Assembly (NCBI GenBank): GCA_031835245.1
Contig: JAVKOQ010000047.1
Coordinates: forward strand, 123,501-187,500
DNA: 64,000 nucleotides
Origin: Balamuthia mandrillaris
Taxonomy: Eukaryota; Discosea; Longamoebia; Balamuthiidae
Direction of reading: 5' to 3'
Shown: positions 1 to 64,000 of the stretch, in pieces
How positions within the stretch are numbered: the first letter of the stretch is position 1
How the letters are laid out: every line of letters begins with the position of its first letter
Notes under the pieces: model-generated
The model's input: only the letters and a program-made list of their open reading frames with translations
Database searches by the model: none
What the model was told of the DNA's origin: nothing
Position numbers and translations under genes: made by a program

Positions 1-869
1 CAGCACGGTTAAGTAATAGTTTTTGTTGTTGTACTTGATGCAAATAACATCATCCTTTGTCAATGCTGCCCAGTTTCGGAGTGCATTCTCCAGCCTGTTT
101 ATAGCAGCCAACTGATATATCAATAAAAGAAGAGAGAGGCAAAGGAGAAAAGAAAGAGTAGAAAATAGGACATAGAGACAGAGAAGATAACGTCTTGGAG
201 TTGTGAATAAAGAAGAGGGCGCGTACACAGCTCGAGGGTTAGATATTTCGAGGAAGCTATCGTCTGTTGGTTGCAATTTTACATAAGATCCTTTGGGCAA
301 TGTTGTGCTTTTGACCGTTATCAGTTGTCCTTCGACCAACAGCAGTTGTTGCATCATCTGGGCTCAAGTTAGCTCCAGCAAGGAGACACAAAGAGAGGAA
401 GAGAGAGGGGAGAGGGAAAAGAGGCTTGCAGAAAGATCAGGGAGGAAAAAAAAAACATAGGCAAAGACAAACCCAATAGGGAAGGTAACAAAAGCCTTCT
501 TCAGCCACAAACTCCAGTACACCGCAGTGCGTGCGTTGCCCATGGGCACCCGTCAGCTGGAAAAGCATGGGATAGTCGATGCTTAGGCGAGCTTCACATA
601 GTATGAAAAACAGTTAGAAAAAAAAAAACGTTAGTAGAACGCTGTTTTTTTTGTAGCACATACCAAGTGTGTCCAAAGCGGTCGGAGGCAGGATGACTAC
701 AAAAAAAACAGCAGGGAACGAGGGCTGGTTAGGTTTTAACGTGGTGTAAAAGTGGGAGAAAGGAAGAAGTGGTTTTACTTTTGCCGCCGTTTTCAAGATG
801 CTCTTTGCCCACATAAGCCACAGAATGGGCTCTGTACTGCCGTTCAAAGGTGCCTTGCGGGGGCCTCAT
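1..869 (-). CDS. UFD1: UFD1-type ubiquitin-fusion-degradation protein (3' end beyond window)
   Basis: UFD1 binds polyubiquitin and works with Npl4 as a cofactor of the Cdc48/p97 AAA ATPase. Five exons read in phase on the minus strand. They spell, in order, ERQYRAHSV (about 855-810), [14 protein letters not shown] across the first intron, [12 protein letters not shown] then [21 protein letters not shown] (about 590-480), [12 protein letters not shown] (about 350) and [17 protein letters not shown] (about 100-50). Each block matches the UFD1 double-psi barrel domain in family order. The chosen start is the ATG at 869, giving a short N-terminus. An ATG at 1181 opens another frame, but it does not splice in phase into the family frame. 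The C-terminal Npl4/p97-binding region lies left of base 1. Introns are T-rich and 60-110 bp. Confidence 0.95.
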
Positions 870-1260
870 CAAAAGATTGGTAAGGTCGATCAAGCTCTGT
901 CAACCAACAAAAAAAGAAAAATTGTTAGTCACATGAGGAGTGGGTACTCTCCCTCCCACCGGATGCCGGCCTAACAAACAAACACGAACAGAGGAAAACA
1001 ACCCACCATTTTGATCCCAAGAAGTAGCAGAAGAAGAAGAAGAAGCAAGATTTGTTATCGAGGAGGACGCTTGCCAAAGCAGCACAGCAGCTGTTGGGGG
1101 GTTTCTTTTGTGTTGTGTTTTGGCGGTGACTTTTCTCGAGACGACCTGGGCGGAAAAATTCACCGTTGTGACATCAGACATCGACGTGGCAGCAAACCAT
1201 TGGGTCAGAGCACAACGCGGAAGTAGAGAGACGAGAGAGAGACGAGAGAGGAGAGAGACG

Positions 1261-1270
1261 AGGGAGGGAG

Positions 1271-1311
<41 letters not shown>
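1261..1311. repeat. (GA)n microsatellite between UFD1 and the TOM1-like gene
   Basis: A run of alternating GA follows an imperfect GAGACGAGAGAG stretch from about 1225. It lies between the 5' end of UFD1 and the 3' end of the next gene, both on minus. Confidence 0.9.
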
Positions 1312-1315
<4 letters not shown>

Positions 1316-1410
1316 AACAGGCATCAAAAGAAGCGTTTCCGCTCGTTCTTCAACACCGAAAATAAATAGTAATAAGGGAATAGATACATAGTTTGGAAGA
1401 AGGTTGCTGT

Positions 1411-2083
1411 TCAGTCGTCGCTGCTGGTATTGTACTGCACGTGTGTTGGAAAGGTGTTGTAGGTGGAAGTATAACCGGCATGATACGTGATGATCCTTGG
1501 GAAATGACCGGGAGGCACCTCGCCTCCTCCTCCTCCCACAAAAGGTGCAGCACTATACTGTTGTTGCTGTTGCGGCACCACTTGACTATTAACATTTCCC
1601 TTCTTTTGTTGTTGCTTGCGTGCCACGAAATCCGCGTCACTATCATCCGTCGCCGTTCCATCTCCAGATTCGCCTCCAACGCCGCCACCAATGCCTCCGA
1701 TCATACCACCAGCTCCTCCGATAGTGCCCTCGCGTCGATGCGTGAGGATCAAAGTCATAAGGATGAGCACCAACGGCACGATCTCCAGCACCACAAAGTA
1801 GAGCAGGGTGATCCACCATACCACTGCAAAGGTGCGAGGCATGATTACGGCGTTCAGCTCTACGACGGCGCGCAGGGTGAAGCCAATGGTACAAATGGCA
1901 GAGATGAGGGAGACCTTCTTGAGGAGGTTGCGTTTAACGCGGGACATTAGCCGCCAGGACTCTCCCTTTTGGATAAGGCGGGAGGAGAGCACAATGCCGG
2001 AGATCAGGAAGCCGATGCCCGTGCCGCCACCCACTGCTACTTGCACCAACCAAATGGACTTTTTGGGAAAATCATTTTTGATG

Positions 2084-2125
<42 letters not shown>

Positions 2126-3163
2126 CGAAATGAGCATGAATGACAGATAGGAGAAGAACTAAGATATGGAAGCATTTACCTTTTCAACCTTGGTTTGAAG
2201 AAGAGCCACGTCTGTGTGGATCATGCTGTAGACGGTCATGTCTACTATGTACAAGACAACCTGAAACCACACTGTTGGTATAAGTAACGGTAGCATAACT
2301 TCCTCCTCCTCCTCCTCTCTCTCTCTCTCTCTCTCACTCTTCTCTGCTTTTCTCATCTCGAGCCTCTTATTTAAGTGGTCATAGATCGAGCTTCTTTCCT
2401 TCGTTCTCGTTCGTCTCCATTTTCACGCTCTCCTCTTTCTCCTTTCTTTCGCTTCTCTTCGTTTGTACATACCGCAATCGTAAACAATACAGCAACAATG
2501 AAGAGATAAAGTGTCCGAAAGAGCTTAAGCTGGACGCCCTTCTTGGGAGGCATAGGTGGAGAGATAAGAGAAGTGTAGCCGCGATCTTTTTGAATGATTG
2601 TCGTGTAGATCAACTCGACCCTTGTTTGTTTAAAACAAAACGAATCAGTCAAACGACAACGAAAGAGAAAGAAAGAAAGAGAGCAGAAGAGAGGAGCGAG
2701 CTGAGAGAGAAGAGAGAGAGAGAGAGAGGGAGAGGAGAGCAAGAGTTGCGATGTTGTTAAAGGGTACCAAAAGAAAAGGAGAAGAATGTAGGTAGAGAAA
2801 AAAAAGAAACTGGGAAGACTGTTCAACATGATGTTCACTTGGTTGGGACAGGTCATTTTGCCTTCTCTAATAAAAGGCTGCAGAGCAAAAAACAACCCAC
2901 GTACTGCAAGAAAAAAAAAATAAGAAAAAGATGAGATCAGCAAGGCTAAATATAACTTTTCGGAGGATCCCCGCTGCCGAAAGGTTTGCCAAAGGCGTAC
3001 TAAACGAGCCCAAGAAAAGCATGACGTGAAAGATCTTTTGCCATCCCCAGGGAGAGCGAATGTTGCGCAGCAGTATGAACAGCGACACAAAGGCGAGGAT
3101 CAGGAAGAGAACGCTGAGTACCCCATCCCATGCCCATCGTCCGCAAATCGCAACACCAAATCT
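1411..3163 (-). CDS. THH1/TOM1/TOM3-like seven-transmembrane protein
   Basis: This is a multipass membrane protein of the THH1/TOM1/TOM3 (GPR137-related) type; plant members sit in the tonoplast. Five exons can be read: DGVLSVLFLILAFVSLF then SPWGWQKIFHVMLFLGSF (about 3150-3010); IRGLFFALQPF then LPSFFFFSTYILLLFFW (about 2905-2770); VELIYTTII then LFRTLYLFIVAVLFTIAV (about 2610-2475); VVLYIVDMTVYSMIH (about 2260-2175); and a last exon with LISAICTIGFTLRAVVEL and VVLEIVPLVLILMTL. The order and the SxYxLxxxFW and LxEIxPxxLxL signatures match the family. The tail after the last helix is rich in Gly and Gln and poorly conserved. A (GA)n run fills the last intron. The true first exon or start was not found: upstream of 3163 the frame runs into AT-rich sequence that looks like an acceptor. 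Confidence 0.8.
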
Positions 3164-3215
3164 TTTTTTTTTGTTTTATTTTTTCTTCCGAATTTTCGCT
3201 TTTTGCATTAGCATT

Positions 3216-3249
3216 CGTGACGACATGTAGTATTATTCATGTCGTCACG
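3216..3249. promoter_or_regulatory. Perfect 12-bp inverted repeat between two minus genes
   Basis: Arms CGTGACGACATG (3216-3227) and CATGTCGTCACG (3238-3249) are exact reverse complements separated by 10 nt. The repeat lies in the gap upstream of the TOM1-like gene and downstream of alpha-SNAP. Each arm holds the CATGTCGTC word that recurs before other genes in this window. It may be a dimeric factor site or a hairpin. Confidence 0.6.
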
Positions 3250-3357
3250 TAAGCTTGATCTAGAGCGTAAGTTCGACTCCCATCAGATACAAAAAACCTG
3301 TTCTGTGCAGATTTTCATTGCAACGAAATAACCAAAAAGCAAAAAGGGTTTGTGCGC

Positions 3358-4056
3358 TCACGTCAAATCGCTCTCCCCATCTTCAGCTGGTTCCTCGTCG
3401 TTCTCATCCTCCATGGATACTGCCTTCTTGATCTTAACCAAGAGGGAAGTATACCAACTATCAAAAGTGGACAAGCGGTCGTACTCTGCGACGGCAGTGG
3501 TGAAAGCCTCCACGTCATAGTTTTCATAGGCGTTTGTTATGTCCTGTTGCAGAGATAGCGATTAGGTCCCCTCGGCACTGGAAAGATAAAGCAAAAGGAA
3601 GATATGTACGTCAAGCAACTTGAATTCGCGTTCGCCTGCAAAGGAGAGATAGGTGTCCTTATAGTGGTTTAATGCTTTGCGAGCAGCAACAAGATCCTAT
3701 AGCAATATAACAAGTTATCTTAGAAATGCAGAAGAAGCCTAAGGAAGTGATGGCGCAGGGACGTACTCCTTGTGCCAGGCGACAAATTCCTGCTTTAAGC
3801 AGGTATTCTTTAATGTTCCACTTGCTGAGCCCATCTTGTGACTGAGAGGCGAGGTCCTCAAATATTTGGATCGCCTTCTCGTATTGGCCCAGCTCAGCAG
3901 AAAAGATAGCTACCTTTAGCAAACAGCCCCTAGCATTACTATTGCATGCAAGTTATTTCAATGTTCATATGGATGTTAAAAACAAATTTAAGAAGAGAAG
4001 TGGATAGAAAGAGCAACGAGAGGAGAGGAACACTATGAAGACTTCAATGAATGTAG

Positions 4057-4101
<45 letters not shown>

Positions 4102-4812
4102 AGGGAGAGTTAAAGAACGTTACACATGAGAGCCTTCTCCTTCAAAGTAATCGGCAGCAGTTTGATAGTTTTGCAGGGCAGCCTCCTTCTCCAATTCTTC
4201 CTCGTACATTTCGGCGATTTCTTTCTGATGCTTGGCCGCTATGGAGAAACGGCCGTCCTCCACGAAGATGGCTATCGCACGTTCCAAATACTTGATAGAA
4301 GCTGATAGAAGCATAAAATACATGATTTGAAAAAACGGACGTTGTAACGTTGAGAACAAAACATAATATAAACCTGTCTTGTCGTGCTTTTTACAACTGG
4401 TAGCAGCGTTGATGTACGCAGCGGTGGCTTCATGAGAGGAACCAGCCTCCAGATGGGTCTCAGCCGAACGAAGATACGCTTTGGTTGCAGCCTCCCCTAC
4501 ACATTGTTTTTTTTTTTATTTTTGTTAGCAATTGAGTGGCTGGTTTTTTTTCAACAACAAAAAAATGGGGAACAAAAAAAAAAAGCAATAGGTACAGTTC
4601 TTGGAGAGTTTGAACAGATTGCCAGCTTTGCTAAAGGTCTCAGCGGCCTCCTCTTTCCTCAAGGTGGCGCTCCCGCCAAAGAGGTTGGCCCACCAGCTGC
4701 CTTTGCTGGCCTTTTCGGCCTGTTCCATCAGCTCATTGCCCCTCTTGAACTGGGCAGAGGAGGAACCTCCTGCTTGCTCCCCCTCTCCTCCTTTGTTCGT
4801 CGGTGCTTCCAT
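3358..4812 (-). CDS. Alpha/gamma-SNAP (soluble NSF attachment protein)
   Basis: SNAP recruits NSF to SNARE bundles for disassembly after membrane fusion. Exons on minus read MEAPTNKGG..., then SWWANLFGGSATLRKEEAAE (the family SFFSSLFGG region), EAATKAYLRSAETHLEAGS, an exon with DGRFSIAAKHQKEIAEMYEE and NYQTAADYFEGE, one with LKVAIFSAELGQYEKAIQIF and KWNIKEYLLKAGICRLAQG, and a last exon ending in an acidic ESDLT tail. These are the TPR-like helices of alpha-SNAP in order, and the total is close to the usual 290-300 residues. The start is the ATG at 4810-4812. The last exon keeps the family's acidic C-terminus, although the final residues differ from the animal form. A (GA)n run (4062-4098) lies in an intron. 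Confidence 0.95.
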
Positions 4813-5265
4813 CTGAGATTGTTGTTCTAGTTGCTTGTTGCTTGTTCTTGTTCTTGTCCTTTTTTTCGTTGTCGTTTGTTACTTATTCAAAATATTTTTA
4901 AAAAAAGGAAAAAATGACGTGGCCTATGGCAACTTCGCTTCAGAAGCGGCAGAAATTTCTCTGAAGTACACCTGCCTTGCTGACGTGGCTTTACATTAAG
5001 GGGACCTTCCTTCCGTTTTATCCCATAATATAATGACGAGTACAAAAAAAAATCGAGTTGCTCAGTTTCTGCACAATCCCAGCTCCCTTTGTTTTGCTGT
5101 GGGGTACGGACGGGAGCGTTGCTGCTCCGGTCCGTGATGTACGCTGCTAACCGCTTCTTCTGGCCCTCAACCGTGTTGTCCCCGTTGTAACTTTTTTTCA
5201 GGCCATAGAGAGCGATTTGCACCGCAAGAGCTCTTCCTTTCAGCTTGTTCACCTCCTCAATGGTT

Positions 5266-5420
5266 GTACGTCAACAGCTTCTACAAGGTAGGTGATGTTG
5301 GAGGTTTGAAGCTCAAGGCTGTCGAGCCGTTTGGAGAGGTATTGGGGGTCTTTCTGCTCTGCTCGCTGGAGAGCGTGATCCAGTTCAACATCACCTACCT
5401 TGTAGAAGCTGTTGACGTAC
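5266..5420. repeat. 35-bp perfect inverted repeat inside the retroelement
   Basis: Bases 5266-5300 and 5386-5420 are exact reverse complements, separated by 85 bp. The arms begin GTACGTCAACAGC and end ...GTGATGTTG. They flank a gag-like segment readable on minus. Confidence 0.9.
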
Positions 5421-5514
5421 TAATCTCTACGCACACAAGGCTCCCTCTAGCACCAGCTGCCCTCTTCATCCTACATCCGGACACTCAGCAGCCGAATGTA
5501 AACGGATAAAGCTG

Positions 5515-5895
5515 ATGAGAGACAGCGCCCAAAAGCTTAGCAAGGCCAGCACCGGCCAACGCCACAATGGCAACAACAACGGGTCCTCTTCATCTTCTTC
5601 CTCATCTTCAGGACATTCTCCCTCCTCCAACAAGCACACCTGCCGCAAGTGCTCAGCGCCCTGGCATCCTGGTCATCAGCGTAAGCCCCGCCAGCCTGCA
5701 GCACTCAACTCCAGCCAAGTGCAGACTTCACCGTCTCAGCAACCGGCTTCGGCATCATCGCCACCTTCGTCACCATCTCCTTCACCGGCTTCGCCTCCCC
5801 CTGGCACCAACCAGCCGTCTACAAACGCACTGGACGCTACCGCAAGGAGTTCATGGAAGCTGTCCGCCATGCTTGGGAAATTCAAGGCAACGTAG
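5515..5895 (+). pseudogene. Gag-like fragment with CCHC zinc knuckle
   Basis: The open frame reads a low-complexity Ser/Asn stretch and then a single CX2CX4HX4C-like knuckle (CRKCSAPWHPGHQ), which is the nucleic-acid-binding motif of retroelement Gag. A Pro/Ser-rich tail follows. The N-terminal capsid part is not recognisable in this frame; part of it may lie inverted to the left. It is treated as broken because it is not joined in frame to the protease-RT segment. Confidence 0.6.
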
Positions 5896-6052
5896 AGCTT
5901 GCTGCCCTCGACCTTAACTCCCTCCTTCATTCTGGCAACGCTTCTGACTCTGCTACGGACGCTCCCAGCCTTGCCGCCACCCTGAAGCTATCCATGCGGA
6001 AGGTCTCCACACAGATGACGACGACGACGTAGAAGACGACTGTGAGGACAAA

Positions 6053-7181
6053 GTGGAACCTCCCATCACGGCTCCCGTCCTCCTTAACCGTCAGCGCGCC
6101 ACAGCCTTCATAGACTCTGGTGCATCTCACTCCTTCATTTCTCCAGCAGCGGCGGAAAAATACCTCCACCCAGCATCCTGTGAACGCCATCACACCGTCA
6201 TCTCCCACATCGACGACATGGAGATCACGTTAGGCGACAGGTCCACCACTCGCGTTACCCGCCGTGCGGCACACGTCCGCATCGACTGTGGCTCCCGTAA
6301 GCTACATCACCACTTCTTCATCATGCCGCTTCAAGGTGAGCATGAGATCCTATTCGGAAGAGACATTTTGCGACGCATTAGCGTTGGTCTTTTCGGCCTT
6401 CCTGTGCGTTATCCTCTCCCTAGCGAACGAGAAGAGTTCAAGGAAGACGACTCCAACATGTCTGACAAAGATCAGTGTGTTGAGCTTCCTCCTCCTCCCG
6501 ACACTGCTCGAAAAATTGCTGAAGGCATCTGCGACGTGCTCCAACGCAACCAGCAAGTGCCTCATGGCCCCAGCAGTACTCTTCCAGAGAGTGTTATCTA
6601 CCTCAACACCGGCGATGCCAAACCTGTTTTTCGTAAGCAGTACACCATTCCTCAGGTGTATCACAACCCGGTTTTCAGGCAACTCACCGAGTGGCTCCGA
6701 CACGGCGTCATCGCGCTATCCTCACTCGACTGCCAGTGGACTTCTCCCATCCTTCCAGTCCCCAAAAAGGACGAACACGGAAAATGGTCGAAAGTCAGGA
6801 TCTGTATTGACCCTGGCGGCATTAATCCTCGCCGATGACGAGTACCCGCTCGAGGACACCAAGGTTCTCATCGAACGAGCTCTAGGCCTCAAATGGGCTA
6901 CCCTCTTGGACCTCGTCTGGTCCTACAACCAAATCCTGGTTTATCCACCACACCAGGAAAAACTTACCTTCACATGGTATGGCGTACGACTCAAGTTCGT
7001 GGGCGCACCTTTCGGCGTCAAGCACGTTCAGGCTGTCATGTCCCGCTTCATCGCAGCCGCCCTCCGCCTCCTGATCGACATCTCTTCCCACTACGTGGAC
7101 GACATCTTGGTCTTCACCAGATCCTCTTCGCTGGAACAGCACATCAGTGACATCGTTAAGGACAAAAAACACAACACATAG
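6053..7181 (+). pseudogene. Pol fragment: retropepsin and partial reverse transcriptase
   Basis: The first frame (6053-6838) has the aspartic protease active-site motif DSGASHSFIS, a GRDIL motif and the start of RT (WTSPILPVPKKD, then RICIDPGGIN). After a frame change at about 6838, RT resumes with YPLEDTKVLIERALG, a TFTWYG segment, GAPFGVKHVQAVMSRF and the catalytic YVDDILVFT. The palm is present up to the YVDD box; the thumb, RNase H and integrase are gone. The frame change and the truncation make it non-functional as it stands. Confidence 0.85.
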
Positions 7182-7497
7182 AGTCAGAGGGAAGGGTAGG
7201 AACCTACCGACATTAGTCACAAGCCGAAGTGGACTGCCTGTGGCAGGTGTTGGATCTTACCAGTGAAAGAGACAAGCGGTGAGAAAAGGACAAGGTAGTG
7301 GAAAGGTTTGGTGAAGGGAACGGAACAAGAGGAGGGAACGCTCACCTTTGCTTTTTCTGGTAGTAGGCTGGGGGGGCTCACATGGAGATTTGAAAAGGGA
7401 GCCTCTAGACCAGAGCTAGTGGACGCGGCAGTACCACGATCGGTCTCTTTTGCATGTTTGTTTGTTTGTTTTTTTTGGTTTGGTTGGTGTTTTAGTT
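7182..7497. other. No recognisable gene
   Basis: This stretch holds degraded sequence between the retroelement and the coiled-coil gene copy. On minus, a frame of about 50 codons continues past a possible intron of the copy to its right (to about 7345, ending at a GTGAGC donor-like site). Its protein is not recognisable. Confidence 0.4.
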
Positions 7498-7800
7498 CTA
7501 CTGCACCACCATAATGACCAACAAAACCATACCATAATGTTCTTGCAGCCTTTCAGTGAGGGCGTTGAGAAGAGCATGCAACTTTATTCGTCGCTGCATT
7601 AAGGAGGATAGTAAGCCCGTAGCCTCGCTGCGCAAATGCTCGTCCGACTCCGCCCGTATTTCAGTCTTTACCTCCTGTATTTCCGTCTTCACCTCCTGGA
7701 TTTCCCTCTTCACCTCCTGGATTTTTTGCTCCACTTCCGTCTTTATGGCCTGGCTATCCATGCGCGTGGCCTCTGTCCTGCTCTCCACCGGCCCCTGCAT
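7498..7800 (-). pseudogene. Coiled-coil gene copy, probably degraded (paralogue of 44472-44847)
   Basis: The minus frame encodes MDSQAIKTEVEQKI, then tandem IQEVKTE heptads, and HLRSEATGLLSSLMQ, KLHALLNALTERLQEH. From MDSQA to LQEH it is a clear paralogue of the gene at 44472. Where that gene splices to an exon with EFREKLSELTERV, this copy reads into a different sequence after the LQEH donor region. It is either a truncated duplicate or a gene whose 3' exons have diverged beyond recognition. It sits beside the retroelement remnant. Function is unknown; the heptads predict a coiled coil. Confidence 0.45.
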
Positions 7801-8277
7801 CGCGTTCGTCCTCTTGTTCGTCCTCTCACCCCCAAAGGAACCGCCACGACCCTACAGACCTGACGACGGCTCTTCGTGCCGCATCCTGCACTGGATCACA
7901 GACCTTGCTGAGACTGTTGTTGCGTTATCAGGTCGCGGAGAACTCGCGGAAGAAACCTACGTTGGCGGAGGCGATGGACTGGATCGAGCAAGGATTGCTA
8001 GGCGGTGGCTGTATCGAAAAGTACTGTGGGGAAAGAAATTTTCCCTGCTATCCTAAAGTAAAACATTTTTTATGGACAACCAAAACAAAAACGATGAACC
8101 AACAGGAGTATCAACGCCTTTATCAACGCGCAAAAAACGAGCAAGGGAGGAGAAGGAACAAGAGGAACAGCAGCGCCTTCCACCCAAGACCAACTACAGA
8201 GTCGTCGCTGAGCGGTCGTTTTTCTGAAATTAATCTAGTGTTCTTACAATGGGTGCGGTAACGTTACGGGATTGATT
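7801..8277. other. No supported gene
   Basis: Short overlapping frames occur on plus (7905-8261, charged C-terminus), but none shows a family motif or convincing splice sites. The sequence separates the coiled-coil copy from the 3' end of the RNA ligase gene. Confidence 0.4.
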
Positions 8278-11200
8278 TCAAGAAGGATGGGGAAGATGAA
8301 TGAGCTCGTCAGTGATCCAGTAGTAGAGGAAAGAAGCTGTCTTCTTGATACGTCCATGATTTACGGCATCGTAGTCGCTGTAAAAGTCTTTCACGGATGA
8401 AAAGCCCAATTTGGAGAGCACGAAGAGGATCGATTTGAATCGTTCTTGCTCTGCCATCTTCGCAAACGTTTTCGTATCCCCTCTTGCTTCAATCATCAGA
8501 GAGCGCAGACGATCGTCCACGTGGGCACAAAAGGCATCAAACCGAGCTTTTAGGGCTAAATAGCAGTCTTTGTATTCGGCAAAGTTGCGAAGAAAGTACT
8601 CGTCTCGTTCTTCATGTTCTACTTTTTCGTTATGTTTGCTCCGTTGCAAATGGAGAAGTAGAAGTGCAAGCAGGCATTGCTCCTTCTCTCTCAACAGGTC
8701 TGCTGTAACTCCTGCATGATGTTGTTGTCCTTCTTCTTTGCTTTGTGTGGAAGAAGTAGAAGATGAAGAAGGAGAGGATGCTTGGGCAGCCTTTGCAACC
8801 TTAGCTTTGGTTCTTTCCCATTGCTCACGACGTTTGTCCTCTCGTTGTTCCCATGACAGCTGGTTGTCGTCTTCTTCTGTCTCTCCTCTGTCTAACTTGC
8901 GTAGCCTTTGTATACATTCATAATGAGGAGTGTGAAGTGACGTTCGTTTGAAACTCGTCATCCTGATTCCTTTTTTCGTGTTGTTTGGCTTCTCTTTCTC
9001 TTCCGTATCCTCATCGTCCTCTTCACAGATAATATAACCTTTAACTTCACCTGTTCGATGATAGGTTCGTGCTCGTCGTATCAATTCTTCAAATGGTTGT
9101 TGCTCTGTTGAAGTTGCTTTAGAGAGAGATGCAGAAGGAGGCTGAAGAAGGTTATTATACTCCACCGGCGCAACTACCTCCCATCCGCATCGCTCCAACA
9201 CTTGCCGTAAAGGAGATATTGCAACTGAAACCTCTCGAAAAATACAAGAAGAAGAAGAAGAAGAAGAAGAAGACAGCTTCCGAATGGCGACGAGTACCAA
9301 GCGATCTTTCTCGTGGTGTACAATGTTCCGCAAGTATAAGTCAGTGCTCATCATCTGGAAGATGTAGCAATGGTCTGTTGGCACTTCGGAAAGCGTCATT
9401 CCTTGTCGGTGAAAGATGTCCCAAAAGCTGCGACGGAGCTCATCCTCTATGCGTTGCAGCTCCTCGCTTGAAGTGAGACGTGCTGCCATTTCTTTACGAA
9501 GTTCCACAACAACTTCCCAACGTGGTTCTTCTGTTCTTGAAGGAAGATAGCAAAGAGAGGCGTGAAGACCATCAAATAGCGGATATATACGAGTCTTGTC
9601 AGTCCAAAGCGGCGGACAGGCGAACGGGGCAAGTTTGGTGTTTACCACAAGTTTTTTCCATCGCTTCGCTTCTAGAAGGTCTTTTTGTGGCTGGAACGGA
9701 AACCACTTGCGAAACAGCGGAAAGGAGAAACACAATAGAGATTTCTCTGTGTTTTGTGCATGTTCTCCTGTTGCTATTTCCTGTTCTTTTTCCTTGTCGT
9801 TTTCTTCATCCTTTGTATTGGTTATTTGCGCTGGCGATAAGGCGATAACGAGCTTGTGATAGCACTCGAAGGACATTCTATCTTCCGGGAAGAAGAACGG
9901 AGCGCGTTGTCGCCATTCATTTTGGAGCACAAGCACTGCTTGCAAGTCCTTTTTCCCATCTTCCAATACCTTTTCTTCGCTTTTGTTTTTTTCTGACGTA
10001 CAAGAAGAAGAAGAAGAAGAAGAAGAAGAAGAAGAAGAAGAAGAAGAAGAAGAAGAAAGCAAACGTGCTCCAATGCCACAGTCACGAAAGAGAGCAGCTG
10101 TACCTCTACTTCTCACATAGTCCACACAACACAATGGCACGTCACTCTCGTTCTCGTTGTCAGAACGAGCTCGAAGCCAATTTTCTTCGAAAATGCGATA
10201 GGCGTTCACGATCTCAAAGAAACTCTCCATCTTTTCGTTGTAGATAGGTGTTAGCCAATCCTCCAAGTCTTGCCAGCTCAAGATGTCCTTACGAGTGAGG
10301 ATTTGTTGACAAAGCTCCTTCAGCTCGAAACGATCGTAGACCTTGCCCATGCGAGCAATCTGTATCGAAAAGGCTAAATGGGACATCACATAGCACAACC
10401 GTTTCTTAGCTTTTCGTATCTTTGAGAAGTATCATGAATCTTTCGTTAGAAACGATGGATAGTATAGGCGAGAGAGAGAGAGAGAGAGAGAACAAACGCG
10501 TCCATGATTCCAAAACTGTTTAGCATAGGCAAAATTCTTGCGAAGGTTATGGGGTACAGCCTCTTTCCACTAGTATTCTAAATTATGAGTCGCCAAACAA
10601 GAACTGGAAAGAGATAGAGAACATAGAACAAAGCATAAAAGAGAGAGGGATAACCTTGTGAAGGCTAAACTCGGTATGAAACTCGTGTCGTTGCAGCCAG
10701 ATGCCGTCATTCTCGAAAGTATTGGAGAAGAAAACATGGCACCAAGGAATGTGCTGGTCTAGTTTATCTTGCCACACGTTCTTCTCGTAGACAGCAAGGT
10801 CCAATCCTTCGCTTTGTACCACATTCTCTTCCGTAGGCTGATCCCACCCCTCCACTGTAATGCCAATCAATAACAAAGAACGATAGTAAGAAAAGAGACA
10901 GAGACAGAGAGAGACAGAGACAGAGACAGAGACAGAGAGACAGAGACAGAGACAGAGACAGAGACAGAGACAGAGACAGAGACAGAGACAGAGACAGAGA
11001 CAGAGACAGAGAGACAGAGAGACAGAGAGACAGAGAGACAGAGACAGAGATGAGATACCAATGATACAAAAATCAGAGTCAGAGGCAGGGTTATCGAGGC
11101 CCCACCAACGGGAGCCCCATCGATAGATATTCAAGACGTTGTCCTCCGTAAGTCCTTCCTTCTCCAACAACGTCTCATAAATCCGCCTCAACAGCACTTT

Positions 11201-11719
11201 CTTCTCTCTCACCGAAATGTAGCCTGCTCTCCAACACTCCTCTTCCTCTCCTTCCTTTCTACCACATTCTTGAACAAGTCGTTTTCTTCTTTGTTCGCGA
11301 AAGTTGCCTTCCAGCTGGCTCAATCGCTCTTCCATCAGTTGCAAACGGACCAACTGGCTCTCTTGCTGCCGGATCAGGGCACGAAAGGTGTCCTCGTGCC
11401 GCTTCAACTCGCGACGCACCTTTCGTTTGTTCTTGGGCACCCATGTCGTGACCGACGTCAACAACCCCCCTCCCACCACCCCTTTTTGTTGTTGCTGTTG
11501 AAGGCGAGCCGCTTTCTTTTCCTCCTCCTCCTCCTTCTTGCGCTGTTGGCGGTGAAAGTGTCGGCGCTCTTTCTCGCGGTGGACCAAGTGAAGGCGCCCC
11601 GACAGGTGCTTGGCCTTTTCTTCGATGGTGGCAAAACGCAATTGGCAGGTATCGCAGCTGTAGTGTCCTCCTGCTGCTCTTCCTTCTGCCTCCTCCTCCT
11701 TTTCCTTCACCTCCTCCAT
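8278..11719 (-). CDS. C2H2 zinc finger + nucleotidyltransferase + T4-Rnl1-type RNA ligase fusion
   Basis: Four exons (11719-11059, 10854-10655, 10569-10498, 10404-8278) join in phase into about 1019 residues. Residues 22-44 form a CX2CX12HX5H finger of the U1/matrin kind. Basic coiled coil follows to about 160. A nucleotidyltransferase core follows: G202-S203 then D214-x-D216 (IYRWGSRWWGLD, SDSDF), with D239 as likely third acid. An a-helical part (KNFAYAKQFWNHG, HLAFSIQIARMGK) resembles the tail of MnB-like nucleotidyltransferases. From about 530 comes RNA_lig_T4_1-like sequence: FPLFRKWFPF, IYPLFDGLHASLCYL (motif I region), YIFQMMS with RLVLVAIRK, VKGYIIC (IV) and SFKRTSLHTPHY (V). In motif I the nucleotidyl-acceptor Lys position (KxDG) is Leu (about 587). 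Poly-Ser lies near 430. A role in RNA end repair or tailing is inferred. Confidence 0.75.
10020..10056. repeat. Coding trinucleotide repeat (poly-Ser in the ligase fusion)
   Basis: GAA repeats on plus are read as TCT-type Ser codons on minus. They insert about 20 serines between the nucleotidyltransferase and ligase regions. Confidence 0.85.
10890..11051. repeat. (CAGAGA/GACAGA)n array in an intron
   Basis: About 160 bp of imperfect CAGAGA units (sense strand TCTCTG) fill most of the first intron (10855-11058) of the zinc finger/NTase/ligase gene. The acceptor CAG and the donor GTATCTC lie just outside the array. Confidence 0.9.
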
Positions 11720-12313
11720 CTCTTCTCTCTTTGGTTTGATATTCAAAGAAGCACCAACCAGAAATCTTAAAACTACCGATCAGATCAAAGAAATCCCAAA
11801 ATACAAAGGAAAAACGCGTAACATAAATACTCCAAGTTTCCAACAAAAATGAAGTTCGCTTCCTTATTGCCTTTTCGTTGCACCCCTCACAACAAAAGGC
11901 CCAGACAGGAGCGCAAAGGGAAAACCAAGAAAGATGGAAAAACAGCAAGAAAAAAAAGGAGAACCTCACCTCCTCCCCTTTCTCAATGGATGGGTGAGTT
12001 GAAGTGAGGTTCTTTCTTTTTTTGCTTGCTTTTTTTTTTCCTTTCCGTTTCCTTTCACTCGTTGTTTATGTCTTCTTTGTTGGCTTTTTTTCTGCTTTTC
12101 TTATTTGAGAAGAAGGAAGAGCCAACGGAAGGCAGCAGCAATGGAAAGGGAGGGCGTCGTTCTTTTTTCGAACGTGACTCACCGCCCTTCAAGAGAGGAG
12201 AAAGGGAACCACAGCTTCCTCCGTTTGTTATTTAAAAAAATTATTTATAACAGAAAAATAAACGGAAAAAACCAATTGTTGAAAAAAGAAAACGTGAATT
12301 TACAGAAAAACAA
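11720..12313. promoter_or_regulatory. Divergent intergenic region
   Basis: This 594-bp gap separates the 5' ends of the ligase fusion (minus) and the HAD phosphatase (plus). It is AT-rich with T-runs. The open frames here (for example 11969 leftward, with a hydrophobic start) lack family signals. It presumably holds both promoters; no defined motif was identified. Confidence 0.4.
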
Positions 12314-12963
12314 ATGGAAATGTGGAGCGGTGAGTTTTTTGAGGCCAAAGCGGTCCTGTTCGACCTGGACGGCACCTTGCTTGATACCGAACTTCTCTCC
12401 ACCCAGGCCATCGCCAAAGTTATAGCACCTCACGGTGGAAAGGTTCATACATTCTATTTTTTTTAAAACCATCGCAACTCCACTTCAAACATCTCATCTC
12501 TCTCTCTGAAAAGATTGAGTGGGAGTTAAAGAAACGGCTGTTAGGCCTCAAAGGTCCCGACTGGTCCCGTCTCGTCATTCAAGACCAAGGGCTGGAGGGC
12601 AAGCTCACCCCCGAGGAGCTAGTGGAAGGCTGGGAGTCCCACCTGGCCGCGCTCTACCCCTCCGTCCTCAAGCTGCCCGGCGCGGAGGAGCTCTCCTCCC
12701 ACTTGGCCCAAAGGGGGATCCCTCAGGCCCTCTGCACCTCCTCCAGCCGCCACGCCGTAGCGCTGAAGAGGGAGGCTCACCGGGAGATGTTTGACCGGTT
12801 CCAGGTGGTGGTCACCGGGGACGATCAGGAGCTGCAGAGGGGCAAGCCCGCCCCTGACATATTTTTGTTGGGAGCCAAGCGGTTGGGAGTGGACCCGGCT
12901 TCTTGTATTGTGTTTGAGGACGCTCTTTCTGGGTGTCAAGCAGGTTTTTCTTTTTCTTCCTCT

Positions 12964-13009
<46 letters not shown>

Positions 13010-13192
13010 TGTCTTCTTGTTTTGACGAAACATGCGAATGAAAAAGGCAAAGCAGCAGGTATGAAGGTCATAGCTATTCCCGACACGCGGTTGGACGTCT
13101 CTGTCTTCAAGCCATATGCCGACCAAGTCCTCACCTCCATGCTCCACTTCAAACCTGAACAATTCGGTCTTCCCGCCTTTTTATCACCCTGA
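12314..13192 (+). CDS. HAD hydrolase, pseudouridine-5'-phosphatase-like
   Basis: Three exons give about 230 residues. Motif I is AVLFDLDGTLLDTE (nucleophile Asp). The cap reads LTPEELVEGWESHL and VLKLPGAEELSSHL. Motif II is LCTSSSRH, the Lys motif is RGKPAPDIFLLGAKRLG, and motif IV is IVFEDALSGCQAG. The C-terminus GMKVIAIPD then FKPEQFGLPAF is typical of HDHD1/pseudouridine-5'-phosphatases, which remove phosphate from pseudouridine 5'-phosphate in RNA breakdown. The start is the ATG at 12314; a second ATG two codons on is equally possible. Intron 1 lies at about 12442-12513. Intron 2, at about 12944-13060, holds a (CT)n run. The exact substrate is inferred from the family; other sugar-phosphate substrates are possible. 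Confidence 0.88.
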
Positions 13193-13196
13193 AAGC

Positions 13197-13234
<38 letters not shown>

Positions 13235-13280
13235 CATTCCTCTCTATCGCTCTCGTTTAAGACTATAAACAGAACGTTAT

Positions 13281-17381
<4,101 letters not shown>

Positions 17382-17697
17382 CCCACTGCTGCTCCTCCTC
17401 CGGATATCCTCTTACCGCTTTTTTTCTGCTTTTTGAAATTGAGTTCTTAGAAAAGATCTGGCCAATCGCAGCCATGCGATGTGACGTAATCAATGATAAT
17501 GACGTCATGATGTCTTAGAAAGGAAATATTTAATTTAGTTTCCTTTTATCAATAATTTACGCGATAATATCACAATTTTTGGTTGAAATTATCGATATGA
17601 ACAAACCGAAAAAGAAAAAATTGTAGCAGAAGGAAGCTCAAAAGAGAAGGAGAAGGAACTGAGAGAGAGAGAGAAGCCAAACGGTTTGGAAAAAAAA
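17382..17697. promoter_or_regulatory. Divergent promoter region with a TGACGTCA site
   Basis: The gap lies between the FUSC-family gene (minus) and the formin (plus). It contains a palindromic TGACGTCA (CRE-like) at about 17502-17509, a TGACGTAA at about 17481, and an inverted repeat AAAGGAAA...TTTCCTTT at about 17519-17547. Regulatory function is inferred from position and motif only. Confidence 0.4.
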
Positions 17698-20600
17698 ATG
17701 CCCAAAGTGTCGGTCACGCATGTGGCCGATCCCTTTGGCGGTTGGGACGTGCGTGAGCTCAAGCGCGGCACCATCCTCTCTCCTCCCACCTCCTCCGCCG
17801 TCCCCGACTACGACCTGGACCTGGAGAAAAAACCGCTGCGCGAGCACATCGCCGCCCTCCTGTCCCTCCTCCAGGTGGAGGGCTCCGCCAGCAAGTTCGT
17901 GCTGCAGACCTCGTCGGGGGAATACCTGCTCTTAGGCGAGTTCGCAGGCGGGGAGGGCGCCCTCTCCATCGGCGGAAGCAGCAACAACGCGAGTTTGACG
18001 GGCTCCAGTGCCGGTGGTGGTAGTGGTGGGGTCCCTCAGGCCGAGCCCCCACAAAGGGAGCTGCTGAGAAGGTTGGTGAAGGAGGGGAGCGAGCTGCGGC
18101 TGCGAACGCACCCCCATGTTCGTGCGAGGAATGTGGTGGACCTGCTGCACCTGGCCACCAACGCAGCTGCAGAGCAGGAGGAGGGCTCTGCCCTCTCGAA
18201 AGAGAGCCTGTTTGCCATGAAATATGAGTTTAAGGTTTTTAATCTTTGCTTTTTGTATTCTTTTCGTTCTGTTTTCCCGTTTGTTTGGCTCTTCTCTGCT
18301 TTCTATGTAAAAAAACTAAATTAAAAAACATAAACAACAAAACAGGATGCAACGTTTGCAGAAGAATTTTTTGAGCTTGGAGGCATGTCTGCTCTCCTTA
18401 CTGTTATCACCAGCAGCTCAGGCAACACCCAAGCATATGCTCTCTCTGCTCTTCGCGCTGCCATGTTGTACATTTCTGGTCTGTTATTTCCCTTTCTGCT
18501 TCAAGTATTCTCTGTTTACTTGTTTGCCCTCCATGCTTTCTTCTCATCATTTCACTTTATGTTGCATCCATTTCCTCAACTGTAGGAATGGAGGTGTTGT
18601 TGGACGATCAAAAGTTAGTTGCTCAATTGTTCTCATTGGTGGACTCGAATGTGGTGGCTGTGGCCCGCCAAGCCCTTGAACTCATTTTCGTATTATGTAG
18701 CTACGGCACCAATGGTTGGAAACACATCCATCGCGTACGTTATAAGATGTTCAGAGTCATCCTTTTTTGTTCTTGTTTGTTTTGCTTTTTGTGATATTGC
18801 TTGCTTTGTTTTGAGATGAAAGACACTATTTGACGACGATGAAAATGAAGAAGGTTTTCTCTTTATTTTTAACTGACAAAAACCGTATGTGCATAACAGG
18901 CCGCCAAACTATTCGCAAAGAAAAAGGGGTGTGCAGCCTATGAAAACTTAGTGGAGCTGCTTAAAAGCGGGGATTTGGACACGCAGCTCAATGCTATTAC
19001 GTTTTTCAACAGCATCTTGGATGCTTGCCCTCCGCAACGACAAGAAAAGCTCTTGTTGTTGTGGCGAGAAATTGACATCGAACCAACTCTCCGGGTATGT
19101 CTCGTTATTGTTTGTTGTTGTTCTGCTTGTTCTTCGTTCTTCGTTCTTCTTTTTCTCCTTCTTTTTCTCCTTCTTCTTCTTCTTCTTCTGATTCATTACC
19201 TTCTTAACAAATTCATTTAAACACTTTTTTCTTGAATAACAAAAAAACAAGATGGAGGTGGCAGTAAGTCAGAATGAGGCATTTAAAAGGCAGGTTAAAC
19301 ACTTTGAACAAACTGTACTTTCACTATTCCCAACCTCGAAGCCAATTGTCGTCGAGCCATCATCAAAAGACTCGTTGGAACGAAAGAAGAGCCTAGACCT
19401 TTCCGTGTTAACTTCATCCTCCATTTTCAGAAAGATGACAGCATCTTCACCATCTATCGAGAGACTCAAAGACAAGGAAAAAGACAAAGAAAAAGAAAGG
19501 CGCTCAAAGCTGCTTCGGAAAGAATCTGGAACATCAACTACTTCAACCTCAGAAAAAGCCAAGAGCAACACCAAATCATCATTATCATTGTCATCGATGC
19601 CTTCGATGAGTACAGAGGAGAAGTTGAGAGAGTACGAACTGCAACAACCGCTTATTAGAGCATTGAGAGCTCAGTTGCGGCGGCAAGATGCCGCCATACG
19701 CGAAGCCTTGAAAGAAGGAGCATTTATCAACGCTCGTACGTTGTCTTTCTTTTTTCCCCCCTTTATTAACTCCTTCTCTCTGTATCTCTCCTTCTTCCTC
19801 TGCGTTTCCTCATCTATTTTTTCTTTCTAAACTTAATGACCCCTGAATACAAAAGATGCTCCTTTGAAGCGTTATGTAGAGCGAAGTAAAGAAGTAGACA
19901 CAGATATTCCAGTACAGCTCTCATCAACGCCCGTACCATCACAACCAGCTTCATCGGCATCAGCTGCAGCTGATCCGAATCTTCAAGAGAAAGTGCAACA
20001 GTTGGCCAAACAAGTGGCACAACTGAAGACGATGGGCAAAACTCTCACCGAAAGGAAGGATAATGAAATCGCTCGACTTCACGAGGAGATAGCCACTATC
20101 AAGTCCCAACGAGACAACAAAGAAAAAGAGCTTGCAAGTCTGCTTGCCTCTCGTGAGAACACAAACAACAAAATGAAAGAAGCAGAGAAAGAAGATGAGA
20201 AGAAACCGAACAATGCATCCGAGGAAGCAGAACGTATGTACGATGACATTCAAATGTTGAAAGAGTCGTTGATTCGGTTGCAAGGTCTCAAAGATCAGGT
20301 CGTCCGCGAACTGAGGGGCTTGAAGCAAAAACGAGGAGGTGGAGGAGGAACGGAGGATCGTGCATCGGTAGATGGGTTGGAGCTGTTAGAGGCAAAACAT
20401 ATGAAGGAGGATCTCGAGAAGGAGAAAGCGGCAAAGACGAAGTTGCAGGAAAAGGTGGATGAGCTTCAAGCTCAGTTGGCGAGAGGCAAAACCACTGAGG
20501 AAGTTTTGGAGCTGGAAGGAAAAATCAAGGAGTTAGAGGAAAGAGTGAGCATATTAACTAAAGATAATACCGCTCTCCGAGTGGAGAAGTTGGAATGGAA

Positions 20601-23181
20601 GATGAAGAGAGAGAAACTTGCGAAGGAAGAAAAGACGGAGAGCGCTAATTCTTCCGCTGCCGTTGGTCCTGCTTCTTCAGCTGCTCTTGAAGATTTGGAG
20701 CTGAAACTTGCGAGACAGGAAAGGGTTGCGAAAGAGCATAAGCAGGACAAAGACAAAGCTTTGTTGCAGCTCAGCAATATGATGAAGGTGATGAAAGTTT
20801 TGAAGGCCAAGTATGAGGAGGAAAGCAAAAGCAACACCTACAACGAGAAAGAGCTGAAGGAGGCCAAAGAGCTCATCCAACGGCTGCAAAAAGAGAATCA
20901 GGAGCTCAAAGCACAATCCCTTTCTGCCTCGGACACTTTGTCAGGCGCAGAGTCATCACAAAAGGAAGAAGGAACAGAAGGAATGATGAAGAAATTGGCC
21001 AAAGAGAAGGAGAGGTTGTTGGAGCAATTGGAGGACCTCAACCGAAAGACAAATGACTTGGTCTCTGAGAAAGAGGCCCTCACCATCAAATTGCAACAAG
21101 CAGAGAAGGTGGAGTCGGTTTCCACTGTTGCCATTCTCAGCCTTAACGACCAAGTTAGTGACCTTACCGCTAAGCTTGCCAGTTTGAGAAGCGACACGAA
21201 AGACTCTGATCTTGCTATCAAATGTACACTTCTTTCTTCTTCTTTCTGCTCTCTTGTAGTTGTTATCTCTTACCATGTTTGCTCTTTAGATGACAAACTA
21301 CAAAGAGAAAAGGAAATGCTGGAAGAACAGTTTAAAGGCGAGATAGAAGCATTGCGCAAACAAAATTTATCGTCAGGAGACGAAGCCATCCAAAGTCTGA
21401 AGGCGGAAGTGAACAAGCTTCAACAGGAGAACGAACAGCTCAAACTAACCAACGAGGCTCATATAGCAGAGTTGGAAGCTCAAAAAAGTCGGACCAGTGT
21501 AGATCTGTTGAACAGCGATTTTACCGCCCAGCTCAGCCTTAATCTTTGCGCAGATGTTGCTCGTAAGTTGGGAGAACGGCAACAAGAGAGTACGTTCAGT
21601 TCTTATTTTGTTTGTTTAAACCAAAACACTAACTAAAACAATGCAGACATCAAATTCACTAAACCGGTTGTAACACCACCAAAGAAAATGAAGTCTCTCT
21701 TCTGGAAACGAATCGTTCTGCCAGCCTCAAGCGAAGCTAAAGAGGTTTTTACCATTTGGCACGAGGTCAAAGAAATAGAAGTGCCCAAACACTTTTTGGA
21801 CGCCAAGTTTTCTCATAAGAGCCTTCAAGAGCTGAAACGAGGGTCATCTTTATCTTCTTCCTCCCGAGGAAAAAGCGGTCGCCTCAACAAAAGTGGCAAA
21901 CACGAGACATTCACAACGACAGCATCGTCATCATCAACAGACTCTCCATCAATGACAAGGCTCGGTTTGCTCGATGCGAAGAGAGCACAAACGATCGCCA
22001 TCATGAAGTCCTCTTTGCCGCAGGAGGAGACATTGAAGGAAGCCATTCGCACGATGGACGACGCCAAGCTCACCAAGAAACAGATTCAAAACCTGCTGAT
22101 GCATCTTCCCAGCGAAGAGGAACTTCAATCCATTCAAGTCCTTCGCTCCGACCTTCAACAACAAGAAGCCAAGTTAGACTCTGGCGAGCAGTTCTTGATG
22201 GTGTTGGCCTCCATCGACCATCTCGTGGCTCGCCTAAAGTGTTGGAGCTTGATGCGTACATGGGAGACAGAGCTGGTGGCCAAAGTGAAGAGTCGTTTGG
22301 AGTCTGTGGCTGCCTCCGCGGAGGAGATAAGGCAGAGCGCCGCTCTTAGGGTGCTCTTGGGGGTGTTGCTCAACGTTGGCAACTACCTGAACGGCCAGAC
22401 AGAGGAGCTTGCCCGTGCGGATGGCTTTGACCTCATTGAGACGTTGAGAAAGGTCATGGAGATGAGAGCCAACGATGATCGTGCCACCCTCTTCAACTAT
22501 GTATATCTCTTCCTGAGAGAGCAACACAGACCAACGAAATCAAACGAGAACGTTGTGGTTCAGCAGCTGAATAGAGAGTTGACTCGATTGGAGGAGGCGT
22601 CTAAGGCGTCGTTCAGTAAAGTTAGGAGCCAGATGGAGGAGATGAACTTAGGACTGCTCGAGTTTGGATTGTTGTCAAAAGAAGTCTGTGATGAACCCTT
22701 CGCTTCTAAAGCGGCTGCTTTCTTTGCTAAAGGTTTGCTATATTTTATGCTTTCTTCCGTTGCATTTCTTATCTTGATATTTACTTCATTTTTTATTATT
22801 ATCTTTTAGCAACAAAACAAGCAGAAGAACTGCAACAAACATATACAAGATCGCTTCAAGTGTTTCAGGAGCTGTTACTCTACTGCGGCTATTCACAACA
22901 CGATCTTCCCAAAATCACTCCTGAACTGTTCTTTGGAGCTCTTTACGCTTTCATATCTGCCCTATACAAAAAGATGCAAAAGTACTTTTCTTGCTCCTTT
23001 TTTTAACTCCTTCAGTTCAGATGTAACTAACGAACACGCGTTCTCTCAAACATAAAGGACATTGAAAAAAGGAACAATGCTGAGTGTAATAACGGATTCA
23101 TCAGAAGATCCGATGGCATCCATCGTTGCTGCCATTCGCACCCGCAACTCTGCCGAAGCTCTCTCCACTTATTCCCTTTAA
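17698..23181 (+). CDS. FHOD-type formin (GBD-FH3, coiled coil, FH2) without an FH1 region
   Basis: Formins nucleate and elongate actin filaments. The N-terminus (ATG 17698) reads VTHVADPFGGWD, like the FHOD GTPase-binding fold. FH3-like armadillo exons follow: FAEEFFELGGMSALLTVITS (about 18360), VARQALELIFVLCSYG (about 18660) and LVELLKSGDLDTQLNAITFF (about 18950). A Ser-rich linker leads to about 450 residues of heptad-rich coiled coil (19860-21640). FH2 starts with PPKKMKSLFWKRIVLP (about 21680) and has KRAQTIAIMKSSLP, ALRVLLGVLLNVGNYLNG and LFNYVYLFLREQHRP. The last exon (about 23058-23181) ends IVAAIRTRNSAEALSTYSL, a possible autoinhibitory tail. The usual poly-Pro FH1 between coil and FH2 is reduced to VVTPPKK. 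At least nine exons; some boundaries are approximate. Confidence 0.88.
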
Positions 23182-23266
23182 CTACCCTAACGAACATTGT
23201 TTATTCCTTTGTTTTAATTATTATTTGTCTAGTTGTTTTATTTTTTGCAATTATACTTCATTGTGT

Positions 23267-23642
23267 TTATAAAGCATTAAAGACAGCAACGAGCCAACTC
23301 AAGCCTTCCAAGAGGCCATGGCCATTGGTCATGCAACATGGCTGAACTTGCCACAGTATTTCAGGCGGCAATTGTTTCAATGAGAGTGCTTCTATTGCGG
23401 TCTCTGTTGCACCAGAAATGTCCGTTTTGGTCACGGGACGGTCCTTTATCTTGTGGTTGGCAAAGACGAGCAGCACTGGCGATGGGAACAAAGCGTCTTG
23501 CAGTAGTACCATGCGCAGCCGTTGTGCTGCCAATTCTTTTTCATGCCATTAGAGAGGGAGAGTAGAAGCAACAGGAAGAAAAAGGAAAAGCAGAGAGAGA
23601 GTGAGAGTGAGAGTGAGCAAGTTACCAGCAATAGTTGAAAGT

Positions 23643-23687
<45 letters not shown>

Positions 23688-24044
23688 GGAAAAGCGAGAG
23701 AAGAGCATAAAAACCGAGTTGAGAATGTCGAGGAAGACCAGAGGGACAGCTTCTGTTGCTGACATCTACCACAAAGATAAGAGCACACTGTATTGGTAAA
23801 TAAAAATTGGTGACCACAGGGAGAAGGCAATAATGAGGGTGAACGCACCACAGCGGTGTAGTAATGTCGCCATATAGGTATCAGCTTAGCATTGTCAACG
23901 TCCTAAGATAGAAGAACGTAAGAAGGTCAACAGACGGAAACTAAAAATAAAGGAAACATTATAGGAACCAATGATAGGAACGACAATCCTGAGACAGAAG
24001 CACGTTGAACGCTAAAATCTAGCTTACCGCAGATGAGATAACGT

Positions 24045-24091
<47 letters not shown>

Positions 24092-24204
24092 CTAACCTAG
24101 ACATGGGGTAGTACATGTATAGCTTTTTTGCAACTGATGAAACATCTATGAACACAATGGTTACATTAAGAAGCGAAAATGAAAAGAGAGAAAAGCTGAG
24201 AAGA

Positions 24205-24248
<44 letters not shown>

Positions 24249-24851
24249 ATACCGAAGATTTGCCCGCACCACGCAAGCCTAACACCAACAAGTGCAGCTC
24301 CTGACTACCGTTCTTCTTCTTGTTCCAAAGGTCTTGCTTGCTCCTCAGCGGGGGCCACGCCGAAGCAGCCACCGCCTTCTCTTTCATCACTTTCCAACTT
24401 CCTTTGGCTGCCTCGTTGGCTTCCAACTCCCCCTTTCGCTGCTGCTGAGCTGGTTCGTTGGGGGTGTTTTGTTGCTGTTGTCGGAGGGTGGCAGCGAGGA
24501 GGTGCCATCGTTGGCGTAGCGCAAGGGCTTGGCTTTGGAAGCGCGCAATGCTTGCCGCTTTGATATCTTGTTGTTGTGGTTCGTTCGTTTGTGGTGGCGG
24601 CGCGGCAGAGGGTGGCGTCTCGCCAAACTCTGCAGCATAGAAAGCTTTCCATAAGGAAGACAAACTCATCGCCAATTCCTTTTTTTGTTCATTATAAACA
24701 CATCAAGAAAAAAAAAACGAACAATAAAGCATTTGTTGTTGAAGGAACAACGTACATGAGTTCGAGTACAACAACAAGAAACCCTCAAGAGAGTGCGAGC
24801 GTCCAAAAAGCTAAAGATCCTCGCCAGCAGCTCTGCAGGGAGCTCTTCCAT
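23267..24851 (-). CDS. F-box/Arf-like GTPase fusion, copy 1
   Basis: Exon 1 (ATG 24851) encodes an F-box, LPAELLARIFSFLDARTLLRVS. Exon 2 gives SLSSLWKAFYAAEFG, a Gln-rich linker and the P-loop LLVLGLRGAGKSSV. Short exons follow: MFHQLQKSYTCTTPCL (24150-24105), DFSVQRASVSGLSFLSL (about 24015), DVDNAKLIPIWRHYYTAV (about 23905), CALIFVVDVSNRS (about 23780), and the last exon with VLLVFANHKIK and a GLLEGLSWLVAVFNAL end. Order and spacing match the Arf fold: P-loop, switch 1, DVGGQ, NKxD, helix 5. The G3 motif is DVDNA in place of DVGGQ and G4 is NHKI in place of NKQD, so GTP hydrolysis and base recognition look impaired. The F-box suggests an SCF adaptor. It lies in tandem with copy 2. Confidence 0.75.
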
Positions 24852-25234
24852 CTCTTTCTTTCTTTTTCATCGGATTTCTTCGTGTCGACCCGAATATAAG
24901 AGCAGGAAAAAATTGTGCAATTCTTCTTTTATTTGTACGTTCAGCTGAAGAACGAACCAAAGACAGCGACGAGCCAGCTCAGGCCCTCCAGGAGACCGAT
25001 GTTGTTGATCATGCAACAGGGCTGCACGTGCCACAGTATTTCAGGCGGTAGGGCGTTCAAGGCGAGGCTTTCGGTGGCTGTCCGCTTTGCCTGGAAACGA
25101 TCTCGCCTCTTGAAGCAGTCTTTCTTCTTGTTGTTGTTGGCAAAGACGAGCAGCACCGGTGTATGAAGTGAGGGCTCGTGCAAAAGTGCTTGTCGCAATC
25201 GTTTTCCTGCCACTTCTTTATATTTTGTTAGAGA

Positions 25235-25270
<36 letters not shown>

Positions 25271-25398
25271 GAAGAGGATAGGAAGGACTTGAGATACCGA
25301 GTTGAGAATAGTTTGGAAGGTTGGTGGCATCATTATTGCTGACATCTACCACAAATATAAGAGCACACTTTATTTTTTGGTTTGTTACCTTTTCTACT

Positions 25399-25439
<41 letters not shown>

Positions 25440-25686
25440 GAGAGTGGAGAGAGAAACCTACAACATTGTGGAAGTAGGCCCTATACAACGGAATCACTCG
25501 AGAGCTATCCACATCCTGGTTTCATTGTTCGTTCACCACCAAACAAAAGATAATTAAAAAAGAAGCACAAATGTGGGAGGAAAAGGGATGCGCCTACCAA
25601 TGATTTGAAATATAAGTTCGAGACATGTGCCGTTTCCATGCTGACGCCTGGTGGTATTGTTTAGACGATAAGGAGAGCGCAAAGAA

Positions 25687-25725
<39 letters not shown>

Positions 25726-25730
25726 GGCAA
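23640..25730. repeat. Cluster of (GA)n microsatellites in introns of the F-box/Arf-like pair
   Basis: Pure GA runs occur at about 23648-23680, 24050-24089, 24210-24246, 25238-25266, 25400-25441 and 25690-25724. Each lies in an intron of one of the two minus-strand genes and reads (CT)n on the sense strand. Copies 1 and 2 carry them at several equivalent introns. Confidence 0.85.
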
Positions 25731-26451
25731 AATGCTGAGTACAGACCTACGCCGGGAATTGTGCATGTGCGGTCACGGTCTAGCTGCCAAAACATCTGTA
25801 ACGTGATAAAAAAGGGTAGCATGTTTATATACAAACAGCAAAACGAACACCACAACGAACAAAGGGTAAGCTTCGAGAGAGAGAACACGGAAATATTTTA
25901 CCGATGACTTGCCAGCGCGACGCAAGCCCAGAACCAATAGTCTCAATTCATGTGGAGTCTTCTCCCAAAGCTCTTGCTTCTTTCTTATGAACGGCGGCCG
26001 AGTCGAAGCCAACACCGCCTTCTCTTTCATCAGGCGCCAGCCTTCTTTCGCCGCTTCTTCTTCTTCTTCGTTCTCTTTTCCATCCTCGGTTTGACGAGGT
26101 AGATCTGTGTTGTGTCGGAGGATAGACGCGAGGGAGTGCCATCGTCGGCGGAGCGAGAGCGCCTGACTTCGAACGTGAGCGATGCAGGATGATCTGACCT
26201 CGCGCTCGTCCTGTGGCGGTGGTGCCTCTGTATCGAACTCTGCCGCATAGAAAGCTTTCCAAAGGGAAGGCAACCCCATGGCGAATGTCTATTGCTTATA
26301 GCGTTACACCAAGCGTCCACATTTTTTACAAAATAAAAACAACAAAAACGAGTACCTGAGTCCAAGAACAACAACAAGATACTCGCAAGAGGCTCCGCAC
26401 GTCCAGGTAGCTAAAGATCCTCTCCATTACCTCCGCGGGCAACCCTTCCAT
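24941..26451 (-). CDS. F-box/Arf-like GTPase fusion, copy 2
   Basis: This has the same exon plan as copy 1, 90 bp from it and on the same strand. F-box exon: LPAEVMERIFSYLDVRSLLRVS (ATG 26451). Exon 2: LPSLWKAFYAAEFD, a linker of about 110 residues and LLVLGLRRAGKSSV (P-loop). Then MFWQLDRDRTCTIPGV (about 25785-25735), VSMETAHVSNLYFKSL (about 25640-25597), DVDSSRVIPLYRAYFHNV (about 25515-25460), a short exon coding for the beta strand before the NKxD region, and the last exon with VLLVFANNNKK and GLLEGLSWLVAVFGSFFS. G3 is DVDSS and G4 is NNNK, so both diagnostic motifs are altered here too, while GxxxxGKS is kept. Tandem duplication is evident from shared introns. Partner and substrate are unknown. 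Confidence 0.75.
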
Positions 26452-26471
26452 CTTCGCCTTGGTTCGCCTTT

Positions 26472-26483
26472 CGTGTCGTCACG
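26472..26483. promoter_or_regulatory. CGTGTCGTCACG element just 5' of F-box/Arf copy 2
   Basis: A 12-mer 20 bp upstream of the ATG at 26451 (minus). It differs from one arm of the inverted repeat at 3216-3249 at a single base (CGTG for CATG). The wider divergent gap to 26807 is AT-rich near this gene and has two GC-rich repeats (GGCGGGGGGC) near the WD40 gene. Confidence 0.45.
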
Positions 26484-26806
26484 TAAAAATTACAATAATT
26501 TTTTTGGCAAATCTGCTAATTATTATGGCCAACGCGCCATGGTTTGGTTTTGCGGTGGTCCTTGTCGACACTAATTTTCCCCCGCTAAAAGTAGCAGAAA
26601 AGCGCAAGGACAGTTTTGCAGCCCTTTTTTCCCTTGCCATTTCTTTTCAGTCCTCTATGGAAGGTCTCCTCCGTTGCGGCGTGGGAGGAGGAGCCGTTGT
26701 TGTTTGGGTTGGTTGTTTCAAACAAAAAACGTAGCAATTGTCGGGGGGCGGGGCGGGCAGTTGAAAACATTCATTGAAGGCGGGGGGCAGGGCAGGTGAA
26801 GAACCC

Positions 26807-28896
26807 ATGGAATTCGTTGGACGAGAGGCTGCGCCTCTTCTTGGTTCGCGCGATGGTTGGTTTATTATTTTTATTTTATTTTTTTTTTTTTGTGAGCTTC
26901 GTTTGTTGGGGTTCTTCTTGGAGAGGATTCTTTATATTTTGGTTTTTTTTTTTGACCAAAAAAAATAGGACTCAAACAAGTAGCAGAGATCAAGGTTACA
27001 TCCTCGGCAACAACAAACGGCGGCGGCGGAGGCGGCGGGCCGGCCTCGAGGATTGTGTGTGCGACGGTATGGCCCGAGCTTGATGCTCTTTGCCTGGGTT
27101 TCAACAACGGAACCATTCAGCTTCTCAAGAAGAAGTCCTTTGCTCTCCACCACCTTTCACCCCTCGCTACGCTTTTCATATACCCCAAAAAATCGGATCA
27201 GCAGCAACAACAGCAACGACAGCAAGAAAGTCACGGTCGACAACGTGCCACCAACGACCGTTTTGTAGGAGTAGTCTGCTTGAAGGCCTGGCAAGGACAG
27301 TTATATGCGGCGGCCAACGATGGCGCCATCTACGTTTTCTCCCAACGGTTGCAGCTGAGCCGCATCTACTTGGAGGGAACTGCGTTCAGCGGGTTGAGCT
27401 GTGGGAGCAACAGCAATAATGGTGGAGCGTTGCTGCAGGAGTGGAAGGGACGGTTATGGTGTGCTGGCTTGCATGGCATTCATCCTTTAGAGGACGAGAA
27501 AGAAGAGGGGGAAGGATTGGAGAAGAAAGAAGTGGTGGAGGCCATTCGGTGTCAGGAACGCAAAGCACAGGAAGAAGATCAAAAAGGAAGCAAAGATAAA
27601 GAAAGACGACTGAGTAATGATAGCGAAAAAGAAGGAGAAGGAACTCGAATCTTCTTTGAGCATGTAGCTCGAGGAGCAGAAGCTTTGCTTAATGCCGATA
27701 GCAGTAGCCAAGAGCAACAGGTCAAAGAAAAGCAGAAAGAAGAGAGAAAGGCAGAACTCAGCGAGACCACGAGGTTACAGATGCAAATGGAACGCAGCCA
27801 CAAGATGAAGAAAGACACGCCCACCACCTCTAGCCTTAATTTCTATCAACACCTTAGCAAAGGAGCTTCAGAGTCTACCAAACAAATGAAAAGCGTGAAA
27901 ACAGACCAGAAACGAGCAAGGTCTTCGTCTGCTTCCTCTTCGTCTTCTTCCTCCTCTTCAACACAACCAAGTGAGAAAGATTTAGAAAAAGAAGCAGATG
28001 AAGCAGGTATAAGAGGGATCGGAATGTCATCCGCCAGAGAGAAGCGGATAAACGCCTTTAAGGGCGACGGCAAGAAAAAAGCCATTCTGTTCTCATCCCA
28101 TGCAAGTAACATCAAGAACGCTATCGAAAACTTTAGCCACAACAAACAAAATAAACAGAACAGCAACGACAGCAACAAGAAAGTATCGACCAATTCTTCT
28201 TCTTCCTCCTCCTCTTCTTCGTCTTCCTCTTCTATGAATGGAGGATCTTCTTCATCTTCAAAGCGTCATCAGAAAACGAAGTGTACAAAGCAGGGAGTGC
28301 TTACAGAACCATCTATGCAAGCAAGTACCATCACTTGTCTTCAAGTTTGCAACGACAGTCTTCTTAGCGGTCATTCCGATGGACAAATCCGACGTTGGGG
28401 TCTGCCTTCAAGCAGCGGATCCAATGGAGCTTCTTCATCCTCAAACATTTCTTTACTGGCAACGAGCAAAGAGCACAAAGCAACCATCTTTTGTTTGGAG
28501 AGCGTCAAAGGGGAGAAAGAAGAAAATTCGTATTCTGAAGTATTGCTCTCCTCAGCAGCAGACAACCTCATCAAAGTGTGGCGAGTGGGTAGCGGTGGTG
28601 GATTGAGTTGCTTGGCTACCATCTCTGTTTCTCCATCGACTGACAGCATCGATGCTCTGTTGTGTTGGAATGGCTCTGTGTTTGCGTCTCTTCCAAGAAG
28701 AGGATCCATTCTTCGGTTCCAGAAGAAAACGGAAGAAAGCAAACGCGGAGGAGGAAAATGGAAGATGCAACAAGTGCTGCCTGGTGCTGGGCCGGAGGAC
28801 CACCCGCCTTTGGGTCCCTTCTCGATGTGCATGGTGAACTGGGATGGACACCTCTTGTGTGCTGCTGGAGGAACTCTGCGGATTTGGAGCCCATGA
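26807..28896 (+). CDS. WD40-repeat protein with a large low-complexity insert
   Basis: Exon 1 (ATG 26807) reads MEFVGREAAPLLGSRD and splices over an intron (about 26857-26968) to GLKQVAEIKVTSSATTN, a Gly run and CATVWPELDALCLGF. WD-like blades are visible at both ends: VVCLKAWQGQLYAAANDGAI, GALLQEWKGRLWCAG, then TITCLQVCNDSLLSGHSDGQ with IRRWGL, LLSSAADNLIKVWRVG, and a last blade ending GGTLRIWSP. Between them (about residues 160-430) lies a charged, Ser- and Lys-rich segment with repeated Ser-codon runs. The fold suggests a scaffold for other proteins. No specific family could be named. Low complexity inserted between blades is odd and makes blade count uncertain. Confidence 0.75.
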
Positions 28897-29251
28897 ATGA
28901 ATAGTCATTCTCCTCCTCCTCCTCTCTCTCTCTCTCCCTCTCCCTCTCTCTCTCGCTCTCTCTCTCTTCTCTCTTCTCTTCTTTATCGCTCTCCTCAAAT
29001 CTCTTTTTGTAGGTGCACTCTCATGTCCTAGCTCGTATCTGTCTACAATAAGTTTAAATCAATTTTCTATTATGGGGCAGAATTGTCGGCGATTATTCAT
29101 GTCTACATTTATTGATCCCAAACAAAAAAGAAAAGGATTTGGAGTCAGAGAGTTGCTCCTCTCTTCGTTGGATTGATTCGATTCCGTGGGCGCGGGGTTT
29201 CGTGGGGCTGGCAAACGAAAGGTTTTTTGTTGGTGGAGCACGAAACGAATA
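28897..29251. promoter_or_regulatory. Gap between WD40 gene and PRP3
   Basis: A (CT)-rich stretch (28920-28975) follows the WD40 stop. An AT-rich part and the presumed PRP3 promoter/5'UTR come next. No further gene is seen. Confidence 0.4.
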
Positions 29252-31678
29252 ATGTCTTCATCGAGAGAAAGTGGTGGCAGGGACAAAAAGAGGAAACGCA
29301 ACGAGGAGAAGGATAATGACCAAGACAGGAGAGTGCGCTCCCGTTCACGCTCCAAAGACAGAGACAAGGACCAGGGAAGAGATAAAGACAGCAGTCGGAG
29401 GCACCCCTCTTCTTCGCACAAACATCACTCGTCTTCTTCCTCCCGCCATCACTCTCGAGATCACAAGTCTTCTTCTTCTTCTCGTTCGTCTGAGGATGGT
29501 GAAAGAAGACAGTATCACCGTCACCATCATCACCGCGACGAAGAGAAAGCTTCTTCTTCTGCTACTACCAAAACACCACCACCAACGCCTGCGAATGAGG
29601 ATGGAACTGCAGCCACAAAGAAACCAGCTATAGACGTGTCGTCCTTGTTGGCCAACATAGCGGCCACCAAAGCTGCTCTTCAAAGGCAAAAAGAGCAAAT
29701 CCAAACAACCGCACCCAGTTCAACTTCATCTTCGACTGCAACAGCAGCAACCACAACCACAACAGGGAAAGGAAATGCCGCTCTCAGCGAGAGAGAACGT
29801 AAGATGGCCGAGCTGCAAGCCAAGATACAAAGCAAGTTAGGTTCCTTGCAAAGTAAACTCGGTCCCATACGAACTGCTACCACGACTGCTGCTACCCCTT
29901 CCTCTTCATCAGCGGCAGTTGGAGGAAAGACCGCGACATTTACACTGCCGCCGCCGCTTTTGTTGGACGAAGAAGGCCGTGAGATCGATCCACAAACGGG
30001 AAAGCCCATCTCGAGGCCGATGGGGCTGGTGGCCACCACCTTGATCAACAAGCGAGTGGCGAGGGAGAAAGTCTTCAAGCTAGAGAAACCCGCCGTGGAG
30101 ACTGACCCCAACAAGAACCGCTTCTTCGATCCGCGAATGAAGTTGCCTAAAGCGGAACGCACACGCAAGCTGGACTTTAACTTTGTGGAGGCGGGCACCT
30201 ACATACGGAAGGCTCAACGCATGCGCACCAAGCGCGCCAAGGAGATACTCTCCAACTCTGCAGCGTTGGCTGCCGCCTCGGCTGCTGCGGAGGATCAGGT
30301 TACTGCTGAGCAACAACAACAGCTGCTACAAGAAGCCGTTGGTGAAGTAACAGCGGCAACCGGAGGAGAAGGGAGCTCGGCGGCAGCGGCAGCAGTGTTG
30401 AGGAGAAAGGGCTTGGGAAAGATAGACTTGGAGTTGCTGCGACAGGCAGAGGAGCTAATTAGGGAGGATGTCCCGGTACCTACGGTGGAACCTTGGGACG
30501 CTCCTCTTCTCATAGATAAGCGGCAGTACGGACTGTCTCCTCCGATGGGACCCTCTCCTGCTGCCGACAACAAGGACAAAGAAAAAGAAACTTCAGGTGA
30601 ACAAAAATTGGAGGAATTGGAGAAGGAGAAAGAAAAAGAGACCGAAACACGAGCTGCCTCGTTGTATTCAGATGCTATGGCCATCGAACGTCCTGCTGTA
30701 AAACAAGAAAAAGGTGACGAAGAGGAAGAAGAGGAGAACAAAGCGGTAGTATGGCAACCAACAGAGATCGAACGCAATATAAATGGTAAGCGAGTTACAC
30801 ACCTAGTAGAACACCCTTACGTTCTACCTCCTCCCTCTGAACCGGAAGCGCCCGGCCCACGACCTCTCATGCTGACTAAAGCGGAGCGCAAGAAGATGGT
30901 TCGTCGCGCGAGAGCAGAACGTCTGCGCGAGCAACAGGAGAAAGTACTACTAGGATTAGCCGCGCCTCCAGAAAATCGCGTTCGCATCTCAAATATGATG
31001 CGCGTGATGGGTCAAGAAGCCGTCCAGGACCCAACGCAAGTTGAGCGTAAAGTCAGAGAGGAGATGGCCAAGAGGCTGCGCAATCACGAGGCGCGCAACG
31101 AAGCGCGCAAGCTCACCCCCGAACAGCGCAAGGAGAAGAAGCGAAGGAAGATGCAGGAAGACACCTCACTCTGCTGTCATGTAGCGCTCTTCAAGGTCAA
31201 CAGCCTCAGTGACAACAAGCATCGCTACAAAGTGGATATCAACGCGCAGGAGAACCATCTCAGCGGCTGCGCAGTAATCTATCGCAACTGCAACTTGGTG
31301 GTGGTAGAGGGCGGACCCAAAGCCATTCGTCGATACAAGAAGCTCATGTTAAGACGTATTGATTGGAACACTTTTGTGGAAGATGAACCTACTGAAGGAG
31401 AAGAAGGAGTAGAAGGGGCCGAGGGAGGAGCCGAAGGAATGGATGTTGGTGGGAATGAAGAAAAGAAGGGGAATGAAGAGACGGAGAAGAAGGAGAGGAA
31501 CGAGTGTTACCTGATGTGGGAGGGAGCCGTGCTCAAGCCGGCTTTTCGCAACTTTCGAGTGGAGCTGTTTTTGACAGAGAAGTTGGCAAGAAAGTGGCTC
31601 AAGGACCACAATGTGCCTCATTATTGGGACTGTGCTAAATGGTTCAAACCAGAAGACGCCATTCCCCTTGAGCCTTGA
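29252..31678 (+). CDS. PRPF3: U4/U6 snRNP protein PRP3
   Basis: PRP3 holds the U4/U6 duplex in the tri-snRNP during pre-mRNA splicing. This intronless gene encodes about 808 residues (human form 683). It starts with an SR/RD/His-rich segment (RVRSRSRSKDRDKD). The PRP3 core then reads FFDPRMKLPKAERTRKLDFN with FVEAGTYIRKAQRMR, VEPWDAPLL, a segment with GKRVTHLVEHPYVLPPPSEP and LTKAERKKMVRRARAERLRE, and NRVRISNMMRVMGQEAVQDP. It ends in the ferredoxin-like C-terminal domain (VALFKVNSLSDNKHRYKVDI, NLVVVEGGPKAIRRYKKLML, LARKWLKDHNVPHYWDCA). The ATG at 29252 is chosen because the frame upstream lacks a start and is unlike the family. The N-terminus has extra poly-Ser and Thr/Ala-rich inserts. Confidence 0.96.
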   Translation: MSSSRESGGRDKKRKRNEEKDNDQDRRVRSRSRSKDRDKDQGRDKDSSRRHPSSSHKHHSSSSSRHHSRDHKSSSSSRSSEDGERRQYHRHHHHRDEEKASSSATTKTPPPTPANEDGTAATKKPAIDVSSLLANIAATKAALQRQKEQIQTTAPSSTSSSTATAATTTTTGKGNAALSERERKMAELQAKIQSKLGSLQSKLGPIRTATTTAATPSSSSAAVGGKTATFTLPPPLLLDEEGREIDPQTGKPISRPMGLVATTLINKRVAREKVFKLEKPAVETDPNKNRFFDPRMKLPKAERTRKLDFNFVEAGTYIRKAQRMRTKRAKEILSNSAALAAASAAAEDQVTAEQQQQLLQEAVGEVTAATGGEGSSAAAAAVLRRKGLGKIDLELLRQAEELIREDVPVPTVEPWDAPLLIDKRQYGLSPPMGPSPAADNKDKEKETSGEQKLEELEKEKEKETETRAASLYSDAMAIERPAVKQEKGDEEEEEENKAVVWQPTEIERNINGKRVTHLVEHPYVLPPPSEPEAPGPRPLMLTKAERKKMVRRARAERLREQQEKVLLGLAAPPENRVRISNMMRVMGQEAVQDPTQVERKVREEMAKRLRNHEARNEARKLTPEQRKEKKRRKMQEDTSLCCHVALFKVNSLSDNKHRYKVDINAQENHLSGCAVIYRNCNLVVVEGGPKAIRRYKKLMLRRIDWNTFVEDEPTEGEEGVEGAEGGAEGMDVGGNEEKKGNEETEKKERNECYLMWEGAVLKPAFRNFRVELFLTEKLARKWLKDHNVPHYWDCAKWFKPEDAIPLEP

Positions 31679-31747
31679 TCTCCTCTCTCTCTCTCTCTCT
31701 CTCTCTCTTGTTTTTGTTATTGGCAAATTCCTTTATGAAAAATCATT

Positions 31748-34700
31748 CTAATGCATTTGTTTCTGCTTTGAGCTAGTTGCACGTAGAGGACTGGATTTGC
31801 TGTGATTGCTCTCTTGCTTCTTTTTGGAGCTACTAGAGGAGGAAAGCGTGCAGTCAGTAGACGCACTTCTCTCGCGATGGATATGACTTTTGCTGCTTCG
31901 GTGTTTTCTCTTCTCGGAGGAAGAAGGCGATGAAGGAGAGGAAGGGGTTAAAGACGAAGAGGAAGATGAAGCAGACACAAAAGACTTTGAAGAAGATGAT
32001 TTGCTCGTTTTATGCGTTGATTTTGTTACAGAAAGCGAACCGGTGGATGATGTGGAGGAAGATGAGGAATGACTGCTATGCTTTCGCGTGGGTTTAGCTA
32101 TGGATGCAGCTGGCTTAGTATGTGTTGGGGCAAAGGAGAGGGAAGAGGCCGACGAAGAAGAAGAAGAAGACGACGGTGATGAAGAAGAACGGAGATTATT
32201 ATTGTGGACTTGCGGTCGCACAATGTGAGAACGTGAGGATACCTTCCTCTTTGATTTTGCTTTTGTAGAAGAAGCCAACGAAGAAGAAGAAGAAGAAGAA
32301 GAAGAAGAAAGAGAAGAAGAAGAAGCGGAAGAAGGAGCAGGGGCAACGGAAGCACCAGCAGAGCCGGATAGAAAGGTATAAGCAGGACCAGAAGAAGTCA
32401 CAGATAAATCAGGTGCAATGGAAGAAATTGCAGAAGAACCGGATAGAGAAGAATCCGAAGATGAAGAAGAGAGTGAGGGAGAGTCATGATCCAGAGGACG
32501 AACGATGTCAGAAACGGATTGCGGTATACTTCTGTCGCTCGACTTTACCTTTCTGGAGATTCTGGTGCCTGAAGTAATGGGTTGTAATGTCGTCTTCCCG
32601 GTCAACCTTCTTAGCCGTTTTGGTGTGTTAGTCTCTTCAATGTGGCTATGATCAACCAGAAGCTCCACCGCACGTCTGTTGCTGTTACTGTGGTTGCTGC
32701 TGTCGTTAATGTTGTTATTATTGTCTGTATTGTTACTGTTGTTGCGTTTGTGCTTGTTGCTTTTATCGTTACTATTTGGTTGTTGTTCCTCTTCAGCGAG
32801 GGTAACTGGTGGAAGTTTGCTGTTGCTTCCAAGAAGCGAGTTGAATAGAGAAGAACGCGATTTGTGCTGCCTCGAAGTGGACACTTCAGGAGAAGAACAA
32901 GGAGAAGGTAGCAGCAAGTTAGATTCTTTTGCCAGGTCCTCCAACTTGCCTGGGCCAAGTGTGGCTTGCAGGATGATAGTCCCAGCAGTAAGCTTGAACT
33001 TGCCGCTGCTGCCGTGATCGGACAAAGCAACGCGTTGGCTTTCGGTCTTGATGCAGCTGTCTACTGCAGTCATCCATTTGCGCTTGCTATCTTCGGAGGA
33101 GGCGTAGAATGTGCATTGCTTCTTCTCGTTGTCATAATCTATCAGTTTGAAAGCAAAGCGTAATGCTTTGAAAGATAAGGCACCAAATGGAGAAGTGAGT
33201 TCAAAAGAAGGAAGAAAACAGAAGAAGCATGGTGGTTACCGAGAGTGTCCGGAAGGTGAACGAGATGAGTGTGGCTGAACAGGAATTCCTCTTTGAAGTT
33301 ATAGGTATCCTTTTGTTGTTTGGTTATCATCAAGAAGTCTGTAAACAAGAATAGATATCGGTAAACGGAACGCTTCTTATTCTCCTGCAGCACCAATATA
33401 ATGCCTTGCTTCAACAGCTTGCGGCCAGGTTGTACCAATGTCTATCCCCGTTCATTCAACATTAATTGTTAGATGTTAATGCACTTCTTAGCTTTTGGGT
33501 GACGAAGAAGATAAGAGTTATGCAAAGGTTAACATACGTGGGCTCTTGGGTAGTTTTGTATGACCGCTTGTAATGTAAACATTTGAGCCAGATTCTCAGC
33601 ACTATGTTTGGCCTCATTAAGGAAATTTGCCAGCTTTTCCATCTCTTCCAAAGCTTTGCAAAGGTTTTCGTAATCTTTACCATGCTGCCAAAACATTGTT
33701 GTGTAAGTTTCCTCACGTCTTGTAATTGCAAAAGAAAAGCAAACCTGAGGACTGTGTTTGACGACTTCTTGAAGTAACAGGCGATAACGGGGCACCCGTT
33801 GAACTGGCTGGATGAGATAGTCTTCAAGACTAAGATTGCGAGATTCGGGCAGCGCTCGTTGCTTTGCCGTGAAATTCTTCCACTCGGGGTTGTTCATTCG
33901 GAGCTCCATTAATATCCTAATCGCTTCATCGTAGTTATTAACATAAGTACTATACATTTTCAAGTATGATGCCTTTGATTATATGGTTGCTAAAGCTCAG
34001 TCGAAAAGAGAAGATAGCACAGAGAGAAAGAGGGAGAGAAAAGGTACCAGTTCTATAAAGAGTTGGCCTAGAGAATCTCTTGCATTGCCGCCTTCTACTT
34101 CTTTCTTTAAATCATTATAGAACTTCTCATTTAGCTGGTAAATGATACGAACACAAGAAAATATCTGCTTCACTTGCTTCGGGGTTATCAACATCTCCTC
34201 TCCCCCTTCATGTTGGCTTTCCAATACGTCCAAGTATAGGTCTATGATTACTTTAAGGTTTCGCACGTACTCTTTCTCCGAGTAAAGTATCTCATGTACC
34301 ACTTGCTGTCTTCTTACGAACATGCGATCCTCTTCTGCTTCTTGTTTAACTGCAGCGATGATTGCTTCGCTATATGGTGTGTTGGAGCGTTCTCTGCTAC
34401 CACTATTGTTACTATTGTTATTTGTGACCTGTAGCTGTTGAACGATAATGCTATCAATGTTACTGTAGTTGTTGGATGTTTGTTGTGATTGTATCTGCTG
34501 TTGCTGTTGCTGAAGTTTGGAACGTTCTTGTGAGTTGGTTAGATGCGTCCATATTTCACTTGTGTCGTCTAGAGTGTACAAAATACAATAAGCATCAAAG
34601 AGTAAAAGTGAAAAGGTAGTTAAAGCCAAACCTGGTAATTCCAAGTTATGAAGAAGCTTTTGGGCAGAGTTATGGAGGTCTTTATAGAGTTCTCTCTCTT

Positions 34701-36402
34701 CTATTTGCTTCGCAATGCTTTCGAATAACGATGGAGCTCCATGGCTGTTTAAAACACTGCGACTTTTAGCTGTTTTGTTAACGTCAGGCCTTATTTTTCT
34801 TCTAGTAGTAGGAAGACAAAAAAACAAATGGGGTTATACCGTCGACAGAAAGATTGACAAGCAAGGAGAAGAGGTCATGCAGAAAGGCTTGGTCTCTCTG
34901 TGTGAGCGGTGGAAAAGACGCTTCCCTTACAAGAGCCAACAACCTGGCTATGCCACCTGAGCGTCTTATCTCTGTTCGCAAGTCCTCTGGATTTGTGTTT
35001 TAATACAATGTAAGTCGTATGAAAGAAAATCGCAGATAAAAGAAGAGGAAGAACCTCTTACCCGAAAGAGATACATTCAAAAGACATGCCACAAGTTCGC
35101 TATGCATGCTTTGTTCTTCGTAGTCAAAAAGCAGATCGACCAAACTTACAACAATTCGTTCATTGAGAAGCAATGGAAAGCAGGAATCTACAAGAAGATG
35201 CATAAGAACAAAGCGTCATACGGAGATGCATAAATTTGTACCATCGAGTGTCAGGTTACAAAGAAGTTGAATGATAGTTCGTTGGGTTTGTTGGGTTTGA
35301 GAGGAATGAAGTGTTTTATGAAGTCGTTTAATAAAGTCGCTTCCGCTAACTTTCCGCAATATCTTTCCTACAATGTTTTGGTACATCTCAGCAGATACAA
35401 ACATCTTCAGCTGAAAAGAGAAAGAATGATCGCACCGCTTCTGGCCGTCATAACGAGTAGAATATTTCCAACACTTCTTTTTATCTTGTCGTTATCGCAT
35501 TCTAATAACGACATTAAGTTTTTAAGAACGCTGTCAGCTTCACAAAAGGCTTCTGCCACGCTTCCTAAATATTTTGTTTTTCAGAATAAGAATTCTGAAG
35601 AAAAGAAAGAGAGGAGAGTACAAGGAGATACCTTCACGTAGAATATTGGCTAGAGCAGACGCAGCTTGGGTAACTATACGAGGGCTAAACCGAAGATTAC
35701 AAGTATCCACTTCGCGAAACGAGGAATCATAAGATGAAGTTGAAACACGTAACTCAAACAGTTTCGCCAGAGAAGAAATAATGCCACTTTCGGCGATCGC
35801 TTTCCTGATTTTTCCAAGAAGGTGAGCAACGAGTTCGGCGAGAAAGGCAAATAGCCAACTTGAGACGAGATAGAAACGAACCTATTTTCAGTTGTTTTTG
35901 CTGTATTTTGAAGCGCCCACAGAACCTTTTCAATAACATCTTCGTTGGCTGTTTCATCTAGTAGCCTCTTCATAACCTTCAGCGCCATATTATCTTTGCA
36001 CATCGCGTTTTGCACGTCCTCTGTTTGTGTTCAAAATGGGTCAGAGCTACAAACGAAAACTGTACGGAGAAGAGCTACGAATCAAGGAGCGTTTTACCAT
36101 TTTGATAACATAAATTGGAGAGAGCCCAACAAGCCAACATCTGTTGAACATCGCTGTAGTTTCTGTCTATCAACCTGCTCAACGCTGGAATAACACCGCA
36201 TTGTACGAGTTGACTTTTCCAATGGCTCCTTCCTCCTGAAGAGAACAACGCTTTTCGGTTAGATTTGCCATTGATACTATTTCTCCGGTTGCAAGTACTA
36301 GCCTTCGGCCGCAGCGTTGACTATGACTCGAAGGGCAATGTCCTGAGCATAAGTTCCGTCGGAGCTCAGATCTTGAACCAACTGGCCGCTGTTCTCGCTC
36401 AT
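31748..36402 (-). CDS. Armadillo-repeat + RhoGEF (DH-PH) protein
   Basis: From ATG 36402 (MSENSGQLVQDLSSDGTYAQ) a chain of armadillo-type exons runs leftward: VMKRLLDETANEDVIEKVLW (about 35960), IIQLLCNLTLDGTN (about 35260), ELVACLLNVSLS (about 35080), GGIARLLALVREASFPPL (about 34940), HDLFSLLVNLSVD. An in-phase splice (GTATAACC...AACAAAACAG) leads to AKSRSVLNSHGAPSLFESIA, still armadillo-like. A linker precedes the DH domain: VVHEILYSEKEYVRNLKVII (CR1, about 34290), then ESRNLSLEDYLIQPVQRVPR and YRLLLQEVVKHSP (CR3, about 33800). The PH domain reads RKLLKQGIILVLQ, YRYLFLFTDFLMITK (about 33400), KFKLTAGTIILQ. A long Ser-rich tail ends at 31748. It would activate Rho-family GTPases. Not all armadillo exon borders are certain. 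Confidence 0.75.
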
Positions 36403-36686
36403 TTTCGTTTTCCCCCCGCTTAACCGAAACGCCTATAACGGTTGGTGCACAAGGCTCGCCCTTTTTTTTTTTTTTCTTCTTCCGTTGACTCGCCCTTCCT
36501 CTTCTTGTTGCACCCTATACTATACAAATTAAAAAATGAGAACAGGAGCGAACAAAAGGCTTTCTTTCCAACGAAAAGGCATCGCGAGCTATACCTTTTT
36601 TTGACGAGAGCATAAGCGTCGACCTATAACGAGTCGCCAAGAAATTCTTGTTATTTACCACAAAGCAAAAGAAAAGAAAGAAGAGA

Positions 36687-37310
36687 ATGGAGTTACTAAC
36701 CTTTGTATTTTATGCGGCGGTCTTTGCCATGTGCTTCCTTGTCTTTCATCGCATGAACCAAGACAGCTCGGAGAAGGAAAACCCCTGGGAAACTTTCTCC
36801 AAAAAGATTAAAGGTAACCACCCTCATGATGGACGAGCACTCGCTCTTCCCCTTCCTTCCGCTTTTTGTTTCTTCTTCTGCCTCCTCCTCCTTCTTTTGA
36901 ACTAAAGCTGCGTTGTCGTTGCAGTCAAACTGGAAGAGAAGGAAAAAGAAAAGAAGGAGAAAGAAAAGAAGAGAAAGTCCTCCAAAGACGAGAGCAAGAA
37001 AAAGGCTCAGCTGCCCTCCAAGAAGATCGTGCTCGGGGCGGAGGGCCACCTAAAGTCTCTCTCTGTTTTGGGGTACCTCGAAGAGGACGAAGGAGGCCGC
37101 TTCAAGCGCGTCGGCAGCTCGTTGCAGGTAGCAAAGACCGTTGTTCCTCATCGGCCCAATCAACCCACGACAAGCGTCGTTAGATCAGAGCAGCTCTCGG
37201 TTGCTTTGGGAGGAGAGATGACGATGACACCAAGGCAGCGGAAAGGGAAATCGCGTTCTTCGTCCTCAGCTTCATCTTCGTCGGTGCACTCTGGCACGCG
37301 CTCCGACTGA
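36687..37310 (+). CDS. Small single-pass membrane protein, unknown
   Basis: Exon 1 (ATG 36687) reads MELLTFVFYAAVFAMCFLVF, an N-terminal hydrophobic segment that could be a signal anchor. HRMNQDSSEKENPWETFSKK follows, with a donor at about 36813. Exon 2 begins after a CAG at about 36924 with a Lys/Glu-rich stretch, then KIVLGAEGHLKSLSVLGYLE and a Ser-rich tail to TGA at 37310. The whole is about 170 residues. No family is recognised. It may be an ER-anchored protein with a charged cytosolic domain. Confidence 0.6.
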
Positions 37311-37642
37311 GAAAACACACGAGACTTTTCTATTAACACTATGGTGAGGAGGTGTGACGATGGCGGAAGGAAGCGTTACTTGCACGTTAGAGGAGGTGAA
37401 CGTCCTTCACAACCGAGCCCCTGCCTTGGTTTGCAAGGCCTTTTTCCGCGTTCGGCTTCGGACATCTTCCAGTGGAGAGAACGCTTCAGAGAGCCGGCTT
37501 CCCTGCTCCATCCTGATAAAAAGAGAGAAGCAGGCACGAAGAAAGGAAGAGAAGCAACAGGAGTAAAACAGTGAAAGCTAACTGTTGAGGGAAAAAAAAA
37601 AGAGCATTGAATAAATAGATGTAGACAGATGGACAACCTTTT
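37311..37642. other. Gap between convergent genes
   Basis: This 332-bp stretch holds a short plus frame (from ATG 37360, up to 68 codons). It would need a 45-bp intron to make a different end and shows no family motif. No gene is called. Confidence 0.35.
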
Positions 37643-38371
37643 TCACACAAACGCTTCCTTAGACGTAACGGAGAGACTCGCTTTGCTAAGAAACTCTTCG
37701 GCATGAGGCAAGTCCACCTCTTCCACGCGGTGGTCCTCTGCTTCTTCCTGTCGTTGCTGAGCATGGCCGCTGTTTCCTTGCTGCTGCTGCTGCATCCTCA
37801 TCCTGTGCTCTCGCCGTTGCTCTGCCATCCAGTGCATGGCCGCCACCACTCGCTCCTGAAAGTCCTCTCTGGAGGGCAGCCTGTCCTTCAGGCGACACAG
37901 GAACTCGTCATGGCCGCGGTACTGCCGGTAGACCGGTTGTTTCTCAGGGTTCAACAGGTAGGTCTTCATCTTGTGCTCATCAAAGTCCCAGAGGAAGGAC
38001 GTGTGCTGCACAAAACTGATCTTGTCGGAAAGGGAGAAGTGCAGGTAAGACTGGGAGGCGAGCAGCTGCAAAGAGGAGGCAAGCAAGAACGAAAAGAAGA
38101 AGGGCAGGAGAGCACGAACCGATCTTTGCCGATGCGTTGGGCGGTGCCGCCAAACTTCTTTTCTCCAAAAACGTAGTCGTTCTCGCGCAAGGCGAACTCA
38201 TGGGAGAACTCCCCGAGAGCTCTGCTGTAGAGACCTTCCGTCCATTTCATGATCTCACGAGGAAACAATGGAACCTTTGTTCGTGAGTGTGTGCGCATGT
38301 GTGGGTCCAAAGAGAACACGAGTTGAGAGTGAGCAACCAAAGATGACACTCGATGAGGGAAAGATGACTGA

Positions 38372-38404
<33 letters not shown>

Positions 38405-38743
38405 TTTCTAGATGACAAAAGAAAAAAGGGTAGCGCATACGTTGAAGGGCTCGAGGAAGCTGGTGCCGCCTATCAAAGAGGCAAAGACGGTGTCCTCATC
38501 GATGAACACGGTGCCGCCGCCAGAGTAGCGCCGGATGACCTTGACGTTGTCCCTTCGCACGTTGGCCACCTCCACCAGGGACTCGGCGCGAGCGTACATG
38601 CTCATGACCACGGCCGGAGGGGAGCCGCTGTTCAGGATGAGCCAGGTGTTGTGCAGGTCGTGCTTCATGATGGCCTCCTCCAGGTGGAGCTGCCGGAGGA
38701 TCGGCACTTTGTGGAGGCGAAGGACCTTGATGCCTGCCCTCAT
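37643..38743 (-). CDS. Lipoate-protein ligase (LplA/LIPT1-like)
   Basis: This enzyme attaches lipoyl groups to E2 and H proteins, normally in mitochondria. Exon 1 (ATG 38743) encodes VPILRQLHLEEAIMKHD, NTWLILNSGSPPAVVMSMY and VKVIRRYSGGGTVFIDEDTV, the RRxSGGG lipoyl-binding motif. The next exon has ALRENDYVFGEKKFGGTAQR (the KKFGG motif). The last exon reads HTSFLWDFDEHKMKTYLLNP and QPVYRQYRGHDEFLCRL, matching the C-terminal part of eukaryotic family members. A Gln-rich low-complexity insert and an acidic tail end it at 37643. No clear mitochondrial presequence precedes the ATG, so an upstream exon cannot be excluded. (GA)n lies in intron 1. Confidence 0.9.
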
Positions 38744-38754
38744 CTTGCTTTCTT

Positions 38755-38843
38755 CTTGTTCTTGTTCTTGTTCTTCTTCTTCTTCTTCTTCTTCTTCTTC
38801 TTCTTCTTCTTCTTCTTCTTCTTTTTCGTTTTCCAGGAAGAGG

Positions 38844-38890
<47 letters not shown>
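38755..38890. repeat. (TTC)n then (GA)n microsatellites
   Basis: TTC/TTG repeats (about 38755-38824) are followed by pure GA (about 38848-38888), in the gap between the lipoate ligase start and the nitroreductase end (both minus). Confidence 0.9.
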
Positions 38891-38949
38891 CGATTCGTTT
38901 TTATTTCTCTCTGCACAACAAGAAGGGAACAAGCCAGTCGCAGCCAAAG

Positions 38950-39202
38950 CTAGCTGTGGAAGGTGGCAAACTCTTCGAGCTCGCAGCGCCTGGGCGCAAA
39001 GGTGTTGATGGGGTCGGACATGTCCGGCCAGCCGACCGCCATTCCGCAGACGATGAGGCGATCCTCCCCCAACCCGCAGTGCTCCTTCACCACTTTGGGG
39101 CGTGAGGCCACGCTTACCTGCGGGCAAGCACCTTATGACACAAGAAGGAGAGAGAGAACGAGAGAAGCAGAGAAGAGTACGAGAGTACGAGAGAAGCAGA
39201 GA

Positions 39203-39253
<51 letters not shown>

Positions 39254-39875
39254 GCAAGGGCATGTTAGACAAGGCCATTGGGACTCCAAAAATGAGGAGA
39301 GATAGTACCGAGGCCTAAGGAGTGGAAGCCAAGGACGTTCTGAAGGAAGCACCCAATCTCCAGAAAACTGCCGGCGACCGCATTGGCAGGCAGGTGGAAG
39401 ATGAGCTCCACCGGGGCACCAAAAAACTGTAAGTTCAAGCGTCTCTGCCGCAAGCGCCCTGCCTCATCCGTCCTTTCGATATTGTACATTGCATAAAACT
39501 CTTTGCCGTATTCTTTTGCAGTGCCAAAGGTAAGTGTTTTGTGACGAAAAAAAACAACGAGCCAAAAACAAACACCGCACCAAACATCCTTGCTGCGGTG
39601 TCTTGGTCAGGTTCGTCTGGCCTGTTCTTGTATTCAAGGCACTCAGGAATGCCGTTGTCAAAGTCTTCGCACAACTTTGCGGAGAGGGCCTCACGGGAGG
39701 CGCCCGTTACCACCTCCACCTTCCATGGTTGGCCGTTTCGCGAGGAGGGGGCGTTCCTTGCGGCCAACAGCACGTCCTGGATGAGCTTCGCCGGCACCTC
39801 TTTGTCGGCAAAGTAGTTGCGCTTGCTGTGTCGCTCCGCGATGAGCGTCAGCAGGTCTTTTTCTTTCTTTTCCAT
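38950..39875 (-). CDS. Nitroreductase-family FMN oxidoreductase
   Basis: Exon 1 (ATG 39875) has LIAERHSKRNYFADKEVP, which carries the family's N-terminal R-x-S FMN-phosphate motif, and AARNAPSSRNGQPWKVEVVT, the PSxxNxQPW signature. Exon 2 reads AKEYGKEFYAMYNI, and then RLNLQFFGAPVELIFHLPAN and SFLEIGCFLQNVLGFHSLGL, as in the family core. The last exon has VVKEHCGLGEDRLIVCGMAVGW and a DPINTF end, the usual C-terminal loop. Such enzymes reduce nitro compounds, quinones or related electrophiles using NAD(P)H. Substrate is unknown. Introns contain T-rich and (CT)n tracts. It is divergently arranged with the F-box/ARM gene. Confidence 0.9.
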
Positions 39876-39900
39876 CTTTTTTGCTGCAAACTTTCAAACC

Positions 39901-40009
39901 ACCAGTCATTAATCAGAACGGCATGTTTGTGTCGACTATCAAGATTGATCGATCGTCCTTCAGAACACCAATCATAAATCAAAATGGCATGTTTTTGTCG
40001 ACAATCCAG
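39901..40009. promoter_or_regulatory. Tandem duplicated 43-bp element in a divergent promoter
   Basis: Two copies (39901-39943 and 39967-40009, about 84% identical) share ACCARTCAT and GCATGTTTKTGTCGAC. A GATCGATC palindrome lies between them. They fill most of the 196-bp gap between the nitroreductase (minus) and the F-box/ARM gene (plus). Confidence 0.6.
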
Positions 40010-40071
40010 GACTTGATATTTTTTGCGGACAACGAAACGGACAAACAAAAGATAAGGATTTATCGTAAAGG

Positions 40072-40961
40072 ATGGAGGGAGACGAGGCGAAGCAGGACAC
40101 CCCGGGGGTTGAGAACAGCGCGGCGGTTTTCCTGCCCAACGAGGTGTGGGACATGGTCATCAGTTTTCTGGAGCGGGATGAAAGATTTCGTTTGGGACTT
40201 GTTTGCAAATGTTGGCGAGAGTTTTCGCTTCGACACAGTACGCCGTCTTTGATTTGATTCGAATGATTTTTCGGCTGCTTGCTTTTTCGTTTCTTTCTCC
40301 CCGCCTGCTCCTCCTTTTTGTTCTCACGGTCGCTTTCTGTTTCTGTCCCTGCTTAAAAGATAGGGTGGTGTGTGAGGCCACACAGGAGGAGGCAAAAGAA
40401 TATCTACAACTAGGAGCAGAGGAGCAGCGTCGCTCTCTGCTCTCCTCCTACAAATGCCACTCGGATGTCTACCTTCGAGAGCTCAACCTCTTTGCCACGG
40501 CCTATCTCGACAAAACCCTGTTTGACCCTTACTGCTACATGTTCTATGGGACGGAGTTTGTCTACCCTGTGCTGGAGTTTGGCAAGAAGCACCGTGATGC
40601 TGAGGCGCTGGCTGTCATTCTTGGTGGCATTATGATCTTGGCTCGTGATGGTTTGAACGTTTGCTTCTCTCTCTAGCTCTCTTCTATTTCTCTTATTTTC
40701 TCGTGTTTTATGTCTTGTTTTCTCTCGTTTTTTCTTCTCGTTCTCCCCCCATGTCTTCTTTCTTTCTCTTTTCTTCTCTGCTCTCTTGCTAAGCTTACGT
40801 GTTTTTTCCCTTTAAATAGATGATAATGAGATGCTCATTTCTGAAAAAGACGGCATCAACTTGGTGATACAGGCAATGAAGAAATACCCAAATCATGTGG
40901 GCGTACAAGCCAACGGATGTTGTTCCCTTTGTAACCTTAGCTACAATAGTTTGTTCCTTCT

Positions 40962-41003
<42 letters not shown>

Positions 41004-41793
41004 TCTGTTCTCCCTAGAGTGAGGCCTAAAGAAGCAAAACATAGGTGCCAATGAGCGTGCCGTATTCACAAATGGTGGCATTCCATTGGTCATCAACGCA
41101 TTGCGAAACCATCTTGATAACCCTCTCGTGCAGCACCAAGGAGCTGCTGCTGTTCGTAACCTCTGTATTAATTGTATGTCTCATCCTCCCAGGTTTTCTC
41201 GTTCTGTCCCCTCATTTCTCCTCTATTCCCATTTCTTTCGCTTTCCCTCTATTTCTCACCCAATACAAATATCAACAGATAGGAAACCTCTTCTTGCGGA
41301 AGGGGCACTGGACCTAGTGCTGGCTGGAATGAAAAGACATCCAGAGCACGCATTGGTGCAACGGGACGGCTGTGCCGCTCTAAAGAACTTGGCTTACGAG
41401 AGCCCTAAAGTGGCGGAGGAGGTTCTCGCCAAAGGAGGCGGCTTGCTTGTACTGCAAGCCATGGACAACCACATCAACCACGCGGCTGTGCAAGAGAAGG
41501 CTTGTGAGACTATTAGAAATCTCTTTCACGTTCCCTCTCCTAGTGGTACTTGCTATCTTTCTATCTTATTTTCATTTCTTTCTTGTTCCACCTCTCTCTG
41601 TCTCTCTCTGCCCTCTGCTCTCTCTTGTGGTTTGCTGACGTAACAAAAAACAAAAGAACATTGGAAGCCGCTGATAAGGGAGCACGGCGTGTGCGATAAA
41701 CTGCAAAGAGCTATGGACAAGCACCCCGAGCTGTCGGCACAAAGGGTGGCTGCCTGGTTGATCAATGTCTTCAACGCCCTGGTGGAAGAGTAA
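40072..41793 (+). CDS. F-box protein with armadillo repeats
   Basis: Exon 1 (ATG 40072) carries an F-box: FLPNEVWDMVISFLERDERF then LGLVCKCWREFSLR. Exon 2 gives an a-helical region (ELNLFATAYLDKTLFDPYCY). Exons 3-6 each encode one or more armadillo units with regular phase: DGINLVIQAMKKYPNHVGVQ with CCSLCNLSYN, GGIPLVINALRNHLDN with GAAAVRNLCIN, EGALDLVLAGMKRHPEHALV with GCAALKNLAYE, and GGLLVLQAMDNHINHAAVQE. The end reads ELSAQRVAAWLINVFNALVE. It is likely an SCF substrate receptor that uses the armadillo surface; this is inferred. Introns contain (CT)n. Confidence 0.85.
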
Positions 41794-42093
41794 AGCAATC
41801 AAGGGAGCAACGTGAAGCATGGTTGTGGCATCAACACAGAAGCAAAAAGCAAAAAGCAAAAAAGAAAAAGTTTTAGATTAAAAAAACAAAAAAAAATGAT
41901 GAAGAATGTAACAACATAAAAAATAATAAATAAGAAATAAAGGGGCAACAGAGAAGAAGTAGAAGGTGTTGGCGTTTGTCGCATCGTCATGTACATCCAT
42001 CTTCGCTAGTACGTTTTTCGTGATCTACGAAATACATTTATGTGTTCTCACCGGTTGCTGAAGGCGTCGTCCTTCCTTTTTTTTTAAAGCAAC

Positions 42094-42444
42094 TCAACCG
42101 CCTATAACCACTTGGGTTTGGTCTTGGTAGCAGTTATCGCACACGCGAACGGGATTGCCGTAGCCATACTTGGGCAGCTGTAACTTGTTGGAACTGCAAT
42201 CGGCACAGAAAATCAAGCTGTCGTTTGCGTTCCAAACGAACGTGAGTTAACAGAACAAACAACAACAGATGTGTTCGAGAGAGAGGGTTTGAAAAAAACA
42301 AAAACAAAAGAAAGAAGAAACAACTGACCCACACTTTCTGCAGTGATGTCTGCGTTTCAGCAAGGAGAAAACAGCTTTGCAGCTGCTACACTTTTCGACC
42401 TCCTCATCCGCTACCCAAACAGGCGTGCTCTCTGTGCCGGTCAT
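42094..42444 (-). CDS. Minimal FYVE-domain protein
   Basis: Two exons give about 85 residues, almost all FYVE domain. Exon 1 (ATG 42444) has PVWVADEEVEKCSSC (WxxD and first CxxC) and RRHHCRKCG (the R(R/K)HHCRxCG PI3P pocket). Exon 2 reads LIFCADCSSNKLQLPKYG and PVRVCDNCY (the RVC motif). All eight zinc ligands and the PI3P-binding residues are present. FYVE domains target endosomes. No other domain follows, so the protein would act alone or as a sensor. An ATG 40 codons upstream is in frame but lies inside the duplicated promoter element. Confidence 0.85.
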
Positions 42445-42500
42445 CTTTCGTGCGTGTTTTCCAACCCTCTCGCAGTAGCCTTCTTTTTTTTGTTGGACGA

Positions 42501-42651
42501 GACGACATGAAAACCTGTCTGCGCACGTCAGCCTGATAGAATGAAAAGAATGGCAACAATTCATGAAAGCTATTTCCTTTCCCTCAAGACGACATGATAT
42601 TCACTTTTGCGCACGTCAGCATGATAGAATGCAAAGAATGGCAACAATGCA
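42501..42651. promoter_or_regulatory. Tandem duplicated ~63-bp element in a divergent promoter
   Basis: Copies at 42501-42563 and 42588-42651 share GACGACATGA, TGCGCACGTCAGC, TGATAGAATG and AAAGAATGGCAACAAT in the same order and spacing. They lie between the FYVE gene (minus) and the DUF924 gene (plus). The GACGACATG word is the same as at 3216-3249. Confidence 0.65.
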
Positions 42652-42771
42652 GCATGGACAGGGAAGGTCTGCTTCCTGCGTTTACGTGAATGCCCCTTCC
42701 TTCATGGAAACCAACCGAGGAGAGAAGGAGAGAGCTGGCAAGAAAAAAAGAGAACTGAAACAAAAGGGAAC

Positions 42772-43791
42772 ATGAATGGCGAAGGAGACAAAGACGACGG
42801 CTCGATTGCTGGGGACGTATTGACCTACTGGTTTGGAGCTCAGTACTGGGCAAAGAGAGACCCTCCCAATCCAACCAGTTTGGTTCCCCTACCGTCTTAG
42901 CTTTTACGCTGGCCTAACCGTTGTTTGTGTCTAATGGCGCTAGCTCACTATGATGACCTTTGGAGGGAACGGTGGTTCGCTAAAGAGGAACTGACGAAGC
43001 AGGTTGATGACTATCTACGGTACTATAGTATACTCTTGGCAATCGCCACCAGCGCAACAACCTAACTTTTCTTTTTATCAGCCAAAAGTTTGGACCTTCT
43101 ATTGAAAGAGCCATCGCCGGTGACCTTGATGCTTGGAAGAACACAGGTACTGTTCCGCTTCTTCATTGCCAACCTTGTTGTTGGCGTTTTTTTGTTTTCT
43201 TGTTTTCTTCAATATCTTGTTGTTGTTGTCTTATGTTGTCTTATGTTGCTGTTGTTGTTGTTGTTGTTGTTGTTCTTCTTTTTCTTCTTCTTGTTCTTCT
43301 TGTTCTTCTTGTTCTTGTTCTTCTTCTTCTTCTTCTTCTTCTCGTTCTTGTTGTTGTTGTTGGTCTTGTGCTTCTTCTTCTTCTTCTTGTTCTTGTTCTT
43401 CTTCTCCTTCTTCTTTCTCTCCTTCCTCCTCCTCCACCTTCTATCTAATAGCTTTATTATTCCCTACCCAACAAAACAAGCTCACGAGTCATTAGCATTG
43501 ATAATATTACTGGTACATATCTCTTTCCTTTCTAACGATTGTATTTTTTACCTCATCATTCCCTTGGAACTACTAGGACCAGTTTACAAGAAACATATAC
43601 AGGGGTACAGCCAAAGCATGGTCGGGTGATGCTAGAGCCCTTTCTATTTGCTTGCATTGTATCAAAACAGGGTTAGATAAAGGTAAGGATGGTAGCGAAC
43701 AGTTACGTTTGTTATATTTGTTTTTTTGGAGGCCTAACTTATTCAAAAGAGCTTAAACCTGTGGCAAGGGCCATGCTTTACATGCCATTGC

Positions 43792-43837
<46 letters not shown>

Positions 43838-44146
43838 ATAGAATTAACAAACGAACAAACTCAGACATGCTGAAGACTTAGAGTTGCAACAACAGTCAGT
43901 GGCAGCATATGAAGATCTCTTGAGGGAGGCCAAACAGCGCTATCCAGGCCAATGCAGCATCCTCCAACGTTTTGTAGGGATTGCCCAAAGGTACAAACAA
44001 CCCACCTATCTTTCTCTCCTCAGTTCTTGTGTTAAAAAAAACAAAGGCATGAAAAAGTGACCCAGCTGTTTGGACGTTTTCCTGAACGAAACAAGTATCT
44101 CGGCAGACAGAGTACTGTGGAAGAGGAGGCTTATCTCTCCGGATAA
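42772..44146 (+). CDS. DUF924 family protein
   Basis: Seven short exons rebuild the DUF924 (TPR-like helical) fold: VLTYWFGAQYW (ATG 42772); YDDLWRERWFAKEELTKQVD; KFGPSIERAIAGDLDAW; HESLALIILL; DQFTRNIYRGTAKAWSGDAR with ALSICLHCIKTGLDK; ELKPVARAMLYMPLL; HAEDLELQQQSVAAYEDLLR; and HEKVTQLFGRFPERNKYLGR with QSTVEEEAYLSG ending at 44146. The xLDQFxRNxYRGTA core and the FGRFPxRN end are the family signatures. Biochemical role is unknown for the family. The third intron is a 230-bp TTC/TTG-rich tract, and another intron holds (CT)n. Confidence 0.92.
43205..43440. repeat. (TTG)n/(TTC)n trinucleotide-rich intron
   Basis: About 230 bp of near-pure TTG and TTC triplets occur inside an intron of the DUF924 gene. 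They cause the poly-Cys, poly-Ser, poly-Leu and poly-Glu frames seen here on both strands. Confidence 0.9.
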
Positions 44147-44471
44147 AACCATTCTTGTTGTTGTTTTTTGGTTGAGCAGGAAAAATAAGAGAAAAACAAA
44201 ACGTGTCTTTCTGCGTGCAAAACACTGGAGTGGAGGAGCTTAATAAACACTGAATTACCTTCTTACATTCGTGGCTTTGCAACGGCTGGACCAAAGGGTG
44301 CCCAGCATTCCGCTTGCACAGCCGTCTTGTTGGAATGTTATGTATGCGTGTCGGCAGCATAGCTCCGTCTTCTCTCTTATTACCGGTGATTGGTCGGATA
44401 TCTGGACTAAACTTGTTGTTGGTGCTTGTTCTTGTTCCCCTCCTCCTCCTTCTCCTCCGCCGCATCGACGC
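44147..44471. other. No recognised gene
   Basis: The sequence lies between the DUF924 stop and the coiled-coil ATG. An in-frame upstream ATG near 44338 would add about 45 residues to the coiled-coil protein. Similarity between the two gene copies begins only at MDSQA, so the shorter start is favoured. Confidence 0.4.
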
Positions 44472-44847
44472 ATGGATAGCCAGGCCAGTAAGACGGAAGT
44501 AGAGCAAAAAATCAAGGAAGTAAAGCAAATGATCCAGGAGGTAGAGGAGATAGTCCAGAGGACTAGGTTAGAGCAGAAAATACGGGCAGAGTTGGACGAG
44601 CACTTGCGCAGCGCGGCTACAGCCCTACTATCCTCCTTAATGCAGCAACAAGTAAAGTTGCATGCTCTTCTCAACACCCTCGCTGAAAGGCTGCAAGAAC
44701 ATGGTTCGCACCTTGCTCCTTGTTAAAGTTGACGCTCTACTTCTTCTCACCCACAACTTTTGTGCAGAGTTTCGCGAAAAACTATCGGAACTCACCGAGA
44801 GGGTCTCTCGCCTTGCCTCGTTGACGGCACCCGCAGAACGTATGTAA
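44472..44847 (+). CDS. Small coiled-coil protein
   Basis: Exon 1 (ATG 44472) reads MDSQASKTEVEQKIKEVKQM with regular heptads to HLRSAATALLSSLMQQQV and ALLNTLAERLQEH. A 76-bp intron (GTTCGCACC...TTTGTGCAG) joins in phase to EFREKLSELTERVSRLAS and ends TAPAERM at 44847. The whole is about 100 residues and entirely helical. A paralogous copy lies at 7498-7800. No family is recognised. The intact splice makes this the likely functional copy. Confidence 0.6.
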
Positions 44848-45033
44848 TCCAGACTCTTTTTGTTTGCATTCTGTGCTGAAAGTGGAAGTGATGACTCTTC
44901 ACAGGAAGTTTTCCTACAGCCTTCGCCGATCGAATGGGCGGCTGCATAAAGCCTATGTAGACAAAAGAGCATAAGTGGAGATGAAAGAAAATGGAGTACA
45001 ACATTGTTTGCACGTTGCAGGTGATGTTGTGCC

Positions 45034-46832
45034 TCACTTTTTGCCGTTTTTCTTTTGTTTTTTAGCGTTCTTTTTGGATGCCGGTTGATCTTTGCCTGTT
45101 AGTTGTTGTTTCAGTCGGGCCAGCTCTATCTTGAGCAGCTCCAACTCTTCTTCCAGTTGCTTCGTGTTACAATCTTTGTCGATCGGCTCTGACTCCTCTT
45201 TCTCCTTCTCCTTCTGCTTCCTTTCCTTCTGTTCCTCCTTCTTGGTTGTTTCTGTTTCTTTTTCCTGTTGCGTCTTCCCGCCCCTCTTTTTCTTATCCTT
45301 CTTCTGTGGCGTTGTTTGTTGTGGCTTGTCGTTAGCTTTCTTCTTTGGGGGAAAAGTCTGGCTCATTCGGAGCAGCACTGTAGAAAAAGAACAGTCAAAA
45401 CTTCTCGCTTTCTCTTAAGGATAAGACGCAGATCGGTACCGATGTCTCTAATATATGCCATGTCTTCTTCTTCGTGCTTGTGCACAAGACCAATAGCAGT
45501 ATCGTTCAGCTCCAATATGTACTCTTGGTCGTCTTTTTCGCTGTGCAAAAAGTCCCTATTTCAACAACGTGCCTTTAGAAAGAGAGAAAAAAAAAAAAGA
45601 GAAAGCGACAGAAGGAGGATTCGTACAACGCACAAATATCAAGACCTCCAAAGAGCTGAGCGCATTCGTCGATCCATTGCTTGTAACGGGGAGTGAGTTC
45701 CATGTCCTCGATGACGCTCATGTTGCCAACATTCCCTTTCCAGTTTGGCGAAGTGCGACGAAAGACTCTGTAATGTGGTCCTATCTTTTGAACCCGTCCA
45801 TCCCAATCCCAATCTATAAATGGCTGCAGCAACCATTGTCAAAAAAGAACAGGAAGAAAGTGAGGTCGCGTATACCTCGACAGAGACATAGTCGCCATGC
45901 AAGGCACATAAGGAACGGAAGTCTTGAAACTCTCCCATATCTTTGACTCTCATCTTTCCATATCCTTTTGTGTAATGTTAAGAATGAGAGAGATAAAGAG
46001 ATGGAGAAACGACAACAGAGAAGAAAAAGAAGTCTACCAGCGTGGGCATGCCCTACTTTGCCAACCAAAGGACAGTCAGGAGCAATAATCATGTCTCTGT
46101 GACTGGAATACAACGTCTGCGGGATCAATGGAAACTCCTCCTTGCCCAACTTCTTTTGAATGGCTTTCAGTTGGCCAAACACCAAGGGTCGTTCCAGACA
46201 AAAGTATGCGCTCTCCAACGAGTTAACGCTTGGTACGTTCCCATGCATCAAAGTGAAGAGCTTTGTTCTGCTGTCTTGTCCCTTCGAAAGTCAAGAAAAC
46301 AGAAGCATCAGTTTGAGAGAACAGAGAAGGGAGAAAGAAAGGAAGAAAGATAACGGACTTTAATGCCGCGAGTAACGCTGTAATAATAGAGAAAGAAAGC
46401 AACTATGAGAACAAGAACGGAAAAACTTGAAAGGTGAAAAGTTTTCTGTGCACCTTCGCAGCAACACAAAGTCTACCTTCACCGTTCTTTCAGTCTCCTG
46501 AGTGGTCCCTTCCAACGGCTTTTTGGCCCTTCTCATCGTCACTATCACGCCAGAGTCGTCATAGGACACAACTCTACGTACGAGAAGAAGGAAACTCGTT
46601 TACAAGAACATAAAGGAGCACCAAGAAAAAGCCCAACAAGTCGAACAACAACCAGAAGAAGGGAAAAGACATACGTGAGGTCATCCCATTCGGCCTGTTC
46701 AACTCTAATTTCTTCTCCTTCCACATCGTGCTCTGCTTCCTCGCCGCGATGGTGATGCAACACAGCGCCCTCAAATACGTTATACCAGTTCAAGTGCGCA
46801 GAGCACTCCACCACCAGCAACGTCTTGACCAT
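45034..46832 (-). CDS. Synapsin-type ATP-grasp protein
   Basis: In animals synapsins bind synaptic vesicles and ATP through their C domain, an ATP-grasp fold. From ATG 46832 the exons read TLLVVECSAHLNWYNVFEG, IRVEQAEWDDLT, VKVDFVLLRR, NVPSVNSLESAYFCLERPLV with FGQLKAIQKKLGKEEFPLIP, LVGKVGHAHAGYGKMRVKDM, PFIDWDWDGRVQKIGPHYRV with RRTSPNWKGNVGN, LTPRYKQWIDECAQLFGGLD then ICAL, and ILELNDTAIGLVHKHEEED. Every block aligns with the synapsin C domain in order, including the IPSVNSL, EEFPLI, VKxGHAHxGxGK and RxQKIG-RTS-NWK motifs. The N-terminal A/B domains of animals are absent. The C-terminus is a Lys/Glu-rich tail with a short coiled coil. The role outside neurons is unknown; membrane-vesicle binding is plausible. 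Confidence 0.9.
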
Positions 46833-46966
46833 TCTCGTGCAACAGAGAGAACCTTGCGTTTGTTTCTTTCTTTCTTTATTGTTTTGTAAGTAAGTAATAA
46901 AGGTGCTTGCTTCGAAACTAATAGCTGTTCAGTGGCCTCATAGTGCTTACGGCATAAAACAAAGGG

Positions 46967-48121
46967 TTACTTCTTCAAGAGAGACACAATGGCCTCTGCT
47001 GTTGCTGTTGCTGAGGCTGGGTTCTGACCGGTCACCACGCGATCTATATGTTCATGTCGGAGAGTAGTGCTTAGAGACGGAAGACCGAGGGAACGAGAAC
47101 AGGGGAACGAGAACGATAAGCGAGTGAAGGTAGACAAACCAGATACTTCGACGTGACGACCCCAGTTTTCGGTGCAACGGAAGGTGGCTCCTCTTTCCTT
47201 GAGCTTGTCCTCAAGAAGGAAGGGCATGGCCTCGGTGAGGTTCACCGCCGCCTCTTCCGAGTTGGTAAAGCTGGTGACCACCTTGTCCTTCAGCAAGTAC
47301 TCTCCTGAGGATAGCTTGACCGGCACCAATCCCACTGGTCCGTGACACACCGCTCCTGTTGTTGTTGTTTTAAAAAGACACACACAAGAGAGAGGAAAAA
47401 AAAAGGGTCAGTTGAAGGTGCCCACCTTCTTTCTTTTGAGAGAATAAATAGCAAGAAAGAAGAGAAGGTACTGACCAACAACACCTCCGTTTTCGTAGAT
47501 GGCAGTGGCCAGTTTGGCAACTTGTTCGTCCTCTGGCAGATCAAACCTATATCATAGGCTCTATCATCTAGGACCTATTCTAGATGATAGAGCCAGTCAC
47601 GATACACCACACGCACTGAACGACAAACAGCGAGTGGGCGCACATACATAGGGCCATGGCCGCCCGCATAAAAGATGGCTTGAACCTTGCTGGGGTCTAT
47701 CTGAGAGGGGCTTTTAGTGTTTTGCAGCTCTGCTGTCACTTTGTCGTTCTTCAGGAAGTCGGTGGAGACGGGGTCGTCCTTGAAGGCCGTCACGCTGCCC
47801 TCATCCACTGGTGCCTTTCCTCCTTTTGGACTTTTTTAAGTTTTTTAACGTTTGGTTTGGTTTTTCAGTCTTTCTCATGAGAAAAAATTTAAAAAATGGA
47901 AGAAGAAGAAGAAGAAGAAGAAAAAGAAGAAAAAGAAGAAGAAGAAGAAGAAGAAGAAACCTCACAAAGACCACTTGGTAGCCATTGTCCACAAAGACTT
48001 TGTGGGGGTGAGCGACCTCAGGCAAGTACCATCCTGTTTGCTTGCCGGTGTTGCCCAGCTTGTCGTGGTTGGTCACCACGATGACCACCACCTTTCCTTC
48101 GTCGTTGCCTGCTCCTTCCAT
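46967..48121 (-). CDS. DJ-1/PfpI family protein, HSP31/glyoxalase-like
   Basis: From ATG 48121 the exons read VVVIVVTNHDKL with WYLPEVAHPHKVFVDNGYQV, SPKGGKAPVDEGS, VQAIFYAGGHGPMFDLPEDE across an intron, GGVVGAVCHGPVGLVPVKLS, KVVTSFTNSEEAAVN with LTEAMPFLLEDKLKERGATF, and DRVVTGQNPASATATAEAIV. AVCHGP is the nucleophile elbow with its catalytic Cys. The sequence order matches the class-I glutamine-amidotransferase-like Hsp31 subgroup, known as holdase chaperones and glutathione-independent methylglyoxalases. About 230 residues, which is typical. One intron (about 47549-47650) has a perfect hairpin next to its acceptor; another contains (GAA)n. Confidence 0.92.
47557..47594. repeat. 15-bp perfect inverted repeat next to an intron acceptor
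   Basis: GGCTCTATCATCTAG (47557-47571) and CTAGATGATAGAGCC (47580-47594) are exact reverse complements with an 8-nt loop. On the minus (sense) strand the stem ends about 10 bp before the intron's AG. Confidence 0.85.
47897..47960. repeat. (GAA)n-rich tract in an intron
   Basis: About 60 bp of GAA and AAGAA triplets on plus (TTC on the sense strand) lie in the first intron of the DJ-1/PfpI gene. Confidence 0.9.
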
Positions 48122-48666
48122 TCTTCTGGCCAGAGTGGTAGTTGTAGTAACTTGTTCTTGTTTTATTTATATATGGTGTGCTGGTGAAGAAGCAGTGGAT
48201 TAGCTTTTCCAGGTCCCATTATTTGGCTTTGGGTGGGGAAATTACGTCACCAGGGAAAATTTTGTCCAATAGGAAAATTCAAATATATTCCTAATTTCCC
48301 GATTGGTGAGATCTAAACTAATAGCGTTGTTTACCTATTAGAGACACAACTTTTGATTTTCTCATAGGTTTGGTGTACTGGCGAACGCAAGCCTCTCCCT
48401 CTCTTTTGTGTTTGTTCCGGTGTGGTGTTTGTACAGTTCTTCCCCTCGTTTTCGCAACGTGTCTCTTGGCCATTTGGCGATCCATTGTTCTCCACCTCCT
48501 TCTCCTCTCGAATTATCACCTCTTGGGTTGGTTGTGTTTTTGGGTGAAGACTTGGGAGGGTAGCATAGGTAAACAGTAAGAGCTGTTATTCTGTGTAGAT
48601 ACAAACAAAAGAGATACAAACATAGAAGATGAGGAAGAAACGATAACTTAATTGTTTGCGCCTTTG
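48122..48666. promoter_or_regulatory. Presumed DJ-1 promoter and DDX41 3' flank
   Basis: Close to the DJ-1 start there is a TATA-like TTTATATAT (about 48165). Two CCAAT-type boxes follow: TCCAATAGG near 48265 and the reverse GATTGGTG near 48301. Hydrophobic open frames around 48370-48579 have no support. The rest up to the DDX41 stop shows nothing identifiable. Confidence 0.45.
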
Positions 48667-50886
<2,220 letters not shown>

Positions 50887-52050
50887 ATGCAACACAAATG
50901 CAAGAAGGAAAGGCTGCAGGCAGAAGAGGAGGTCCTGCCACCAGAAGAGCAGGCGGAGGGGAAAGAGCTGTTGAGAGCACCCAGACTGGAACGAAAAGAA
51001 AAGAAAGAGGATGAGAGCAGTGACACGGAGGAAGGAAAGGACTCGGAAGAGGACTCGACCGTCACCAAAGTGTTTGAAGGCAAAGACCCCATAGAACTGG
51101 CCACCAAGGTAAACTACTGGTTGAACCAACGCCAACACTCCCACTACGAACACATCAACACGGTCATCACCGTCAACCTCAAAGACAGGAAAGTACAAAC
51201 CAAGGAACCCCTCTGGAGCACCATCGAGCAGCGAGAGAGCGCCCTCCTGCTCGTCCTCTTCGCCAACCGGCACGAGGATCCCTTGCACTGCTTCCTGGCC
51301 TGCCTGCCCAAAGAGCTGGTTGTGCTCATCCTCGGTTTCCTCCCTCCTCTGGTTCCCAAATGGGTGGCCACCACCGCGACCCATGACTCCCTCCACATCT
51401 ACAACAACGGGCGAACGGTGGCCTCCACCGAAACCTTTGACAACTTTGCTTCTATCCTGACGAGCGTTACCAGAAAACCAGGGCAGAGCATGAGTTGGTA
51501 TTTCAGGTTTGACAAGACGGAGAATGGCAACATGGCGTTTGGCCTCCTGCCCTCCACCACGCTTTTAGAGAAGAACTACAGGCACAGTATTGGTTGGGAG
51601 AAGAATTACGGCTGGAGCTTCATGACGTTTAAGGGTAGAGCACACACTTTTCTTTTTTTCTCTCTCCTTTCTATTTGCCGTTTATTTATTCCTGTCTGTT
51701 TTCGTAACGCAGGGTATGGAAAGAAACGCTTCGAGACGGATCGTGAATGGGCAAACCCTTGGCCTTGTCCCGAAAACGGGGATGTTATAGGCATGCATCT
51801 CAACAAACAAAACGAGCTTAGCTACAGCAAGAACGGGGTCTCCTTGGGCGTGGCCTTCACCAACATCAACGTGGACGTGGTGGGAGGCATCAGCTTCGGC
51901 ACCGCCTTTCAAACAATCACCTTAGTTTCAGGGCCTACTTCCTCCACTCCAACTCTTGATCCCGCGTCTCCATCCAACGAGCTCATGAGCAGCATTTCGC
52001 TTTTTGCATCAACAACAGCAGGGGATGAGTCCATGATGGAAGGTCTTTAG
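50887..52050 (+). CDS. SPRY-domain protein with a possible F-box
   Basis: From ATG 50887 an acidic N-terminus leads to KVNYWLNQRQHSHYE and CFLACLPKELVVLILGFLPP, an F-box-like LPxELxxxILxFLP segment. A SPRY fold follows: LHIYNNGRTVASTETF, MSWYFRFDKTENGNMAFGLL, IGWEKNYGWSF. Over an intron (about 51636-51713, in-frame so readable through) it continues with GKKRFETDREWANPWPCPEN and VIGMHLNKQNELSYSKNGVS then LGVAFTNI, the typical GDxIGxxLD...LxFxKNG core. The C-terminus is Ser/Thr-rich. It may be a receptor for ubiquitin ligase. The F-box call is tentative; the SPRY call is firm. Confidence 0.75.
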   Translation: MQHKCKKERLQAEEEVLPPEEQAEGKELLRAPRLERKEKKEDESSDTEEGKDSEEDSTVTKVFEGKDPIELATKVNYWLNQRQHSHYEHINTVITVNLKDRKVQTKEPLWSTIEQRESALLLVLFANRHEDPLHCFLACLPKELVVLILGFLPPLVPKWVATTATHDSLHIYNNGRTVASTETFDNFASILTSVTRKPGQSMSWYFRFDKTENGNMAFGLLPSTTLLEKNYRHSIGWEKNYGWSFMTFKGRAHTFLFFSLLSICRLFIPVCFRNAGYGKKRFETDREWANPWPCPENGDVIGMHLNKQNELSYSKNGVSLGVAFTNINVDVVGGISFGTAFQTITLVSGPTSSTPTLDPASPSNELMSSISLFASTTAGDESMMEGL

Positions 52051-52396
52051 CGAGGGAGTATGAGCGCAAACTGGCCGACAATAAATGCCCACCGAACCCT
52101 AAGGAGCATGTGGTTGATTCCCACCAATGTCTCCCGTTGGACACCCGAAAGCTATTCCAATAGTAGAAGTCCCCTCGAGTACTCTTTTCTCTCCCCAAAC
52201 GCTCTTTGCCTTTGAGGGAAGTTTCGCGTGGAATAACGGAAAAACTCGCTGAACAAAGAGACAACAAGTGGAGGTCAACAACTGCAGTGGTGCTGACCAC
52301 TTGTCTCTGCATCACCACGACGTCATGATAGCATATTGCAAAAAAAAAAAAACCTCAAAAAAAACAACAAAACAAAAAGAGAGAAAAGCAGAAAAA
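52051..52396. other. Gap upstream of the acyl-CoA dehydrogenase
   Basis: 346 bp without a supported gene. Presumably SPRY 3'UTR followed by the ACAD promoter. A short A-rich tract directly precedes the ATG. Confidence 0.35.
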
Positions 52397-53048
52397 ATGC
52401 AGCAAACGGCGAGTAGTGTAACGCGTGGTTCGCGTGTGGCGCAGTGGCTTGGTAGGCAGCCCAACGGATTCGCTCTTGCAAAGAGAAACACCTTCTCGTG
52501 CTTACAATGGTCCACAAGGCGCAATGGCCTACGAACCGCTACCACCACCACAATCAATCGTCCCTCGTCGTCCCTCTGCGCTCCCTCTGCCACCACCTCT
52601 CCTGGTCTTTCTCTGCTCCCACACGCCTCCTCCATGCTTCCAACGGGTGGTGCGAGGTCTTATTCCACCAGCGAGTACCGCCCGCCGGTAACTGAATTCA
52701 CTGAGGAGGAAGAAATGCTGCGCGCCACTGTTGCACAATTTGCCAGGGAGAAGCTTCAACCCAAAGTCAAAGAGTTTGTGCTTTCTTGTGTCTTGGGCTC
52801 TTTTCTTTCTTGCTTGCTTTCTTTCTAACCCTGGAATAGAATGGACGCCAAGGCAGAGCTTGACAAAGATGTGTTGAAGGCGTTGTTCGAGCAAGGATTG
52901 ATGGGTATAGAGACCCCAACTGAAATGGGTGGCGCTGGAATGGGCTTCACCGCAGCCTGCATCGTTATCGAGGAACTGGCTAAAGTGGATCCCGCCATTT
53001 CTGTCATCGTGGATGTTCAGGTATAGTATTGTTTGGGCCGCTTCTCTT

Positions 53049-53079
<31 letters not shown>

Positions 53080-54668
53080 GCTCGCTTTCTATTTTCCTCA
53101 CTTCCTTCAATGTCGTTTCTTCTGTATGTATTTTGCTCTCTTTCTCATCCTTTTGGAAACATGAAGAACACTTTGGTGAATACCTGTTTGAGAAAGTATG
53201 CCAGCGAGGAACTGAAACAAGAGTGGCTTCCCCGACTGGCAACCGACACTCTTGGCAGTTTCTGTTTGAGGTACTTTCTTTTGCCATAACCTTTGAAGCT
53301 CCGCTAACTTTTCAACACAACAAAGTGAATGGTCTTGTGGAACAGACGCTTTTGCTCTGACAACAAAAGCCAATCAAGATGGAGACCACTATATCCTAAA
53401 CGGCACCAAAGCATGGATCACCAACGCCAAGGAAGCTGGTGTGTTCGTGGTGATGGCAACAGTAGATCCGAGCAAAGGAAGACATGGAATCACCGCGTTC
53501 TTGGTAGAGAGAGACAATCCAGGCCTGATTATTGGAAAGAAGGAGGATAAACTCGGCATTCGTGCCTCTTCTACCTGCGAGGTGATATTGCAGGATTGTA
53601 AAGTCCACAAGAAAAATATCATTGGCGAGATAGGCAAGGGATGGAAGCTTGCTATTGAGAGTTTGAACGAAGGTCGAATTGGAATTGGTAAGAGGTCTCC
53701 TCATCCTCTTCTCTCCTTTTTTTTTCCTTTATCTTATTTCTTCTGAACTTATTATTTTTGCTTTTAGGAGCACAAATGCTAGGATTGGCTGAGGTAAATC
53801 AAACAAGCTATTTATTGAACCATTACATATGAACAATGAAACTAAGTTGTCGTTTTGCCTTTATTACAGGGAGCGTTTGACTATGTCATGCAATACATTA
53901 ACCAACGCAAAGCATTCGGCAAACATGTTAGCGAGTTCCAAGGTGTACAGTTCCAAGTAGCTTCTGCAGCTGCTGGTACTTTGCTCTGCTCCCACTCTCT
54001 GCCTCTTTCTCTGGCCAGTCTTTTCTCTAACATTCTATTATTGACAGACATTCTGGCCGCCAGACTTCTTGTTTATAAGTAAGCCCTTCCACCATGCTAC
54101 CTACTGTTCTCCTTCTCCTCCTTCTTGTTCTTCTACATCTTAATTTTTTTTTGATTGCTCTTCGATTGTGGCTTATCAAAACCCTTATGTTTCCTTTCGC
54201 TTCTCTCTCTCTCTCTCTCACCAACGCAAAAGCGCTGCTCGTCTACAAGAAGCAGGCAAGCCATGTCTACTGGACGCATCTGTTGCAAAGCTTAGAGCTT
54301 CTGAACTTGCGGAGAGCGTGAGCAGTCTTGCCATCAAGTGCGTATTTGCTGCGTCCAGCTCCTGTTTGCTTGCATCTTACATGGTTTTCACTGACGACTG
54401 TTGCTTTTGTTCTTGTTGCTTATCTAACGTACCAAAGTTTGATGGGTGGATTGGGCTTCACTAAAGAATGTGACGTTGAGAAGTTCTTCCGTGACAGCAA
54501 GATTGGCCAAATCTACGGTACCCATCTCTGCTTTTTTCTCTTTTCTTGTTTGTTTTCTTCATGCTGTTTTGACTGAATATTCGTGAACCTCCACAACAAA
54601 CAGAGGGAACATCCAACATACAGTTGCAGACAATCGCCAAACAGTTGCAACAGAAATACCAACCATGA
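52397..54668 (+). CDS. ACADSB: Mitochondrial short/branched-chain acyl-CoA dehydrogenase
   Basis: An FAD enzyme that introduces the alpha-beta double bond in acyl-CoAs (isoleucine/short-chain oxidation). From ATG 52397 the first exon has an Arg/Ser-rich, acid-poor presequence suited to mitochondrial import. [20 protein letters not shown] then begins the catalytic body. Later exons: [20 protein letters not shown] with [142 protein letters not shown] then [20 protein letters not shown]. The Glu of IYEGT is the catalytic base. About ten exons; several introns hold (CT)n. Branched versus short-chain preference is inferred from overall similarity. Confidence 0.92.
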
Positions 54669-54703
54669 AAAGAGTGCAAGTCAAACAATAAAACAGCATT
54701 CAT

Positions 54704-55585
54704 TCATTCAAACTTTTTTCTTCTTCCGCGCCAATGGTCCAACCCTAGTTGCTTCTCTCGCAGCTGTATCTTGGCGGCCCAAGATGGATGAATGGCATAT
54801 CCAATGTTTGCTCTTCTCTTCTTCTTTTTCTTCTTTTTCTTTTTCTTCGGCTCTGTCTCTGTGCCTGTCTTTAATTTTGATGGTTCTTTCGATAGTAAAG
54901 CTTGTTGTGTTTTTCTGTTTGTCCGTTCTCCTTCTTCCTCTCTTTCTCGTTCGCGAATGGGTGCTGATGTTGTAGCTGATTGTCGTCTTCGTTCGCGTGG
55001 CGTTGGAGGCAAGGAGCCGTTTTGTGTGGTCTTTGGTTTCTGTTTAGGGATAGAAGGAGAAGAAGCCGAAGACGAAGAAGGCCTACGTCGAGGAGGAGCA
55101 AGAACTGGGGCATCAGGGTTTTTGAGGCTCCCGATGAACATCGACTCAAAAGAAGCAAGACTGCTTCTCCTTTGTTGCTGTGGTTGCGGTTTATTGCTCT
55201 TTTCTTCTGTCGTCCTTTTCGCAGCGTTCCGTCGAACCGGCCCTGCAGCTTCACGGGAGGTAATGGGGCGTTTTTGTGTGAGGCTCTCTTTTCGCTTCCA
55301 TGCTTTCAGATCATCCACCGAAATGTTTCGCAAGATCCCAGACAAGGCCACTGATCTGTCGTTCTTCGTCTTGCTTGCTGAGGTGTTGTTGGTTTGCTTT
55401 TCAGCAGACCGAAGGCCTACGCCTTGTGCGCCTGTCCTCCGCGGACGCTTTTGAGGGGGCGTAGATAGCTTTGCCGCTGCACCGGCGGTCGTGAGCCTGC
55501 CAACAGCTGGTCGGTCTGTTTCCTCCCCAAAGGCAGCGGAGCGCTTGCGTTTGCCTCCGCTGTGCTCCCTTCCTGCTTGCCTCAT
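54704..55585 (-). CDS. Basic, disordered, probably nuclear protein
   Basis: A single exon from ATG 55585 of about 293 residues, extremely basic and low in complexity, with Ser/Pro/Gln-rich parts and a poly-Lys run (KKKKKKKKKKRR). The only conserved-looking piece is the C-terminus, NIGYAIHPSWAAKIQLREKQ. HPSW-A resembles the C-terminal motif of BUD22/SRFBP1 ribosome-biogenesis proteins, but the rest does not match that family. A motif SSLASFESMFIGSLKNPDAP in the middle could be a short interaction site. Nucleolar location is inferred from composition. It ends 35 bp from the convergent ACAD gene. Confidence 0.6.
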   Translation of the reverse strand: MRQAGREHSGGKRKRSAAFGEETDRPAVGRLTTAGAAAKLSTPPQKRPRRTGAQGVGLRSAEKQTNNTSASKTKNDRSVALSGILRNISVDDLKAWKRKESLTQKRPITSREAAGPVRRNAAKRTTEEKSNKPQPQQQRRSSLASFESMFIGSLKNPDAPVLAPPRRRPSSSSASSPSIPKQKPKTTQNGSLPPTPRERRRQSATTSAPIREREREEEGERTNRKTQQALLSKEPSKLKTGTETEPKKKKKKKKKKRRANIGYAIHPSWAAKIQLREKQLGLDHWRGRRKKFE

Positions 55586-55707
55586 TTCGGGCTACGCTTT
55601 TTTCTTTTTGGTTTGGAGGAACACAATGACTGCAGGTTTTGTTCACAGAACGTGCAGCGTTTTATACGCCGACAGATAGGAGCGTAGACGTGAGATATGT
55701 ATATATA

Positions 55708-56878
55708 ATGTCGACGAAGAGAAGAGAAAAACGGATGACAGCAAAAGCAGAAGGAGAGAAAAGTGGAGAAAAGAGAGGAAAGGGGAACATCGTGGTCCGA
55801 GAGAGAGGAGAAGGAGGAAAGCAGGATAAAGCGGGGCAGAAGGGGTTGTTGCTGATGGGATGGGAACTGTTGCCAACCGAAGTGGTGCTCAAAATCCTTT
55901 GTTTTGTGGACATCAACTCCCTCCTGACACTGAGACGAGTGTCCAAACGGTTTGGCTACGAGCTCACCAAAGATCCTTTCCTCTGGAAACAAAGGTGCTT
56001 TGCTGCTTGTTCTTCCTCCTTCTTTTTTTCCCTTAGTTTATGACTCCCATTCTCTCGTTCTTACACAACAAGGTGTAAGTTAGAGTTTGGAGTTGAGCCA
56101 ACTCAAGTGTGCTACCGTTTTTACTGGATCCCCTTACATCACAGCAAGCTCCTGGATGACCTCTTCCAAAAAGGGTGGGAATGGCTGTACTGGAGCAAAC
56201 GCTTTGACGTGCACGCTCAGGTGCTGGCTACGAAGAGCTGTTACGGCACACCAAGCAAACTGATGAAAGAGGGCGTTGGCTACTTCACCTGGTGTGGCAA
56301 ACAGTTCAACTCCTACTACTACGAGGGACAATGGGCCTTGGCTTCTTCCTCCTCTTCTGAGAATGAGCTGTTGGGACGTTCCAGAAAGAAGAAGAAAACG
56401 AGTGCAGGATGGTTGGTGGCTACCACTGGCTCTGAAGACCTTAGACGAAAAGGTGTAGGCATTTGCAGATGGACTAATGGCAATGTCTACGTTGGGCAGT
56501 GGCACAATGACCGCATGAATGGAAAAGGTTCTTTCTCTTTTCTCTCGTTATCTCCTCTCTTACAAAGAAAACTGATGAAGAAGCTTTCAACGTTGTGAAG
56601 GCGTGATGCTCTATGCAAATGACAATCGGTACGAAGGAGAGTGGCTCAACAACAAACGCCATGGCAAAGGCGTTCTCTACTACAAGGACGCCTTCATCTA
56701 CGACGGCGAATGGCGGGACGGCACGCGGTGTGGCTTTGGCACCATGACCTTTGTGAGTGGGCGCACGCTCGTGGGAACCTGGCGCCGCAACAAGTTCATC
56801 GTCCCTGCCAACGACTCGCCCTGCGCTCTTCCTCCCCCTCTTGTTTCCGATAGAACCACCAGCGAAGCCAAATCCTGA
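55708..56878 (+). CDS. F-box protein with MORN repeats
   Basis: From ATG 55708 a basic N-terminus leads to an F-box: ELLPTEVVLKILCFVDINSL with RVSKRFGYELTKDPFLWKQR. Over an intron (about 55995-56073) the middle has VCYRFYWIPLHHSKLLDDLF. MORN units follow: GVGYFTWCGKQFNSYYYEGQ, KGVGICRWTNGNVYVGQWHN then DRMNGKG, and after a second intron YANDNRYEGEWLNNKRHGKG, VLYYKDAFIYDGEWRDGTRC and MTFVSGRTLVGTWRRNKF. At least five MORN repeats can be counted. MORN repeats often bind phosphoinositides or bridge proteins. The F-box suggests recruitment to an SCF ligase. The C-terminus is Ser/Pro-rich to TGA at 56878. Confidence 0.82.
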
Positions 56879-57227
56879 GAGAGAGAGAGAGAGGACGTCG
56901 CGTCACTCACTCACACAGAACAACCGGTCGGGTGGGAAAAAAAGGTGTGATCAGCGACCAATCGGATGCATCGTGGGAAGTTGCCGATAATTAGGCGAGG
57001 TGACATCATCATAACCTTAAATGAATACATTTACCTTTTATGTCCAACACGGCTAAATACTTTCGCTTAATTTTATTCTAATTCTGTTAATCATGCGATC
57101 ATTCAAATAAAAATGAAATAAAAGTGAAAAGTTTTCAAAACGAAGAAAAAGCAATAAGCAATAAGCCAAAAAAACAATACTTTTTTTGCGTAGCAAGGCG
57201 CGTGGTGAACAAAAGCAGAACAAACGG

Positions 57228-58711
57228 ATGGAGGCGCCCACAATGAGCGAAAAGGAACAGCAGGTACGCCTCTCCCTCCTGCTCGCTTGCCAATTCCATT
57301 CGTCTAACGTCTTGTTTGTTGTTTTTTCAACAGGCAGTGGAGGAGCTGCGACAGAGAGTTGCTTACCTTTCAGAACAAACCACCAAAGACACCGCTCTTT
57401 TGCTTCGCTACGTTCGGGCCCGCAGTTCGGTCAAAGATTCAGAAGCTATCTTGAGAAACAGAGAGGTTTGTATTTCTTTCTTTTTTTTTGAAGCTCTCTC
57501 TCTCTCTCTCTCTCTCTCTTTTCTATTATTTTTGTTATGTTATTTCACTGCATCATCTGATGTTTTTGTTGTTAAATTTTTTTCAACACAGAGCTGGCGA
57601 ACAGAGTACAAGCCAGAATGTGTTCTGTTGAAAGACTTTCAAAAAGAATGGGCGACCGGCAAGTGCTTCATCCACAAACACGACCGCATGGGCCGACCTT
57701 GCCTCATCGTGAAGGGAGGGCTGCACATCCCTGGAAACGTGCCTCTGGAAGAGACTGTTCGGATGGCTGTGTGGAACTTGGAAAAGCTCATCAGAACGTT
57801 CGTTACTCGTTGTTTTTTTAACGATTCCTCCAATCATAAACTAAAGACTTTGTGCTTGTAGGTTGCCTCCTAATGTGGACCAATATGTTTGTACGTTGTT
57901 TCTCTTTGTTCACTTGCGTTGTTGTTCTTCTTGTTGTCCTTGTTCTTCGTTCTCTGTTGTTTGTTCTTTGTTCTTTGTTCTTCTTCTTTTCTTCAATTTG
58001 TTACGTTTATCTTCTCCCTTCCTTCTTGTTCTTTCTTAATGTTGCTTTGTGCTTCCATGGTTTAACTTATTCCACTTCTTGAAAACAGTGATCTACGACC
58101 GAACAGGCTTCTCTCGCAAAAACTTTGACCTTGCAGTTATCAAAGCTTTCTCACAGCTGCAGGAATACTATCCAGAGCGACTTCACAAATCTTACGTCCT
58201 GTTTACAAACTTCCTGTTCAGCATGCTGTTCAAACTCGTCAGCCCTTTTCTCGCTGAGACCACCCTCCAAAAGATTCAGCTATTTGGCTCTGATATTAGC
58301 GGCCTCAAAGAGGACTTTGATGAGGATTGTTTGTTGGTTGAACATGGAGGTGTGTGTTTGTTGTTAGTAGAGGTTGATTTTGTTTCGCTAAGGCTTTGAT
58401 CTTTTTTGCTTTTCTCAGGAACGAGCAAAGACCTGCCTGACTTCAACGATTGTACAGAGGAGGAAGAGGTCTATGAAGAAGGAGAAGATCCTGACTTGGA
58501 GAAACTGTATCTACGCGAACTGAGAAAGGCAGCTCTGGAGGAGCGAAAGGACGATTCCTCCTCCTCCTCATCCTCAGAAGGAGACGACTCTGAGGAAGCG
58601 GACTCGGACAACACGAGCAACAAGAACTGTCCTCAGGAGAAAAAGCCAAAGAAGGAGAGAAAGAAAAAGAAAAAGAAGGAGAGGAAGGAGAAGAAATCCA
58701 CCTCATCTTAA
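57228..58711 (+). CDS. CRAL-TRIO (Sec14-like) lipid-binding protein
   Basis: From ATG 57228: EELRQRVAYLSEQTTKDTAL with LLRYVRARSSVKDSEAILRN, the CRAL-TRIO N-terminal helices. Then SWRTEYKPECVLLKDFQKEW, CFIHKHDRMGRPCLIVKGGL, and ETVRMAVWNLEKLI. The lipid pocket follows: VIYDRTGFSRKNFDLAVIKA, FSQLQEYYPERLHKSYVLFT, NFLFSMLFKLVSPFLAETTL, KIQLFGSD. The order and the YxDRxG...NxDxxxIKA...LQxxYPERL pattern identify the domain. An acidic then Lys-rich disordered tail ends it at 58711. Six or seven exons. It likely binds or transfers a phosphoinositide or other lipid; ligand unknown. Confidence 0.9.
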
Positions 58712-58802
58712 TGTCATTTTGTGCAGCCCAAGTATATATGACCCCTCATCCCGTTCGATCGCCGATCATATCCGATATATTCAAACACTTGGACGGATCC
58801 AC

Positions 58803-58881
58803 TTTCTAACGACGTGAATCTAGATCAACAAAAAAGGAAAAAGTGCTAGTGGTTCACTAGCACCTCTCACGTCGTTAGAAA
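58803..58881. repeat. Nested inverted repeats between two plus genes
   Basis: Outer arms TTTCTAACGACGTGA (58803-58817) and TCACGTCGTTAGAAA (58867-58881) are exact complements. Inside, GTGCTAGTG-GTT-CACTAGCAC (58843-58863) forms a second perfect stem. The block sits 70 bp upstream of the transposase-like gene. Confidence 0.8.
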
Positions 58882-58953
58882 CTAGAGCCAAATTTTTCCC
58901 CGAAAATATTTACAAAACAAAAAAACCAAAAAAGAAAAAAAAAAGGAAAAAAA

Positions 58954-61323
58954 ATGGAGCGAAGTGGAGAAGCAGGGCAAGAAAAAAAGTGGGAGTGCGA
59001 GCACCAACGCTGCCATCACACCGGAAAAGATGGCCAACGAGTCCTCTATGCCTCTGCAAAAGCCATGTGGAAACATGAAAGAATGCAGCGCTATCATGGT
59101 TGCGATGCTGGTTGTCCCTCTTGCTTGCGTTGGGAGGGCAAAACAAAGGGCAAAGCACAACCAACAGAAGCATTCTTTCAGTGCCGACATACCAATGGAT
59201 GTATCCGTCTGTTCAAGGTTGCTTGCACCCGCTCAACCCATGAGCTTCATGATGACCACGTTAATTGCTCTGAGGACTGCCAACGGTGCGAAGATTCGAG
59301 ACACACAACAGCCTTCCTGCAAATGGAGCGAGAAAAAGAAGAAGAAAAGAGACAAGAAAACGTCATGTATCAACGCAAAAAAGAGCTGGAGGAAATGAAG
59401 GAACGATGGATAGCAACAGACTGGCAAAGTGTGTTGGAAGAAAACAAAAAAGAAAGGGAAGAAGTGTACCTCAAAGAGCAAGCAAAGGCCTTGTTGCGAT
59501 GTCTCTGTCCCCAACAATCATTCATGATGGCCCTTGGAGAGCTTGTAAAAAGCGATCCAGCTACGATCCACTATCTGAAAGAGCATATTAGCGAATTTCA
59601 AGAGCTTCAACAGCCACGCCACCAACCTGCACTTTCAGTGTTACTTGCCTACAAAGAAACAGTTGGTATAACAGACAAGAACTGGAGATACACCATGTCT
59701 GTTTTCAACCTCGATGACTCCACCTCCATTCATCACCTCAACAAGCAAAAAGCAGCACTTATGGAATCCATGGAACCAAGAGTAACCCTCGGAGGGAATG
59801 GCTACGAATTGCCCCTTTTGCAATACATGAGCTGGGTGTTAGCACACAATCCTCCTCCAGAAAACAAACCAGGACAAAAGCACTTGGTGAAGTTTGCCTT
59901 TGATGGAGCCACCATGACCCAGGGCAAACGGAAAAAGCAAGAGATCGGCACCTTCAACTTCCTTTTTGATGGCCTCGAGTTAGCAAAAGCCAAGTCTGTA
60001 AACAACGCACACCAGTATCTCATTTTCCTCGGTGAGGAAGACAGAGAAGCACTACAGCTGGAACTACAGAATGCAGTGAAAGGGATAGAATACCTTGCTA
60101 ACGGAGGAACTATTTGTGCCAACGGTACCGAGTATGCTCTCGAGCCTGTGCTTGTGTGCGACATGGCAGCGTTGGTACATTTGCTTGGACTCTACAGTTG
60201 CTATCATCCAAACTCGAAGTGGAAGTGTCCTTGGTGCTGCGTTGACAAGCATTCAATCGCGAACTTTGCCATCGAGTGCTGGCCCTTGCGAAACGAAGCA
60301 GAAATGTGGAGAGATGGTGAGCAAGCAGAGAAGTGTGAATCTAAGAGTGGAAAAGATCGTTTTGCCCAGAAACACTTTGGGGTGCAAAACAAACCTTTGA
60401 TCAACATTCTTCTTGACCACATCATCCCCTGCATGCTACACTGCTTCATGGGAGTCATGCACAAGCTGTTGGAACTGCTAATGGAGCAAGCACCTAACGA
60501 TTCACCCCTTGCTGAAGGCTTCGAGAAATGCTTTGAGACGTTGAAGATGAAGTTACCGAAAGAAACCAAGAAGAAGAAGAAGGTCAAAACCTTGGAGCAA
60601 CGGGTAAAGAAAGCAAGATTTGGCCGTTCAGACTATTTGCGTATTCTCGAGCAACGAGCTTTGTTTATGGCAGCACTAAGAAGGTCAGTGGGAGATGGGA
60701 CAAGGACACAACAAACGGAAGAAATATGGGAACTGTTTGCGAAACTTTATACCCTTGCTGCCCAGCCACAAGTCATAATAACAGAGGAGGAATGGCTAAA
60801 GATGGCGCGTGAGTTTGGTTTCATGTTTAGCAAGCGATATGGAGAAGAGGAGGTAACGCCATACATACACGTTTTTGTTTACCACGTTGGATTTTATTTG
60901 CACAAGTACGGATCGGTGGAAAAGTTCGCCAACTATGCAGACGAGAGTCGCCACTCCAGAAACAAGAAAGCACCAACTAGTGGATATGGAGGGAGAAAAG
61001 GAGAGAGGAAGGTATGTTATCAACAACTAGCCTTTGCCTTCCGCCAAGAAAAGTACCTCTTCGACAAGACATTGCCTGAGCCTCAACGGAAAAGGCAACG
61101 AACACAGAAGCCCAATGTCAACTGGGCATCACGGAATATTTGTTTACATCCAGAGATGCAGCAGTATGTTGGCTCAGCTCAGCTTCAAGAAGAAGAAGAA
61201 GAAGAAGAAGAAAAAGAAGAAGAAAAAGAAAAAGAAGAAGAAGAAGAAGAAGAGAAAGAAGAAGAAGAAGAAGAAAAAGAAGAAGAAGTGGAGAAGGAGA
61301 AAGAAAAGGAAGAAGAGATGTAA
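58954..61323 (+). CDS. Transposase-like (RAG1/Transib-type pattern) zinc-binding protein
   Basis: An intronless 789-codon frame. The N-terminus has paired C/H clusters (CEHQRCHH, GCDAGCPSC, FQCRHTNGC) typical of zinc fingers, then an a-helical stretch. The core has a possible first catalytic Asp at D317 (VKFAFDGATMTQGKRK), a second at D403 (LVCDMAALVHLLGLY), a CxxC at 425-428 (WKCPWCCVDKHS), a conserved-looking HCFMGVMHKLLELL, and YIHVFVYHVGFYLHKYGSVE followed by D663/E664 (YADESRHSRNK). The D, D, CxxC, H.., E layout resembles RAG1/Transib-like and related DDE transposases, but no family is certain. A Glu/Lys-rich tail of about 45 residues closes the frame at 61323. The intact frame suggests recent activity or domestication. 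No clear terminal repeats were found. Confidence 0.55.
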   Translation: MERSGEAGQEKKWECEHQRCHHTGKDGQRVLYASAKAMWKHERMQRYHGCDAGCPSCLRWEGKTKGKAQPTEAFFQCRHTNGCIRLFKVACTRSTHELHDDHVNCSEDCQRCEDSRHTTAFLQMEREKEEEKRQENVMYQRKKELEEMKERWIATDWQSVLEENKKEREEVYLKEQAKALLRCLCPQQSFMMALGELVKSDPATIHYLKEHISEFQELQQPRHQPALSVLLAYKETVGITDKNWRYTMSVFNLDDSTSIHHLNKQKAALMESMEPRVTLGGNGYELPLLQYMSWVLAHNPPPENKPGQKHLVKFAFDGATMTQGKRKKQEIGTFNFLFDGLELAKAKSVNNAHQYLIFLGEEDREALQLELQNAVKGIEYLANGGTICANGTEYALEPVLVCDMAALVHLLGLYSCYHPNSKWKCPWCCVDKHSIANFAIECWPLRNEAEMWRDGEQAEKCESKSGKDRFAQKHFGVQNKPLINILLDHIIPCMLHCFMGVMHKLLELLMEQAPNDSPLAEGFEKCFETLKMKLPKETKKKKKVKTLEQRVKKARFGRSDYLRILEQRALFMAALRRSVGDGTRTQQTEEIWELFAKLYTLAAQPQVIITEEEWLKMAREFGFMFSKRYGEEEVTPYIHVFVYHVGFYLHKYGSVEKFANYADESRHSRNKKAPTSGYGGRKGERKVCYQQLAFAFRQEKYLFDKTLPEPQRKRQRTQKPNVNWASRNICLHPEMQQYVGSAQLQEEEEEEEEKEEEKEKEEEEEEEKEEEEEEKEEEVEKEKEKEEEM

Positions 61324-61685
61324 AGAAAAGGAAAAATAAAGATCAGTACCAAAGACCAACACAAGAGAAAAGAGAGAAGAAAAGAGAGAGGAAAACAGGA
61401 GAAAGGAAAACAGGAGAAAGGAAGAGGAAGAGAGGAAGAGAGGAAGAGAAAAAGAGAGGAAGAAGAAGACAGGAGAGAAGAGAGAATAGAAGAGAAGCAG
61501 AAACGAGAAAGGAGAGAGAAGAGAAAGAAGAAGAAGAGAGGAAGAGAGGAAAAGAAGAAGATAGGAGAGAGAGGAGAGAAAAGGAAGAGAGAAGAGACAG
61601 AAGAGAGCAAGGAGAAAGAGGAGCGAAAAGAAAAGAGAGGAAGAGAGAGGAATAAGAGGAGAGAGGAGAAAGGATAGAAGAAAGG
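61186..61685. repeat. ~500-bp near-homopurine tract
   Basis: From 61186 to about 61685 the plus strand is estimated at 95% or more A/G, first GAA repeats inside the transposase-like frame and then irregular GAGAGA/GGAAGA. It covers the 3' ends of the convergent genes at 58954-61323 and 61695-62142. Confidence 0.9.
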
Positions 61686-61694
61686 ATTTTGTAC

Positions 61695-62142
61695 CTGCTT
61701 CGGGCCATTGGAGAACATGTGATCGATTGTACACTGCATAAAATATGGTGAACTTTGTTTTGTTCTTCAGACGTTTGATATGTAAAGGGGGCTGCAGCTT
61801 CGCATAAGAACCACGCTCATAGGTGATGCAGCTATTCTCTCCAAAGATCTCCTCGATCTGTTGCAAGGAAGAAAGGGTGGTCTCAAACTCACCGAAAAAC
61901 AGTTGATGGAGGGCACTGCTGAGCTCAACTGAGAATCGGAGAGGTAAATCCCGTGGTTTCCTTGTTACTCGCTTTTTGAGCGCTGGGCCGACGGTGTCTT
62001 GCACTATTTGCACTATTGTTTGCCGCTCCAATACTACATACGGACCACATATGAAAGGAACCGCAGAAGCCTTAAAAATAAGCTGAACACACTGTGCTTC
62101 CTCCTCAGTTGATGTGCTCTGTACGGCCGCCGCAGTGCTCAT
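61695..62142 (-). CDS. Unrecognised gene, first exon only
   Basis: From ATG 62142 the frame reads MSTAAAVQST, AQCVQLIFKASAVPFICGPY then VVLERQTIVQIVQDTVGPAL, LPLRFSVELSSALHQLFFGE with TTLSSLQQIEEIFGENSCIT and RSHVLQWPEAG. A donor-like GTACAAAA follows at 61694. It looks like ordinary globular coding sequence of about 150 residues, but no family is recognised. Left of the donor the sense strand becomes pure pyrimidine and no acceptable AG is visible before the opposite gene. It is therefore either a gene truncated by insertion of the transposase-like element, or an accessory gene of it. Confidence 0.5.
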
Positions 62143-62477
62143 TTTGTCTTCCCTTCTTCTTCTTTTTTTTTTTCAAGGACGACACGACAGATCTCATCAG
62201 GATCCACTTTCTATATTCTCATGACGACCCGACCCCTTGTAAACGAACGAAAATATTGCCATGAATCAGCCAACCAGGGGGAACGGCCTTCCCGCTGGTT
62301 GAATAATTAATGGAACTTGTTCGCCATCTTATGAACACCATGGTAACTTTTTTAACGGTTGTGGGTGGCGGCCTCTGTTCTTGCGAGCGAGTGTCTTTCA
62401 AGGGTTGCCGCAAAAAAGCAGTTTGGTGGCTAACCTTGCAGAGGAAAGTTGAAAACATCAACTTGGGGTGATATAAG
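62143..62477. promoter_or_regulatory. Divergent intergenic region with GACGACACG/CATGACGAC words
   Basis: Carries GACGACACG (62178-62186) and CATGACGACC (62220-62229) close to the start of the minus gene, and a GGATCCACTTTCTA copy (62200-62213) also found at 58795-58808. No gene is seen. Confidence 0.35.
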
Positions 62478-64000
62478 ATGGGACGGAAAGATTTGGCGCA
62501 GGATGCCATCGGCAAAGAAGGGGAGGAAGCAGCGAGAAGGAAAGGACGGTCTTCAACCAAGGAAGACATCGCCGGTAAAGGAGGCCGAAGCAAAAGCCGG
62601 GGAAAATACTCCTTGAACAAAAAGAGCACCAGCTTTAGCATTCTCAAACCGGACAGTAGGACAAACACCAATGACCCAAAGAAAGAGAAGAAGAAAAAGA
62701 AGAAGAAAGAAAAGAAGAAAGAAGCGACAACGGCAACTACGTCGGTTGCCGGTAAACGCATTACGTTGTGCTTCTTTTCAACAAAGGAAGCGGAAGAACA
62801 ACCAAAACTTAACAAACGCATTATTCGATGCCCATCTCAATGGCAGCTGCTCATGCAAGAATGCCAGAATATGGTTGAAGCACACAGTGGCCGTGAACCA
62901 GGAGGCGAGCTTACACTATGTCTTGGTGAGGGAGGCGGCGTAATTCACTCTCTAGACCTTATCGAGGCTGGTGACGAGCTTTTTATTTATAGCCATCAAC
63001 CTTCCTCTTCCTTTTCTTCGCTTGGTAGGTCATTCTACCCTTCTTCAATTATAACTTTCTCATTATTTCTTCTGTTCTTCTTCTTCCCCTTCCTCCTCTT
63101 CTTCTTTTCTTCTTCATCTCACAATATCTGTTCAGCAGATACACTCCGCTCCTCTGACTGCTTATCTCCGCCGGAAGGAGAAAGTCATTCATACAACGCA
63201 GAACTGAGCCAATTCTCTTCCGTCTCTACCTCTCCCTTCTCGGCCACTCCCATTTCCAGCCGCGATAACACTCTTTCCGAAAAGACAGGAGGGTTTGTTT
63301 GCACTCCTTCCTCTCCGTCGTCTTTGGAGAAACAGAGCAAAAACAACTCTGTCAACTCTGTCAAAGGTAAAGAAAAAGCGAAAGAAGAGACCGGAGAAGC
63401 AGAGAAAGGAAGAGAGAACCGAACCAACAGCTACAGCAGCAACTCCAGCAGCAACCCCAGCAGCGGCATCATCCCAAGAACATGGACGCCACCTCCCTAC
63501 CACCAATGGTCCTCGTTCAACAAAAACACCGACATGGAGATGCTCTACCGGACAATGAGAACCATTCCTCCGGTCTTTGAGAAAGCGGCTTCTTCTGCTG
63601 CGTCCCCTTCCTCCTTTGGCGGGTGGGGCACTCCTCATTTTTGCGGCTTCTTTTGTGCCGAGAAGGAGGAGATGGTAACGCAGCATCTCAACCAGATTGC
63701 GGATGATCCTTGTTGCCGCACCGAAAGGGTTTCCTCCCTCCCTCCTTTCTTGTCGCCTCTTCTTTCTTTCTTCATGTTTGTTCACCCAAACAAAAACAAA
63801 AACAAAAAAACAGGGAAGAAAGTTATCGGAAGAATATTTGCAGTCTATAACGTCGTTTTCAGCAGCGGCTCATCCCAACCTGTTGGAAACATTGACGCCA
63901 TTGCAAGGCTATGAATATGAAGACTGTATCGCTGTTAGTTGTGGCTCAAATACTGTCGCTGCTATCACAAGTGCGTTCCCCTTTCTCTTCTGTCGTCTTT
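62478..64000 (+). CDS. Unrecognised protein with a possible doublecortin/ubiquitin-like module (runs off window)
   Basis: Exon 1 (ATG 62478) is basic and Lys-rich, then reads GKRITLCFFSTK, RIIRCPSQWQLLMQECQNM, GGELTLCLGEGGGVIHSLDL and IEAGDELFIYSHQP. The pattern (strand, strand, helix, IxxLDxIxxGDxLxI) recalls doublecortin-like ubiquitin folds, but the match is weak. After an intron (about 63025-63135) a Ser/Pro/Asn-rich part contains RTWTPPPYHQWSSFNKN and FGGWGTPHFCGFFCAEKEEM. A further splice at about 63730-63813 joins to RKLSEEYLQSITSFSAAAHP and YEYEDCIAVSCGSNTVAAIT at the right edge. The 3' end is missing. Confidence 0.5.

Follow-up and report, generated by a model that had tools for sequence, protein, structure and literature searches.

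The window analysed here, a 64,000-nucleotide stretch of the genome of the amoebozoan Balamuthia mandrillaris, carries on its minus strand a predicted gene in which a zinc-finger-like motif and a nucleotidyltransferase (NTase) precede a half resembling T4 Rnl1-type RNA ligases (Table 1). The first-pass annotation had joined two separate open frames through two short exons, and the four exons indeed sum in phase, giving 3060 nt, i.e., 1019 codons and a stop, with no internal stop codons. In that model all three introns have GT donors, the acceptors are CAG, TAG and AAG, and exon 4 lies inside a 717-codon stop-to-stop frame. Log-odds scores of codon usage, with parts of three ORFs from the same genome as the training set, were calculated for exons 1, 2, and 4; they were positive in the proposed frame (0.36, 0.16, and 0.20, respectively) and negative in the other two forward frames of these exons, as well as in the three reverse frames of exon 4. 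Exon 1 encodes, without interruption, both the zinc-finger-like motif and the NTase motif GS...DxD. Since intron 1 is in frame and stop-free, an unspliced message would likewise stay open; a structure model of the NTase that was predicted from the unspliced DNA, translating intron 1 as well, yielded nothing usable.

Two neighboring features were noted on the plus strand. Downstream of the gene, positions 5948-7181 of the window contain open frames with FIDSGASHSF and YVDDIL, which we take to be retropepsin-like and reverse-transcriptase-like, respectively, and which by eye belong to an LTR-type retroelement fragment. On the other side, at ~12314-13041, a HAD-like hydrolase (FDLDGTLLDTE) was recognized by eye; it is divergently oriented and has its upstream region in common with the gene described here.

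Table 1. Features of the predicted gene in window coordinates; residue numbers of the ligase-like region follow the first-pass gene model.
Feature	Position	Strand	Basis
Exon 1 (ATG at 11719): zinc-finger-like motif, charged stretch, start of NTase	11059..11719	-	Frame; codon log-odds
Intron 1: 204 nt, CTCTGT-type microsatellite repeat, in frame, stop-free	10855..11058	-	
Exon 2	10655..10854	-	Frame; codon log-odds positive in coding frame only
Intron 2	10570..10654	-	Frame
Exon 3	10498..10569	-	Frame
Intron 3, preferred acceptor TCAAAG/ATACGA (first annotated as 10405-10497)	10420..10497	-	NTase profile score 76.0 vs 67.2
Exon 4 to TGA stop, preferred start 10419 (first annotated as 10404)	8278..10419	-	Frame; NTase profile
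Putative C2H2 zinc finger, C22-x2-C25-x12-H38-x5-H44, JAZ/dsRNA-binding-like	11588..11656	-	Sequence; PF12171 E 0.049
NTase core motif GS...SDSD (G202-S203, D214, D216)	11060..11125	-	Profile match; identical in 4/4
Third NTase carboxylate, GLDLAVY (D239)	10787..10807	-	Asp aligned in 4/4
NTase C-terminal helix IRKAKKRLCYVMSHLAFSIQIARMGKV	10339..10419	-	Extends NTase profile alignment
Rnl1-like region, catalytically degenerate, residues ~491-806 (upstream limit by eye)	8920..9867	-	Profile alignment
Motif I YPLFDG: nucleophile Lys replaced by Leu587 (codon 9579-9577)	9568..9585	-	Lys in 60/60 relatives
Motif III: Glu replaced by Gln661	9355..9357	-	Glu in 60/60
Motif IV: Glu replaced by Lys766	9040..9042	-	Glu in 60/60
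Motif V region (aligners disagree)	8932..8955	-	Both Lys in 60/60 relatives

The NTase was compared with relatives from the same genome (64.8 Mb, 775 contigs). From 13 PF01909 matches, six stretches were taken, and three of these were dropped (C91 and C170, by eye another NTase type, and C8, by eye related but comprising the N-terminal part only). The NTase profile was built from an alignment of the other three genes (on contigs C64, C18, and C35) that excluded the window protein. By hhalign, residues 160-420 matched this profile with an E-value of 1.1e-9 and a score of 67.2; none of 120 shuffled sequences did as well, the best reaching 25.5. The GS pair, both Asp residues of the DxD motif, and the third Asp (D239) were identical in all four sequences (the window protein and its three relatives). 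Pfam itself remained sub-threshold for the excised domain, with NTP_transf_2 and Polbeta at E 0.015 each, and the NCBIfam model MntA matched the NTase motif at E 0.018, also below its cut-off. Together, the profile match and the conserved catalytic Asp residues bore out the NTase assignment made from the sequence at first sight, and suggest a Pol-beta-superfamily NTase with intact catalytic carboxylates that is probably a working enzyme and belongs to an otherwise apparently stand-alone family. Members of that family (C18, C64, and C35) have a helical tail with the pattern KK-x-[LV]-x-H, which no Pfam model covers over cut-off; the C64 and C35 proteins pass a Pfam cut-off (NTP_transf_2), while the C18 protein does not. 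RlaP proper was rejected as the family of this NTase: its core motif alone aligned with the RlaP genes of the same genome (score 23.1, with 21.0 for the best of 100 shuffles, and 29.0 for the C89 gene alone), the C-terminal helices of RlaP were unmatched in the tail of the window protein (56 of 200 shuffles were as good), and hmmscan gave no PF10127 match in the protein.

The NTase profile also bears on the last splice junction. By itself, the exon-4 tail was equaled by 45 of 120 shuffles (and residues 291-420 by 90 of 120); it was given weight only where it lengthens the full NTase alignment. The score rose from 61.4 with exon 4 left out to 67.2 with the junction as first annotated, and to 76.0 (E 4.7e-11) with an acceptor 15 nt further upstream, where exon 4 starts at 10419. 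Moving the annotated junction 45 nt downstream instead, to an in-phase, canonical CAG acceptor, gave 65.7 and removed part of the NTase helix. When exon-4 tails were shuffled (n = 150), none reached 76 and four reached 67.2. The upstream acceptor adds the residues IRKAK and restores the AKK-x-L motif of the related NTases, and because of this restored motif and the gain in score we prefer the start at 10419. The annotated junction was thus probably 15 nt short, a correction based on homology rather than on transcripts; the acceptor is a non-canonical AAG in either version. Since the NTase alignment runs on into exon 4, the NTase tail and the ligase-like half share an open frame, and on these sequence grounds the single gene proposed originally is well supported. 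The claim that the helical tail continues across the junction of exons 3 and 4 held as well, most clearly with the shifted acceptor. The best explanation of the locus is a spliced gene with a product of ~1024 residues.

The C-terminal half had been assigned to the T4 Rnl1 type, and here the evidence was divided. The predicted similarity of the translation to PF09511 was not recovered, with no match at E 10 in HMMER scans of the whole protein and of pieces, and the window is absent from the genome's own 20 matches to this family. Against a small profile of six Rnl1 ligases from the same genome, pieced together by hand, the half scored 27.6 (best of 20 shuffles, 20.0). A large Rnl1 profile of 126 sequences (these six and the 120 listed of 2443 database relatives) gave 38.4, compared to 32.2 for the best of 150 shuffles, with an hhalign probability of 49%; after removal of inserts, the score was 38.3 (best of 250 shuffles, 29.7; probability 47%). 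Decoys, i.e., 56 ORFs of at least 220 codons, reached 27.5 at best against the same profile. The alignment path pairs YPLFDG with EKVDG at motif I, passes through IFQMMS...IVHHEKDRLVLVAIR at motifs III/IIIa, and pairs VKGYII with TEGFVV at motif IV, and MAFFT, run separately, placed motifs I, III, and IV in the same columns with the same three replacements. Motif I retains its DG, and the L...R pattern further downstream is also preserved. In motif V, the first Lys is Ser according to both aligners (S800 in MAFFT, S795 in hhalign), and the second is either His802 (MAFFT) or a retained Lys797 (hhalign). The upstream motifs ECRG and KFFN may by eye correspond to ECYH and FRKWF, which MAFFT aligns differently. 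A structure model of the ligase part resembled ligases but was built from the ligase alignment and is no independent proof of the relationship; its mean pLDDT was 60, and its TM-scores to T4 Rnl1 were only 0.23-0.37.

We conclude from sequence and model that a T4-Rnl1-type origin or fold of the C-terminal half is moderately supported, by the collinear profile match and not by Pfam or HMMER detection. With the motif I Lys and the Glu of both motif III and motif IV replaced, this half is probably a pseudo-ligase from which the residues for adenylyl transfer are gone. The frame sum of the four-exon model stood, while its last junction and the intact ligase probably did not, and the replacements speak against the RNA ligation that had been suggested for the protein.

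The C-x2-C-x12-H-x5-H spacing of the zinc-finger-like motif is that of the dsRNA-binding fingers of zf-C2H2_jaz (PF12171), but its match to that profile (E 0.049) falls short of the curated cut-off and ranks behind a sub-threshold FAM76 match to the same stretch. The spacing lends weak support to a dsRNA-type zinc finger as a putative RNA binder.

When the full-length protein and parts of it were scanned against Pfam, PHROGs, and NCBIfam, no family passed its cut-off, and stray sub-threshold matches (FAM76 at E 0.0074; papovavirus T-antigen, YokU, DUF6271, and others at E of at least 0.02) were put down to chance or composition. By sequence, the best PDB match had an E-value of 0.075, with neither a ligase nor an NTase among the matches. 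A full-length homologue was not found among the 7992 database candidates that shared most words and were scored, a set from which poly-Ser words may have displaced real relatives, and none of 59 candidates for the NTase piece reached E 1. Searches of the Balamuthia genome and of viral contigs likewise turned up no homologue of the fusion; weak own-genome matches on C65 and C148 were antisense to leucine-rich repeats. The titles and abstract openings surveyed named no NTase/pseudo-ligase fusion. Among the candidates scored, database proteins of 0.55-1.75 times the length did not match the gene, though a Balamuthia protein is in the database, and the gene may be unannotated or modeled at another length.

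Judged by profile matches, the genome carries a rich set of Rnl1 and RlaP genes. The 20 PF09511 matches are exon-level and all exceed the cut-off; several form pairs with equal scores on two contigs, which may be alleles or duplicates. Of the 12 RlaP matches listed, 10 also exceed the cut-off, and these lie on six contigs. One further locus (L014, C121:41000-50900, minus strand) has a 1652-codon ORF with an intact Rnl1-type ligase (KIDG) and, by eye, HAD phosphatase-like and DEDD 3'-5' exonuclease-like parts, an arrangement reminiscent of the 'Swiss army knife' RNA repair proteins.

Our tentative reading is that the gene encodes a zinc finger, an NTase, and a dead ligase in one chain, with an NTase in place of an enzyme of two activities. 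The architecture, i.e., the single frame, the NTase, and the degenerate but collinear ligase motifs, is well supported at the sequence level; for the function, we infer the following. The NTase would add one or a few nucleotides at RNA 3' ends, an RNA substrate being assumed; the zinc finger and the pseudo-ligase may hold on to broken RNA molecules, perhaps tRNAs, whose ends they would present; and an intact Rnl1 ligase of the same genome could then seal in trans. All six of the pieced-together Rnl1 ligases keep the Lys of KxDG. The RNA substrate, the 3' addition, and the sealing by a paralogue are modeled on the co-occurrence of RlaP and RNA ligases in phages. RlaP Pol-beta NTases of jumbo phages are described as functioning beside RNA ligases, and the prediction is that they restore lost nucleotides before ligation (PMC7824862). 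That the protein represents a new eukaryotic RNA-end-processing enzyme, a template-independent NTase that takes its specificity from a dead ligase in cis while an active Rnl1 ligase seals, is doubtful when taken as a whole. If true, a pseudo-enzyme would serve as substrate guide beside intact Rnl1-type ligases and RlaP genes, and the role of an NTase for a ligase would become testable in one polypeptide.

An NTase with a pseudo-ligase could also act on something other than RNA, modifying a protein or a small molecule, as MntA-type NTases do in AMPylating toxins, with the ligase fold as scaffold or ligand sensor. We consider this unlikely, but it has points in its favor: the motif in the window protein is about as weakly similar to MntA as to NTP_transf_2 and Polbeta, and no ligase was seen beside the three related NTases in the short stretches covered. 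The Rnl1-like and zinc-finger-like parts, however, both suggest RNA. Clearly less probable is that the C-terminal half is unrelated to ligases and that its match arose by chance, aided by motif reading by eye. It is true that HMMER gave no match, that the hhalign probability was below 50%, that the profile was seeded with hand-pieced ligases of the same genome, and that a global hhalign alignment was unsuccessful; yet motifs I, III, IIIa, and IV match in collinear order, the score beats 400 shuffles and 56 decoys, and MAFFT reproduces the columns of motifs I, III, and IV. We regard it as about equally improbable that an ancestral NTase-ligase fusion is losing its function in a decaying, perhaps unexpressed gene: the open frame of 717 codons, whose codon use is of the coding type, and the retained NTase residues argue against decay, even if the lost catalytic residues of the ligase, the AAG acceptor, and the absence of the protein itself from the scored candidates, despite a Balamuthia protein in the database, would fit it. 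Finally, the bifunctional enzyme envisaged in the first-pass annotation, with nucleotide addition to RNA and RNA ligation combined in one protein, is very improbable, as the Rnl1-like profile match and the preserved DG and L...R pattern are set against the replacement of three catalytic residues, each present in 60 of 60 relatives.

The protein that we favor, an NTase joined to a zinc finger and a dead ligase, can be set beside known systems. Its nearest relatives found are the NTases on C64, C18, and C35 (L053, L051, and L055), which have the same three Asp residues and an AKK/SKK helix; the C18 NTase differs in being one 325-codon ORF without a ligase, and neither a ligase nor a zinc finger was seen in the 1.1-1.2 kb stretches of C64 and C35. 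To T4 Rnl1 and the PF09511 family, including the Trl1 ligase domain, it is linked by collinear motifs and probably by the fold of the adenylyltransferase domain, whereas T4 Rnl1 has the nucleophile Lys and the motif III and IV Glu that are replaced here, and the ligase part of the Balamuthia protein stands behind an NTase and contains large low-complexity inserts. With RlaP (PF10127), it shares the Pol-beta GS...DxD motif and a partnership of NTase and RNA ligase, which in phages appears as co-occurrence and is taken to mean cooperation of separate proteins in RNA repair (PMC7824862). The partners of RlaP are thus separate, while in the Balamuthia protein the ligase partner is fused to the NTase and apparently dead.
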